45,096 bases of DNA from an uncultured Fimbriimonas sp. GTDB lineage: Bacteria > Armatimonadota > Fimbriimonadia > Fimbriimonadales > Fimbriimonadaceae. Position 1 is the stretch's first letter, and each line of letters begins with the position of its first letter. Where the stretch lies: positions 1-45,096 of the forward strand of contig CAMFIS010000010.1 in assembly GCA_945952345.1 (NCBI GenBank). Reading direction: 5' to 3'. The notes under the pieces are model-generated. The model was not told where the DNA came from. It saw nothing but the letters and a program-made list of their open reading frames with translations, and made no database searches. This document shows, one piece after another, positions 1 to 45,096 of this stretch. The position numbers and the translations under genes are program-made.

Positions 1-1
1 C

Positions 2-202
2 CTTGATGCGGACTACCAAGTGGAAGGCGACCTGCGCCGCGAAGTTCAAACGAACATTCGCCGCCTGATGGAAATTCGCTGTTTCCGGGGGATTCGCCAC
101 AGCCGAGGTCTTCCGACCCGCGGCCAGCGAACCCGAAGCAATGCGCGTACTCGAAAGGGTAAGCCGAAGACCGTTGCCGGAAAGAAGAAGGCGAAGAAGT
201 AA
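2..202 (+). CDS. rpsM: 30S ribosomal protein S13, C-terminal part
   Basis: The frame is open from the window edge, so the gene is cut at its 5' end. About 66 codons remain. They read through the S13 hallmark [17 protein letters not shown] and into the Arg/Lys-rich tail ending KKKAKK. S13 sits in the head of the small subunit and contacts the P-site tRNA and the 50S subunit. A GTG at 20 could be taken for a start, but the homologous codons before it (LDADYQ) show it is internal. The next gene, rpsK, follows after about 50 nt, the usual order of the ribosomal superoperon. Confidence 0.97.
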
Positions 203-210
203 TTTTAATT

Positions 211-231
211 GTCCTCCGTTATCCGGAGGAC
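211..231 (+). other. Hairpin in the rpsM-rpsK gap
   Basis: GTCCTCCG (211-218) and CGGAGGAC (224-231) form a perfect 8-bp stem around a 5-nt loop. No T-run follows, so it does not look like an intrinsic terminator. The 3' arm contains GGAGG (225-229), but that lies 24 nt before the rpsK ATG, too far for ordinary use. It could be an mRNA processing, stability or feedback element; the function is unknown. Confidence 0.6.
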
Positions 232-253
232 CCCGTCTGGAACCAAGACACCC

Positions 254-646
254 ATGGCAAGAAAAACCACCACGAGAGGCAAGCAGAAAGAAAAGAAAAA
301 CATCGCGACCGGTGTTGCCCACATTCATGCTTCGTTCAACAATACGATCGTGACGATCACCGACACGAACGGCAACACGATCAGCTGGGCAAGCGCTGGC
401 AATGTGAACTTCAAGGGCAGCCGAAAGGGCACCCCGTTCGCAGCGCAGGTCGCCGCCGACAAGGCATCGCGACTGGCTCAGGAGCACGGTCTTAAGCAGA
501 TTTCGATCCAGGTTCGTGGTCCGGGATCGGGTCGAGAAACCGCCATGCGAGCACTCGCCGCGAGTGGTCTCGAAGTTTCGCACGTCGTGGACGTTACTCC
601 GCTTCCGCACAACGGTTGCCGCCCGCCAAAGCGACGCCGAGTCTAA
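254..646 (+). CDS. rpsK: 30S ribosomal protein S11
   Basis: A 130-aa protein matching S11 over its whole length: [15 protein letters not shown] near the N-terminus, then [11 protein letters not shown] and the C-terminal [17 protein letters not shown]11 lies on the 30S platform and shapes the 16S rRNA near the E site. The frame stays open back to a TTG at 209, but that would add non-homologous residues and cross the hairpin at 211-231, so ATG 254 is chosen. There is no good Shine-Dalgarno at normal spacing. rpoA follows 20 nt downstream, with no rpsD between; rpsD is presumably elsewhere. Confidence 0.97.
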
Positions 647-666
647 CTTAGGAGAACCGACCCAGA

Positions 667-1656
667 ATGCCCGCAATTTCCACTCTCCAACTTACTGACG
701 ATTACGGCAAGTTCGTTCTCGAGCCGCTCGAGCGCGGTTACGGCCAGACGATTGGCAACGCCATTCGCCGAGTTCTGCTTAGCTCGATCCAAGGCGCCGC
801 GATCTGCGCGATCCGCATCGACAAGGTTTTCCATGAGTTCGCTCCGATCCCTGGCGTGAAGGAAGACACCACTCAGCTCATCCTTAACTTGAAGGATGTG
901 GCAGTGAAGGTCACTAGCGAAGAGCCGATCGACGAGGTGGTTCTCAAGATCGAAGCAACTGGCCCAGGAAAGGTCACCGGTGCGGACATCGTCTGCCCCG
1001 AAGGCGTCGAGATCGTCAACCCTGAAGTTTATATCGCCACCATTAGCGATCCTAAAGCGACCCTCAGCATGGAATTGTTCGTGAACTGGGGAGTTGGCTA
1101 TCTTCTGCCGGATAAGCAGGAGCGCTACAAAGGTGTCATTGGCCTGCTGGCTGTCGGCGCGCAATTCACGCCGATCCGCAAGGTCAACTATCTCGTCGAG
1201 GCAACTCGTGTGGGAACCCGCACGGACTACGAGCGGTTGGTGCTCGAGATCGAATCGAACGGCGCGATTGCTCCGAACGATGCGCTGTCGCAGTCGGCCC
1301 ACATCCTCGATAAGTACTTCCGACTCTTCTTCGACCTCGGCGCGGCTGGATTCCAAGTCGAAATCGGTGGCGAAGAGCAGAGCACGGACGAGATTTTGAA
1401 GAACGTTCCGGACGTGAAGATCGAAGAACTCGACTTCTCGCAACGAACCTTCAACTGTCTTCGACGCGCCGGCATCCTCAATCTGCGTGCCCTCGCCCTG
1501 GTCAGCGAAGCCGACCTCACCGCCATCCGCGGTTTCGGCAAGAAGTCGCTGCTCGAGGTTCGAGACAAGCTGCAGGAGCACGGACTCGAGCTCAAGCCTT
1601 CTAAGGGTGGCTACCGCTCGATCGACCTGCTCGATGACGACGACGACGATTTTTAA
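667..1656 (+). CDS. rpoA: RNA polymerase subunit alpha
   Basis: A 329-aa protein with the usual two-domain layout. The N-terminal assembly domain (about 1-230) begins with FVLEPLERGYGQTIGNAIRRVLLSS, shown here in part: the motif GNAIRRVLLSS binds the core. The C-terminal domain (about 255-315) carries LRRAGILNL and the helix-hairpin-helix GFGKKSLLEVRDKL that contacts UP elements and activators. An AGGAG at about 650 precedes the ATG. The tail ends in six consecutive aspartates and a phenylalanine, more acidic than most homologues. It lies between rpsK and rplQ in the classical alpha operon order. Confidence 0.98.
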   Translation: MPAISTLQLTDDYGKFVLEPLERGYGQTIGNAIRRVLLSSIQGAAICAIRIDKVFHEFAPIPGVKEDTTQLILNLKDVAVKVTSEEPIDEVVLKIEATGPGKVTGADIVCPEGVEIVNPEVYIATISDPKATLSMELFVNWGVGYLLPDKQERYKGVIGLLAVGAQFTPIRKVNYLVEATRVGTRTDYERLVLEIESNGAIAPNDALSQSAHILDKYFRLFFDLGAAGFQVEIGGEEQSTDEILKNVPDVKIEELDFSQRTFNCLRRAGILNLRALALVSEADLTAIRGFGKKSLLEVRDKLQEHGLELKPSKGGYRSIDLLDDDDDDF

Positions 1657-1670
1657 GGAACTAGACAACG

Positions 1671-2120
1671 ATGAGACATAAAGTAGACCACCGCAAACTT
1701 GGCCTGCCGTCCGACCAGCGGATGCACCTCCTGACGAACCTTTCTCGTCAGTTTGTTCGACATGGGTACGTCCGAACCACGTTCGGCCGTGCTAAGGAGC
1801 TTCAACGAATGGTTGAAAAGCTCATCACGCTCACCAAGATGGAAGACGGCCTTGAGGCCCGACGACGAGCTCGAAAGATCCTCGTTGGCCATGGATCGAG
1901 CAACCTCGTCAGCGGCAAGGTGCTCGCGGGCAAGACGGAACTGGAAGCCACCCAAATTAAGGCCCAGTTCAATAAGCTCTCGGGTGAAGACCTCGTCAAG
2001 CACCTCTTCGATAACATCGGTCCGCGATACAAGGAGCGCAACGGAGGATATACCCGTCTCGTTAAGACAGGTAACCGCCGAGGCGACGCTGCTCAGACCG
2101 CCGTTCTCGAACTGGTCTAA
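1671..2120 (+). CDS. rplQ: 50S ribosomal protein L17
   Basis: A 149-aa protein opening with MRHKVDHRKLGLPSDQR and continuing LLTNLSRQFVRHGYVRTTFGRAKE, the L17 signature. L17 binds 23S rRNA near the exit tunnel. The C-terminal RYKERNGGYTRLVKTGNRRGDAA is also typical; the middle holds an insertion relative to the 116-130 aa of common homologues. AAGGA at about 1655 serves as ribosome-binding site. It is the last gene before a strong terminator. Confidence 0.97.
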   Translation: MRHKVDHRKLGLPSDQRMHLLTNLSRQFVRHGYVRTTFGRAKELQRMVEKLITLTKMEDGLEARRRARKILVGHGSSNLVSGKVLAGKTELEATQIKAQFNKLSGEDLVKHLFDNIGPRYKERNGGYTRLVKTGNRRGDAAQTAVLELV

Positions 2121-2127
2121 AGATTTA

Positions 2128-2153
2128 TCCCACTGGAAACAGTGGGATTTTTT
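2128..2153 (+). terminator. Intrinsic terminator after rplQ, abutting the truA start
   Basis: TCCCACTG (2128-2135), a GAAA tetraloop and CAGTGGGA (2140-2147) form a perfect 8-bp stem followed directly by TTTTTT (2148-2153). This is a textbook rho-independent terminator. The truA ATG is only 3 nt past the T-run. Confidence 0.93.
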
Positions 2154-2156
2154 GTG

Positions 2157-2948
2157 ATGCGCATCAAACTCACCGTCGCCTACGACGGGACGGAATTTCG
2201 AGGATGGGCGCGGAACAAAGGACAGAGAACTGTCCAAAGCACATTGAAAGAAGCTGTTCGCCGCGTCTCGGGCGAAGAAATCGAGATCATCGGAGCGAGC
2301 CGAACCGACGGTGGAGCGCACGCGAAAGGGCAAGTATGTCACTTCGACTGCAGCAAACTTCCACCCGAGAAATGGTCCTACGCCCTGAATAAAGTACTTC
2401 CCCCGGATATCCGGATCATGAAGTCGATCAGGGTTCCAGACGATTTCTCTTCAAGGTTTTCGGCGATCGACCGCTTCTATCGGTACCGCATTCTGGTTGG
2501 CAAGCCCGACCCGATGCGCGAGCGATTCGCCCATTACTATGGCCGCGAATTGAATCTCGACCTGATGAAGCAAGCCGCCAGCTATCTGGTGGGTGATCAC
2601 GATTTTCTAGCCTTTACCGAAGAGTTGGAGTCTTCGGTAACCAACACTCGACGGGTTTTGTACTCGGTCGACGTGAGGCAAGTTCGAGATGAGGTGTGGG
2701 TGGACATCGTAGGAACCGCTTTTCTTCGCGGAATGATGCGAAGAATGTCGGGCGCGATCCTGGAAGTAGGACGCGGATACCGCGATGTCGTAGAGGTCAG
2801 TAGACTCCTCCAACCAGAGGAGCGGCTCAAGTACCAGTGGCCAGTGGTACTTCCGGCAAAGGGTCTTTGTCTTATGAAGATCCGGTACGGAAGGCATCCG
2901 CGCGACCATCGTGATCTCACTCACGGCTTCGATCAAGAAACGTTTTAG
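2157..2948 (+). CDS. truA: tRNA pseudouridine(38-40) synthase TruA
   Basis: A 263-aa protein with the TruA catalytic motif RTDGGAHAKGQ, whose Asp attacks the target uridine; YDGTEFRGWARNKGQRTVQ at the N-terminus and FLRGMMRRMSGAILEVGRG near the C-terminus fit the family, which modifies U38-U40 of the tRNA anticodon arm. ATG 2157 gives the family N-terminus (MRIKLTVAYDGT). GTG at 2142 or 2154 would also be in frame but lie in or beside the terminator. There is no free Shine-Dalgarno: the only purine stretch, GGGA (2144-2147), is inside the terminator stem. Its place between rplQ and rplM is conserved in many bacteria. Confidence 0.95.
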   Translation: MRIKLTVAYDGTEFRGWARNKGQRTVQSTLKEAVRRVSGEEIEIIGASRTDGGAHAKGQVCHFDCSKLPPEKWSYALNKVLPPDIRIMKSIRVPDDFSSRFSAIDRFYRYRILVGKPDPMRERFAHYYGRELNLDLMKQAASYLVGDHDFLAFTEELESSVTNTRRVLYSVDVRQVRDEVWVDIVGTAFLRGMMRRMSGAILEVGRGYRDVVEVSRLLQPEERLKYQWPVVLPAKGLCLMKIRYGRHPRDHRDLTHGFDQETF

Positions 2949-2970
2949 AAACAAATAAAGGAAATTAAAG

Positions 2971-3414
2971 ATGAATCGAACTTACACCAATAAGGGTGGC
3001 TCGATCGAGCGAAAATGGTACATCGTGGATGCCGCTGGCATCCCCGTGGGTCGTCTCGCTGGACAAGTCGCACAGCTTCTTCGTGGCAAGAACAAACCTA
3101 CTTTCGAATACAACCAAGATTGTGGCGATCACGTGGTCGTTATCAACGCCGAACAGGCCGTCCTCACTGGAAACAAGAAGGAAGAACTGATTTACTGGCA
3201 CTCTGGTTGGCCGGGCGGTCTCAAGAACGTATCCCGTGGAGACATGCTCGAGAACGATCCCGTCAAGCTCGTCGAAAAGGCGATCTGGGGCATGTGCCCT
3301 AAGACCAAGCTTGGCAAAGCGATTTTCAAGAAGTGCAAAGTGTACGCTGGTGCCGAGCACCCGCACGAGGCACAAAACCCACAACCTTACAACATTAAGA
3401 AGGAAGGCAAATAA
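2971..3414 (+). CDS. rplM: 50S ribosomal protein L13
   Basis: A 147-aa protein matching L13: KWYIVDAAGIPVGRLA, LLRGKNKPTFEYNQDCGDHVVVINA (in part), and HSGWPGGLK. L13 is an early-assembly 23S rRNA binder. An AAAGGA stands 9-10 nt before the ATG. It is followed after 3 nt by rpsI, the almost universal rplM-rpsI pair, and is probably read together with truA. Confidence 0.97.
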   Translation: MNRTYTNKGGSIERKWYIVDAAGIPVGRLAGQVAQLLRGKNKPTFEYNQDCGDHVVVINAEQAVLTGNKKEELIYWHSGWPGGLKNVSRGDMLENDPVKLVEKAIWGMCPKTKLGKAIFKKCKVYAGAEHPHEAQNPQPYNIKKEGK

Positions 3415-3417
3415 CGC

Positions 3418-3813
3418 ATGGCAGCCGCTAAACAAAACTACGGAACCGGGCGACGTAAGTGCGCCATTGCACGAGTTTGGCTCAAGCCAGGCGAAGGCAA
3501 CATCACCATCAACGGCAAGGACTTCCGAGCTTATCTCGGTCGACCTGTTCTCGAAATCCTCGTGAAGAGTCCGCTCGTCCACCTTGGCCTCGACGCTAAG
3601 TACGACGTGGTCGCAACCTGTAAGGGCGGCGGCATCTCGGGTCAGGCTGGCGCAGTTCGCCTCGGCATCTCCCGAGCGCTCGTGACGGTCGACGAAGAGT
3701 TCAAGAAGGACCTCCGAGCTCAGGGTTATATGACCCGAGACTCGCGAGTTAAGGAACGAAAGAAGTACGGCCGCAAGAAGGCACGACGTGGCTTCCAGTT
3801 CGTTAAGCGCTGA
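3418..3813 (+). CDS. rpsI: 30S ribosomal protein S9
   Basis: A 131-aa protein opening with the S9 signature YGTGRRKCAIARVWLKPG and ending RKKARRGFQFVKR. The C-terminal KR tail of S9 reaches into the P site and contacts tRNA, and it is intact here. GGISGQAGAVRLGISRAL in the middle is the usual core. It starts 3 nt after rplM and is followed by a terminator. Confidence 0.97.
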   Translation: MAAAKQNYGTGRRKCAIARVWLKPGEGNITINGKDFRAYLGRPVLEILVKSPLVHLGLDAKYDVVATCKGGGISGQAGAVRLGISRALVTVDEEFKKDLRAQGYMTRDSRVKERKKYGRKKARRGFQFVKR

Positions 3814-3846
3814 GAACTCCTCGCCCTCGTTCGATTCATCAATTCA

Positions 3847-3887
3847 AAAGCCCGTTCCGGATTCCGGAGCGGGCTTTCTTCTTTTTG
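3847..3887 (+). terminator. Intrinsic terminator after rpsI
   Basis: AAAGCCCG-T-TCCGG (3847-3860) pairs with CCGGA-G-CGGGCTTT (3864-3877) around a 3-nt loop, with one internal mismatch, and is followed by CTTCTTTTTGC. It ends the truA-rplM-rpsI unit. Confidence 0.9.
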
Positions 3888-3901
3888 CTTTGGGGTCAGT
3901 C

Positions 3902-3958
3902 GTGGCACTGGTTCCGACGTCTGGCTCGACGAAGTGAGCTTGGGAGAAGCCAGTGTTT
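3902..3958. repeat. GTGGCACTGG palindromic element, copy 1
   Basis: Begins GTGGCACTGG and ends GCCAGTGTT, with CACTGG/CCAGTG as terminal inverted arms and GACGTCTGG inside. Related copies lie at 4047, 4182, 4257 and 43770. None of them is coding. Confidence 0.65.
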
Positions 3959-3992
3959 GCTTCGGCTGAATCTACGCTCGTGTGGCTAGGAT

Positions 3993-4032
3993 GCCTCAAC
4001 GCTTCGGTCGCAGGCTCCCTTCGGGTCGAGGC
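3993..4032. repeat. 40-nt dispersed repeat, copy A
   Basis: A 40-nt unit bounded by GCCTCAAC and GTCGAGGC. It is identical at 37 of 40 positions to 27152-27191 and related to a degraded copy at 28728-28760. The ends are inverted repeats, so the transcript could fold. Confidence 0.75.
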
Positions 4033-4046
4033 AACAAATTCTAGAA

Positions 4047-4102
4047 GTGGCACTGGCTCCGACATCTGGCTTGAACAAAGTGAGCCTGGAAGAAGCCAGT
4101 GT
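4047..4102. repeat. GTGGCACTGG palindromic element, copy 2
   Basis: Nearly the same as copy 1: GTGGCACTGGCTCCGACATC at the start and GAAGCCAGTGT at the end. CACTGGCT pairs with AGCCAGTG across the unit, allowing one offset base. Confidence 0.65.
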
Positions 4103-4181
4103 ATCGCTGCCTCGGGCCGAATAAACAAGTCAGGCAGTTTGAATTTCCATACCGCCGCCCTGAGGCAGCGGTGGCATAGAC

Positions 4182-4236
4182 ATGGCACTGGTAAAGACGT
4201 CTGTCCCGAGGATCGGGACTGGGATTTACCAGTGTT
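4182..4236. repeat. GTGGCACTGG palindromic element, copy 3 (nested hairpin)
   Basis: CACTGGTAAA (4186-4195) pairs perfectly with TTTACCAGTG (4225-4234). Inside lies a second stem, GTCCCGA/TCGGGAC (4203-4219). The result is a nested, cruciform-like palindrome. Confidence 0.7.
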
Positions 4237-4256
4237 TGGCCTGAAGGAGAAAAGAA

Positions 4257-4338
4257 CACTGGTAACTCGCAGCCTCAGCCCGTTCTCACTCATGCTTCGT
4301 GAAAATGAACGGGCTCAAGGCAGATCTCGTTACCAGTG
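4257..4338. repeat. GTGGCACTGG palindromic element, copy 4 (nested hairpin)
   Basis: CACTGGTAAC (4257-4266) pairs perfectly with GTTACCAGTG (4329-4338). AGCCCGTTC (4277-4285) pairs with a GAACGGGCT inside it. The outer arms match those of copy 3, but the inner stem has a different sequence. Confidence 0.65.
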
Positions 4339-4350
4339 CCATAACTTTTT

Positions 4351-4402
4351 CGCTAAACGCTAAACGCTAAACGCTAAACGCTAAACGCTAAACGCTAAAC
4401 GC

Positions 4403-4403
<1 letters not shown>
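4351..4403. repeat. Heptamer tandem repeat (CGCTAAA)x7.6
   Basis: Seven perfect copies of CGCTAAA (4351-4399) plus CGCT (4400-4403). The last base is also the last base of the gapA stop codon on the minus strand. Copies are identical, so length changes by slippage are likely. Confidence 0.95.
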
Positions 4404-6926
<2,523 letters not shown>

Positions 6927-6975
6927 GATCCCCTCTGTTCAGAACAGTCTTCTAATGATACTTGTCCGACGTCCA

Positions 6976-7004
6976 TTCCGTTTTGCGTTTGAGTCTGATA
7001 TGCT
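6976..7004 (+). promoter_or_regulatory. Putative promoter of the GH172 gene
   Basis: TTCCGT (6976-6981), a 17-nt spacer and TATGCT (6999-7004), the latter preceded by TG as in an extended -10. The expected transcription start is 3-4 nt before the ATG at 7014, so the transcript would be almost leaderless. The -35 is weak. Confidence 0.4.
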
Positions 7005-7013
7005 AGCACCGAT

Positions 7014-8918
7014 ATGCTCACCGGTGCGCTGATCGGGGTCTCAATTTTCTCGGCCTCAAGTCCTATTACGACACAATCGCTGATGGAGCGACGCCTGGAC
7101 TTCGTTCGGACTGCACCTTCTTTTACACAAAAGCAATCGAGCAGCTACAGCCGAACTTCGGTAAAGCCGGGCAACGATGACTGGTTTGCCAACGACGATT
7201 ACGGCCATTATCTGCGCCAAGAAGGCAAAGAATATGTGATGGCGGACCTCAAAGGCCCCGGCGCGGTGGTGCGAATGTGGTCCGCGAATCCGATGGGCAC
7301 CCTGCGAATGTATTTCGATGGTGAAACGACTCCACGCGTGAAGACCAACATGCGCGATTGGGTTCGTCAGCTTCAGGCGCAGATGCCAGGATTTGGCAAA
7401 GATTTCGCGTTCTGGGCCGGTCCAGGCTGGGATGTTTATGTGCCGATGCCGTACGCCAAGAGCTGCAAGGTCACCATGGAGCCAGGCGAGAAGGAGAATC
7501 CGGGTGGGCTGTACTACCACGTTGGGTATCGGACATTTGCACCCGGAACCGACGTAACAACTTTCCAGCCAGGCGATCTTGCATCGGCTGCTCCGGCACC
7601 GGCATTCGACCCGGCGAAGGCTGCGATCAAGGAAGATGTGTTGCTTGCTCCCGACAAAGCTACGACAACTTTCAAACTGGTTGGCTCAGGGAGGATAAAA
7701 GACATTCATCTTAACTGGAACTACGCCGATCCCCATCCCGAGCAGACGCTGCGGTCGATCTGGGTAACGGGCACGTTCGATGGGGAGAAGACCATCAGCG
7801 CTCCTTTGGGAGATTTTCTGGCGGCGCCGTTTGGACATGGTGACGCCGACTCGATGGAGGTCCACCTCCGCTTCGATATGCCGTACAAGCGAGAAGCGAC
7901 GTTCACGTTCGAACGAAATACGTCGTACCCGGGCGCGGCATTGCTGCTTCAGTTCGCGGGTAGCAACGATTCCTTCGGCGAGAATGAAGCGATCAACTAT
8001 TTCCATTGCGACTTCAGCCGCGACCGCGGGCGAACGCTACCCCGGCGAGACATGCACTGGCTGGATGTGACGGGCGAGGGTTACCTCGTGGGATGCAACC
8101 TGCTCATGCAGAGTCCTACCCGGGATTGGTGGGGTGAGGGCGACGAGAAGATTTATGTCGACGGCGAATCTTTCCCGTCGACCTTTGGTACAGGTACTGA
8201 GGATTTCCTGAACTACGCATGGGGTTCGCCGGTGCCCTTTTGGACCGCGAGCGGCGCGCAAAGCTACACCACGACGACCCGCAACAGCTTTGGCTACTGC
8301 AACATTTCGCGCTTCATGACCTACGATCCGGTTCCATTTAAGTCGTCGATCAAGTTCGACGTCGAGCTTTGGCACTGGGCCGACTGCGTGGCGACATGGG
8401 ATCGTGTGGCGTATTGGTACGGCAAGCCGGGGTCCAAGGCGGTGCAACAGGCAAGGCCGAGTTGGAAGGATCTCGAACTTCCGGTAGTGGCCGATATCGT
8501 CCGAATCGCGGGCGCGATCGAAGGCGAGAAGCTGAAGTACACCAAGACGGGCGGCGAAGCTGAGATTCAGGAAGGCTTCGGCGACATGTCCGGCGACGGC
8601 CAGATTTGGTGGATGGATGCTCCGGTCGGGACCAAGTTGAACGTGGAAGTTCCCGCAGCGGACGGCGAGTACGAGCTCACACTGGGCGGCTGCTTCGCGC
8701 GAGATTACGGCATCCATCAGCTTTACTGGAACGGCGAGAAGCTCGGCGGTCCGGTGGACTTTTACGATGGCAATCTGCAATGGAAGCAGGTGAAGCTGGG
8801 CCGGGTGAAGGTGACGGGCGGCAAGGCGACGTTCACGGCGGAGTGCGTCGGCTCGAACCCGAAGGCCGAGCCGAGGAAGATGTTCGCGGTGGACTACTTC
8901 ATTCTCAAGAAAGTCTAA
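7014..8918 (+). CDS. GH172-family (DUF2961) glycosidase, exported
   Basis: A 634-aa protein with the DUF2961 pattern: WFANDDYGHYLR (about 57-68), KGPGAVVRMW, EGDEKIYVDGE and GTGTEDFLNYAW. Characterised GH172 enzymes cleave fructofuranose or D-arabinofuranose linkages, with glutamates in such segments acting in catalysis; which sugar is used here is unknown. The C-terminal 130 residues look like a separate beta-rich module. The first 20 residues are a plausible but weakly charged signal peptide. No Shine-Dalgarno is present. It faces the MFS gene across an 87-nt divergent gap and converges on the padR cassette. Confidence 0.85.
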   Translation: MLTGALIGVSIFSASSPITTQSLMERRLDFVRTAPSFTQKQSSSYSRTSVKPGNDDWFANDDYGHYLRQEGKEYVMADLKGPGAVVRMWSANPMGTLRMYFDGETTPRVKTNMRDWVRQLQAQMPGFGKDFAFWAGPGWDVYVPMPYAKSCKVTMEPGEKENPGGLYYHVGYRTFAPGTDVTTFQPGDLASAAPAPAFDPAKAAIKEDVLLAPDKATTTFKLVGSGRIKDIHLNWNYADPHPEQTLRSIWVTGTFDGEKTISAPLGDFLAAPFGHGDADSMEVHLRFDMPYKREATFTFERNTSYPGAALLLQFAGSNDSFGENEAINYFHCDFSRDRGRTLPRRDMHWLDVTGEGYLVGCNLLMQSPTRDWWGEGDEKIYVDGESFPSTFGTGTEDFLNYAWGSPVPFWTASGAQSYTTTTRNSFGYCNISRFMTYDPVPFKSSIKFDVELWHWADCVATWDRVAYWYGKPGSKAVQQARPSWKDLELPVVADIVRIAGAIEGEKLKYTKTGGEAEIQEGFGDMSGDGQIWWMDAPVGTKLNVEVPAADGEYELTLGGCFARDYGIHQLYWNGEKLGGPVDFYDGNLQWKQVKLGRVKVTGGKATFTAECVGSNPKAEPRKMFAVDYFILKKV

Positions 8919-8927
8919 CGAACTTTA

Positions 8928-9971
8928 TTAAGATAGTTGAGTGCGCCGTCGCCGACCAAGGTAGGTGGCGGCAGCAATCAATGCATAGGTGCCAACGGCA
9001 TAACCAGCGAATCGAAGCCAAGCGGCTTTGGTGTAGTCGAACGTCGCAGCCGCAATAGCCCCCCTTTCTGGATGGAATTCTTCCAACTTGGCTAGTGATC
9101 GGTGGGCTTTCGCCTCGAGTTGTGGCATGGCGGCTTTCAGATTGTCGGCGCCTTGCCACTTCAGTGTAGCGACATGAAGATCGTCGGTCGAGGCAAACTC
9201 CACGATCGGGAACGTAGAATACTCCAGCAACCGATATCCTCGAGGATACCAAAATGCCTTCATTGGCTTGTCGACGGGGTTAAACCCGAAGCCACGCTTG
9301 GCTGTTTGCTGTTGCGAAAACAACTGGACGCTCGCATCGTCGGGATGATTGACTAATGTTTTGAGTCGATCCATCTGGGGCAGAAGGTCTTGGTTCGCGA
9401 GAGCTTTCATCCGGTTGAAATCTGCAGTCATGAATGCATTCATGCGGCTGTAGCCAGTCACTCCACCGCGGAACAGCATGAATCGACCGAGGAACAAAGC
9501 AACAACGAGCAAACATCCGATGCCGAGGGCGAGGAGCGACATTCGCTTTGCGCGGAAGACGGCCAGAGCGAAGAGAGTAGCGGTGAGAGGTACGGCAGCG
9601 TAGGACATCGATTGCCAGAATTCGATGAAATTGCCCCAAGCGCTTCCGATGACGTACCCCCTCAGGTCCAGCAACAGTGGAGTGATGAGGAAGAAATTCC
9701 ACGCAATGAGGGCAACCCACTGCAGACGAACTCCGAGCCTTCCCGGCGACATTCGCGTGACTTGCCCCGCCACCGTCTCCGGCTTGCCGAGGAACTCCTC
9801 GGCGTATTTCGCCGCTTCATCGCCCGAAAGACCCTTGCCGCGAGCTTCGGCGACGAGGTCGTCGTAGTGGCCCTGGACTTCGGAGATTTCGTCGTCGTAC
9901 CGGCCAAACCAGCTTCGGAGTCGAACTGCGCGGCGAAGTCGCTTGTCGTAAGAATTGATACGGATACTCAT
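8928..9971 (-). CDS. Membrane protein with HAAS/permease-prefix-like N-terminus (paralogue 2)
   Basis: A 347-aa protein. Residues 1-75 form a charged helical domain (DEISEVQGHYDDLVAEARGK, then GLSGDEAAKYAEEFLG) like the HAAS or permease-prefix domains found beside PadR regulators. Four hydrophobic segments follow, then a soluble loop and a last membrane helix near the C-terminus. The ATG at 9971 overlaps the stop of the upstream gene (ATGA), so the longer in-frame extension upstream is rejected. It resembles that upstream gene in length and layout and is probably its paralogue. Function unknown. Confidence 0.8.
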   Translation of the reverse strand: MSIRINSYDKRLRRAVRLRSWFGRYDDEISEVQGHYDDLVAEARGKGLSGDEAAKYAEEFLGKPETVAGQVTRMSPGRLGVRLQWVALIAWNFFLITPLLLDLRGYVIGSAWGNFIEFWQSMSYAAVPLTATLFALAVFRAKRMSLLALGIGCLLVVALFLGRFMLFRGGVTGYSRMNAFMTADFNRMKALANQDLLPQMDRLKTLVNHPDDASVQLFSQQQTAKRGFGFNPVDKPMKAFWYPRGYRLLEYSTFPIVEFASTDDLHVATLKWQGADNLKAAMPQLEAKAHRSLAKLEEFHPERGAIAAATFDYTKAAWLRFAGYAVGTYALIAAATYLGRRRRTQLS

Positions 9972-11011
9972 GCCTTTACTCCTGCGTAGCGCAGCCATTC
10001 GCCGCGCAAAATCCAAACTCGGCTGCCAATCCCACCGATGACGGCAAGGCCGAAGAACACGGATTGAAATGTTATCGGCACCATGATCGCCCCGAAGATG
10101 ACGTACCACAAGGGCCATGGGCGAACTTCGGCGACCCATTGCGATTCGGCGATGCCTGCACTGATGTGATCCTGCACTCCGTAGAACGATCGGCCGATGG
10201 TCAGCCATGCCTTCTGTGCCTCCTTGGAGTCATTGGTTCGCGACAACGACATATAGCTCGACAGCAGACCGGCCTGGTTGTACACAATTCCCGTGGGAAT
10301 CAAGTACGCGCCCTGCGCCTGAGGATCGATTCGAAACTTGCTCGTCGTGGAATGTTCAATGATCGGAGCTGCGACTGCATTACGCTCCGCAAATGGCTTT
10401 TGGTCTTTCAGATATAAAGACACGGCCGTCTGGTCTCTCCCCAGTGCGGGCTGAAGCTTTAGGTAGAGCTTAACGTTCTTTTCCCGCTCGGCCTTGTCTT
10501 TCGCGACCGCGAGGCGCTGTTGGTTGTAAAACGGGAAGAGAAGGCAAGCGGTCAGCAAACACGCTATCGTAACAGGTTTCCATAACAGTCGGCGGGCGAG
10601 TACGATGCCATAACCGTAGACCAGCCCCGAGGCAATCGCCAACCATGTCAGCGGGACGAATCCGGCCAAGGTCCAGTGGAATAATCCGTAGGCCAACATC
10701 GATTGGCTGCCGATGAAATACAGCACAGCCGCCATCGGTACCCAGAACAGCGCCTTCTGGATGCGCAATCCGCGTGTCTGGCGCGAGGCGTTGTTGAGAA
10801 TCTGTAGCGCGATTTGGCCAAGGCTGCCAATCCTCTCCCGAGCGCTCCGGTCGGCGTCTTGCTCGCTTGCGCCTTGGGCGATGCTTTCCTCAAAAAGGTC
10901 TGAGTAATGGCCCGTGATTTCTTGGATCGGATTCTCGAACTCGGGAGATTTGGAACCCCGCCGCACAACTTGGCGAAGATCGGATTCAAAGTGAGTGACG
11001 AACTTATGCAT
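9968..11011 (-). CDS. Membrane protein with HAAS/permease-prefix-like N-terminus (paralogue 1)
   Basis: A 347-aa protein. The N-terminal 75 residues (NPIQEITGHYSDLFEESIAQ, then GASEQDADRSARERIGSLGQIA) match the helical prefix domain common in PadR-linked membrane proteins. Hydrophobic segments follow at about 90-170, then a soluble region of about 130 residues and a last pair of helices. It starts inside the last codons of padR (8-nt overlap), so it is translated as part of the padR operon. In characterised relatives such domains couple a membrane protein to an envelope signal; here that is inference. Confidence 0.8.
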   Translation of the reverse strand: MHKFVTHFESDLRQVVRRGSKSPEFENPIQEITGHYSDLFEESIAQGASEQDADRSARERIGSLGQIALQILNNASRQTRGLRIQKALFWVPMAAVLYFIGSQSMLAYGLFHWTLAGFVPLTWLAIASGLVYGYGIVLARRLLWKPVTIACLLTACLLFPFYNQQRLAVAKDKAEREKNVKLYLKLQPALGRDQTAVSLYLKDQKPFAERNAVAAPIIEHSTTSKFRIDPQAQGAYLIPTGIVYNQAGLLSSYMSLSRTNDSKEAQKAWLTIGRSFYGVQDHISAGIAESQWVAEVRPWPLWYVIFGAIMVPITFQSVFFGLAVIGGIGSRVWILRGEWLRYAGVKA

Positions 11012-11342
11012 GGCATGTGCTCCATGCCTTCACCGGCTTCATCACTGCGTTCACTTTCTTGACGAATCGCTCGAATTCCTTTTGCCGTTCGAGGAGGAAT
11101 GTGCCGCCTTCGTCGGTGATGGAGTACACCCGGCGGTTGGGTTTGCCTTCCTGCACCACCCACTCGGCGGTCACAAAGCCGTTTTCTTCGAGCTTGCGAA
11201 GCGCTGGATAGAGCTGAGCCTCGCCGTACTTGAACATGTCGTCGCTGAGCTCGCGAATTCGTTTCGCGATCTCATATCCATATCCTGGCTCGTGCTGGAG
11301 GACCCCCAGCACCATTGCCTCCACGTCACTTCGAAAGTCCAT
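11004..11342 (-). CDS. PadR-family transcriptional regulator
   Basis: A 112-aa protein with the PadR winged-helix N-terminus: LGVLQHEPGYGYEIAKRI, then GEAQLYPALRKLEENGFVTAEW and the wing GKPNRRVYSITDEG. The end is the dimerisation helix. PadR proteins usually repress their own operon and release it on binding a ligand. It leads an operon with two paralogous membrane proteins, and its promoter sits directly on the start codon. No Shine-Dalgarno is visible. Confidence 0.92.
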   Translation of the reverse strand: MDFRSDVEAMVLGVLQHEPGYGYEIAKRIRELSDDMFKYGEAQLYPALRKLEENGFVTAEWVVQEGKPNRRVYSITDEGGTFLLERQKEFERFVKKVNAVMKPVKAWSTCHA

Positions 11343-11348
11343 AAAGTC

Positions 11349-11377
11349 ATTATATATAAAGTTTTGATATATGTATA
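11349..11377 (-). promoter_or_regulatory. padR promoter, leaderless arrangement
   Basis: On the minus strand: TATACA (-35 candidate, 11372-11377), 17-nt spacer, TATAAT (11349-11354), then 6 nt and the ATG of padR. A perfect -10 this close to the ATG predicts an mRNA that begins at or next to the start codon. The AT-rich TATATA tracts would be a natural place for PadR autoregulation. Confidence 0.6.
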
Positions 11378-11381
11378 GAGA

Positions 11382-13178
11382 TTATTTCAAAGTGTAGCAA
11401 ATAAATTCATCAGACATGGGGCCACGGTCTTGGCCAAACTGTTTTCCATATCCTCCACCACTGGCCGCAATCACCAGATATTGCTTTCCTCGAATCGAAT
11501 AAGTCATTGGAGCCGCGAACGCGGAGGCAGGAAGCGAGAATTCTCTTAGCAACGCCCCGTTACGACTATCGAATGCCCGAAAAGTCTGGTCGCATGTGGA
11601 CCCAATGAAGAGCAGGTTGCCAGCGGTTGCGAGCGGTCCACCCAAATTCATCGTCCCGGTTGCCGGAATTCCCTTGCGAGTCAGTTCTTTGTACTCACCG
11701 AGCGTCTTCCTCCATACAAAATTGCCCCGATTCAAGTCGATCGCGGTGAGGTTCCCCCACGGAGGTTTTGTGCCGGGAAATCCATTCTGATCGGTCAGGG
11801 TTTCGTAGGAGCCGACAACGGCGGGAAGATTATTGGTATTCACGAAGAGCCGGTGGGTTCTCGGGTCAAATGCTGAACACGACCACGGTGATCCACCGAA
11901 ATATCCCGGGGCCATAATCGTGCCTTGTGGAGATGGTGGCAAATATTTCTTGCCAAAAAGTAAGCCAGAAATCCGCTTCTGAACATAGGACGTCGACTCG
12001 GGACTAATATCCGTAACGCTCTCATTCGTAAACAAAACGTCCGTGAGAGGCGGTGGCAGGACCGGCTCAGGTTGAGTCTTCGACGCGTGCTCTCCAGGAT
12101 TGAGTGATTCTGGAACCGGGACTTCTCGAATATCGAACAAGGGTTTGCCCGTGACTCGATCGAAAACAAAGCAAAACCCAGTCTTCGTGAGTTGGGCAAC
12201 GGCATCCAGGTTATGATTGCCCCGCCTTACTGAGCAAAGGATGGGTGGACTTGCATTGTCATGATCCCAAAGATCGTGGTGAACGGTTTGAAAGTGCCAA
12301 AGTCGCTTACCGGTTTTGGCATCGAGGGCGATTAGGCAATCTCCAAATAGGTTATCTCCCGGTCGATTTCGTCCGTCAAAGTCGGGTGCTACTGAGCCAG
12401 TAGCTGCAAACAGGATTCCACGCTTTTCGTCGACCACGTATCCATTCCATGGCCCGCCTGCGCCTCCATTTTTCCAAGAGTTGCCGGGCCAATCTTCGCT
12501 GCCGAATTCTCCAGGATGAGGGATAACGTGAAAGGTCCACACCCGTTTTCCCGTCTTAACCGAAAAAGCCATGATGTCGCCGGGGGCAGCGTTGGCTCCC
12601 TCGTCGCTCGCGATACCAACGTAAACAAGATCGCCATACACGACAGGCGCAGCCGAAACGCCGACATAAGAATTTCTCCACTGCAGACCAAGCTCTTCGC
12701 GTAGGTTGACTTCTCCAAACTCAGGATCAGGCTTACCTGACTTGGCGTTCAGGGAGAGTATTCGTCCGTCGGGCGTTCCGTACAGGATTCTGCATTTCCC
12801 GCCGATCTTTCCGTCGCTCCAATATGCAACGCCGCGACTTGCCTTTGCGTGGCCGCTCTTGGCCAGGGAATTGTTTGAATTCCAAGACCAGAGCTCTTTC
12901 CCGGTCACAGAATTGATTGCGACGACTCGATGGCCCGCAGTCACCGCAAACATCGTTCCCTCCACGACGATTGGAGTGCACTGAATCGGGACGCTTCCGC
13001 TTTTGTCGCCCGTATGGTAAGTCCATGCAATCCCCAGCCGTTGAATGTTCTTCGTGCTAATTTGGGAAAGAGGTGAATAGTGACTGCCACCCGGATCGTT
13101 GCCAAAGTTTGGCCAGTCGATATTCGGCGCTTGGGATGGCGCCGATGCCGCGAGGATCGTCAGAATCTGCTCGATCAT
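11382..13178 (-). CDS. PQQ-dependent dehydrogenase (quinoprotein, beta-propeller)
   Basis: A 598-aa protein starting DWPNFGNDPGGSHYSPLSQI, the opening of membrane glucose-dehydrogenase-like quinoproteins, with repeated PQQ propeller blades (GKELWSW, GKRVWTF, GKRLWHFQ). VHHDLWDHDNASPP corresponds to the HDLWD region of glucose/quinate dehydrogenases, and SSGGGYGKQ-type glycine runs lie near the C-terminus. Such enzymes oxidise sugars or alcohols in the periplasm and pass electrons to quinone; the substrate is not evident. The N-terminal 17 residues could be a short signal. The membrane anchor domain of GcdA is missing. Its ATG overlaps the methyltransferase stop by 4 nt. Confidence 0.88.
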   Translation of the reverse strand: MIEQILTILAASAPSQAPNIDWPNFGNDPGGSHYSPLSQISTKNIQRLGIAWTYHTGDKSGSVPIQCTPIVVEGTMFAVTAGHRVVAINSVTGKELWSWNSNNSLAKSGHAKASRGVAYWSDGKIGGKCRILYGTPDGRILSLNAKSGKPDPEFGEVNLREELGLQWRNSYVGVSAAPVVYGDLVYVGIASDEGANAAPGDIMAFSVKTGKRVWTFHVIPHPGEFGSEDWPGNSWKNGGAGGPWNGYVVDEKRGILFAATGSVAPDFDGRNRPGDNLFGDCLIALDAKTGKRLWHFQTVHHDLWDHDNASPPILCSVRRGNHNLDAVAQLTKTGFCFVFDRVTGKPLFDIREVPVPESLNPGEHASKTQPEPVLPPPLTDVLFTNESVTDISPESTSYVQKRISGLLFGKKYLPPSPQGTIMAPGYFGGSPWSCSAFDPRTHRLFVNTNNLPAVVGSYETLTDQNGFPGTKPPWGNLTAIDLNRGNFVWRKTLGEYKELTRKGIPATGTMNLGGPLATAGNLLFIGSTCDQTFRAFDSRNGALLREFSLPASAFAAPMTYSIRGKQYLVIAASGGGYGKQFGQDRGPMSDEFICYTLK

Positions 13179-13828
13179 TTTACGATTGCCATCGATATTC
13201 CATCGCCGATGGGCATGAGCACCACGTCGACGCGGTCATCGTTGGCCAACTTCTCGTTGTAGGCACGGATGACGTTGGTGTTTTCTTCTTGGTTTTCGGC
13301 GTCGATGACCCGACCAGCCCACAGCACATTGTCGCTAAGGATGATGCCGCCCTTCTTTACCAATTTGAGGCATCGTTCGAAGTAGTTGGGCATGTTGGGT
13401 TTATCGGCGTCGATGAATGCGAGGTCGAACTGAGGCTCGCCGTTGGCGATGAGACTATCGACCGATTCCAATGCCGGTCCAAGTTTCAATTCAATCGTGT
13501 CGGCATAGCCAGCTTCGTTCCAGTACTGCTTGGCGATGCTCGTGAATTCTTCACTGATATCGCACGCCACGACCTTGCTGTCCTTGCCCATCGCCTCCGC
13601 GACGACAAGCGAGCTGTAACCGGTGAAGACGCCAATTTCGAGGTAGCGCTTGGCGCCAATCGCCTTTGCCATCCACGCCATGAAGAGTCCTTGGTCGGCG
13701 GAGATTTGGTAGCCGGCATCGGCCATGCCCGACGTTTCCTCGCGTAGGCGACGAAGGACCTCACTTTCTTTGAGTGTTACGGATTCTATGTAGGATTGCA
13801 GGGCGGGATCGATGAAGGTCTTGGCCAT
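13175..13828 (-). CDS. SAM-dependent O-methyltransferase (caffeoyl-CoA OMT-like)
   Basis: A 217-aa protein of the O-methyltransferase family 3. The SAM loop is YLEIGVFTGYSSLVVAEAM, acidic motif II is VVACDIS, and the metal site is formed by FIDADKPN and LSDNVLWAG. These enzymes methylate catechol-like hydroxyls with Mg2+. The substrate is unknown. It lies directly upstream of the PQQ dehydrogenase (ATGA overlap), so the two are co-translated; whether they share a pathway is not clear. Confidence 0.92.
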   Translation of the reverse strand: MAKTFIDPALQSYIESVTLKESEVLRRLREETSGMADAGYQISADQGLFMAWMAKAIGAKRYLEIGVFTGYSSLVVAEAMGKDSKVVACDISEEFTSIAKQYWNEAGYADTIELKLGPALESVDSLIANGEPQFDLAFIDADKPNMPNYFERCLKLVKKGGIILSDNVLWAGRVIDAENQEENTNVIRAYNEKLANDDRVDVVLMPIGDGISMAIVK

Positions 13829-13859
13829 GACCTTAGTTTGGCCGATTGCCGACCGATTA

Positions 13860-14474
13860 CTATTCCTGGCCCAGTTTTGCGCCCTTGACGCACGTCATCA
13901 TCGCTTCAAACTCAGCTGGCTGAACGTACGACGTTTTGCCTTCCCACGAGACGATTCGCAATGGATCGTCGCTCTCTCCGCGATAGGGATGGCTCCAGAA
14001 CATCGGCACCGTCTCGCATCCGAAGTTCGTGGTGAACGGGATGTGATAGATGCCATACCGGCTCGAGGTGTCGAACGATGCGCCGGTCATGGCGTGCCAT
14101 GTCAGGTAACGCTGATCCATCGGCTGGGCGGAATCTGGCAATTCGTCGACGGGTGAATTGCAGACATCTTTAAGCGAAGACTCGTGCAGAACCTGGCAGG
14201 TGCCAGGCAGGCCCCAGTAATGGGCGGCGAGTGGCTCGGAAGGTGCGCGACCAATGCCGATAAGATAGCGATCATAGTCGCTCATCGAACTTGGGAAGCG
14301 ATCGTCGTTCGTGCCTGCATAGATTGCAGCGGTTTGGAACGAATTCTTGAGCCGCTCGGTCTCTCGGGCATACCGAAAGTCCAGTCGAACCTGATTGAGA
14401 ATAGGGCGAGTGATGGCGTAGATGACGGCAAGAATAAAGAGGGTTACTAACAGCTCTCCAATTCGTTGCACCAT
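13860..14474 (-). CDS. Pilin-like anchored protein, non-canonical
   Basis: A 204-aa protein. One hydrophobic helix (ELLVTLFILAVIYAI, residues 7-21) is followed by a polar helix and LKNSFQTAAIYAGTNDDRFPSS, which resembles the xxYxxDYDDxxP part of the large pilin-like proteins at 37 and 38.5 kb. The usual prepilin cleavage site and Glu5 are absent, so it may stay a bitopic membrane protein. The ATG at 14474 has GGGAG 8 nt upstream; the frame open further upstream is discarded because it runs through the hairpin and the next gene. Function unknown. Confidence 0.75.
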   Translation of the reverse strand: MVQRIGELLVTLFILAVIYAITRPILNQVRLDFRYARETERLKNSFQTAAIYAGTNDDRFPSSMSDYDRYLIGIGRAPSEPLAAHYWGLPGTCQVLHESSLKDVCNSPVDELPDSAQPMDQRYLTWHAMTGASFDTSSRYGIYHIPFTTNFGCETVPMFWSHPYRGESDDPLRIVSWEGKTSYVQPAEFEAMMTCVKGAKLGQE

Positions 14475-14558
14475 CCGTTTTTCTCCCGCGATACCGCCCT
14501 TGTATTGTAATCGCTCTAAGCAATTATTGGTATTTGTGCGGGGAGAAAGCAGGCGTTG

Positions 14559-14587
14559 GCCCTCGGATTTGTAACAAATCCGAGGGC
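14559..14587 (-). terminator. 13-bp hairpin after the 14596-15105 gene
   Basis: GCCCTCGGATTTG (14559-14571) and CAAATCCGAGGGC (14575-14587) pair perfectly around a 3-nt loop, 8 nt past the stop codon. It probably ends or protects that transcript, but no T-run follows, so it is not a classical terminator. Confidence 0.55.
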
Positions 14588-14595
14588 ATAGCGAA

Positions 14596-15105
14596 CTAGA
14601 TGTTCGGCCGATAGATTTCGACCTGATGGAATCGCTCGAACTCCCATCGCGAGGAGATGTTGAGATCCGTGTTGGGCCGCCAAATGTGGATCGCGAAGAC
14701 ATCCGGCTTATCGGCGGTGCCGGAGTTTTGTTTGCGGCGATCCATGCCGTAGTACTCCACGTAGACGTCGACCGAAGAGTTCGTGGCCGTGTTGCGCAAC
14801 GAACCGCCGCCTCGATAGAGCAACGCGCCGTTGGCGTCCGACATCTCGGCGATCTTGTGCATGGTCAGCACGTAGCCTGTGGTCGTGGTACCGGCGTTGA
14901 ATCCCATCTCCAGATAGCCGTTGGATTGGAGCACATTGTGCGCGTCCTTCCAGACCTCGAAGAGGGTTGCAATTCGGACATGGCTCATCTTTTCCGTATT
15001 GGGAAGCTCGGCGCGGAGGCCGAAAAGATAAGGGTCGGTTTGAGCGAGAGAGAGTGCAGAAGCCGCGAAGGCAAAAGCTGTTAAAGCAAGGAACTTGAAT
15101 TTCAT
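14596..15105 (-). CDS. Exported protein of unknown function
   Basis: A 169-aa protein with a clear Sec signal peptide (KFKFLALTAFAFAASALSLA, cleavage after AQ or LA). The mature part has no domain I recognise; it is rich in Thr/Asn and Tyr, and ends HIWRPN..FHQVEIYRPN. ATG 15105 is preferred over the frame open to 15126 because it gives the signal peptide start and has GGGTGA upstream. It is flanked by a strong hairpin on its 3' side. Confidence 0.75.
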   Translation of the reverse strand: MKFKFLALTAFAFAASALSLAQTDPYLFGLRAELPNTEKMSHVRIATLFEVWKDAHNVLQSNGYLEMGFNAGTTTTGYVLTMHKIAEMSDANGALLYRGGGSLRNTATNSSVDVYVEYYGMDRRKQNSGTADKPDVFAIHIWRPNTDLNISSRWEFERFHQVEIYRPNI

Positions 15106-15212
15106 AAGAAAGTCACCCAACGGCACTTATATCATTCTTATGGCCGTTGAGTGACAGATTTGGGCAGTTAGTACTAAATGGCGTCTTTCTGGTTAGTACT
15201 TGTTGCTCAATT

Positions 15213-15233
15213 TTGGAACCTTTTAGGCTCCAA
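15213..15233 (-). terminator. Weak terminator-like hairpin after the M28 peptidase
   Basis: On the minus strand TTGGAGCC-TAAAA-GGTTCCAA with one G-U pair, followed by AATTG. It lies 15 nt past the stop codon. There is no proper T-run. Confidence 0.4.
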
Positions 15234-15247
15234 TGGCTACGCGGCTT

Positions 15248-16750
15248 CTATCGACCGCCTCCGCTCTGTTGAACGTCGTGCGGAAGCATGCCCTGGTAGT
15301 TACCGAGTTGGTGAATGCAGAGGTACACCAGCTTCGCCGTGTTCGAGATCTTGTCGAAGTTAATCTTCTCGATCGTATCGGTCGGCTGGTGGTAGTCGGG
15401 GTGGAAGCCGGTGAAGAAGAACGCGATGGGAATACCCAATCGAGCGAAGTTATAGTGGTCGCTTCGGGTGTACACATCTTCGGCGTCGTATCGAAACTTC
15501 CATCCGATCGACTCGTTCTGGTCGAGGATGATCTTGTCCAGGCCGGTGGAGATTCGCTTGGAGCCGACGAGGCGGATGGTGTCGCGATTCTCATCTTCTT
15601 TGTCGATTCGGTTCTGGTCGCCGTTTTGGGCACCGACCGAGTTTCGGCCAACCATGTCCATCTGGAGCTCGGCGATCATCTTGTTCTTGATGTCGACGGG
15701 AGGGTTGTCGCTGAAGTATCGCGAGCCAAGCAGGCCCATTTCTTCGCCGAAGAACGACATGAAGATAACCGTTCGCTTGGGCTTGACGGGGTTGCTGGTG
15801 AGCGCCTTTGCGAGTTGGAGAAGGGCCGTGCTTCCCGATCCGTCATCGTCGGCACCGGGATAGACCACGTCTCCGCGCTTGCCGAGGTGATCGAGGTGGG
15901 CACCCACACCAATGTATTCGTTTGCCAGGGCCGGATCCGAACCTTCGAGCTTGGCCACGACATTGCCGACTTTAATCTTCTCGACGATCGGCTTGGCACC
16001 GGCGGTGATCTTTTCGGTCAACGGCATCGAGAAGATCGTGTTGGGCTGCGTTGCGGCATTGATGATCTTCATGTCTTCCGCGCCGAACATCTTCGCGACG
16101 CTCTTTTTGGAAATGCTGAGCCGTGCAATGGTCGTTGAGGCGCTCGGTTCGCGATTGCTGCCCGACCACGATGGCGACGGGACCTTGTCGACGATGCTGA
16201 TGACGGTTTTCGCGTCGGCACCCATCAAGAGGTTTTCAAAATTTCGAAGCTTTGAGGTATTGCTGATGAGCACGATCTTGCCCTTCACGGCATCTTTGAC
16301 TTCGTCGGGAACCTTGGTGATGTCACCGTTCGCGCTGACGAAAATGACATCGCCCTGGACGTCGACGGTCCCATTGCGAGCAACTCCGATTTCGGATTCC
16401 TTGGCTTTATAGTGGGAAGTCTCGAGGTGCAGTGACTTAGGATCGGTACCAACACGCCAAAAATCGACCAACTGGAAGTAGCTGCCGTCAGGCATGATCG
16501 GCTTGAGTCCGTATTGCTTGAAGTGGGCAGCCATGTAATCCATGGCTTTCTGAAAACCTGGTTGGCCCGTTCCGCGACCTTCGCACTGGGTGGAAAGGAA
16601 GGTCAGAAAGTTTTTGCCGTCGGCCGGTTTGATCGTGTCGAATCCTTTCTTGAGATCGGAAGGGACTTCTCGTAGGCCCGGTTGGAACTGAGCCTGAGCG
16701 AAAACCGCCGATCCCGCACATATAATCGCAAAGGAAGATCGAAGCTTCAT
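15248..16750 (-). CDS. M28-family zinc metallopeptidase, exported
   Basis: A 500-aa protein with a signal peptide (KLRSSFAIICAGSAVFAQAQ) and a PA-type insert before the peptidase domain. The M28 metal ligands are all visible in order: GAHLDHLG, GADDDGSGS, FFGEEMGLLGS (catalytic Glu plus ligand Glu), QMDMVGRN and YTRSDHYNF. M28 enzymes remove N-terminal amino acids with two zinc ions, here outside the cytoplasm. TAAAGT stands 6 nt before the ATG and there is no Shine-Dalgarno, so the mRNA may be leaderless. It is divergent from tyrS over 55 nt. Confidence 0.92.
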   Translation of the reverse strand: MKLRSSFAIICAGSAVFAQAQFQPGLREVPSDLKKGFDTIKPADGKNFLTFLSTQCEGRGTGQPGFQKAMDYMAAHFKQYGLKPIMPDGSYFQLVDFWRVGTDPKSLHLETSHYKAKESEIGVARNGTVDVQGDVIFVSANGDITKVPDEVKDAVKGKIVLISNTSKLRNFENLLMGADAKTVISIVDKVPSPSWSGSNREPSASTTIARLSISKKSVAKMFGAEDMKIINAATQPNTIFSMPLTEKITAGAKPIVEKIKVGNVVAKLEGSDPALANEYIGVGAHLDHLGKRGDVVYPGADDDGSGSTALLQLAKALTSNPVKPKRTVIFMSFFGEEMGLLGSRYFSDNPPVDIKNKMIAELQMDMVGRNSVGAQNGDQNRIDKEDENRDTIRLVGSKRISTGLDKIILDQNESIGWKFRYDAEDVYTRSDHYNFARLGIPIAFFFTGFHPDYHQPTDTIEKINFDKISNTAKLVYLCIHQLGNYQGMLPHDVQQSGGGR

Positions 16751-16805
16751 GACGGTACTTTACCGGATAAATCAGGACTTTGGTTCCCGGTACACTTGAA
16801 CCTAT

Positions 16806-17996
16806 ATGACCCAGGAAGAACAGCTGCAGATTATCCGCCGAGGGACCACCGAGATTATTGGCGAAGGCGAGATTATGGACCGGATTAAAGCCGGCCGTGT
16901 GTTGAGGGTGAAGCTGGGTGTGGACCCCACGGCCAAAGACGTGACCCTGGGTTGGGCGGTGGTACTTCGGAAGCTGCGCGACTTCCAGAAGCTTGGGCAC
17001 ATTGCGTGTTTGATCATCGGCGACTTTACGGCTCAGATCGGAGATCCGAGTGGCAAGAGCAAGACCCGAAAGCAGTTGACTCGGGAAGAGGTTCAGGCCA
17101 ACGTCGACGCGGTTTCGAAGCAGTTCTTTAGGATTCTCGATCCGGCCAAGACGGAGATTTACTACAACAAGGATTGGCTGGGCAAGATGACGTTCGAGGA
17201 CGTGATCCGGCTTTGTTCGCGGTACACGGTGGCGCGGATTATGGAGCGGGACGACTTTACGAAGCGGTTCGAGAACCACGAGCCGATCGCGATGCACGAG
17301 ATTCTGTATCCGCTTTGCCAAGGCATGGACTCGGTGGAGATCAAATCGGACATCGAGATTGGTGGGAACGACCAGAAGTTCAATAACCTCGTGGGTCGAA
17401 CGCTAATGGAGCAGTACGGGCTGGAGGCTCAGGCAGTGGTTCTGTGCCCTCTGCTCGTAGGCACGGATGGTAAAGAGAAGATGTCGCAATCGCTGGGCAA
17501 CTACATCTCGATTACTGACGAGCCGAACACGATGTTCGGCAAGACGATGTCGATTCCGGATGAGACCATCGCGAACTGGTTTGAGCTTTGTACGGATGTG
17601 CCTATGGCGGAGGTCGGAGCGATGATGGGTGAAGGTAAGAATCCTCGGGATGCCAAGATTCGCTTGGCGAAAGAGATCGTGGCTTTGTATCACTCTCCGT
17701 CGGATGCGGATGATGCTGAGCGGTACTTTGTGGAGACGTTTAGCCAGCGAAAGGTGGTGACCGAGGCGGAGGAGGCTGAGATTCCGGCGGAGTTGGTGGT
17801 GGAAGGTTTTGTTTCTCTGCCAGCTTTGATTGCGGCGCTCGGGTTGGCGGCATCGAATGGCAAGGCAAAGGATCTAATCTCGGCTGGTGCGGTGGCGCTG
17901 GATGGCGAGAAGGTGACGGAGCTGCGGATTGGAGCGGATGCGCTGGTCGGTAGGGTGCTGAAAGTTGGCAAGCACCAGTTTAGAAAGCTGGTTTAG
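16806..17996 (+). CDS. tyrS: Tyrosyl-tRNA synthetase (TyrZ-like), degenerate HIGH motif
   Basis: A 396-aa class I synthetase of normal length. It has KLGVDPTA at the nucleotide site, GDFTAQIGDPSGKS, GGNDQKFNNLVGR in the tyrosine pocket, KMSQS (225-229) and a C-terminal S4-like RNA-binding domain (about 335-396). It charges tRNA-Tyr in the cytoplasm. The HIGH signature, expected as H-x-G-H after DPTAxD, reads T-L-G-W (47-50), so both histidines are missing. ATG 16806 has no Shine-Dalgarno; TACACT lies 9 nt upstream. The gene converges with ftsY. Confidence 0.93.
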   Translation: MTQEEQLQIIRRGTTEIIGEGEIMDRIKAGRVLRVKLGVDPTAKDVTLGWAVVLRKLRDFQKLGHIACLIIGDFTAQIGDPSGKSKTRKQLTREEVQANVDAVSKQFFRILDPAKTEIYYNKDWLGKMTFEDVIRLCSRYTVARIMERDDFTKRFENHEPIAMHEILYPLCQGMDSVEIKSDIEIGGNDQKFNNLVGRTLMEQYGLEAQAVVLCPLLVGTDGKEKMSQSLGNYISITDEPNTMFGKTMSIPDETIANWFELCTDVPMAEVGAMMGEGKNPRDAKIRLAKEIVALYHSPSDADDAERYFVETFSQRKVVTEAEEAEIPAELVVEGFVSLPALIAALGLAASNGKAKDLISAGAVALDGEKVTELRIGADALVGRVLKVGKHQFRKLV

Positions 17997-18013
17997 GTCG
18001 GTGTCTTCTTCCT

Positions 18014-18037
18014 CCCCTTCTCCTCGGGGAGAAGGGG
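18014..18037 (+). terminator. Hairpin after tyrS, left half of a palindromic pair
   Basis: CCCCTTCTCC (18014-18023), TCGG loop, GGAGAAGGGG (18028-18037): perfect 10-bp stem 18 nt after the tyrS stop. The surrounding GGGGGTAGAGGGG is complementary to the second unit at 18095-18136, so the two units form an inverted pair. It is probably a terminator or a REP-like element; it has no T-run. Confidence 0.55.
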
Positions 18038-18111
18038 CCGGGGGTAGAGGGGATCGAATAGTTTCAGCCTTTGTATGGAAGATTTGCGTCCTTGCTCCCC
18101 TCCATCCCTAA

Positions 18112-18136
18112 CCCTTCCTCCCCAAGGGAGGAAGGG
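18112..18136 (-). terminator. Hairpin after ftsY, right half of a palindromic pair
   Basis: CCCTTCCTCCC (18112-18122), CAA loop, GGGAGGAAGGG (18126-18136): perfect 11-bp stem just past the ftsY stop. It mirrors the unit at 18014. Similar CCCTAACCC-type repeats recur between convergent genes in many bacterial genomes. Confidence 0.55.
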
Positions 18137-18147
18137 AAAGACACTAC

Positions 18148-19026
18148 CTAATCGTCGAACAGTCCAGCCGCGAACTCGTCGGGCTTGAAGTCCTTGAGGT
18201 CGGTCACTTTCTCGCCCGTTCCGATGAACTTGATTGGTACTTTGAGTCGCTCGTAAACACCAATCAGTGCGCCGCCACGCGCCGTACCATCGATTTTTGT
18301 CAGGATGAGCCCAGTTACACCGGCGATCCTCGTAAATTCTTCGGCTTGACGAATCGCGTTCTGCCCAGTATTAGCATCGATAACTAATAGTACTTCGTCG
18401 GGATCACGGCCGAGGGCTTTGTTGGTCACCTTTCGAACCTTCTCTAGTTCGGCCATGAGGTTAGCTTTCGAGTGCTGGCGTCCAGCGGTATCGCACAACA
18501 CAAATTGGGTGCCGCGTGCTTTCGCGGCGGTGATGGCGTCGAACAAAACGGTGGCAGAGTCTGCACCCGGCTGGGACTTCACGATGTCGGTCCCGATTCG
18601 CTTTGCCCATGTGTCGAGCTGCTCGATGGCGGCGGCACGGAAGGTGTCGCCAGCAGCAAGGAGAACCGAGACTCCGAACTTGTTCACCAACAAATGGCCG
18701 AGCTTGGCGATGGTGGTGGTCTTGCCGACGCCATTCACGCCTACGAACATATAAACTGTCGGGCCTTCTTCGGCTACCGAGAGTCCAACCGGTTCGAGCG
18801 AGCGGAAACGATCGCCAATGGCTTTCTGGAGGCGAGCCTTCATGCCGGCTGAGTCAGTGATCTTCTCTTCACGGACCGCTTGTCTCAGCTCCTCGAGGAT
18901 CTCGTGCGCGACTTGAATGTTCGTATCAGCCTGAAGAAGAGCCTCCTCGAGTTCTTCGTAGAATTCTTCATCGATGACGCCCCGCCCCATCATGCGGTCG
19001 ACGCGGTCCATCAACTTGCGAAACAT
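18148..19026 (-). CDS. ftsY: Signal recognition particle receptor FtsY
   Basis: A 292-aa SRP GTPase with a short N region, without the acidic A domain of E. coli FtsY. The N-domain helices cover 1-85. The G domain has G1 GVNGVGKTTT, the DTFRAAAIEQL insertion-box motif, G3 DTAGR, G4 TKIDGTARGG and the closing GTGEKVTDLKDF. It brings SRP-bound ribosomes to the translocon. It begins 15 nt after the PIG-L stop, so it is probably the last gene of the LPS operon transcript; TAAGG is 4 nt before the ATG. Confidence 0.96.
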   Translation of the reverse strand: MFRKLMDRVDRMMGRGVIDEEFYEELEEALLQADTNIQVAHEILEELRQAVREEKITDSAGMKARLQKAIGDRFRSLEPVGLSVAEEGPTVYMFVGVNGVGKTTTIAKLGHLLVNKFGVSVLLAAGDTFRAAAIEQLDTWAKRIGTDIVKSQPGADSATVLFDAITAAKARGTQFVLCDTAGRQHSKANLMAELEKVRKVTNKALGRDPDEVLLVIDANTGQNAIRQAEEFTRIAGVTGLILTKIDGTARGGALIGVYERLKVPIKFIGTGEKVTDLKDFKPDEFAAGLFDD

Positions 19027-19041
19027 ATGCCTTAAGGGTAC

Positions 19042-19773
19042 CTAGCCGCGGATGTGAGGGAGGACGTGGTCGCACCACCATTGCCACGTTTCGTGCTTCT
19101 GAAGTTTGGTTGTCAAATGGGAAGGATGGTTCGGAACCCGAAACGTTTTGTGGTGCTGCAGGCGCATGATCTCTCGCCTCGAAAGATCGATTTCACGCCC
19201 CTGGCTGACCTGCCAGATCTCGGACCACATCAGCACTGACCAGATGTTTTGGCTGCGGAATTGCCGAGCGATCTGCCGCTTCAGCTTTACTTCTTCGGGT
19301 GTGAGTACGAGCACCGACTGGCCGGCTGAGTCCGAGAAGACATTCATTTTCTGCATCCGAGTCATGTAGGTGTGATAGAACGGAACCTCCATCACCGGTC
19401 CATGAAAGGTCTGGTTCACCAAGACGTTCGTCGTATCGTGGTCTGCGTGGCCTTGCTCGAAGGCACCGCAAACCACAACATCAGGCTTCACAAACGCCAT
19501 CATGTCGCGGAACTTCGGCAGGAGTTCGACGAAGTCTTTACACAGGGTAGCGTCGGACCCATCATGGAAGGTGAGGTTCTCTTGGGGGATACCTAATAGT
19601 TCGGCAACCTTACGAGATTCCGCTTCGCGAATTGGATTCGAATGCGACCACGACATAAAGACTTCGTTGCCATGATCGACCAATCGCTTGATCCAAATGC
19701 AGATTGAAATCTCATCGTCGGGGTGGGTCATGCAAAAAAGCCAACGCTTCTTGCCGTGGTCGAAAGCGCTCAT
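19042..19773 (-). CDS. PIG-L/LmbE-family zinc deacetylase
   Basis: A 243-aa protein with both PIG-L motifs: the zinc-binding THPDDE near residue 17 and EQGHADHD near 110. Members remove N-acetyl groups from amino sugars or related conjugates (GlcNAc-PI, GlcNAc-Ins, bacillithiol or mycothiol precursors). Its ATG overlaps the rfaE2 stop by 4 nt (19770-19773), placing it firmly in the LPS operon. That suggests an N-acetylated lipid A or core sugar as substrate, which is inference. Confidence 0.88.
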   Translation of the reverse strand: MSAFDHGKKRWLFCMTHPDDEISICIWIKRLVDHGNEVFMSWSHSNPIREAESRKVAELLGIPQENLTFHDGSDATLCKDFVELLPKFRDMMAFVKPDVVVCGAFEQGHADHDTTNVLVNQTFHGPVMEVPFYHTYMTRMQKMNVFSDSAGQSVLVLTPEEVKLKRQIARQFRSQNIWSVLMWSEIWQVSQGREIDLSRREIMRLQHHKTFRVPNHPSHLTTKLQKHETWQWWCDHVLPHIRG

Positions 19774-20213
19774 GATTCGTCGAGTTTCTTAAGGATTCCC
19801 GTCGTCGAGCGGCCCTCGAGGAAAGGTAGGATCACCACTTCGCCACCATATCCCAAAACGATTCGAGACTCTGGCAAAGACTCCACTGTGTAGTCGCCCC
19901 CTTTGACATGGATGTCCGGCCGAATCGAAGCAATGATCGCTTCCGGAGTGTCTTCGGGAAACGACACGACGCAATCTACGCAGCGTAATGCGCCAATGAT
20001 GCGCATGCGATCGGATAAAGAATTGACGGGACGGGATGGTCCCTTTAGTCGAGATACCGAAGAATCAGTATTAAGGGCTACTACTAAATAGTCTCCAAGG
20101 TCTCGTGCCTTTTCCAGATAGTCGACGTGGCCTGCATGGAGTATATCGAACACGCCATTCGTAAACACGACTTTCTTGCCAGCGCGCAACTCTGTCAATT
20201 CCGAAATCGTCAC
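19770..20213 (-). CDS. rfaE2: D-glycero-beta-D-manno-heptose 1-phosphate adenylyltransferase (RfaE2 type)
   Basis: A 147-aa nucleotidyltransferase with VFTNGVFDILHAGHVDYLEKA (shown in part: FDILHAGH is the HxGH catalytic motif), LNTDSSVSRLKGPSRPV and the closing GRSTTGIL. It activates heptose-1-phosphate to ADP-heptose for the LPS core. The kinase half found in fused HldE proteins is absent. GTG 20213 is chosen: it overlaps the stop of the preceding GT9 gene (GTGA), gives the family N-terminus, and matches the 4-nt overlaps of the whole operon. The longer in-frame extension is not homologous. Confidence 0.9.
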   Translation of the reverse strand: MTISELTELRAGKKVVFTNGVFDILHAGHVDYLEKARDLGDYLVVALNTDSSVSRLKGPSRPVNSLSDRMRIIGALRCVDCVVSFPEDTPEAIIASIRPDIHVKGGDYTVESLPESRIVLGYGGEVVILPFLEGRSTTGILKKLDES

Positions 20214-21145
20214 GAGATCGCCTCCCACACAGTTCGGTATACGTCTCCGGGCAAGATTTCCGCAAGCGCCACCGGCGAATAGTGGCAGCGATGGATTTGC
20301 CCATAAGGGCATGACCGTGCCGGTTTGGTGATTGAATAGAGTCCAATCGCCGGAACTCCCAGGGCCGCCGCAACATGCGTGCTGCCAGTGTCACCACCAA
20401 CGTGAGCGTTCGACAACGAAATCAGAGCCACCAATTCTCGTACGGATGTCTTGCCGAGGAGGTTCGCGACGGGGACTGGGCATGCGTCCACCACCTGTTG
20501 AGCTGCCTCTTGGTCGGCCGGTGCCTTTCCACCAATCAAAGCGGTTTGCACGCCCTTGGCCGCCAGCAGTTCGGCGACCGTTGCAAAGTGGCTCGGGACC
20601 CAACGCTTTGACGCCCATCCTGCGCCAGCGTTAAACAATACGAAGGGACCGGAAATACCCGAATCGGAAAGTAGTTGGCGCATCGCGGTCCGGTCTTCCT
20701 CCTTTGGCTCTAATCCAAATTGAGCATCGACGACGTCGGCTCCAGCACAGCGCGCCACGTCGACATATTGGTCGACCACGTGCACACTAGATGGATCGGG
20801 CAAGACCGGCTGGGAGAAGAATCGGGCGACCTCTCGCTGCCAATGGTATCCCAACTTTCGCCCGGCCTTGGCTCGCCAAACGACCAATGCGCTCTTTGAC
20901 AAGCCTTGCATGTCGAGAGCCAAATCGAATGGGGAAGGAAACGAAGGCAAAGAGGAAACGGAAAACGAGGGTTTACAGCGAACGATCTCATCCACCGAGT
21001 CGGAGCATTCGACGATTCCAGCAAATCGAGGATCGACCACCCATGTAATGTGGCACTCAGGAAACTTGGCTTTCAAAGCTTTCGCGACCGGCAAAGTGCA
21101 CACCGTATCGCCTAGGGCCGAGAGCCGAGAAATGAGAATCCTCAT
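20210..21145 (-). CDS. Glycosyltransferase family 9 (heptosyltransferase-like), copy 2
   Basis: A 311-aa GT9 protein: MRILISRLSALGDTVCTLPV at the N-terminus, VLFNAGAGWASKRWV in the middle, and the nucleotide-sugar site HVGGDTGSTHVAAALGVPAIGLYS. GT9 enzymes such as WaaC/WaaF move heptose from ADP-heptose to the LPS inner core at the cytoplasmic membrane face. ATG 21145 overlaps the stop of the previous gene (ATGA, 21142-21145). The next gene makes ADP-heptose, which supports the heptosyltransferase call. Confidence 0.9.
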   Translation of the reverse strand: MRILISRLSALGDTVCTLPVAKALKAKFPECHITWVVDPRFAGIVECSDSVDEIVRCKPSFSVSSLPSFPSPFDLALDMQGLSKSALVVWRAKAGRKLGYHWQREVARFFSQPVLPDPSSVHVVDQYVDVARCAGADVVDAQFGLEPKEEDRTAMRQLLSDSGISGPFVLFNAGAGWASKRWVPSHFATVAELLAAKGVQTALIGGKAPADQEAAQQVVDACPVPVANLLGKTSVRELVALISLSNAHVGGDTGSTHVAAALGVPAIGLYSITKPARSCPYGQIHRCHYSPVALAEILPGDVYRTVWEAIS

Positions 21146-22065
21146 ATGCGCCACTCCAACCACTCCACGGCTGCGCTTTCAATCTTCCATGCCGGGACGG
21201 CCGCAGGAATTCCGCCTTCATCGAGAAGGGTCACGAGCTTCGTGTATGGGCGAAACCGGTTACGCGGCATATTCCCCCAGATTGTAACCAATGGAGTGCC
21301 CACCGCGGCGGCGATATGGCCGGTTCCTGTATCTCCCGCGATGTGAACTTTGCTCTTGCGAACCCAATCGATGGTCTCCGTCAGGGTCGTTTTCCCGACA
21401 AGGCTATGCGTCCCGGGCGGGGGCACGAACGCGTCGTTGGAGCCGCCAAGGTACACCACTTGGTAGCCACGATCGGCCAGTTCGATGCCCACGCTCGCCA
21501 GTGTGTCAGTCGGAACAACCTTCGCGGGATGCCCAGCGCCGACGCAAATCGTAGCCAGCTTTCCCTCTCGGGGCAAAACGTCGCCGGGCATGAAGTCCGA
21601 TTCCACATTTTGAATAGGCAAGACCGAGCCAATCAGCTCGTTGAACCGTTCGACGGCATGAAGATCTTCGAAATCTGGACTTGAATAAATTGGGTTGAGC
21701 CGCTGGGCCAACGCATCCGTTCCGCCAATCGACAGTCGATTCTTTGCCCCCGATAGCCGCAAACACCAGGCTGTCTTGCTGTGTCCCTGCAGGTCGAATC
21801 CATAGTCGAAGTCGTACTTTCGAAGTCCGGTCAGCCAACGGTATTGGGCCAACAGGGTCCGTAATTCCCCCTTCTTCCGCCACTCGGACCGAGGGAGAAC
21901 CAGCTTGCGGTGCACCAGCTTCGGTTCCGCCACGACGTCTGCGCAGCGGTCTTCGACAACCCAAGTAATTTCCGCTTCAGGATAGGAGTGACGGAGGTTG
22001 TTGATGGCGACTCCGGCCATAACGCAGTCTCCGATTGCCGAGAATCGGACGATCAGAATCTTCAA
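21142..22065 (-). CDS. Glycosyltransferase family 9 (heptosyltransferase-like), copy 1
   Basis: A 307-aa GT9 protein with KILIVRFSAIGDCVMAGVAI, a DLQGHSKTAW segment and the donor site HIAGDTGTGHIAAAVGTPLVTIWG. The start is taken as TTG 22065: it overlaps the acyltransferase stop (TTGA), has AAGG 6 nt upstream and gives the family's M-KILIVRFS N-terminus. ATG codons at 22095 and 22110 are alternatives but would add a non-homologous leader inside the upstream gene. It probably adds the first core heptose or another sugar; the order of action of the two GT9 enzymes is not visible. Confidence 0.87.
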   Translation of the reverse strand: MKILIVRFSAIGDCVMAGVAINNLRHSYPEAEITWVVEDRCADVVAEPKLVHRKLVLPRSEWRKKGELRTLLAQYRWLTGLRKYDFDYGFDLQGHSKTAWCLRLSGAKNRLSIGGTDALAQRLNPIYSSPDFEDLHAVERFNELIGSVLPIQNVESDFMPGDVLPREGKLATICVGAGHPAKVVPTDTLASVGIELADRGYQVVYLGGSNDAFVPPPGTHSLVGKTTLTETIDWVRKSKVHIAGDTGTGHIAAAVGTPLVTIWGNMPRNRFRPYTKLVTLLDEGGIPAAVPAWKIESAAVEWLEWRI

Positions 22066-22946
22066 AGCAGGCCTTGCCGGCGCGCGTTCTTCCATCGATC
22101 GTGCATCCAAAGGTACTGCTCGGGCGCGAGGCGGATCATCGCCTCCAGTTCCTCGTTGATTCGGGTCATCAGCGTCTCGGGTGTGTCGTCGTCACTTGCC
22201 ACGATAGGCTCGTGAAAGATCGCGCGATATTGGCCCGGCCCCGAGCGAAGAATGCAAAACGGCAAAATGGGCGATCCGGTCTTTTGGTGAATCACGGCGG
22301 GACCCGTCACCGTTCCGGCCGGATGACCGAAGAAGGGAATGAAAATTTTGTCGTCGTTCTGGTCGGGCATGATGACGATAAGGTCTCCTTTTCGCAAGCT
22401 TAAGAGCGTCTCGCGGATGGCGTTGCCTCGGCTGAGGACTTGGAGTCCGCGCGCACTTCGGATCGAGTTCACCTTGGTCGTGATCTCGTCGTCGTTGGCA
22501 TCACGAGCGATCCCATGAGCCGCCACGCCGAGGACGGGAAACAATTGGCCCGACCGTTCCCAATTGCCGAGGTGACCCGTGACGGCGATGATGCCCTTAC
22601 CTTCAGCGACGACGCGCTCGAAAATCTCTCGACCTTCAATCTCCATGCTCGCCAAAAACTCCTCGTCGCCGCGAATGGGAGAGCGTACGAAGTCGGCGAG
22701 GATGAACCCAAAGTGGTCGACCATCTTCCGACAAAGTTCATCACGTTCGGCTTCGCTCCTCTCGGGAAACGCGAGGGCAAGGTTTGCCTTGGACCGGTTG
22801 CGATGTTTCTTGTCCAGCCGAAACGCGAATCGGGATAGCTTTCGTCCTCGCAGTTCAGCCTTGGTGAGGTCGGGAATCTGGAACCACTTCTCGCCCGCGT
22901 TGAGAACTCCAAGACCAAGCTTATGGACCAGCGGCTTGAAATTCAT
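22062..22946 (-). CDS. Lipid A biosynthesis acyltransferase (LpxL/HtrB family)
   Basis: A 294-aa lysophospholipid-type acyltransferase. The catalytic HX4E motif is HLGNWE, followed by RDANDDEITTKVNSIRSARG, PDQNDDKIFIPFFG and the C-terminal YLWMHDRWK, all typical of LpxL. These enzymes add secondary acyl chains to lipid A at the inner membrane. ATG 22946 is chosen because it overlaps the lpxK stop (ATGA); the frame is open 21 nt further. The early hydrophobic anchor common in LpxL is weak here. Confidence 0.9.
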   Translation of the reverse strand: MNFKPLVHKLGLGVLNAGEKWFQIPDLTKAELRGRKLSRFAFRLDKKHRNRSKANLALAFPERSEAERDELCRKMVDHFGFILADFVRSPIRGDEEFLASMEIEGREIFERVVAEGKGIIAVTGHLGNWERSGQLFPVLGVAAHGIARDANDDEITTKVNSIRSARGLQVLSRGNAIRETLLSLRKGDLIVIMPDQNDDKIFIPFFGHPAGTVTGPAVIHQKTGSPILPFCILRSGPGQYRAIFHEPIVASDDDTPETLMTRINEELEAMIRLAPEQYLWMHDRWKNARRQGLL

Positions 22947-23908
22947 GCTAAATCTATTGTGAGCCATTTTCGAAACTCGTCGAGCGGTGAGATGACCACC
23001 GAACGATGAGCAATGACAAACCTACGCGTTCCTACGTCGGATCGCTTTCGAAGCTTCACCCAGTCTTTCTCCGTCACAATCCAGGGCACGCTCGGATCGA
23101 GGTTCCCGAAATCCAGGTCCAACGGATCATGATCGCCTTTCGCAATAAACTCGCCGATCTCAACCCCCGATTCCTCAAGCGACCTCCGAAAGAGATCAGG
23201 ACGGCCGATGGCGGTCAAGACTCCTGAAGGTCCGCTGATATGGATCGAAGTTCCATTGGAATCACGGAACTCTAAAGGCGAATACTCCAACGAAAATGCC
23301 TCGGATGGGCCGATCACGAGCGATGCCCGCTTCCTTCCCACCGAAAGCGGCTCGCGATATGGACCGGCCGGAAAGGTGAATCGGTTCGCGGAGCCAGAAT
23401 CGAGAACGATCGTGGAATCTTTCGCCAGCGGCAAATGCTGGAATCCGTCGTCCATAAGCAAGACCGAATCCGGGAAATGCTGATGGACCAAACTCGCCGC
23501 AGTTACTCGGGCGCGCCCAACGATGATCGGGACGTCGGGGAGGGCCGAGCGGATCTCGGCCGGCTCGTCGCCCCACTCGGTCGGATCGAGCGGCCCATCC
23601 GGCGCCAACGTCGCGTCGGCAGCATGCGGGCTGCCATAGCCACTGCACCCGATAACCACCGTGTGCCCGATGGCTGCTATTTGTTGGGCAATGAAGATGA
23701 CGGTGGGAGTCTTGCCCGTGCCCCCGGCCGTGCAGTTTCCCACACATAGAATGCGTTTGTGGGGCTTGGCTGCCTTCTTGACGCCCAAGCGGTAGACCAG
23801 CAGATACATACGCCACCCAAACGAATACAGCCAACTGGCGGGCACGAGGAGTGCACGCACGAGTTTGGCGGAAATTGACTTGCCGTACCAAACGTCGTGA
23901 ATCGTCAC
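22943..23908 (-). CDS. lpxK: Tetraacyldisaccharide 4'-kinase LpxK
   Basis: A 321-aa kinase with the LpxK P-loop GNCTAGGTGKTP, an N-terminal amphipathic/hydrophobic helix (LVPASWLYSFGWRMYLLVYRL, in part) for membrane contact, and LLMDDGFQHLPLAKD, the DDGFQH motif of the family. It phosphorylates the lipid A precursor at the 4' position. The frame is open to 23974, but that ATG would face the hinT start on the opposite strand. GTG 23908 (MTIHDVWYGKS) gives the family N-terminus and has AGG nearby, so it is chosen. It heads the LPS operon. Confidence 0.92.
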   Translation of the reverse strand: MTIHDVWYGKSISAKLVRALLVPASWLYSFGWRMYLLVYRLGVKKAAKPHKRILCVGNCTAGGTGKTPTVIFIAQQIAAIGHTVVIGCSGYGSPHAADATLAPDGPLDPTEWGDEPAEIRSALPDVPIIVGRARVTAASLVHQHFPDSVLLMDDGFQHLPLAKDSTIVLDSGSANRFTFPAGPYREPLSVGRKRASLVIGPSEAFSLEYSPLEFRDSNGTSIHISGPSGVLTAIGRPDLFRRSLEESGVEIGEFIAKGDHDPLDLDFGNLDPSVPWIVTEKDWVKLRKRSDVGTRRFVIAHRSVVISPLDEFRKWLTIDLA

Positions 23909-23935
23909 CCTGTACCTATTGAACCCGAATGTCAG

Positions 23936-23965
23936 TTGCGAAGTTGAAATCGAACGCGCTACGCT
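23936..23965 (+). promoter_or_regulatory. Putative hinT promoter
   Basis: TTGCGA (23936-23941), 18-nt spacer, TACGCT (23960-23965), then 8 nt to the ATG of hinT. The gene has no Shine-Dalgarno, so a leaderless mRNA is likely. The divergent lpxK promoter must lie in the same 66-nt gap. Confidence 0.45.
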
Positions 23966-23973
23966 GATAGGCA

Positions 23974-24306
23974 ATGCCCACGCTCTTTACGAGAATCTTG
24001 AATCGTGAAATTCCTGCGGAGTTTTTGTACGAGGACGAGCATGTCTTCGCCATCCGGGACATTGCGCCCCAGGCGCCGTTCCATGCGATCATCATTACGA
24101 AGTCGGAAATTCCCGGCTTGGCCGATGTCGAGGAGAGCGGCGACCACCTGGCGATCCTGAATGCCGCAAAGACGATTGCCGCCGAGCACGGCCTCACGAA
24201 CGGGTACCGACTCGTGATCAATCAGGGTGAGGATGGCAGCCAGAGCGTTCCGCATCTCCACGCCCATCTTTTGGGCGGAAGAAAGCTTGGCTGGCCGCCA
24301 GGCTAA
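23974..24306 (+). CDS. hinT: HIT-family nucleotide-binding hydrolase (HinT)
   Basis: A 110-aa protein of exactly HinT size. It opens with TLFTRILNREIPAEFLYEDE, has FHAIIITKSEIP in the middle, and ends with the histidine triad PHLHAHLLGGR. HinT proteins hydrolyse purine nucleoside phosphoramidates and aminoacyl adenylates in the cytoplasm. It is divergent from lpxK, and its stop codon abuts the stop of the convergent gene at 24307. Confidence 0.95.
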   Translation: MPTLFTRILNREIPAEFLYEDEHVFAIRDIAPQAPFHAIIITKSEIPGLADVEESGDHLAILNAAKTIAAEHGLTNGYRLVINQGEDGSQSVPHLHAHLLGGRKLGWPPG

Positions 24307-24771
24307 CTATTCTTCTGGCAAGCCAGGGTACATCGAGTGCGAAATGGCGTAGGCGTCAACTTTCCACTTGTCGCCTTCTTTCTCCAGCGGTAGCTCGTAC
24401 TTTTCTTCGTATGCCGAAGGTCCAACTTTGGTCACCATGACGGTTACCGTCGCGGTGGTCGGGGTCGAGGTGAGGCTGTTTGAGACGCGCCAGGTGAAGA
24501 AGTAATGGAGGCCAGCCGTGTTGACGGCAAAGTCCCACTGGTCGTGAAGCTTCTTGCGGGCAGACTCGATGCCGGCGGGATCGGTTTTGCCAATGTAGCT
24601 GAGCGAGGTCAACTGATCTACGTTGCGACGCGATAGGGCATCCATGAACTGTACGCCAACTGCGCTTGGATCTTCTCGAGCCAAAAACAGCGAGGCCACG
24701 ATCAACCCAACAACGGCGACCACGCCGAGCGTGAGAAAATTGATCTTTCCAGATTTGCGATTCGAATTCAT
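24307..24771 (-). CDS. Small anchored protein, possible NTF2-like fold (A)
   Basis: A 154-aa protein with one N-terminal membrane helix (LTLGVVAVVGLIVASLFLA) and an outside domain of about 120 residues. The pattern FMDALSRRNVDQLTSLSY at its start and EKEGDKWKVDAYAI at its end fits lumazine/NTF2-like extracellular domains such as DUF4878, but I cannot name it. A similar protein lies 31 nt upstream, so they may be a tandem pair. TAGGA precedes the ATG. Stop codons of this gene and hinT are adjacent. Confidence 0.75.
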   Translation of the reverse strand: MNSNRKSGKINFLTLGVVAVVGLIVASLFLAREDPSAVGVQFMDALSRRNVDQLTSLSYIGKTDPAGIESARKKLHDQWDFAVNTAGLHYFFTWRVSNSLTSTPTTATVTVMVTKVGPSAYEEKYELPLEKEGDKWKVDAYAISHSMYPGLPEE

Positions 24772-24802
24772 GAAGTTTTCCTACACATTATGAATGGCGA
24801 AA

Positions 24803-25276
24803 CTACCGAAGTGCGTTCCCAGGCATTGCGGAGAGTGTCTTTTGCGCGCTCACTTTCCACTGTCGCCCCACCTTGTCCACTACCCACACAATACATACCG
24901 TTGGCTGATGTGGATTGGAATACAGTACTGCTATCCGTACTTCTCGGGGGTGTCGGTCCATACGGGCGAGGCTGTATGTCGACCCTGCTTGGAACTGAGT
25001 GAGGACCATTTTGGAGACGTCGAGGTCTTGTCCGTCCACAATCTGGTTCTTGGGCCCGATGTCCGTCTCCAGCGAGGAGCGGAGCATGTCCCAGTCCTGA
25101 TCTGGGATCGGCTTTCCGTTCATTTGGGCCGTGTAAACATTGTGTAAAGCCGCGTGAAATTTCCGTATCGCACTCTCAGGACCATAGTTCTGTAAAGTCG
25201 AGTAGGTGAAGATAACCAGCCCGCTCAAAATGGCGGCTGGGAGGAGTGAGGCTTTTGGCACGGTCCACAGGCTCAT
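24803..25276 (-). CDS. Small anchored protein, possible NTF2-like fold (B)
   Basis: A 157-aa protein built like its downstream neighbour: an N-terminal membrane helix (SLLPAAILSGLVIFTYSTL), then a domain that starts with a helix (ESAIRKFHAALHNVY) and ends DKVGRQWKVSAQKT. The QWKV/KWKV endings suggest that the two are distant paralogues. No enzyme motif is visible. It is divergent from the DUF1501 gene across a 94-nt promoter region. Function unknown. Confidence 0.72.
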   Translation of the reverse strand: MSLWTVPKASLLPAAILSGLVIFTYSTLQNYGPESAIRKFHAALHNVYTAQMNGKPIPDQDWDMLRSSLETDIGPKNQIVDGQDLDVSKMVLTQFQAGSTYSLARMDRHPREVRIAVLYSNPHQPTVCIVWVVDKVGRQWKVSAQKTLSAMPGNALR

Positions 25277-25293
25277 AGTACGAAAGATTGAAC

Positions 25294-25322
25294 TTTACAA
25301 TTCCAACGCCGTTTGCGATAAT
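25294..25322 (+). promoter_or_regulatory. Promoter of the DUF1501 gene
   Basis: TTTACA (25294-25299), 17-nt spacer, GATAAT (25317-25322): five of six consensus bases in each box. It leaves a leader of about 40 nt holding AAAGGAG (25356-25362), 8 nt before the ATG. Confidence 0.65.
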
Positions 25323-25370
25323 AAGGATTCCAGTATCGTCCGAGATATGTTGATTAAAGGAGCATAACAC

Positions 25371-26603
25371 ATGAGTGATTTTCTAAGCCGAAGAGACCTA
25401 ATGAAGCAAGGCGGTCTGATCGCCGTCGGTCTCGCCGCACCGAAGTGGCTCTCCACCATCGCCGAAGCCGACGTGCTTCGAATCGCAAAGGGAGGGAAAC
25501 CGGCTTCGGATACAGTTTTGGTGGTTTGCCAATTGTCTGGTGGTAATGACGGTCTGAACACCGTTGTGCCCTTTACCGATTCGCTTTACTACAAGTACCG
25601 ACCAACCCTTGCGCACAAGGAGGATGCGGTTCTCAAACTCAACCAGTCGCTGGGTCTTCACCCTTCGATGAAGGGTCTGCACACACTTTATGGCGAGGGC
25701 AAGGTTGCCGTCGTCACCAACGTCGGCTATCCCAAGCCCAATCGCTCGCACTTCAAGAGCATGGACATTTGGCAGTCCGCCAGCCCGGACGACAAGATGC
25801 GGCATGGTTGGATTGGTCGGCACTTCGATGTCGCACTCAAGAATCAGCCGCCAAATCCGATCGTTGCCCTGGGTCTCTCCACCGAGAAGCCGCTGGCTCT
25901 CGTTGGCGAAAGCGCCAGCATTCCTTGCTTTGCATCGCTTACCGACGTCTCCAGCATGTTGGGCGATGCCAACTCCGAAAAGCTTCTTCGCGACATCCAA
26001 GGTATGGATGCGATGAACGACAGCCCGACTCGCGTTGTGCAGCAAGCCAACAAGGCCGCACTCGATGCGATGTCGATCCTGAGCAAGCAGCTCAGCACGT
26101 TCGCTCCCAAGCAGACATACGGCGACGATGCTTTCGGTAAAGGCTTCAAGCAGATTTCGCAGCTCATCGGCGCTTCGCCCTCGACTCGAGTCGTCTACTT
26201 CTCCGCAGGAGGTTTCGATACACACTCCCGACAGGCTGACACCCACGCAAGGCTGCTCGGCAACTTCTCCGACGCTGTGCTGGCCTTCCAGCGCGAAATG
26301 GAGGCCATTGGTAAAGGCGACAAGGTTGTGGTTTTGGTCTTCTCGGAATTTGGCCGACGAGTTACGGAAAACGCCAGCCAAGGTACCGACCATGGCGCAG
26401 CCGCTCCGATGTTCGTCATCGGCGGAAAGGTGAAAGGTGGTGTGCACGGATCGAACCCCGATCTCACCGACCTGCAAGACGGCGACGTTCGGTTCAAGGT
26501 CGACTTCCGTGAAGTGTATTCGGCGACTTTGGATCAATGGATGGGTGGCGATAGCGAAATCGTGCTTGGACAGAAGTTCAATCACACTCCGGTCTTTAGC
26601 TAA
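25371..26603 (+). CDS. DUF1501 protein, Tat-exported
   Basis: A 410-aa protein with a twin-arginine signal (SRRDLMKQGG, residues 6-15) followed by a hydrophobic run, then DTVLVVCQLSGGNDGLNTVVP, the DUF1501 opening. FSAGGFDTHSRQ, VVLVFSEFGRRVTEN and GTDHGAAAPMFVIGG place it in the sulfatase/alkaline-phosphatase-like fold. Members are usually paired with DUF1800 proteins; no reaction is established. Here the DUF1800 partner lies 3.2 kb away on the opposite strand. A good promoter, ribosome site and terminator make it a single-gene unit. Confidence 0.92.
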   Translation: MSDFLSRRDLMKQGGLIAVGLAAPKWLSTIAEADVLRIAKGGKPASDTVLVVCQLSGGNDGLNTVVPFTDSLYYKYRPTLAHKEDAVLKLNQSLGLHPSMKGLHTLYGEGKVAVVTNVGYPKPNRSHFKSMDIWQSASPDDKMRHGWIGRHFDVALKNQPPNPIVALGLSTEKPLALVGESASIPCFASLTDVSSMLGDANSEKLLRDIQGMDAMNDSPTRVVQQANKAALDAMSILSKQLSTFAPKQTYGDDAFGKGFKQISQLIGASPSTRVVYFSAGGFDTHSRQADTHARLLGNFSDAVLAFQREMEAIGKGDKVVVLVFSEFGRRVTENASQGTDHGAAAPMFVIGGKVKGGVHGSNPDLTDLQDGDVRFKVDFREVYSATLDQWMGGDSEIVLGQKFNHTPVFS

Positions 26604-26620
26604 GTCCGTTCCCTCAGACA

Positions 26621-26666
26621 ACTCACAAACCCCTGTATCGCTCGATGCGGGGGTTTGTGAGTGTTT
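26621..26666 (+). terminator. Terminator after the DUF1501 gene
   Basis: ACTCACAAACCCC (26621-26633) pairs with GGGGTTTGTGAGT (26650-26662), a perfect 13-bp stem with a 16-nt loop, followed by GTTTC. Confidence 0.8.
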
Positions 26667-26700
26667 CATGCTCGAAACAAGCTAAACTAGACCCAAAGCC

Positions 26701-27135
26701 ATGCACTACCTCACGGTTCAAGACGTCCTTTGGATTCACCTTCAAATCGCCAAAAGGCCGGTTAAGTTCAACTACGCCAAGTTGGAAGAGGGAGTGAACT
26801 ACCAGTACGCCTACGGAAAGAGCAAGGACCTGGTGAGCCAGGCTGCGAGGTTCTTCTCCGGTTTTCCTGCAATGAATCCATTCGAATCTGGGAACGAAGC
26901 GGTGACTGCTGCGGCCGGAATCACTTTTCTGGCCCTCAATGGTTACGATCTTAAGGTCGGCGTGAAGGAACTGTCAAGCTGGCTTGAGAAGGCATCAAAT
27001 CCAGCGGAGGCCAATGTGGCGATCGAGACGAGCGTCATCCGTAGCGAGCATGGGCATCATGGCACAACGAAGGAAGTAGCCCAGCACGTGCTGGACAAGT
27101 ACTTCAGCGCGCTGCAGTTGATCGCGACTGCTTAA
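26701..27135 (+). CDS. Fic/Doc-fold protein with degenerate active site
   Basis: A 144-aa protein resembling Doc over its first 100 residues: YLTVQDVLWIH at the N-terminus, then LVSQAARFFSGFPAMNPFESGNEAV and AAAGITFLALNGYDLK (the helix after the Fic loop). The Fic motif HPFxDGNxR reads NPFESGNEA. The catalytic His, the acidic residue and the final Arg are all replaced, while PF and GN remain. Active Fic enzymes transfer AMP or phosphate to proteins; this one is probably inactive or works differently. No antitoxin-like partner is adjacent. TAAACT lies 12 nt before the ATG, with no clear Shine-Dalgarno. Confidence 0.8.
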   Translation: MHYLTVQDVLWIHLQIAKRPVKFNYAKLEEGVNYQYAYGKSKDLVSQAARFFSGFPAMNPFESGNEAVTAAAGITFLALNGYDLKVGVKELSSWLEKASNPAEANVAIETSVIRSEHGHHGTTKEVAQHVLDKYFSALQLIATA

Positions 27136-27151
27136 TGGCTGCCTCGATTTA

Positions 27152-27191
27152 GCCTCGACGCTACGGTCGCAGGCTCCCTACGGGTCGAGGC
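27152..27191. repeat. 40-nt dispersed repeat, copy B
   Basis: 37 of 40 bases identical to 3993-4032. Here the ends GCCTCGAC and GTCGAGGC are perfect 8-bp inverted repeats. It lies between the Fic-like gene and the aquaporin stop codon and may act as a bidirectional terminator. Confidence 0.78.
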
Positions 27192-27212
27192 ATCGTACTG
27201 CCGATTCTTCTA

Positions 27213-27887
27213 CTAACCTAAGTCGGCTGGCGCGCTGCAAGCTGCGCCTTGATCAAGGCGAATGGCTTCGTAACAACGCCCCGCAAGAGTTGCTCCGAGG
27301 ATTGGACCGACGAAGTAAAGCCAAACCGATTTGAGGGCAATCCCTTGGGCAACGATTGCCGGTCCTAAGGACCTCGCAGGATTCATCGAACCTCCCGTGA
27401 TGGGGCCGCCGAGGAGCACTCCGATGACCACGGTTAGCCCAATGGCAAGTCCCGGTACCGCTGGCGGACAGCGTCGGTCGGTCGCGACCGCAACGATGAC
27501 TAGCATCAATAGGAAACTGATGAGGGTTTCACAGATGATGTTGCGTCCGATCGCGCTAGGATCTGTTGGTACATGCAGACCGCCCAGGTGACCAAAGATG
27601 GACCAGCAGATCACCGAAGCTGCGAGCCCGCCAAGAAGTTGGGCAGCCACGTAAGCTGGCGCGTGACGCCAGGGAAAGCGACCCGCAGAAGCGAATGCAA
27701 TGGTTACCGCCGGGTTGAAGTGGGCAGCCGAGATGGGCCCAAGGGCGTAGATCATCGCCATGACGGGTAGCCCGGATATGATTGCGGCTACGAGCAGATC
27801 GATATGACCCACCGACGAAGCGAACACTGGGCACAGAACGATGAAGAATGTGCCGAGAAATTCAGCTGCAATCCGCCGCTTCATCAT
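27213..27887 (-). CDS. Aquaporin-family channel in the ars operon (AqpS-like)
   Basis: A 224-aa major intrinsic protein with six hydrophobic helices. The two pore half-helices carry AHFNPAVT and GSMNPARS, so both NPA boxes are intact. In front it has EFLGTFFIVL, typical of the family. Aquaporins in arsenic operons (AqpS) let arsenite or methylarsenite leave down its gradient. Here the ATG overlaps the arsC stop by 4 nt and no ArsB or Acr3 pump is present, so the channel is the only visible exit route. That role is inferred from context; water or glycerol transport cannot be excluded. Confidence 0.9.
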   Translation of the reverse strand: MMKRRIAAEFLGTFFIVLCPVFASSVGHIDLLVAAIISGLPVMAMIYALGPISAAHFNPAVTIAFASAGRFPWRHAPAYVAAQLLGGLAASVICWSIFGHLGGLHVPTDPSAIGRNIICETLISFLLMLVIVAVATDRRCPPAVPGLAIGLTVVIGVLLGGPITGGSMNPARSLGPAIVAQGIALKSVWLYFVGPILGATLAGRCYEAIRLDQGAACSAPADLG

Positions 27888-28279
27888 GACAATTTCTGCT
27901 CCACTAAGATCCTGATTTCGTCCCGAATTCGTCGGACGGTTTCGATAGGTTGACCCGCTGGGTCATCAAGTCCCCAATCCTCGGTCAGCATGAACTTGGT
28001 TGGGCACGCCTCCGCATCGACCCCACAGCCCATCGAGATGATTTCATCGGCCCGAGCAACCATCTCCTGGGTCAAGAGTTTTGGATGCTGGCCGGTTATC
28101 GGTATGCCAATTTCTTCCATCGCCTGGATCGCGATTGGATTAAGCTGCTTTCCACCCACTGTGCCTGCCGATTCCCCGCAGACCGCTAGACCGCATGTCC
28201 GAGCAAAGTGGTTCACAAATGCTTCGGCCATCTGCGACCGACCGGAGTTGTGGACGCAGACGAAGAGAAGGCAACGCAT
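27884..28279 (-). CDS. arsC: Arsenate reductase, thioredoxin-type (LMW-PTP fold)
   Basis: A 131-aa protein with the phosphatase loop CVHNSGRS (CX5R, Cys8-Arg14) and the redox pair Cys85 and Cys92 in SMGCGVDAEACPTKF, followed by EDWGLDDPAG. This matches thioredoxin-coupled ArsC, which reduces arsenate to arsenite by relaying a disulfide through three cysteines. ATG 28279 lies 1 nt after the arsR stop and gives the family N-terminus; the longer frame reaches back into arsR. It overlaps the aquaporin start. Confidence 0.95.
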   Translation of the reverse strand: MRCLLFVCVHNSGRSQMAEAFVNHFARTCGLAVCGESAGTVGGKQLNPIAIQAMEEIGIPITGQHPKLLTQEMVARADEIISMGCGVDAEACPTKFMLTEDWGLDDPAGQPIETVRRIRDEIRILVEQKLS

Positions 28280-28280
28280 C

Positions 28281-28628
28281 TTAACAGCAGCACCCTTCGC
28301 TGCATTCTCCCTTTGCCATCTCCCCAAAATAGCCAGCGAGGTTTTGAAGAGCGTTTAGATTTACGGTGCAGACCATGGCTTTGCCTTGGCGTGTCATCTC
28401 GATGAGACCCGACGCGGCGAGTTCGTGGAGGTGGTGTGAGACGGTGGACGTAATCTGCTCGGCGCCAGTGACATGACAACAGACTTCGCCGGCTGTGGCT
28501 CCGATAACGCCGCCGTCCTCCAGGACGCTGGCTTTACCACAACACTCTCGGGCGAGGAACTCGACAATGTGGAGGCGTGTCGGATCGGAGAGCGCCTTCA
28601 GCTGCCGTGAAATCATTTCGTTCGCCAT
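28281..28628 (-). CDS. arsR: ArsR-family metalloregulator
   Basis: A 115-aa winged-helix repressor: LKALSDPTRLHIVEFLA, the recognition helix STVSHHLHELAASGLI, and a wing RQGKAMVCTV. Cysteine clusters ECCGK (29-30), EVCCH and the C-terminal GECSEGCCC could bind arsenite; their layout differs from ELCVCDL of E. coli ArsR. It should repress the arsR-arsC-aquaporin operon and release on As(III). The ATG lies inside one arm of a 22-bp inverted repeat, and no Shine-Dalgarno exists. Confidence 0.94.
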   Translation of the reverse strand: MANEMISRQLKALSDPTRLHIVEFLARECCGKASVLEDGGVIGATAGEVCCHVTGAEQITSTVSHHLHELAASGLIEMTRQGKAMVCTVNLNALQNLAGYFGEMAKGECSEGCCC

Positions 28629-28668
28629 CGAAATGATTATATCTTTATTTCGATGGCGAACGAAATGA
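28613..28668 (-). promoter_or_regulatory. arsR promoter inside a 22-bp inverted repeat (double operator)
   Basis: The arms 28613-28634 and 28647-28668 are perfect reverse complements of 22 bp. The core of each is ATTTCGTTCGCCATCGAAAT or its complement. Each arm also has its own half-sites, ATTTCG-N8-CGAAAT. The 12-nt spacer holds a consensus TATAAT (28636-28641, minus strand), 7 nt before the arsR ATG, and the -35 region (TTCGTT) falls in the far arm. Two ArsR dimers would therefore flank the -10. The start codon lies in the downstream arm and the mRNA should be leaderless. Confidence 0.85.
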
Positions 28669-28708
28669 ATTTGTGGCGTGATGCCTCAGCCACGAGTTCT
28701 GCGAGGCG

Positions 28709-28760
28709 TTGAGGCTTTGTTGATGAAGCCTCAACTCTTCGGTCTCAGGCTCATTTCGGC
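28709..28760. repeat. Hairpin plus degraded copy C of the 40-nt repeat
   Basis: TTGAGGCTT (28709-28717) pairs with AAGCCTCAA (28726-28734). From 28728 the sequence follows the 40-nt repeat for 33 nt with four mismatches and then loses similarity. It lies upstream of arsR, outside the operator. The rest of 28669-28960 holds no gene. Confidence 0.6.
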
Positions 28761-28848
28761 AATTATCCATTCGATTCGGCTGACTCAATTGTCGGGAACA
28801 GGAAAGCCCTTGGGCGTGAGTCGTCGCTTGGCGATATTTCAGAAATTC

Positions 28849-28880
28849 GCTGTTGAGGCTTTCTAGACAGCCTCAACAGC
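28849..28880. other. 12-bp palindromic hairpin
   Basis: GCTGTTGAGGCT (28849-28860) and AGCCTCAACAGC (28869-28880) pair perfectly around an 8-nt loop. It contains TTGAGGCT, as does the hairpin at 28709. It may terminate the RbsD-like gene read toward it, but it lacks a T-run. Confidence 0.6.
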
Positions 28881-28914
28881 CAGGGCTCAAATCATCCAAC
28901 GCTTTCAGTTTCAG

Positions 28915-28935
28915 CCCGAAGTCGCCGACTTCGGG
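28915..28935 (-). terminator. Hairpin downstream of the RbsD-like gene
   Basis: CCCGAAGTC (28915-28923), GCC loop, GACTTCGGG (28927-28935), 25 nt past the stop at 28961. On the minus strand it is followed by CTGAAACTG, so it is at best a weak terminator. Confidence 0.45.
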
Positions 28936-28960
28936 TCAATTGAGGCAGCCAGGCGACGCC

Positions 28961-29491
28961 TTAGCCGCCGTTCATGATCTTGCGCAGTTTGCCTTCCTTC
29001 ACCGGACCCCAGTAGGCACAATCCAGTTGCAGGAACACGGAGGTGTAGGGAACGGTGAAGTCCGTCTTCAGGAGCAGAACGCGAAACGTCTTACCGGCTT
29101 CGTCGAGGTTCTTAATGATGTCTTCGTGCAACTCGGTCTTTGTTGGCTTGCCCTTCAGGATCGAGGCAATTTCCTTGCGATATGCGGAAACGCCAGGTGC
29201 CTCAGCTTCCGGAACGTACGCCAGTTCCTTGTCCAGAAAAACGTTGGGCATAACGTGCTTCGCATGAGAGAGCTCGCCCATCACTGCCTTGAGTACCTCG
29301 GTCTGCGAGGCGTGGGTAACGATGGTGCGAATTCCTGGACTATTCTGAGCTGGGTAGGCGGAATCGGCGATTACGATCCAATTGCGATGACCCAATAGCG
29401 GAATTTCCTTCTTGAGGTCAGCTCGCCAAGAAGAACCGGATGGCCGGACGCGAGAGAGAAGTACGGATGCGAGAGTCAGTGAAGCGATCAT
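28961..29491 (-). CDS. Exported RbsD/FucU-like protein
   Basis: A 176-aa protein with a possible N-terminal signal (IASLTLASVLLSRV). The segment LKKEIPLLGHRNWIVIADSAYP lines up with the RbsD/FucU motif LGHxDxIVIADAxFP, whose His and Asp act in sugar anomer exchange (here shown in part: LGHRNWIVIADSAYP). The C-terminal KTDFTVPYTSVFLQLDCAYW resembles the Tyr-containing end of the family. Cytoplasmic RbsD/FucU interconvert sugar anomers; an exported version is unusual. The family call rests on motif reading alone and is moderate. Confidence 0.6.
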   Translation of the reverse strand: MIASLTLASVLLSRVRPSGSSWRADLKKEIPLLGHRNWIVIADSAYPAQNSPGIRTIVTHASQTEVLKAVMGELSHAKHVMPNVFLDKELAYVPEAEAPGVSAYRKEIASILKGKPTKTELHEDIIKNLDEAGKTFRVLLLKTDFTVPYTSVFLQLDCAYWGPVKEGKLRKIMNGG

Positions 29492-29527
29492 GGCAAGACC
29501 TTGCGACCTACCAAGGTTACCAAACTT

Positions 29528-29602
29528 TGGAGCGGGCGACGAGATTCGAACTCGCGACTTTCTCCTTGGGAAGGAGACACTCTACCACTGAGTTACGCCC
29601 GC
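29528..29602 (-). tRNA. tRNA-Gly (CCC)
   Basis: 75 nt including an encoded CCA. The acceptor GCGGGCG pairs with CGCCCGC, the D-arm is ACTC..GAGT, the anticodon loop TTCCCAA gives CCC, and the T-arm is GCGAG-TTCGAAT-CTCGT. It decodes GGG. A second tRNA-Gly lies 36 nt upstream in the same direction. Confidence 0.96.
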
Positions 29603-29638
29603 AGGCGCAATTACATTATAAGCATGAAGTGGGAGGTT

Positions 29639-29712
29639 TGGAGCGGGCGATGAGAATCGAACTCACGTGGCCAGCTTGGAAGGCTGGAGCTTTACCATTA
29701 AGCTACGCCCGC
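29639..29712 (-). tRNA. tRNA-Gly (TCC)
   Basis: 74 nt including encoded CCA. The acceptor GCGGGCG/CGCCCGC is the same as in the neighbouring tRNA. The anticodon loop CTTCCAA gives TCC, reading GGA and GGG. T-arm: GTGAG-TTCGATT-CTCAT. The two tRNAs are probably co-transcribed. Confidence 0.96.
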
Positions 29713-29774
29713 TCGCGAGGTCTATATTATGCACAATCGCCCCCGATCCTTGCCAGACCGGAGGCGACCTTGAC

Positions 29775-31172
29775 CTAGCAGAACTGGAATTCCGGGGACC
29801 CGAAGATGACGCGGAGGACCACATCGGCAACCTGGTTGGCGTTGCGCTGGCTCAAGGCCTGACCGTTCAATGCCAACTGGGCGGCTTCTCCCAGCTTCTT
29901 CAGCTTTGTCTCCGAGAACGAGGCGTCGTACATCGACGCCAACTTGCGCGCGATTCCGTCCGGCGTTGGGTCTCCCGCGAGGATGCTGTAGATCGGATAG
30001 CGTACGCCACCCCTAGCCGCGCCCATCAGCTTGTTGGCCCAGTTGATGCGCTCCACCATTGTCGCCGATGTGATCCACGGCTCGCCCGGCTTCCATCCCG
30101 ATACATCGGGCGGATAGAACAGCCAAAGTCCCTGACTCTTCATGGTCGAGCTGACGGCCTGAGCCGGACCAATCTTGGCCCGTGAACCCTTTTCGTCATT
30201 CGCCGTAGGAGCAAGCTGGGTGGCCATGTTCTCGCCAAGGCCCATGGCTCGTGCCGAAGCGATGCAGAAATCGGCGGGGTTCTTGATGATTCTTCGATAA
30301 GCTCGGTCGGAGTAAAACTCACTTGATTCGACGATCGCCCGAACCAACGTCTTGATGTCGAGTCCTGAACGAACAAAATCGTCGATGAAGGGCTTGAGCG
30401 TAACTGCGTCGGGATTGGGATACACAAACCAGGTCCACATCTTTCGAACGATGAATTCGGCCATCTTGGGCTGCTTGCACAACACATCGATGACATCCTC
30501 GCCGGTCAGGTTTCCGGTCTTGCCCAGAACAGTCTTTACGCCGTCGTCGTGGAGGACCGGCTTAAACATGTACGTCGCCGGAGACTTTTGGGCGTTGCGC
30601 CCGTTGCGGACAAAGCTCCAGCCGGTAAAAGCTCGTGCAGCCTCTTGAATGTCCTTTTCAGTGTAGTTTCCAACACCAAGGGTAAAGAGCTCCATGACTT
30701 CGCGCGCGAAGTTCTCGTTGGCTCGCCCTTTGATGTTGTCTTGGCCATCCAGCCAGATAAGCATCGCCGGATCCTTCGAGACTTCGAGGAGAAGGGTCTT
30801 AAAATTGCCGAGTGCGTTGCGGCGCAGAATTTCGTTCTGCTGAATCATCAGCGGTGCATTGGTGACCTTTTCGGCGCTGGTGGCGAAGTGGTTGTGCCAG
30901 AAGAGAGTCATTTTTTCGACGAGAGGTCGCCGGGTCATAAGCATGCGGGCGGCCCAGCCGACAACCGCTTGCTGAGGCTTGATTTGACCCTTCTGGTCTT
31001 CGACAATCTCCCAGTTGAATTCGAACGCCTCGGGCGTGTTCTCGCAATTGATGAGTTTATCGATTGCGCTCTTGAGCCCGCCCTGGGAGTAATAATTCAG
31101 TTCGGCTTCACTGGCGCCAAGTCCAAACCTGCGAAGGAGGTGCGCAACTTTTTCTTGCTCAGTCAGTGCCAT
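29775..31172 (-). CDS. DUF1800 protein
   Basis: A 465-aa protein with the DUF1800 outline: LLRRFGLGASEAELNYY at the start, MTLFWHNHFATSAEKV, DGQDNIKGRANENFAREVMELFTLGVGNYTEKDI (shown in parts: NENFAREVMELFTLG is diagnostic) and PPDVSGWKPGEPWIT. No signal peptide is obvious. These proteins occur in tandem with DUF1501 proteins, mainly in environmental bacteria; function is not established. AGGA lies 4 nt before the ATG. The 60 nt downstream of its stop leads to the tRNA-Gly pair, so it may be upstream of them on one transcript. Confidence 0.92.
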   Translation of the reverse strand: MALTEQEKVAHLLRRFGLGASEAELNYYSQGGLKSAIDKLINCENTPEAFEFNWEIVEDQKGQIKPQQAVVGWAARMLMTRRPLVEKMTLFWHNHFATSAEKVTNAPLMIQQNEILRRNALGNFKTLLLEVSKDPAMLIWLDGQDNIKGRANENFAREVMELFTLGVGNYTEKDIQEAARAFTGWSFVRNGRNAQKSPATYMFKPVLHDDGVKTVLGKTGNLTGEDVIDVLCKQPKMAEFIVRKMWTWFVYPNPDAVTLKPFIDDFVRSGLDIKTLVRAIVESSEFYSDRAYRRIIKNPADFCIASARAMGLGENMATQLAPTANDEKGSRAKIGPAQAVSSTMKSQGLWLFYPPDVSGWKPGEPWITSATMVERINWANKLMGAARGGVRYPIYSILAGDPTPDGIARKLASMYDASFSETKLKKLGEAAQLALNGQALSQRNANQVADVVLRVIFGSPEFQFC

Positions 31173-31236
31173 ATCATCCTGCTTAACGATTCTAGTCTAT
31201 GGTAGTTCAAGGCAAGGACAAAAGTCCCATGAATAA

Positions 31237-31271
31237 GAAAAGGGGCTAGATTCGAAATCTAGCCCCTTTTC
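31237..31271 (-). terminator. Bidirectional 16-bp terminator
   Basis: GAAAAGGGGCTAGATT (31237-31252) and AATCTAGCCCCTTTTC (31256-31271) form a perfect 16-bp stem with a 3-nt loop. A and T runs at the base make it work on both strands. It ends the 64-aa gene. Confidence 0.92.
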
Positions 31272-31293
31272 AAAGTCGATAAGTGAGTGGTGA

Positions 31294-31488
31294 CTACTCT
31301 TCCTTTGCGTTGGACGACTTGAAGGTCGCTTCGTTTACGAATTTGAAGAGCGTGGTTCCTTGGTAGGAAGCTTTGAGCGCATAGCGAGTTTGCTCACCAG
31401 ACTTGGTCTTTCGCACCATCTTGGTCTTTCGTACGTCGCCTTCTGGCACTTCAACATGAGATCGAGTCTTTAGATTGTAGAATGTCAT
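31294..31488 (-). CDS. Small conserved-looking protein, 64 aa
   Basis: A 64-aa basic protein: MTFYNLKTRSHVEVPEGDVR, then KTKSGEQTRYALKASYQGTTLFKFV. The alternation of short beta-strand-like stretches and Lys/Arg suggests a small beta-rich nucleic-acid binder or ribosome-associated protein, but that is only a guess. The FYNLKTR opening seems familiar from other small bacterial proteins without assigned function. AGGAG is 7 nt before the ATG. It has a near-consensus promoter and a strong terminator of its own, implying abundant expression. Confidence 0.85.
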   Translation of the reverse strand: MTFYNLKTRSHVEVPEGDVRKTKMVRKTKSGEQTRYALKASYQGTTLFKFVNEATFKSSNAKEE

Positions 31489-31558
31489 TTTTTTCTCCTA
31501 AATTGGCAACGAGTTTCCCCCTCGCCCATTCCTTCTAGGTTCAAATTTGCCGAATTAG

Positions 31559-31586
31559 AGAATATCACAATCTCCAGCGTTGTCAA
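31559..31586 (-). promoter_or_regulatory. Consensus promoter of the 64-aa gene
   Basis: On the minus strand: TTGACA (31581-31586), 16-nt spacer, TATTCT (31559-31564). A perfect -35 and a good -10. The leader would be about 65 nt. Confidence 0.8.
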
Positions 31587-31590
31587 GCCT

Positions 31591-31635
31591 AAAAACAATA
31601 GAATCTAGACAAATTAAAGCCATTTGCCTAGATTC
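31591..31635 (-). terminator. Terminator after htrA
   Basis: GAATCTAG (31628-31635 as read on minus) pairs with CTAGATTC (31601-31608) around a 19-nt loop, followed by TATTG and TTTTT (31591-31595). It lies 10 nt after the htrA stop. Confidence 0.55.
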
Positions 31636-31644
31636 AATTGAAGC

Positions 31645-33237
31645 TTACTTGAACGTAATGTCTCGTTCGATCGACATTTGGGCGTTCTTAGCGTAGCGGG
31701 AGACCTTCACGTGAGCTTTGTCGCCCCAGTTGAAATTGCCCATTTCTGAGGTCAAACCTTGGACGGATTCAACTTTCTTCCCACCGATCGACTCGATGAC
31801 ATCGCCAACCTCCAGGCCGTTCTTTGCGGCAACGCCGCCGGGTTCCACCGAAGCGATGACAACGCCGTGCGCACTATCCGGAATTCCATACTTTTTGCGA
31901 AGAGCGGGGGTGAGGTCGCCGATTTCCACGCCAAATTTAGCTTTGCCACTATGGAGCGGCGCAACGTCGGCTTCGCCGGAAGAGTCATCTTGAGACTTGA
32001 ACTTCTTCATGCGATCTTGGAATTTCTTCATATCCGGCGAGTCGAACAAATCTCCGAGATCGTTGCCGTCGAATGTGTAAGCCTTTGCTTTGCTTGCGGC
32101 GGGCTTGGCTTCCTTCGCCTCTTCGAGCGTGACACTTGCGGATCCGCTCTTGCCGTCTCGCAGGTACTCGACCGTCGCCTTTGTGCCTGGAGCGATTTCC
32201 AGCATGGCGTTGCGGAGATCGATCTGACCATCGATCGCCTTGGAGTTGATCTTGACGATGATGTCTCCCTTCTTTATTCCAACTTTGTCGGCCGGTCCGC
32301 CTGGCGAAACATCCTCGACATACGCACCACCCGAAAGCTTCTTCTCACTCAATTCGAACGGCTTGAGGTCGCGAGGGTAGACGCCGATCTGAGATCGAAC
32401 AACTTTGCCTTTTTGAATCAAGATATCTGCGAGGAACCGGACTTCGTTGCTGGGAATCGCGAAGGCGATGCCGTTGCTGCCGCCCGTCTTGGTGAAGATC
32501 GAGCTATTCATTCCCACCACTTGCCCGTCGATATTCACGAGCGGTCCACCTGAGTTGCCAACGTTGATTGCCGCGTCGGTTTGGATAAGGTCAGGGTAGA
32601 AGCGTTCCGTCTGGCCCGTCATGACGTTGTCCGGTACAGCATTTTCACGCTTTACTGCGCTGACATGCCCAAATGTTACGGAGTTTTCCAGACCGTACGG
32701 CGATCCGATCGCCATGACCATTTGGCCAGGAAGCACACTCTTGGAATCCGACATACCAAGGGTCGGCAAATCGTTGGCTTCAATCTTTATGACGGCAACG
32801 TCCCACTCGGGAGCTCGCTTAACTGCGCCTTTGAATTCCCGTCCATCGTTGAGGACGACGGTAACTTGGTCTGCCCCCGAAACGACGTGGTCGTTCGTGA
32901 TGACGTAACCATCCTTTCGGTAAATAAATCCTGCACCTTCGCTACCCGAGATCGGAATCAGCTTGCCTTGCCCATCGCTTTCCCGCCCTGTGATGGCGCG
33001 AATATGGACGACAGCAGGCTTGACATATTGAGCCAAGCTAGTCAGCGAATTATTAAGATTATGCAGAGTGGTTGCTTCTTCGGCCGAGATATTTCCCACA
33101 AGTTTCGTGGCGCCGCTCGACTTTGCCATGGCGGTTGCCGGGTGAAAGCCGTTGGTCATGCTCACAACCGTGCCCACGCCAGCAACAAATCCGCCGGCAA
33201 TCATGACGTATGCTGTCCAAGGTCGAACTGTTTTCAT
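31645..33237 (-). CDS. htrA: HtrA/DegP-type serine protease with two PDZ domains
   Basis: A 530-aa envelope protease. One N-terminal membrane helix or signal (AYVMIAGGFVAGVGTVVSM) is followed by a trypsin domain with the triad His117 (TNDHVV), Asp146 (WDVAVIKI) and Ser229 (GNSGGPL). PDZ1 lies at about 310-385 (GGAYVEDVSPGGPADKVGIK) and PDZ2 at about 435-520 (HGVVIASVEPGGVAAKNGLE). DegP-like enzymes degrade or hold misfolded envelope proteins. ATG 33237 has AAAGGAAACCC upstream; the 16 extra in-frame codons before it are non-homologous. It is the last gene of the sigma/anti-sigma/RseB operon. Confidence 0.95.
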   Translation of the reverse strand: MKTVRPWTAYVMIAGGFVAGVGTVVSMTNGFHPATAMAKSSGATKLVGNISAEEATTLHNLNNSLTSLAQYVKPAVVHIRAITGRESDGQGKLIPISGSEGAGFIYRKDGYVITNDHVVSGADQVTVVLNDGREFKGAVKRAPEWDVAVIKIEANDLPTLGMSDSKSVLPGQMVMAIGSPYGLENSVTFGHVSAVKRENAVPDNVMTGQTERFYPDLIQTDAAINVGNSGGPLVNIDGQVVGMNSSIFTKTGGSNGIAFAIPSNEVRFLADILIQKGKVVRSQIGVYPRDLKPFELSEKKLSGGAYVEDVSPGGPADKVGIKKGDIIVKINSKAIDGQIDLRNAMLEIAPGTKATVEYLRDGKSGSASVTLEEAKEAKPAASKAKAYTFDGNDLGDLFDSPDMKKFQDRMKKFKSQDDSSGEADVAPLHSGKAKFGVEIGDLTPALRKKYGIPDSAHGVVIASVEPGGVAAKNGLEVGDVIESIGGKKVESVQGLTSEMGNFNWGDKAHVKVSRYAKNAQMSIERDITFK

Positions 33238-33281
33238 GGGTTTCCTTTCATTGTAATGGAATCTTTGGGTGAATAGGTTCC

Positions 33282-34280
33282 TCAAATTCCGATGCGGGTG
33301 ATGAGAGCCGGTCCATCGCCTTCGGCTCGCACAATGAATGTGTGCAAAACCGAATCGCGAATTCCGCTATCGATATCGGCTACGGCAACGATTTTGAGAC
33401 CGTTGTGAAGCTTGATCTCACGATCCTCACCGGTGGTAATCGTCTCGCCAGGGGCCGGCACCCACTCGTAAATCGTGATGCGCTGCAACCCGTCGGTTAG
33501 TTTCAGACAAAGCATTTTCACCTTGTTCTTATCCGAGATCGTCATGCGCTGGATTTGGAACCCATAAGGGAATCGGGTTGGAATGAGCGGTACAAACCCG
33601 AGGGCCTGTGCTGCTTCACTCGGTCGGTTCACGCACTGTTCAGCGTAGTTCACGACCTCGACTCCCACCACTGGCTCGATGCGGAAGATCGAAGGATCCA
33701 GCTTGCCGGGGAATTTGATGTCCGAAACCTCGTAATCTAGGTCGACGGTCTTATCGCTGTGGATGATCTCCTTTGAGAGGGGAAATCCAGTCTTCTCGTC
33801 AAAGCTGTAGCGTATGTCGGACACCTTGGGGTACTTCGACTCGGCGGTGACCACCACGCAGTTTCGACCCAGCACTTTCCGACCTGGTTCCAATCGGATG
33901 TTGTAGTTTTTCTGGATCAGCGGGAGCCGGAATTTGTAGTCCTGCGCCGCCGGATTGTTGGGCTGCACAATGAGCAGTCGATCATCCGGGCTGTAGAACT
34001 TCAGTTCCTTGCCGTCATCCAGAAACTCACCTTGCAAGTGCAACGGAGAAAGGACGGACTCTTTGGTCTTGCCGTCCATCGATCGCTGGATTTTGACCAG
34101 CTTCGATCCATTCTCGTTCGCGATACGCTGCTTGAGGACGGCGACGATGTTGGTTCGATAATCTCCGGCTAGCGACCGAAAGAGGTACCGTTGCGCCTTT
34201 TCGTCTTGCGATGGGGCGATGGCTGCAATCGCAACCAAGAGCCCGAAACTAACGGCCTTCGAAGCTCGTGTAGTGAACAA
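33282..34280 (-). CDS. MucB/RseB-like sigma-factor regulator, exported
   Basis: A 332-aa protein with a signal peptide (SKAVSFGLLVAIAAIAPS) and the two-part shape of RseB: a lipoprotein-like N domain (LHLQGEFLDDGKELKFYSPD, YRFLPL-type strands, VLGRNCVVVTAESKY) and a C domain from about 215 (LGFVPLIPTRFPYGFQIQRM). RseB shields the anti-sigma factor and senses envelope damage. The start is TTG 34280, which has AGGAG at 6-nt spacing; ATG codons further up (34313, 34334) have none. The gene overlaps the anti-sigma gene by 32 nt, so the two are likely coupled. Confidence 0.85.
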   Translation of the reverse strand: MFTTRASKAVSFGLLVAIAAIAPSQDEKAQRYLFRSLAGDYRTNIVAVLKQRIANENGSKLVKIQRSMDGKTKESVLSPLHLQGEFLDDGKELKFYSPDDRLLIVQPNNPAAQDYKFRLPLIQKNYNIRLEPGRKVLGRNCVVVTAESKYPKVSDIRYSFDEKTGFPLSKEIIHSDKTVDLDYEVSDIKFPGKLDPSIFRIEPVVGVEVVNYAEQCVNRPSEAAQALGFVPLIPTRFPYGFQIQRMTISDKNKVKMLCLKLTDGLQRITIYEWVPAPGETITTGEDREIKLHNGLKIVAVADIDSGIRDSVLHTFIVRAEGDGPALITRIGI

Positions 34281-34683
34281 GGGACGCTCCTGACGTTGGA
34301 TCGGTGCCAGCATCGAAAATCCTATCCTTTGCAAGTTGTCGTTTGATCGTGAGATCTCGGTCGCTATTGGATATCGGCTTTGGTGTGCGGGATGAAATGA
34401 TCATCGCCGCCAGCAAAACAGGAACAGCCAAAGCAAATGCAAACTTAAAGTAATTCGTGCGTGACGATTTGATTGTTCGAAGAACGCGGTCGGGAAGATC
34501 GCTTGGCGCTTCCGGCGCGGCATCGAGGTCTCGAAGTGAAGTGCGAACTCCGCGGAATTGTTCGAGCTGCTTGTAGCAATCGGGGCATGAGGCCACGTGT
34601 CGCTTGACCTGCTGCAGTTCGGCGGCGGACATTTCTCCGTCGACGTACGAGGACAGCTTCGTCTTGACCGAATTACAGGACAT
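34249..34683 (-). CDS. Anti-sigma factor with zinc-finger (zf-HC2) domain
   Basis: A 144-aa protein. The N-terminal ZAS/zf-HC2 domain shows HVASCPDCYKQL (H-x3-C-x2-C), preceded by LSSYVDGEMSAAELQQVKRH. A single membrane helix (YFKFAFALAVPVLLAAMIIS, about 93-111) leads to a short outside tail. It should hold the ECF sigma factor at the inner membrane. ATG 34683 is chosen because GGGAGGT stands 6 nt upstream; an in-frame ATG at 34698 lacks this. It overlaps sigE by 11 nt and the RseB-like gene by 32 nt. Confidence 0.92.
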   Translation of the reverse strand: MSCNSVKTKLSSYVDGEMSAAELQQVKRHVASCPDCYKQLEQFRGVRTSLRDLDAAPEAPSDLPDRVLRTIKSSRTNYFKFAFALAVPVLLAAMIISSRTPKPISNSDRDLTIKRQLAKDRIFDAGTDPTSGASLVHYTSFEGR

Positions 34684-35263
34684 TGACGTACCTCCCATAA
34701 GATTCGGGCGCGGCCTTAAGAAGGAAGTTTCTCAGTTGAACGCGTCCACGATGGATTCGGGATCGGACGGTACCGACCGACGTTTCCATGATCTCCGCGA
34801 CTTCTTCGTAGGAAAGCCCTTCAATGTCGGCGAGCACCACGGCCAGTCGGAATTCCGGATTCATTTGGTTCAGGCCGGCCTGCACAACTTCCGAGAAGCT
34901 GCTGCTGATAAGCTCGTCGCCGGGGATATTCGTATGGTCGGCGACCTCGTAAGCCTGTTGTCCGTCGCTGCCGGAATGGTCCAGCGAACTGGTGCGAATC
35001 TTGCCTCGTCGTCGGATGAGGTCGATATGCGCATTGGCGATGATTCGGTACATCCAGCTGCTGAAAGGCAGCTTTTCATCGTACCGATGGAAGAATCGGA
35101 AGGCTCGGACGTAGGCCTCTTGCACGAGGTCCTCTGCGTCGACCGAGTCTCCGGTAAGTCGATATGCCACTGAAAAAGCCTGGCGATACGAATCTCGCAT
35201 CAACCGCTCGAAATGTGCGGATCGATCAAATGTTCCTGTACGGTTCTTGACCCAACTGAGCAT
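34673..35263 (-). CDS. ECF RNA polymerase sigma factor (RpoE-like)
   Basis: A 196-aa ECF sigma factor. Region 2 reads DSVDAEDLVQEAYVRAFRFF and LPFSSWMYRIIANAHIDLIRRR; region 4 reads GLSYEEVAEIMETSVGTVRSRIHRGR, the helix-turn-helix for the -35 box. It has no sigma-1 or -3 region. Genes for an anti-sigma, an RseB-like protein and HtrA follow, the same order as rpoE-rseA-rseB plus degP in proteobacteria. It should direct the envelope stress response. A GAAC/CGTA promoter candidate lies just upstream, suggesting autoregulation. Confidence 0.95.
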   Translation of the reverse strand: MLSWVKNRTGTFDRSAHFERLMRDSYRQAFSVAYRLTGDSVDAEDLVQEAYVRAFRFFHRYDEKLPFSSWMYRIIANAHIDLIRRRGKIRTSSLDHSGSDGQQAYEVADHTNIPGDELISSSFSEVVQAGLNQMNPEFRLAVVLADIEGLSYEEVAEIMETSVGTVRSRIHRGRVQLRNFLLKAAPESYGRYVNVL

Positions 35264-35274
35264 TATTGTCTCTC

Positions 35275-35298
35275 TACGAATATCTAGTTACGATGTTC
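35275..35298 (-). promoter_or_regulatory. Candidate autoregulated ECF promoter of the sigE operon
   Basis: On the minus strand GAAC (35295-35298), 16-nt spacer, CGTA (35275-35278), 11 nt before the sigE ATG. ECF promoters commonly show GGAAC or GAAC at -35 and CGT(A/C) at -10. It lies in the 37-nt gap after holB. Confidence 0.4.
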
Positions 35299-35300
35299 AT

Positions 35301-36248
35301 TTACCGTTTCGTTCCCGCATTCGCATTCAGCACGATTTTCCCGGCAATCGAGTCGAAGACCAATCCAGCATTTCCGTTGGCGAGGATTCTCTTGTGACCC
35401 TCGATGAGGAGAGCCACTGCGTCTGGACGATGCGGGTGCCGCTTTGATATTGCGACGGCCGCGAGTTCAAGCACCCGGGCTTGGCAAAGTCGCATTCCTT
35501 GCTTCTCGATGTCTTCCAACTGCTCGCTACATCGGCGCATTTCATCGCTGAGCGCGAGCGCTTCAAACTTTCCGGCGCGTGCGATTCGATCCGATAGGCG
35601 CAGGATGCCTTGGTAAAAGTCCGGACTTGCCGCGATCTTTGAAATAATTCCAGGACTACCCTCACCAAGTTCTAGGATTTCACGATCGATGGTGGGAAAT
35701 AGGGTTCGCAATTCCTCTTCGGTGGGCAATTCGCAATTCACGACCAAGCAACGAGAAAGGATAGTTGCGGGAATCTGGCTGATCTGGCTGGTGGTGAGAA
35801 TGATCTTGGCGTATGCTGGCGGTTCCTCAAGCGGCTTCAGGAGAGAGTTGATCGCGGCAAGGTTCATGCGGTGGGCATCTTCGATCCAGATAACCTTGTG
35901 TCGGGAGTACAGCGGACCGACGCGAAGGAAGTCTGTTAGCGGCATCACATTCTCCAAGTGCTTGGGTTTTGTCTGGGTCGGCGTCATTTGGGCTAGCAGG
36001 ATCAAGTTGCTCGGACCGCCGGGTGGAATGTGGAAGAAATCCGGATTTGTTCCTCGTCGAAATGATTCGATCGCGCGGTCGTTTTCAGCGCCAGGATTGC
36101 CGAGCCACCCTTCGGCCAGCTTTTGCAGCAAGAGGCTCTTGCCGCTTCCGTGAGGACCGTAGAGCAGAAGCGAAGCCACGCCGCACGATTCGTCGGCCAG
36201 GATAGGCACCATTTCTTGGGCCCGATGCAGCCCGACGATGGTGGTCAA
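35301..36248 (-). CDS. holB: DNA polymerase III delta' subunit
   Basis: A 315-aa AAA+ clamp-loader protein. The P-loop GPHGSGKS is intact, the Walker B region is KVIWIEDAHRM, sensor/SRC is ATILSRC, and SLLKPLEEPP is the classic delta' segment. It is the stator of the clamp loader that opens the beta ring. The zinc-finger cysteines of E. coli delta' are not evident. ATG 36248 overlaps the darA stop (ATGA). Confidence 0.88.
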   Translation of the reverse strand: MTTIVGLHRAQEMVPILADESCGVASLLLYGPHGSGKSLLLQKLAEGWLGNPGAENDRAIESFRRGTNPDFFHIPPGGPSNLILLAQMTPTQTKPKHLENVMPLTDFLRVGPLYSRHKVIWIEDAHRMNLAAINSLLKPLEEPPAYAKIILTTSQISQIPATILSRCLVVNCELPTEEELRTLFPTIDREILELGEGSPGIISKIAASPDFYQGILRLSDRIARAGKFEALALSDEMRRCSEQLEDIEKQGMRLCQARVLELAAVAISKRHPHRPDAVALLIEGHKRILANGNAGLVFDSIAGKIVLNANAGTKR

Positions 36249-36574
36249 AACCGTTCGAACTCCTCGACCGGGAGAAGAAAGAGGACCGCGCCGCCGACGG
36301 GGACTTTGACCGCACTCGGTGTAAACGCCGCGGTTGGGTTGGCTTCGAAAGGGGCGACGTTCAAGAGTTGTTCACGGCTCTGGCAGTTTGCGGAAATCAA
36401 TTCTTTCAGATCAGCCACCTCATCGTCCTGCACACCCATGAGGATCGTCGTATTACCTTCCCGGAGGAAGCCTCCCGTGGATCCGATGATCGTGAACTTA
36501 AAGCCAGCCTTGACAAGTTCATCGATGATCTTGCCTTTGTCCCGGTTGTGAATGATACAAACCGCCAGCTTCAT
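36245..36574 (-). CDS. darA: Cyclic-di-AMP receptor DarA (PstA/YaaQ family)
   Basis: A 109-aa PII-like protein: MKLAVCIIHNRDKGKIIDEL, then FKFTIIGSTGGFLREGNTTILMGVQDDEV, which carries the TGGFLRxGNTT loop of the family (in part). The C-terminus GGAVLFLLPVEEFERF is also typical. Trimers bind c-di-AMP between subunits; the output is unknown in most species. In Bacillus yaaQ is also close to holB, so the neighbourhood is conserved. Its presence implies that the organism makes c-di-AMP. Confidence 0.92.
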   Translation of the reverse strand: MKLAVCIIHNRDKGKIIDELVKAGFKFTIIGSTGGFLREGNTTILMGVQDDEVADLKELISANCQSREQLLNVAPFEANPTAAFTPSAVKVPVGGAVLFLLPVEEFERF

Positions 36575-36595
36575 GTCGTGAGAGAAGTATAAACG

Positions 36596-36625
36596 AAAAG
36601 CTCCCCACCGAGATGAGGAGCTTTT
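36596..36625 (-). terminator. Terminator between the lipoprotein gene and darA
   Basis: AAAAGCTCC (36596-36604) pairs with GGAGCTTTT (36617-36625), 9 bp with a 12-nt loop. T-runs occur on both sides, so it may work in both directions. It lies about 20 nt after the lipoprotein stop. Confidence 0.8.
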
Positions 36626-36643
36626 TGTGGACTAGGTCTTGCT

Positions 36644-36820
36644 TTAGTTGGCAGGGCCGTCGCCAGGAGGCAATGGCTTATCTTTCAAAGCCTTTGCGTT
36701 GATCTCCTTTTCCTTGTCTGCCTGCTTCTTGACGGCATCGACATCGACGCTGCCGCCGGCATTTCCACAGCCGATGACCATCGCCGCGGCTATCAGAAGA
36801 AGACCAAGTCGGGCCATCAT
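36644..36820 (-). CDS. Small lipoprotein, 58 aa
   Basis: A 58-aa reading frame with a lipoprotein signal: hydrophobic LGLLLIAAAMVIG followed by Cys18 (lipobox VIGC). The mature part is short, Lys/Asp-rich (VDAVKKQADKEKEINAKALK) and ends PPGDGPAN. It starts 4 nt after the stop of the pilin-like gene and is followed by a terminator, so it belongs to that operon. ATG 36820 or 36817 could be used. I do not recognise a family; it may help the pilin-like protein or only share its transcript. Confidence 0.75.
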   Translation of the reverse strand: MMARLGLLLIAAAMVIGCGNAGGSVDVDAVKKQADKEKEINAKALKDKPLPPGDGPAN

Positions 36821-36824
36821 TGTC

Positions 36825-37751
36825 TTAGTTCAGACCCCACTGCGGCCACGGCTGAGTCCAGGTTGGAGCAGCCGAGATAGTCCAAGCGCCGGTACCGATA
36901 CCACAAGCAGGTCTCGAGCTGACCGAGTACTGAGCAGCCGTCGGGGTGTTTGCGAGGAATCGGCCAACGGCGATCGACTTGGTGTGACCGTCGGTGTAGC
37001 TGAGGTTAATGTTCTCAGCAAACGGGACGCGGGATGCGTCCGGCGAGTTGCTGATTACGTTGCAGCTAGCATCGGTCTTGTAGAACTTGGGCATCCAAGC
37101 TTCGCGAACGGCGAACGGATAGGCCGTTCGGGTCTGCGTGCCAGAGGAGCTGTCGAGGAACACAGGAGCGAAGTTGACCGTTGGGTCGACGAGTTCCATG
37201 ATAAGCATCGTCTGAGCGACATCCGGAACGTTCGTCTGGCTTCCACCCAACCAGCTGTTTCGGAAGATACCGGTTCCAGCACCGTTGTTGTAGGTGTTGA
37301 GTGCGCCAGTGATTGAGAGGTTCAGAGCGTAAGCGCCCATCAGTTCGCCGTTATTGGTCCAGTTCGTGAACTGCTTGTAATCCAAAGCCGGGTGCGTGAA
37401 CAGACCGAAGTTCTTGACGTAGGGCATCACCCACTTCTGCCAAGCATAGTGGTTCATACGGTAGTAGAAGTTCGGGCCCGTGCAGCCGTCGCCGGTGGGG
37501 TTGAACGGCTTGCCGTTCAGATCCGGATTGAGCGACGAATTTGCATAGCAGTCGTCGTTTCGAGGATAAATGTCGTCGTAGTCCGACGAATACATGATAA
37601 CGGAGAGTCCGATTTGCTTCTGGTTGCTGATCGAAGCAGCCTTCTTTGCCGCAGCCTTCGCCTGAGCGAAAACCGGGAAGAGGATGGCTGCAAGGATAGC
37701 GATGATCGCGATGACGACCAAAAGCTCGATGAGCGTAAATGCCTTTTTCAT
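36825..37751 (-). CDS. Large pilin-like (type IV prepilin-like) protein, paralogue 1
   Basis: A 308-aa protein with a class III prepilin-like N-terminus, [20 protein letters not shown], including Glu at +5 of FTLIE, followed by [14 protein letters not shown]. The rest is a large extracellular domain with conserved cysteines, [13 protein letters not shown], and [13 protein letters not shown] near the C-terminus, like the DG motif of DUF1559-type proteins. It ends PWPQWGLN. After prepilin peptidase cleavage it could join pilus- or secretion-like fibres. ATG 37751 gives the canonical leader; AAGG is unusually close, 2 nt before it. Confidence 0.92.
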
Positions 37752-37970
37752 TGCCTTAGGATTCCAGTAGATTGCGTTGCTGCACGTCCTGTGCGCCTGC
37801 AACAAGCTTTTAATAGGCCGATCCTTCAGGGAAATGGTGGTGGTGGAAGTTTAACGAGATGTTAAGAGCCGGGCTTTCCTCGCCTATCTTAATATATTTT
37901 ACCGATCCAGCCTCAGGAATGAAATGTTAAGACCCCCCTTTGCCATATGAAAATATGAAAATTGATAGAT

Positions 37971-38912
37971 TTACTCGAGCCCCCATTGCGGCCATGGCTT
38001 GGTCCAGACGGGCTTCGAGGAGATGTTCCAGAACCCCCAACTGATGCCACAGGCCGGACGCGAGCTCACAACGAAGTCGGCGGCGGTGGGTGTGTTATCC
38101 AAGAATTTCGCAGCCGCGATGGTCTTGGTGTGGCCGTCGGCGTAAGTGAGATTGATATTGTTTGCGAATGGCACTAAGCTCGGATCCGGGGTGTTCGAGA
38201 CCTGGTTGCACGAGGCATCCGTCTTATAGAACTTGGGAATCCAGGCTTCCCGAATCGCGATGGGATAAGCGACACGCGACGCAGTTCCGGACGACGTGTC
38301 GACCATCAGCGGCACGAAATTGACGTCGGCGTCGACTAACTCCATCAGAAGGAAAGTTTGAGAAGTATTGGGGACGCCGGTTTGGCTACCGCCCAACCAC
38401 GATGTGCGATAGAGGTCCACGCCGCTTGTGTTCATGTGGGTGTTGAGGGCGCCCATCAGCGAAAGGTTGATGGCGAAGGAGCCCATGATTCCGCCGTTTT
38501 CCGACCAGTTGGAAAACTTCTTGTGGTCTAGAACTGGGTGAGTGAAGATATCCACGTTCTTTGTATATGGCAGTAGCCACTTCTGCCAACCGTAGAAGTT
38601 GGTGCGGTAGAAGTAGGGACCCATGCAACCTGGTCCGCTCGGGTTAAGAGGCGCACCATTCAGAGCTGGATTGAGAGACGATCCTGCCACGCAACCATCG
38701 CTTTGCGGATAGAAGTCATCATAATCTCCGGAATACAGCAACATGGCCATGCCGATCTGCTTTTCGTTGCTGATAGCTACCGCCTTCTTCGCCGCGAGTT
38801 TTGCTTGGGCGAAAACCGGGAAAAGGATCGCAGCCAAGATTGCGATGATCGCGATCACGACCAGCAGTTCGATGAGAGTAAACGCCCGAATCTTCATAGG
38901 ATGGAAATGCAT
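37971..38912 (-). CDS. Large pilin-like (type IV prepilin-like) protein, paralogue 2
   Basis: A 313-aa protein clearly paralogous to the one downstream: same [18 protein letters not shown] leader, matching cysteine positions (GC, DASCN, RPACGI), YADGHTKTI and the end [11 protein letters not shown] 38912 has GGCGGG close by; ATG 38897 ([10 protein letters not shown]) would give a more usual short leader but has no ribosome site. The start codon is in a 14-bp perfect palindrome. It is separated from paralogue 1 by 219 nt with AT-rich stretches, so each may have its own promoter. Confidence 0.92.
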
Positions 38913-38949
38913 TTCCCGCCCTTTGGTCGACGAGAATTGGCAGGTCAGC

Positions 38950-38971
38950 GACTGTATCGTCCGATACAGTC
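38950..38971. promoter_or_regulatory. Perfect dyad upstream of pilin-like gene 2
   Basis: GACTGTATCG (38950-38959), TC, CGATACAGTC (38962-38971): 10-bp arms with a 2-nt centre. It starts right at the stop codon of namZ and lies 38-59 nt upstream of the pilin-like ATG. It could be an operator for that gene or an end-of-transcript hairpin for namZ; no T-run follows. Confidence 0.55.
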
Positions 38972-40198
38972 TCAGTAAAGTTTAGTCGGTGGGGTGGCCG
39001 CGATCCATTCTTCGACCTCGGTTCGCATCCTTTTCCTCAGATTTTCTAACTTTCCGAGGCATTCGATCTCCTCTCGCATCCATCCATTGCCAAAAAGGAT
39101 GTCGATCGGAAGCTTCTCAAACTCGTATTCGTAGGGCGGTTGCTTCCATGCGAAGCCGCCCAGTTCGGTTTCTGGGCTGTTGGCTCGGAACCGGTCGAGT
39201 CTGACGTGGCTCGAATCTTTGAGTCCCGTCTGGTGGATGCATTCCATCATGATCGCAATGTAAGTCAGCACGGGTTCGAACCTGCTGCGGTCCAAGACAT
39301 GCACGAAAACTCCGTTGCAAATTTGCCCGTGGTACTTATTGAAAGTTGGCTCGAACTGGATTGGTCGGAAATAGACGCCACTTAAATCTTGGCTGTTGAG
39401 GGCCTCGGCCAAACGCGATCCATCGAGCCAAGGCGCACCAATGGTTTCGAAGGGCCGTGTCGTTCCCCTACCTTCGCTGAGGTTCGTACCTTCAATAAGA
39501 CAGCCACCTGGATACACGACGGCCGTGTCAACCGTCGGCATATTTGGAGACGGCATCACCCAAGCATGTTGGTTATGGTCGGCATAAGAGTCTCGATCCC
39601 ATTTTTCCAACTTCAGAATTTCGATCTGCGACTTCGGATAGTAGTGGTCATGGACATAAAGTGCGATCTCGCCGATGGTGAGCCCGTGGCGAAGGGGTAG
39701 GGGATGCAAGCCCACAAAAGTTGCGAAATTGGGATCGAGCACGGTGCCCTCGGTTTGCGATCCAATCGGATTTGGCCGGTCGAGAATCAGCATCGGAATC
39801 CCGAGCCGTTCCGCCGCCTTCATGACGAGAGACATCGTCCAGATGAAGGTGTAGTAGCGAGCGCCAACATCGGGAAGGTCGATGAGGATCAAATCGACAT
39901 TGTCGAGCATCTCGTCGGTAGGTTCGCGGTGCTCTCCGTACAGCGAGAAAACAGGGAACTGAACCTTTGTCGCGCCCTCTCCTTGCCACTCGATCATGTT
40001 GTCTTGGGTCGTGCCGAAGAGTCCGTGTTGCGGGCCGAAAACGGCGGCAATTTGGAATTCGCCATGGGCCGCAGGTTCAAGGAGTTCGAGGATATGCCGG
40101 AAGCGATGGTCGACGCTGGCTTGGTTGCAAACAACCGCGACGCGTTTGCCTTTGAGCTTATGGAAGCCAGTAGCGGCGAGCACGTCGAGGCCAGTCAC
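38972..40198 (-). CDS. namZ: Exo-beta-N-acetylmuramidase NamZ (GH171, DUF1343)
   Basis: A 408-aa protein with the DUF1343 motifs: [64 protein letters not shown] and [20 protein letters not shown]. NamZ removes terminal N-acetylmuramic acid from peptidoglycan fragments. No clear signal peptide is present, so it may act in the cytoplasm or the true start may differ. It seems to be transcribed alone. The symbol is given by family; many genomes have several copies. Confidence 0.88.
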
Positions 40199-40452
40199 TC
40201 TATGAGTTTACAAGGCGAAGAGACAAGAGCACAGCGCACCCATTCATTCGCTGCCTAAACTGTCCCGATGACGGACGCAAGTTGACAATTGAAGTCTGAA
40301 CATTGGATGAATCGGCCGTTGAAGCTTAGCGAGGGAGCCTAACGGCGAGGTTTGCCGGATTTAAGAGCACACAACAAGAGCACCGATCAGTACCTACATG
40401 CGCCAGTTGATGCAGCATGACAAAACGGAAGAATGGGAATCTTCGGAAAACG
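40199..40452. other. Non-coding stretch, nothing recognised
   Basis: Between the namZ start and the terminator at 40453. No ORF with coding character, no RNA gene and no repeat seen. A TTGACA at about 40283 has no fitting -10 on the plus strand. The namZ promoter should be here. Confidence 0.5.
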
Positions 40453-40483
40453 AAAAACCCCAGCCTTCGGCCGAAGACTGGGG
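40453..40483 (-). terminator. Terminator after the 75-aa gene
   Basis: On the minus strand CCCCAGTCTTCGG then CCGAAGGCTGGGG, a 13-bp inverted repeat with one G-T pair, followed by TTTTT (40453-40457). It is 24 nt past the stop codon and supports the reality of the small gene. Confidence 0.88.
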
Positions 40484-40506
40484 CGGTCAGCTTCTCAACG
40501 CCAGTT

Positions 40507-40734
40507 CTACGCGGCGTTGTCTTCGAGAAGCTGATGGTTGAGATACAGCTGAAGCCGTGCCTCCTGGATGTGGGTGAGTTTCCCATGCTTATGCGGTTTC
40601 GCCTCTGCAAGGGGTGCGGGGCGATCCGCCGTTCTCTTTTGAACCGTATTGAGAATCCATTTTTTTGTGGTCTCAATCTTGTTGATGATGCGACGCGTTT
40701 GTTTGCGTCTCCATGCCCTGGAACGGTCTTTCAT
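40507..40734 (-). CDS. Small basic protein, 75 aa
   Basis: A 75-aa protein with a strongly basic N-terminal half (MKDRSRAWRRKQTRRIINKI) and a helical C-terminal half ending LYLNHQLLEDNAA. The start resembles a loose group of small Arg-rich bacterial proteins of unknown role; I cannot name a family. The terminator directly downstream and the tightly linked micro-ORF upstream (1-nt gap) support it. Nucleic-acid or ribosome binding would fit the charge, but this is a guess. Confidence 0.7.
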   Translation of the reverse strand: MKDRSRAWRRKQTRRIINKIETTKKWILNTVQKRTADRPAPLAEAKPHKHGKLTHIQEARLQLYLNHQLLEDNAA

Positions 40735-40735
40735 C

Positions 40736-40795
40736 TCAGTTGGTACCTACCTTGTTTCCAAGTGGTAAAGAACCAGCAATATCGCGGTTCTTCAT
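40736..40795 (-). CDS. Upstream micro-ORF, 19 aa, possible leader peptide
   Basis: ATG 40795 opens MKNRDIAGSLPLGNKVGTN and stops at TGA 40736-40738, one nt before the ATG of the 75-aa gene. The AAGGTAGG that could serve that gene lies within its last codons. TATAAC is 4 nt before its ATG, so it may be read from a leaderless transcript. Whether it is translated is unknown. Confidence 0.4.
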   Translation of the reverse strand: MKNRDIAGSLPLGNKVGTN

Positions 40796-40833
40796 TTTAG
40801 TTATACGAAACCTCGTGTTTTCATTTGCATACT

Positions 40834-40855
40834 GGGCCCAGATTTGGGTCCTTTT
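40834..40855 (+). terminator. Terminator-like hairpin in the leader of the MFS-HEAT gene
   Basis: GGGCCCA (40834-40840), GATT, TGGGTCC (40845-40851), then TTTT: 7 bp with one G-T pair. It lies 65 nt upstream of the start codon. It could be an attenuator or chance. Confidence 0.35.
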
Positions 40856-40920
40856 GCATGACATTTTCGGTAACCTTTCGGGGGTGATGGTCCCGAGGCC
40901 GGAGAGAGGAGGCAGCACCC

Positions 40921-43329
40921 ATGGATGACTCCATTGAGTCCTCGAACCATCCACGCCCGGATCGCCTTGAAAACCTCAAAACTCTCCGTTTTGCCAACCT
41001 CGACGGCTCCTTCGCAACCGCCTTCGCAACCCTGATCGGCGGCGCGTTCATCGTGGGCTATATCAAGACCGTAGCGTCGGGCGCGCATGCTGACCGCTGG
41101 ATCGGACTCATCACCTCGATCCCTGGCTTCCTCGGTCTCATCCAAATCCCCGGCGCGATCTGGGGCAGGTCGTTTCCCAACTACAAAGGCTTCATCTTTA
41201 GGCCCGCCCTCATCTACCGGTTCCTCCACTTGCCGATCGCATTTCTGCCACTGCTAACGCTGTGGATCGACGTCAAATTGGCGATCATTTTGGGCTGTCT
41301 CGCCCTGGCGTCGGCGATTATCAATATCGTCAACCCGATCTACAACGACTGGCTTGCCGAGATGGTCCCGGCCAATTCTCGCGGCGCATTTTTCGGCAAC
41401 CGAAACGGACTCATGGTCGCGATTGGCGCCACCGTCGGCCTGCTCGGCGCGCTCATGGTCGACTATTTCGAGAAGAACGGCGCAGCCTCGTATGGCTATG
41501 CCGGAATCTTTTCGCTCGCCATCATCTGCGTCTTCATCAGCTGGTTTTTCTTCAACCGGATGCACGACATCCCCCGCCGAGATCCGGTTAAGCAATCGAT
41601 CAAGGAAGGCATCAAGGGGTTTGCGGTGCCTTTCACGGATCGCGATTTCCGCAAGGTTCTTCTCTTCCTCGCGATCTTTATTTGGGGCCAGGCCATGGCG
41701 GGAAACCTCTGGTCCGCGTTTGCCTTCGAATCGCTGAAATTCACCAAGACGCAGTTGCAACTTTGCGGCATCATGCACGCCCTTGGCAACGTGACGCTCT
41801 CGAAATTCTGGGGATACCTCGCCGACAAATACGGGAACAAGCCAATCCTCGCGGTCGGTGCGGCGGGAATGCTGCTCAGCCCGCTCGCGTGGCTCATTGC
41901 TCAACCAACCGCCGGACCCGTTGCCACTCCGTTTAACCTCGCCCTACTCATCAGCTGCCACTTCTTGATGGGCGCGAACTGGAGCTGCATTGCCGTTTGC
42001 CAATTCAATCTTCTCCTGTCCACGGCAAAGGTTTCCAACCGCGCGACCTACATCGGTGCGGGCCTCGCAACCCAGTCGTTCATCGCTGGCCTTGCGCCGT
42101 TGGTGGGAGCGGAAATGCTGGCTCGCGGACGGGGATTTATGTCCTCCGATTTCCTCGCCTACCACGTGGTTTTCTGGGTGACGATCGCGATCCGATTCGT
42201 CGCGCTGTTCTTTCTTGCCCCCATTCGAGAAGAAGGTTCGACCAGCGTTCGCCAGACTGTGCGAGTGCTCACGGGAATGACTCCAAAAGGCATGCGCGCA
42301 ATGCGTCGGTTCAATCGCAGTGGCAATGCTGCCGAACGTGAATCGGCGATCGAGAAGATGGCGGGCCAGGGCTTATCATTGGCGACCTCCGAGCTTATCG
42401 CCGCGCTCCACGATCCTTCCCCGCGGGTTCGGCGTCAAGCCGCTTCCGCGCTTGGGCGCTTGGGCGATCCAGCGGCTGTGCCTGAACTTATCCACCAGCT
42501 TCGAGAACACCCGGACTTGGTCGACGAAGAAACGGTCCAGGCCCTTGGTGAGCTGGGAGATGTATCTTCCATTCCCGAGTTGGCCAAGTTGCTCAAGAGC
42601 CCGAGACCACTACTACGGCGCGCCAGCGCGCGGGCGCTTGCCCAGATTCCTGGAGCTGGTGAAAGCGAGATGGTCATTCAAGAATTGGTTCTCGCTGCCG
42701 AGGATGCTCGCGATCCCGACCTCCGTCGATCGGCTCTCCAGGCTTTGCGGTACCTCGAAGCGCCTGATATCTCCGAGACAGTTTCGAACGCGTTGCTCGA
42801 TCGCCACCCAAGCGTTCGGATCGCCGCCGCCGAGGCCGCCGCTGAGTTGGAGTTGAAGGATACGGCTGATGCGTGCCGAGCGTCGCTGGCGCTGTACGAC
42901 GACGAGGCCTGCGCCGAGATTGCCTACGCCTTAGGCGTCAACGGAAACCTCGAGGACGTGACGAGAATTCTGGCCGTCGCCCAGACCTGTGTCTCCATGA
43001 TCACCCGTCGGCGTTGTTTGCTCGGCGTTGCGTGTATTTATGGCGTCGAACGAGAAGCGTACAAAGCCCTCATGACCAGCGGAATGGAGCGCGACAAGCT
43101 CCTGATTTCGATGCTGACCATCGGTGGAAAACAGTCCAAAGCCGCCACCAAGGCCCTCGCGGCGCACTCCAGTGAAAACGAATCTGGCGCCGTCCAGGCT
43201 CTGAGTCTGGGCAAAGATGCGGAGGCGCTTTCGCTCTTCGAGGTTGAAGAGCTTTTCGTCTTGGCCGCCTGCATCTACGCCGACCGAATGAGTAAGCGAG
43301 GAACGCGATCCGGAAGCCGGGAGCCGTGA
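40921..43329 (+). CDS. MFS transporter fused to a HEAT-repeat domain
   Basis: An 802-aa protein. Residues about 25-435 form a polytopic membrane domain with roughly 10-12 helices and MFS features (GYLADKYGNKP, FFGNRNGLMVAIGATVGLLG). From about 450 to 650 come HEAT/PBS-lyase-like repeats: LIAALHDPSPRVRRQAASALGRLGD, ETVQALGELGD.., RRSALQALRYLE, SVRIAAAEAAAELE (shown in parts). The last 150 residues are helical and soluble. HEAT repeats bind proteins, so the transporter may be tethered to or controlled by a partner. GGAGG stands 8 nt before the ATG. Substrate unknown. Confidence 0.85.
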   Translation: MDDSIESSNHPRPDRLENLKTLRFANLDGSFATAFATLIGGAFIVGYIKTVASGAHADRWIGLITSIPGFLGLIQIPGAIWGRSFPNYKGFIFRPALIYRFLHLPIAFLPLLTLWIDVKLAIILGCLALASAIINIVNPIYNDWLAEMVPANSRGAFFGNRNGLMVAIGATVGLLGALMVDYFEKNGAASYGYAGIFSLAIICVFISWFFFNRMHDIPRRDPVKQSIKEGIKGFAVPFTDRDFRKVLLFLAIFIWGQAMAGNLWSAFAFESLKFTKTQLQLCGIMHALGNVTLSKFWGYLADKYGNKPILAVGAAGMLLSPLAWLIAQPTAGPVATPFNLALLISCHFLMGANWSCIAVCQFNLLLSTAKVSNRATYIGAGLATQSFIAGLAPLVGAEMLARGRGFMSSDFLAYHVVFWVTIAIRFVALFFLAPIREEGSTSVRQTVRVLTGMTPKGMRAMRRFNRSGNAAERESAIEKMAGQGLSLATSELIAALHDPSPRVRRQAASALGRLGDPAAVPELIHQLREHPDLVDEETVQALGELGDVSSIPELAKLLKSPRPLLRRASARALAQIPGAGESEMVIQELVLAAEDARDPDLRRSALQALRYLEAPDISETVSNALLDRHPSVRIAAAEAAAELELKDTADACRASLALYDDEACAEIAYALGVNGNLEDVTRILAVAQTCVSMITRRRCLLGVACIYGVEREAYKALMTSGMERDKLLISMLTIGGKQSKAATKALAAHSSENESGAVQALSLGKDAEALSLFEVEELFVLAACIYADRMSKRGTRSGSREP

Positions 43330-43334
43330 CCTGG

Positions 43335-43709
43335 TTAGAGTAAAACCGCAGCGATTGTCATTGGGCCAAGCCATATCGCCTCGAAGAACAGAACCATCGG
43401 CAGGAAGTCGGCCGACCATCCCATCGCGGGCCGGATTGCGATTACCGAGATGAGGACAACGAGGGCTGTAACAGTGGAGAAGGCGATCTTGAGTCGCAGT
43501 CTAGACGATCTCGCAGCAAAGAACCCGACGACGAGCGCAACTTCGACGGCTCCGTAGAACTCGATGGTCTCCTTGGGAAAAGAAGTCGGCCCACCCGAAC
43601 TTGCCGCGACCTAAAGGAGGCGCAGTCCGAAGGGACCGGCCACACCAACTACGATGAACCATACGAGGCCGAAGATCGCAGGCTTTAGGTGCAAGGGCCG
43701 AGACTCCAT
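43335..43709 (-). pseudogene. Small membrane protein gene interrupted by an amber codon
   Basis: Reading the minus strand from ATG 43709 gives 124 codons in one frame with a single TAG at codon 33 (43611-43613) and a TAA at 43335. The parts before and after are both protein-like: AIFGLVWFIVVGVAGPFGLRLL, then GGPTSFPKETIEFYGAVEVALVVGFFAA and two more hydrophobic stretches (in parts), giving three or four membrane helices. No start codon with a ribosome site follows the TAG. It looks like a recently broken gene; TAG readthrough or a sequence error are alternatives. No family recognised. It converges with the MFS-HEAT gene (5-nt gap). Confidence 0.65.
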
Positions 43710-43769
43710 CTCAGAAAGAGAGTATCACGGGCATAAGCATCGCGAGGGTCTCAATTCCTTGGGACTGTA

Positions 43770-43815
43770 GTGGCACTGGTACGCGGAACGAGCGACGAGT
43801 GGAGCTTACCAGTGG
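43770..43815. repeat. GTGGCACTGG palindromic element, copy 5
   Basis: GTGGCACTGG at 43770-43779; CACTGGTA (43774-43781) pairs with TACCAGTG (43807-43814). It matches the elements of 3902-4338 although it is 39 kb away. The rest of 43710-43988 holds no gene. Confidence 0.65.
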
Positions 43816-43909
43816 ACCCCTTACACGGGCAAACTCAGCGCTAGTCAATCGGAAAGCAACCCAAATCGCCGTGTGCCCGTGCCACGACAAAGCGGAATCT
43901 TTACTCAAA

Positions 43910-43937
43910 ACTCGCGACTCACAACTCACAACTCCTG
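43910..43937. repeat. Short heptamer repeat (ACTCACA)
   Basis: Four units: ACTCGCG, ACTCACA, ACTCACA, ACTCCTG. Two are perfect and two diverged. Like the array at 4351 it has a period of seven and lies near a GTGGCACTGG element. Confidence 0.6.
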
Positions 43938-43988
43938 CCCCTAATGAACACCAACCCCTCCGCCGACGTCATAATAAGAGAACAACAA

Positions 43989-44342
43989 GGGGGCGTCAGG
44001 GTTCGACAGAACTGCAGTGACTCTTCGTTGCGAGCCGTGGATTCTCGTTGGCCACGTAAAAAACGAGTAAAAAAGTAACTGCGAACAACAACTTCGCTTT
44101 CGCTGCCTAAGTAGCAGTGCGTGAGCCAGAACCGAGTCGGTAGGTTCTGATCCTCGCGTCGCAAATCCGAATCGCTTGACGAGCTTCTGTTCGTAGTAAG
44201 TCGAGCTAAAAAAAATCGAACTGGATGACGGGTCAGGTGGTCTCGACAGAGACCCGCATCGAGATAAAGTACAGAGAAGACGCTCGTGGGAACGCTGGGA
44301 AGCCAGTTTTGGAAGGGGGTTCAATTCCCCCCGCCTCCACCA
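43989..44342 (+). ncRNA. ssrA: Transfer-messenger RNA (tmRNA)
   Basis: 354 nt. The 5' end GGGGGCG pairs with the 3' CGCCTCC before the discriminator A and encoded CCA (44340-44342), and GGTTCAATTCC is the T-loop. The tag frame at 44081-44110 encodes ANNNFAFAA and stops at TAA, just after AAAGTAACT, the usual resume context. With the tRNA-borne Ala the tag is AANNNFAFAA. tmRNA with SmpB frees stalled ribosomes and marks the product for proteolysis. The tag ends FAA instead of the common LAA. CATAAT at 43970 may be the -10. Confidence 0.97.
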
Positions 44343-44425
44343 ACTTTTGTCGGCCAGCCAGCAGGCCGAAGCTCCTAATCAACCCCCTCATGCAGGTCAG
44401 TTCGAGGGAGCATAACCACTCCGAA

Positions 44426-44680
44426 CTAGTTTCGCGTTTGTTTCAACGTGCGGTCCAGTCGTTCGATGACTGGCCCTAAACCTTCCAACTTCCTAAACGG
44501 CTGGAGGGTGTAAACGAGAATGCTTACCAGGACCGTGGCTCCGAGCACCCCGCCTAACCCGGCCATCAAGCCGTTCCGCAAAGCGATCTTCCAGCTGCGC
44601 TGCTGGTTGGCTAAACGGTGGATTTCGACGGTTAAGTCTGAAATTGCCTGCAATAGTTGCTCGTCTCGATCTGAATTCAT
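44426..44680 (-). CDS. DUF5665-like small membrane protein
   Basis: An 84-aa protein: a polar helix (LLQAISDLTVEIHRLANQ), then LRNGLMAGLGGVLGATVLVSILVYTLQ, a Gly-rich membrane helix shown in part, and an amphipathic end GPVIERLDRTLKQ. This is the DUF5665 layout. Function is unknown; such proteins are single-pass and probably oligomeric. GGGA precedes the ATG. It converges with ssrA. Confidence 0.72.
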   Translation of the reverse strand: MNSDRDEQLLQAISDLTVEIHRLANQQRSWKIALRNGLMAGLGGVLGATVLVSILVYTLQPFRKLEGLGPVIERLDRTLKQTRN

Positions 44681-44867
44681 TGCTTCCCAGCAGCCCGAAG
44701 TATTTGTCGAGCCGCTAGATACAAGGACGTCACTCTATACGACCCACTGGTACTGCGTGCGAGGAAAAGGCTGCAAATGGACCTTTGACCCCTCGCAGTT
44801 GGAAAGCCGTAACTCCTGGCGTACGAACCCTTGAGGCGCCGCCGAGTTCTGGGGCGACGATCAGTTC

Positions 44868-45096
44868 ATGAGAGTCTTGATCACCTTAGCCAGAATACTG
44901 TTAGGCCTGATGTTCGTCGTCTTCGGCCTGAATGGTTTTCTCCATTTTCTTCCTCAACCACCGATGCCTTCCGGGGACGCGGCAAATTTCCTGACCGCAC
45001 TCGGTCACTCCCAGTTTATGTTCGTCGTTTTCCTTCTCGAATTACTGGGAGGATTTCTGCTCATCATTAATCGATACGTGCCGATGGGTCTTACCT
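44868..45096 (+). CDS. DoxX-like membrane protein, 5' part
   Basis: Open frame from ATG 44868 to the window edge, 76 codons. It begins RVLITLARILLGLMFVVFGL, then NGFLHFLPQPPMPSGDA and FMFVVFLLELLGGFLLII, which fits the DoxX family of four-helix membrane proteins (LARILLGLMFVxxGxxK/H start, then a short loop). The rest lies outside. No strong Shine-Dalgarno is seen. Confidence 0.7.
   Translation, partial: MRVLITLARILLGLMFVVFGLNGFLHFLPQPPMPSGDAANFLTALGHSQFMFVVFLLELLGGFLLIINRYVPMGLT

Follow-up and report, generated by a model that had tools for sequence, protein, structure and literature searches.

Two ATTTCG-N8-CGAAAT dyads around the -10 box and start codon of arsR: a candidate autoregulatory operator in an uncultured Fimbriimonas species and its relatives

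In the 45,096-nt stretch of an uncultured Fimbriimonas sp. genome analysed here (the window), the start codon of an arsR gene lies inside a perfect inverted repeat that also encloses a -10 box. This arrangement raises the question of how such a promoter might be controlled, and whether the perfection of the repeat is part of the control. The original prediction, made from the letters of the window, described a 22-bp perfect inverted repeat around TATAAT with one arm running through the arsR start codon, and this structure was found with fully complementary arms (Table 1). The left arm, which holds the ATG at 28628, reads TCATTTCGTTCGCCATCGAAAT, and the right arm is the exact reverse complement of TCATTTCGTTCGCCATCGAAAT; if one mismatch is allowed, the arms reach 25 nt at 96%. 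The internal structure of each arm was also as predicted, with the dyad ATTTCG-N8-CGAAAT exact in both. The two arms had been called identical, and the full match over 22 nt holds, but they are mirror images of each other rather than identical copies. The 12-nt centre contains TATAAT on the minus strand (read from 28641 to 28636). As single-stranded DNA, the repeat folded at -25.9 kcal/mol, compared to -7.0 kcal/mol for shuffled sequences (z -9.7).

Table 1. Coordinates of the repeat and of the operon genes in the window; positions in the Remarks column are relative to the A of the arsR ATG (+1).
Feature	Position	Strand	Remarks
Start-codon arm (downstream operator dyad, candidate)	28613..28634	-	Holds the ATG and arsR codons 2-5
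Start-codon dyad core	28615-28634	-	-6 to +14
Spacer between dyads, 12 nt	28635..28646	-	13 or 14 nt in the other 16 modules
-10 box TATAAT	28636..28641	-	7 nt before the ATG
Promoter arm (upstream operator dyad, candidate)	28647..28668	-	Exact mirror of the start-codon arm
Promoter-arm dyad core	28647-28666	-	-38 to -19, over the -35 region
arsR, 115-aa ArsR/SmtB-type repressor (HTH_5)	28281..28628	-	
arsC-like protein, low-molecular-weight phosphatase family	27884..28327	-	Open frame from TTG
MIP-family channel (aquaporin or aquaglyceroporin)	27213..27887	-	

The genes arsR, low-molecular-weight-type arsC and a MIP channel occur together on one strand, which is the composition of an arsR-arsC-aquaporin (aqpS-like) operon. 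The ArsR protein matched the winged-helix ArsR domain HTH_5 of Pfam at 25.1 bits (cut-off 22); its scores for HTH_20 (25 bits, cut-off 27) and for HTH_metalloreg of NCBIfam (51.6, cut-off 55) were below the cut-offs. The NCBIfam scores of ArsR, ArsC and the MIP protein were all under the curated cut-offs, and the window proteins reached neither the equivalog cut-offs for arsenate reductase nor the MIP subfamily cut-off, so the arsenic role is drawn from Pfam, gene order and relatives. The MIP channel is likely an arsenite channel, as judged from the operon context, and the ATG at 28279 is a likelier start for the arsC-like gene than the TTG. Searching sequences of solved structures with ArsR returned 6j0e as the sole match (E 0.00067). 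The best-scoring relative, G002, has the same gene order as the window (DUF1501-like, MIP, ArsC, ArsR, RbsD-like, DUF1800-like). The arsR-arsC-MIP order was found in G002, G003, G028c1 and G120; G001, G015, G018 and G059 have it too, but there a gap separates the first two genes. The available text of a survey of ars operons lists 18 with a MIP channel and none of them with another transporter, with Sinorhizobium Aqps as the model; these MIP-only operons resemble that of the window, and their promoters are not covered in that text (PMC4435449).

The surroundings of the operon showed a few further features. Upstream of the RbsD-like gene are two tRNA genes on the minus strand (29531-29602 and 29642-29712), and an Rfam scan of 28300-29800 found nothing beyond these two. 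On the plus strand, 26701-27135 encodes a protein of 144 aa that matches TIGR01550 (Doc-type) weakly, at 21.3 bits against a cut-off of 38.65, and has no match in Pfam; a sequence resembling this protein is present at the corresponding place in G002.

How unusual is the repeat? With up to two mismatches allowed, the dyad matched twice in the window, both times exactly and both times at the arsR repeat. As 87 of 100 shuffled windows also reached two matches at this tolerance (mean 3.41), it is the exactness of the dyads that counts. The whole genome contains three exact copies of ATTTCG-N8-CGAAAT, the two at arsR and one on another contig (G000:C123). The latter lies inside predicted coding frames and was put down to chance, which would give about this number of copies. 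Among perfect inverted repeats with arms of at least 14 nt and loops of at most 40 nt, the arsR repeat was the longest of nine found in 445,096 bases, made up of the window and 20 pieces of 20 kb each and equal to 11% of the 3.96-Mb genome.

A scan of relatives for the dyad had been suggested along with the original prediction, and it showed that the two-dyad module recurs in 17 of the 85 genomes of the family. With up to three mismatches, the module was found in 12 genomes at a 13-nt spacer and in five at a 14-nt spacer, with G028 in both sets; the window alone has a 12-nt spacer. The reversed control pattern gave zero matches in the module searches. Across modules, the dyad centres are 32-34 bp apart (32 in the window), a distance near three helical turns that might let two dimers sit on one face of the helix. 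When 291 genomes of the phylum were searched for the exact core pattern, 13 matched, of which 12 belong to the family. The remaining match, in G147, was set aside, as tblastn placed none of six ars-locus proteins in the 9 kb searched there. In another genome, G025, two different arsR genes stand back to back (L152, 4532-5981); one is preceded by the two-dyad module, and the other has a MIP gene next to it.

The dyads were then scored at individual ArsR loci. The start-codon dyad retained at least ten of its 12 fixed bases at 22 of 26 loci of one ArsR clade, compared to none of 65 other ArsR loci, and at 21 of those 22 it stood at the -6 phase; one clade row in this scoring, L101, had no identified start. 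The upstream dyad was more widespread: at least nine of 12 bases were present at 21 of the 26 clade loci and at 48 of the 65 others, by a score that carries no shuffle control. Within the clade, its scores were 11 or 12 of 12 at 20 loci and 6-9 at six. The pairing of the two dyads is not strict: at L017, L047, L071 and L074, the start-codon dyad goes with upstream scores of only 7-9. In the ArsR tree, which was built on few columns relative to its rows, all 16 rows labelled two-dyad fell in a single clade of 27. Its support of 90/99 falls short of what the tool requires to call a branch firm, branching within it is poorly resolved, and the strict two-dyad label requires seven gains or losses on the tree. 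Taken together, two dyads, a -10 box between them and an ATG inside the second are the mark of one ArsR clade. In 24 of the 27 clade rows (L046, L095 and L101 omitted), cysteines were present at C50 (24/24), C87 (23/24), C51 (22/24), C30 (21/24), C114 (21/24), C29 (19/24) and C113 (18/24).

The position of the -10 box pointed to a leaderless transcript. We put the upstream sequences of 93 ArsR-type loci into a common orientation and inspected them, leaving 91 after repeated upstream sequences were skipped. At 70 of the 91, a TANNNT box preceded an in-frame ATG or GTG by 5-8 nt, whereas over 200 shuffles the count averaged 21 and never exceeded 30; the gaps between box and start peaked at 6 and 7. 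Transcription of arsR is therefore predicted to start at the ATG or about 1-2 nt from it. Genome-wide, the leaderless signal is weak, with a -10-like box 6-7 nt before the candidate start in 13 of 324 ORFs; by the same crude test, 41 of the 324 had a Shine-Dalgarno-like motif. A consensus scanner called no sigma-70 promoter at the arsR site, where the -35 element is weak. On the plus strand, the left dyad was called terminator-like, the one such call found, with shuffles averaging 2.0.

Where the start-codon dyad runs into arsR, codon use followed the operator. Among the 21 dyad-bearing clade loci at the -6 phase, which were selected for having the dyad, codon 3 ended in C in 21/21, codon 4 was GAA in 20/21 and codon 5 started with A in 20/21, while GAA and GAG are nearly balanced in the long ORFs of the window's genome (1886 and 1901). 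Because bases of codons 1 and 3-5 belong to the putative operator, the N-terminus would be fixed as M-x-x-E-[M/T]. Consistent with this pattern, M-x-x-E-[MTIL] was found in 93 of 118 anchored homologues, and in 90 of them exactly nine residues ahead of the anchor; the 118 come from the best 120 of 198 matched proteins and include the window protein and a few of the same loci.

The same bases could be explained the other way round, with the upstream dyad as the sole operator and the start-codon copy arising incidentally from an N-terminal peptide whose conservation serves the protein. The 48 non-clade ArsR loci with an upstream dyad of at least nine of 12 bases, none of them with a start-codon dyad of at least ten, suggest that one site can suffice. 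However, a conserved peptide would not account for the preference for GAA at codon 4 and for a final C at codon 3, even at loci chosen for the dyad, nor for the joint conservation of the ATTTCG half, which precedes the ORF. Furthermore, the module occurs before genes where the peptide is not part of an ArsR. In G005 it precedes acr3 (448.5 bits, NCBIfam cut-off 282.8), and the operator ATG opens a frame of 25 codons that ends in overlap with the acr3 GTG (L159, 5040-5160). In G010 it precedes arsI (151.7 bits, NCBIfam cut-off 116), and the ATG opens a frame of 42 codons that ends just before arsI (L158, about 4920-5100, minus strand). Since the ATG opens only short frames there, ATTTCGATG would belong to the operator, and arsR would make use of its ATG. 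The short frames are possible leader peptides or a means of translational coupling. We consider the by-product explanation quite unlikely.

The preferred reading is thus an autoregulatory operator-promoter of the arsR-arsC-aquaporin operon. Two ArsR dimers would occupy the two dyads, at -38 to -19 and at -6 to +14, and would obstruct RNA polymerase at the intervening -10 box until As(III) binding released them. The mRNA would begin at or beside the ATG, and its ATG, the third position of codon 3, all of codon 4 (GAA) and the beginning of codon 5 would double as operator bases. The copy of the start-codon arm in the promoter arm would most likely have been written by template switching of a DNA polymerase. 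We give this combined explanation, two-site ArsR repression of a leaderless promoter with a mirror made by template switching, a probability of roughly three in four. It builds on observations of sequence, conservation, phase and codon use, and of the mirrored changes in a sister species that are described below. Three proposals of the original prediction gained comparative rather than experimental backing: two ArsR-type sites around the -10 box (from dyads that recur in the clade), an operator that runs into the coding sequence under shared constraint (from dyad phase and codon use) and a leaderless arsR mRNA (from the box geometry across ArsR loci).

The two dyads do not by themselves explain why the arms mirror each other in full. 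With the dyads already present, mirror identity beyond them can show up in the inner bases alone, and we compared these in 17 modules, leaving out G115 (the same module as G058) and an overlapping third match in G025. The inner positions were mirrored at 8/8 in the window and G002 only, and the 15 other modules had a mean of 3.3 of 8. G002 and the window are sisters in the ArsR tree (99/83) and syntenic at this locus. Their arms differ at three of 22 positions, with every change mirrored in the other arm. By comparison, the 100 nt upstream had 58 matches (shuffled mean 58), and the spacers matched at 8 of 13. A permutation test for the mirror gave 2,848 of 100,000. Non-cognate pairs of arms matched at 8/8 in 3 of 272 cases, two of them through start-codon bases that G003 shares with the window and G034 with G002. 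The permutation result is weakened by these genomes, because G003 has the start-codon arm of the window and G034 the five codon 2-3 bases of G002.

The sister locus also bears on whether the repeat is an assembly artefact or a product of chance. The genome is a draft of 304 contigs, which leaves room for an artefact. Against this, another genome, that of the sister species, has the same structure with different letters at the syntenic locus, the repeat is the longest perfect one in the 445 kb scanned, and the module recurs across the family with a control pattern that had no matches. The chance that the repeat is spurious appears close to negligible.

Copying from one arm to the other, in this lineage only, seems the likely origin of the mirror. 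Perfect stems can arise and be kept intact through template switching, and one event can make or repair a stem and so give paired changes, according to the part of one account available (PMC8794818); the available part of another reports that it homogenises the arms of inverted repeats in coding DNA (PMC8604942). Both marks of such copying were present, an arm that is the reverse complement of its partner and paired changes in relatives; with two loci, this is a consistent pattern and no proof. As to direction, G003 carries the start-codon arm of the window unchanged and G034 carries the five codon 2-3 bases of G002, both without the mirrored promoter arm. This recurrence suggests that the promoter arm is likelier the recipient and the coding arm older, barring convergence. 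A further, tentative step, to which we give slightly less than an even chance, is that coding sequence and promoter evolve in concert, with repeated template switching writing codon changes into the promoter arm. On the same reading, with the same reserve, the differences at residues 2 and 3 between the window and its sister (Ala/Thr and Asn/Asp, respectively) would also have been written in the non-coding arm.

Alternatively, the perfect repeat may itself be functional, with a supercoiling-dependent cruciform, or a single-strand hairpin around the -10 box, silencing or tuning the promoter and the mirrored changes being selected compensations. The original prediction had likewise treated the 22-bp perfect repeat as part of the switch, with a looped or cruciform state as one of two ways to block the promoter; neither the mirror nor such a state gained support in this role. 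The fold is indeed very stable in both mirrored loci (z -9.7 to -11.3; in the fold of all modules compared, -10.5 in the window and -11.3 in G002). It is weaker in three of the four non-mirrored modules that were taken for folding out of 15 (z -4.2 to -5.6), and the fourth, L153, folded no better than 24 of 200 shuffles (z -1.2). Selection would also give the same paired changes at all three positions that differ between the window and G002. However, 15 of the 17 modules with the same layout do without the mirror, which selection leaves unexplained; the partial folds elsewhere follow from each arm being a dyad, and a leaderless mRNA would contain one arm only. We therefore did not adopt a cruciform or loop as the working state and regard a functional mirror as unlikely; template switching would explain the mirror better than a required cruciform.

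Both arms would be present in a transcript that started further upstream. With read-through from upstream, an RNA hairpin of the two arms could pair (the pairing having been computed for DNA) and hide the start codon, placing the operon under translational control, and a terminator scan of the minus strand found none between the upstream gene and arsR. Against this stand the -10 box only 7 nt ahead of the ATG, the absence of the mirror from most modules of the same layout, and two imperfect, hairpin-forming inverted repeats between the upstream RbsD-like gene and arsR (28702-28741 and 28849-28880). An RNA hairpin over the start codon is accordingly disfavoured as very improbable. The two imperfect repeats, which were absent from the terminator-scan list, have GTTGAGGCTT in common in one arm.

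The arsR locus of the window belongs to a known kind of system, the ArsR-autoregulated ars operon, of which the start-codon operator with a second dyad is a variant. In Pseudomonas putida, the regions protected by ArsR1 and ArsR2 extend, relative to the predicted start site, from -39 to +14 and from -36 to +23, respectively, and the DNase I footprint of ArsR1 is close to the -38 to +14 spanned in the window. The P. putida promoters also resemble that of the window in their partial palindromes and in autoregulation of the ars operon, but they have a marked ribosome-binding site, and the available text describes neither a start-codon dyad nor mirrored arms there (PMC7994332). TtSmtB of Thermus thermophilus HB27 is likewise an ArsR/SmtB arsenic repressor that binds its own promoter cooperatively, and the 5' end of its own transcript is at -3 relative to the first translated nucleotide; in the part of that study available, however, the mapped footprint is one 28-bp site with the sequence TTGCTCAA, over the -35 box of another promoter (PMC5658604). 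Rv2034 of Mycobacterium tuberculosis is an ArsR-type autorepressor with a palindrome near its coding sequence, and its footprint covers -30 to +3 and -26 to +8 on the palindrome CCGTAAGT-N4-ACTTACGG. This is a single palindrome rather than two around a -10 box, and the available text does not describe the locus as an arsenic operon (PMC3338718).

In engineered Pars promoters, a second ArsR site is reported, in the text available, to lower background expression (PMC3918153, PMC9134189, PMC5116461). That second site was built by hand, whereas the second site of the window is natural and recurs in the clade (compare the same sources); natural two-site promoters of this sort may serve low-leak arsenic biosensors. 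The template-switch literature shares with the window the paired changes, the perfect stems and the involvement of coding sequence, but its available text deals with RNA genes and yeast genes, and here the pair consists of a start-codon operator and a promoter operator (PMC8794818; PMC8604942). Among the titles and abstract openings of open-licence literature, we found no ArsR operator that combines a leaderless arsR start codon with a second upstream dyad. The locus would offer a natural example, recurring in a clade, of a regulator whose start and first codons double as its operator; a single stretch of DNA would serve the protein, the operator and the leaderless start of translation. With a few sequenced relatives, the mirrored changes could also be used to test what part template switching plays in operator evolution.

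The module has a practical consequence for the annotation of arsR starts. Of the 118 anchored homologues, 32 were called at least seven residues upstream of the expected start, and 25 of these 32 have Met at exactly -7. A 13-nt spacer that starts with G after the CGAAAT end of the upstream arm would form an ATG at this place, and hence the Met at -7. Among the homologues with a more upstream called start, 33 of 34 have [I/V]S just before the expected start, as ATT/GTT-TCG would read. Gene callers therefore probably often begin these proteins inside the upstream operator arm, at its inner edge, and the database starts of such arsR homologues could be corrected downstream to the ATG within the second dyad.
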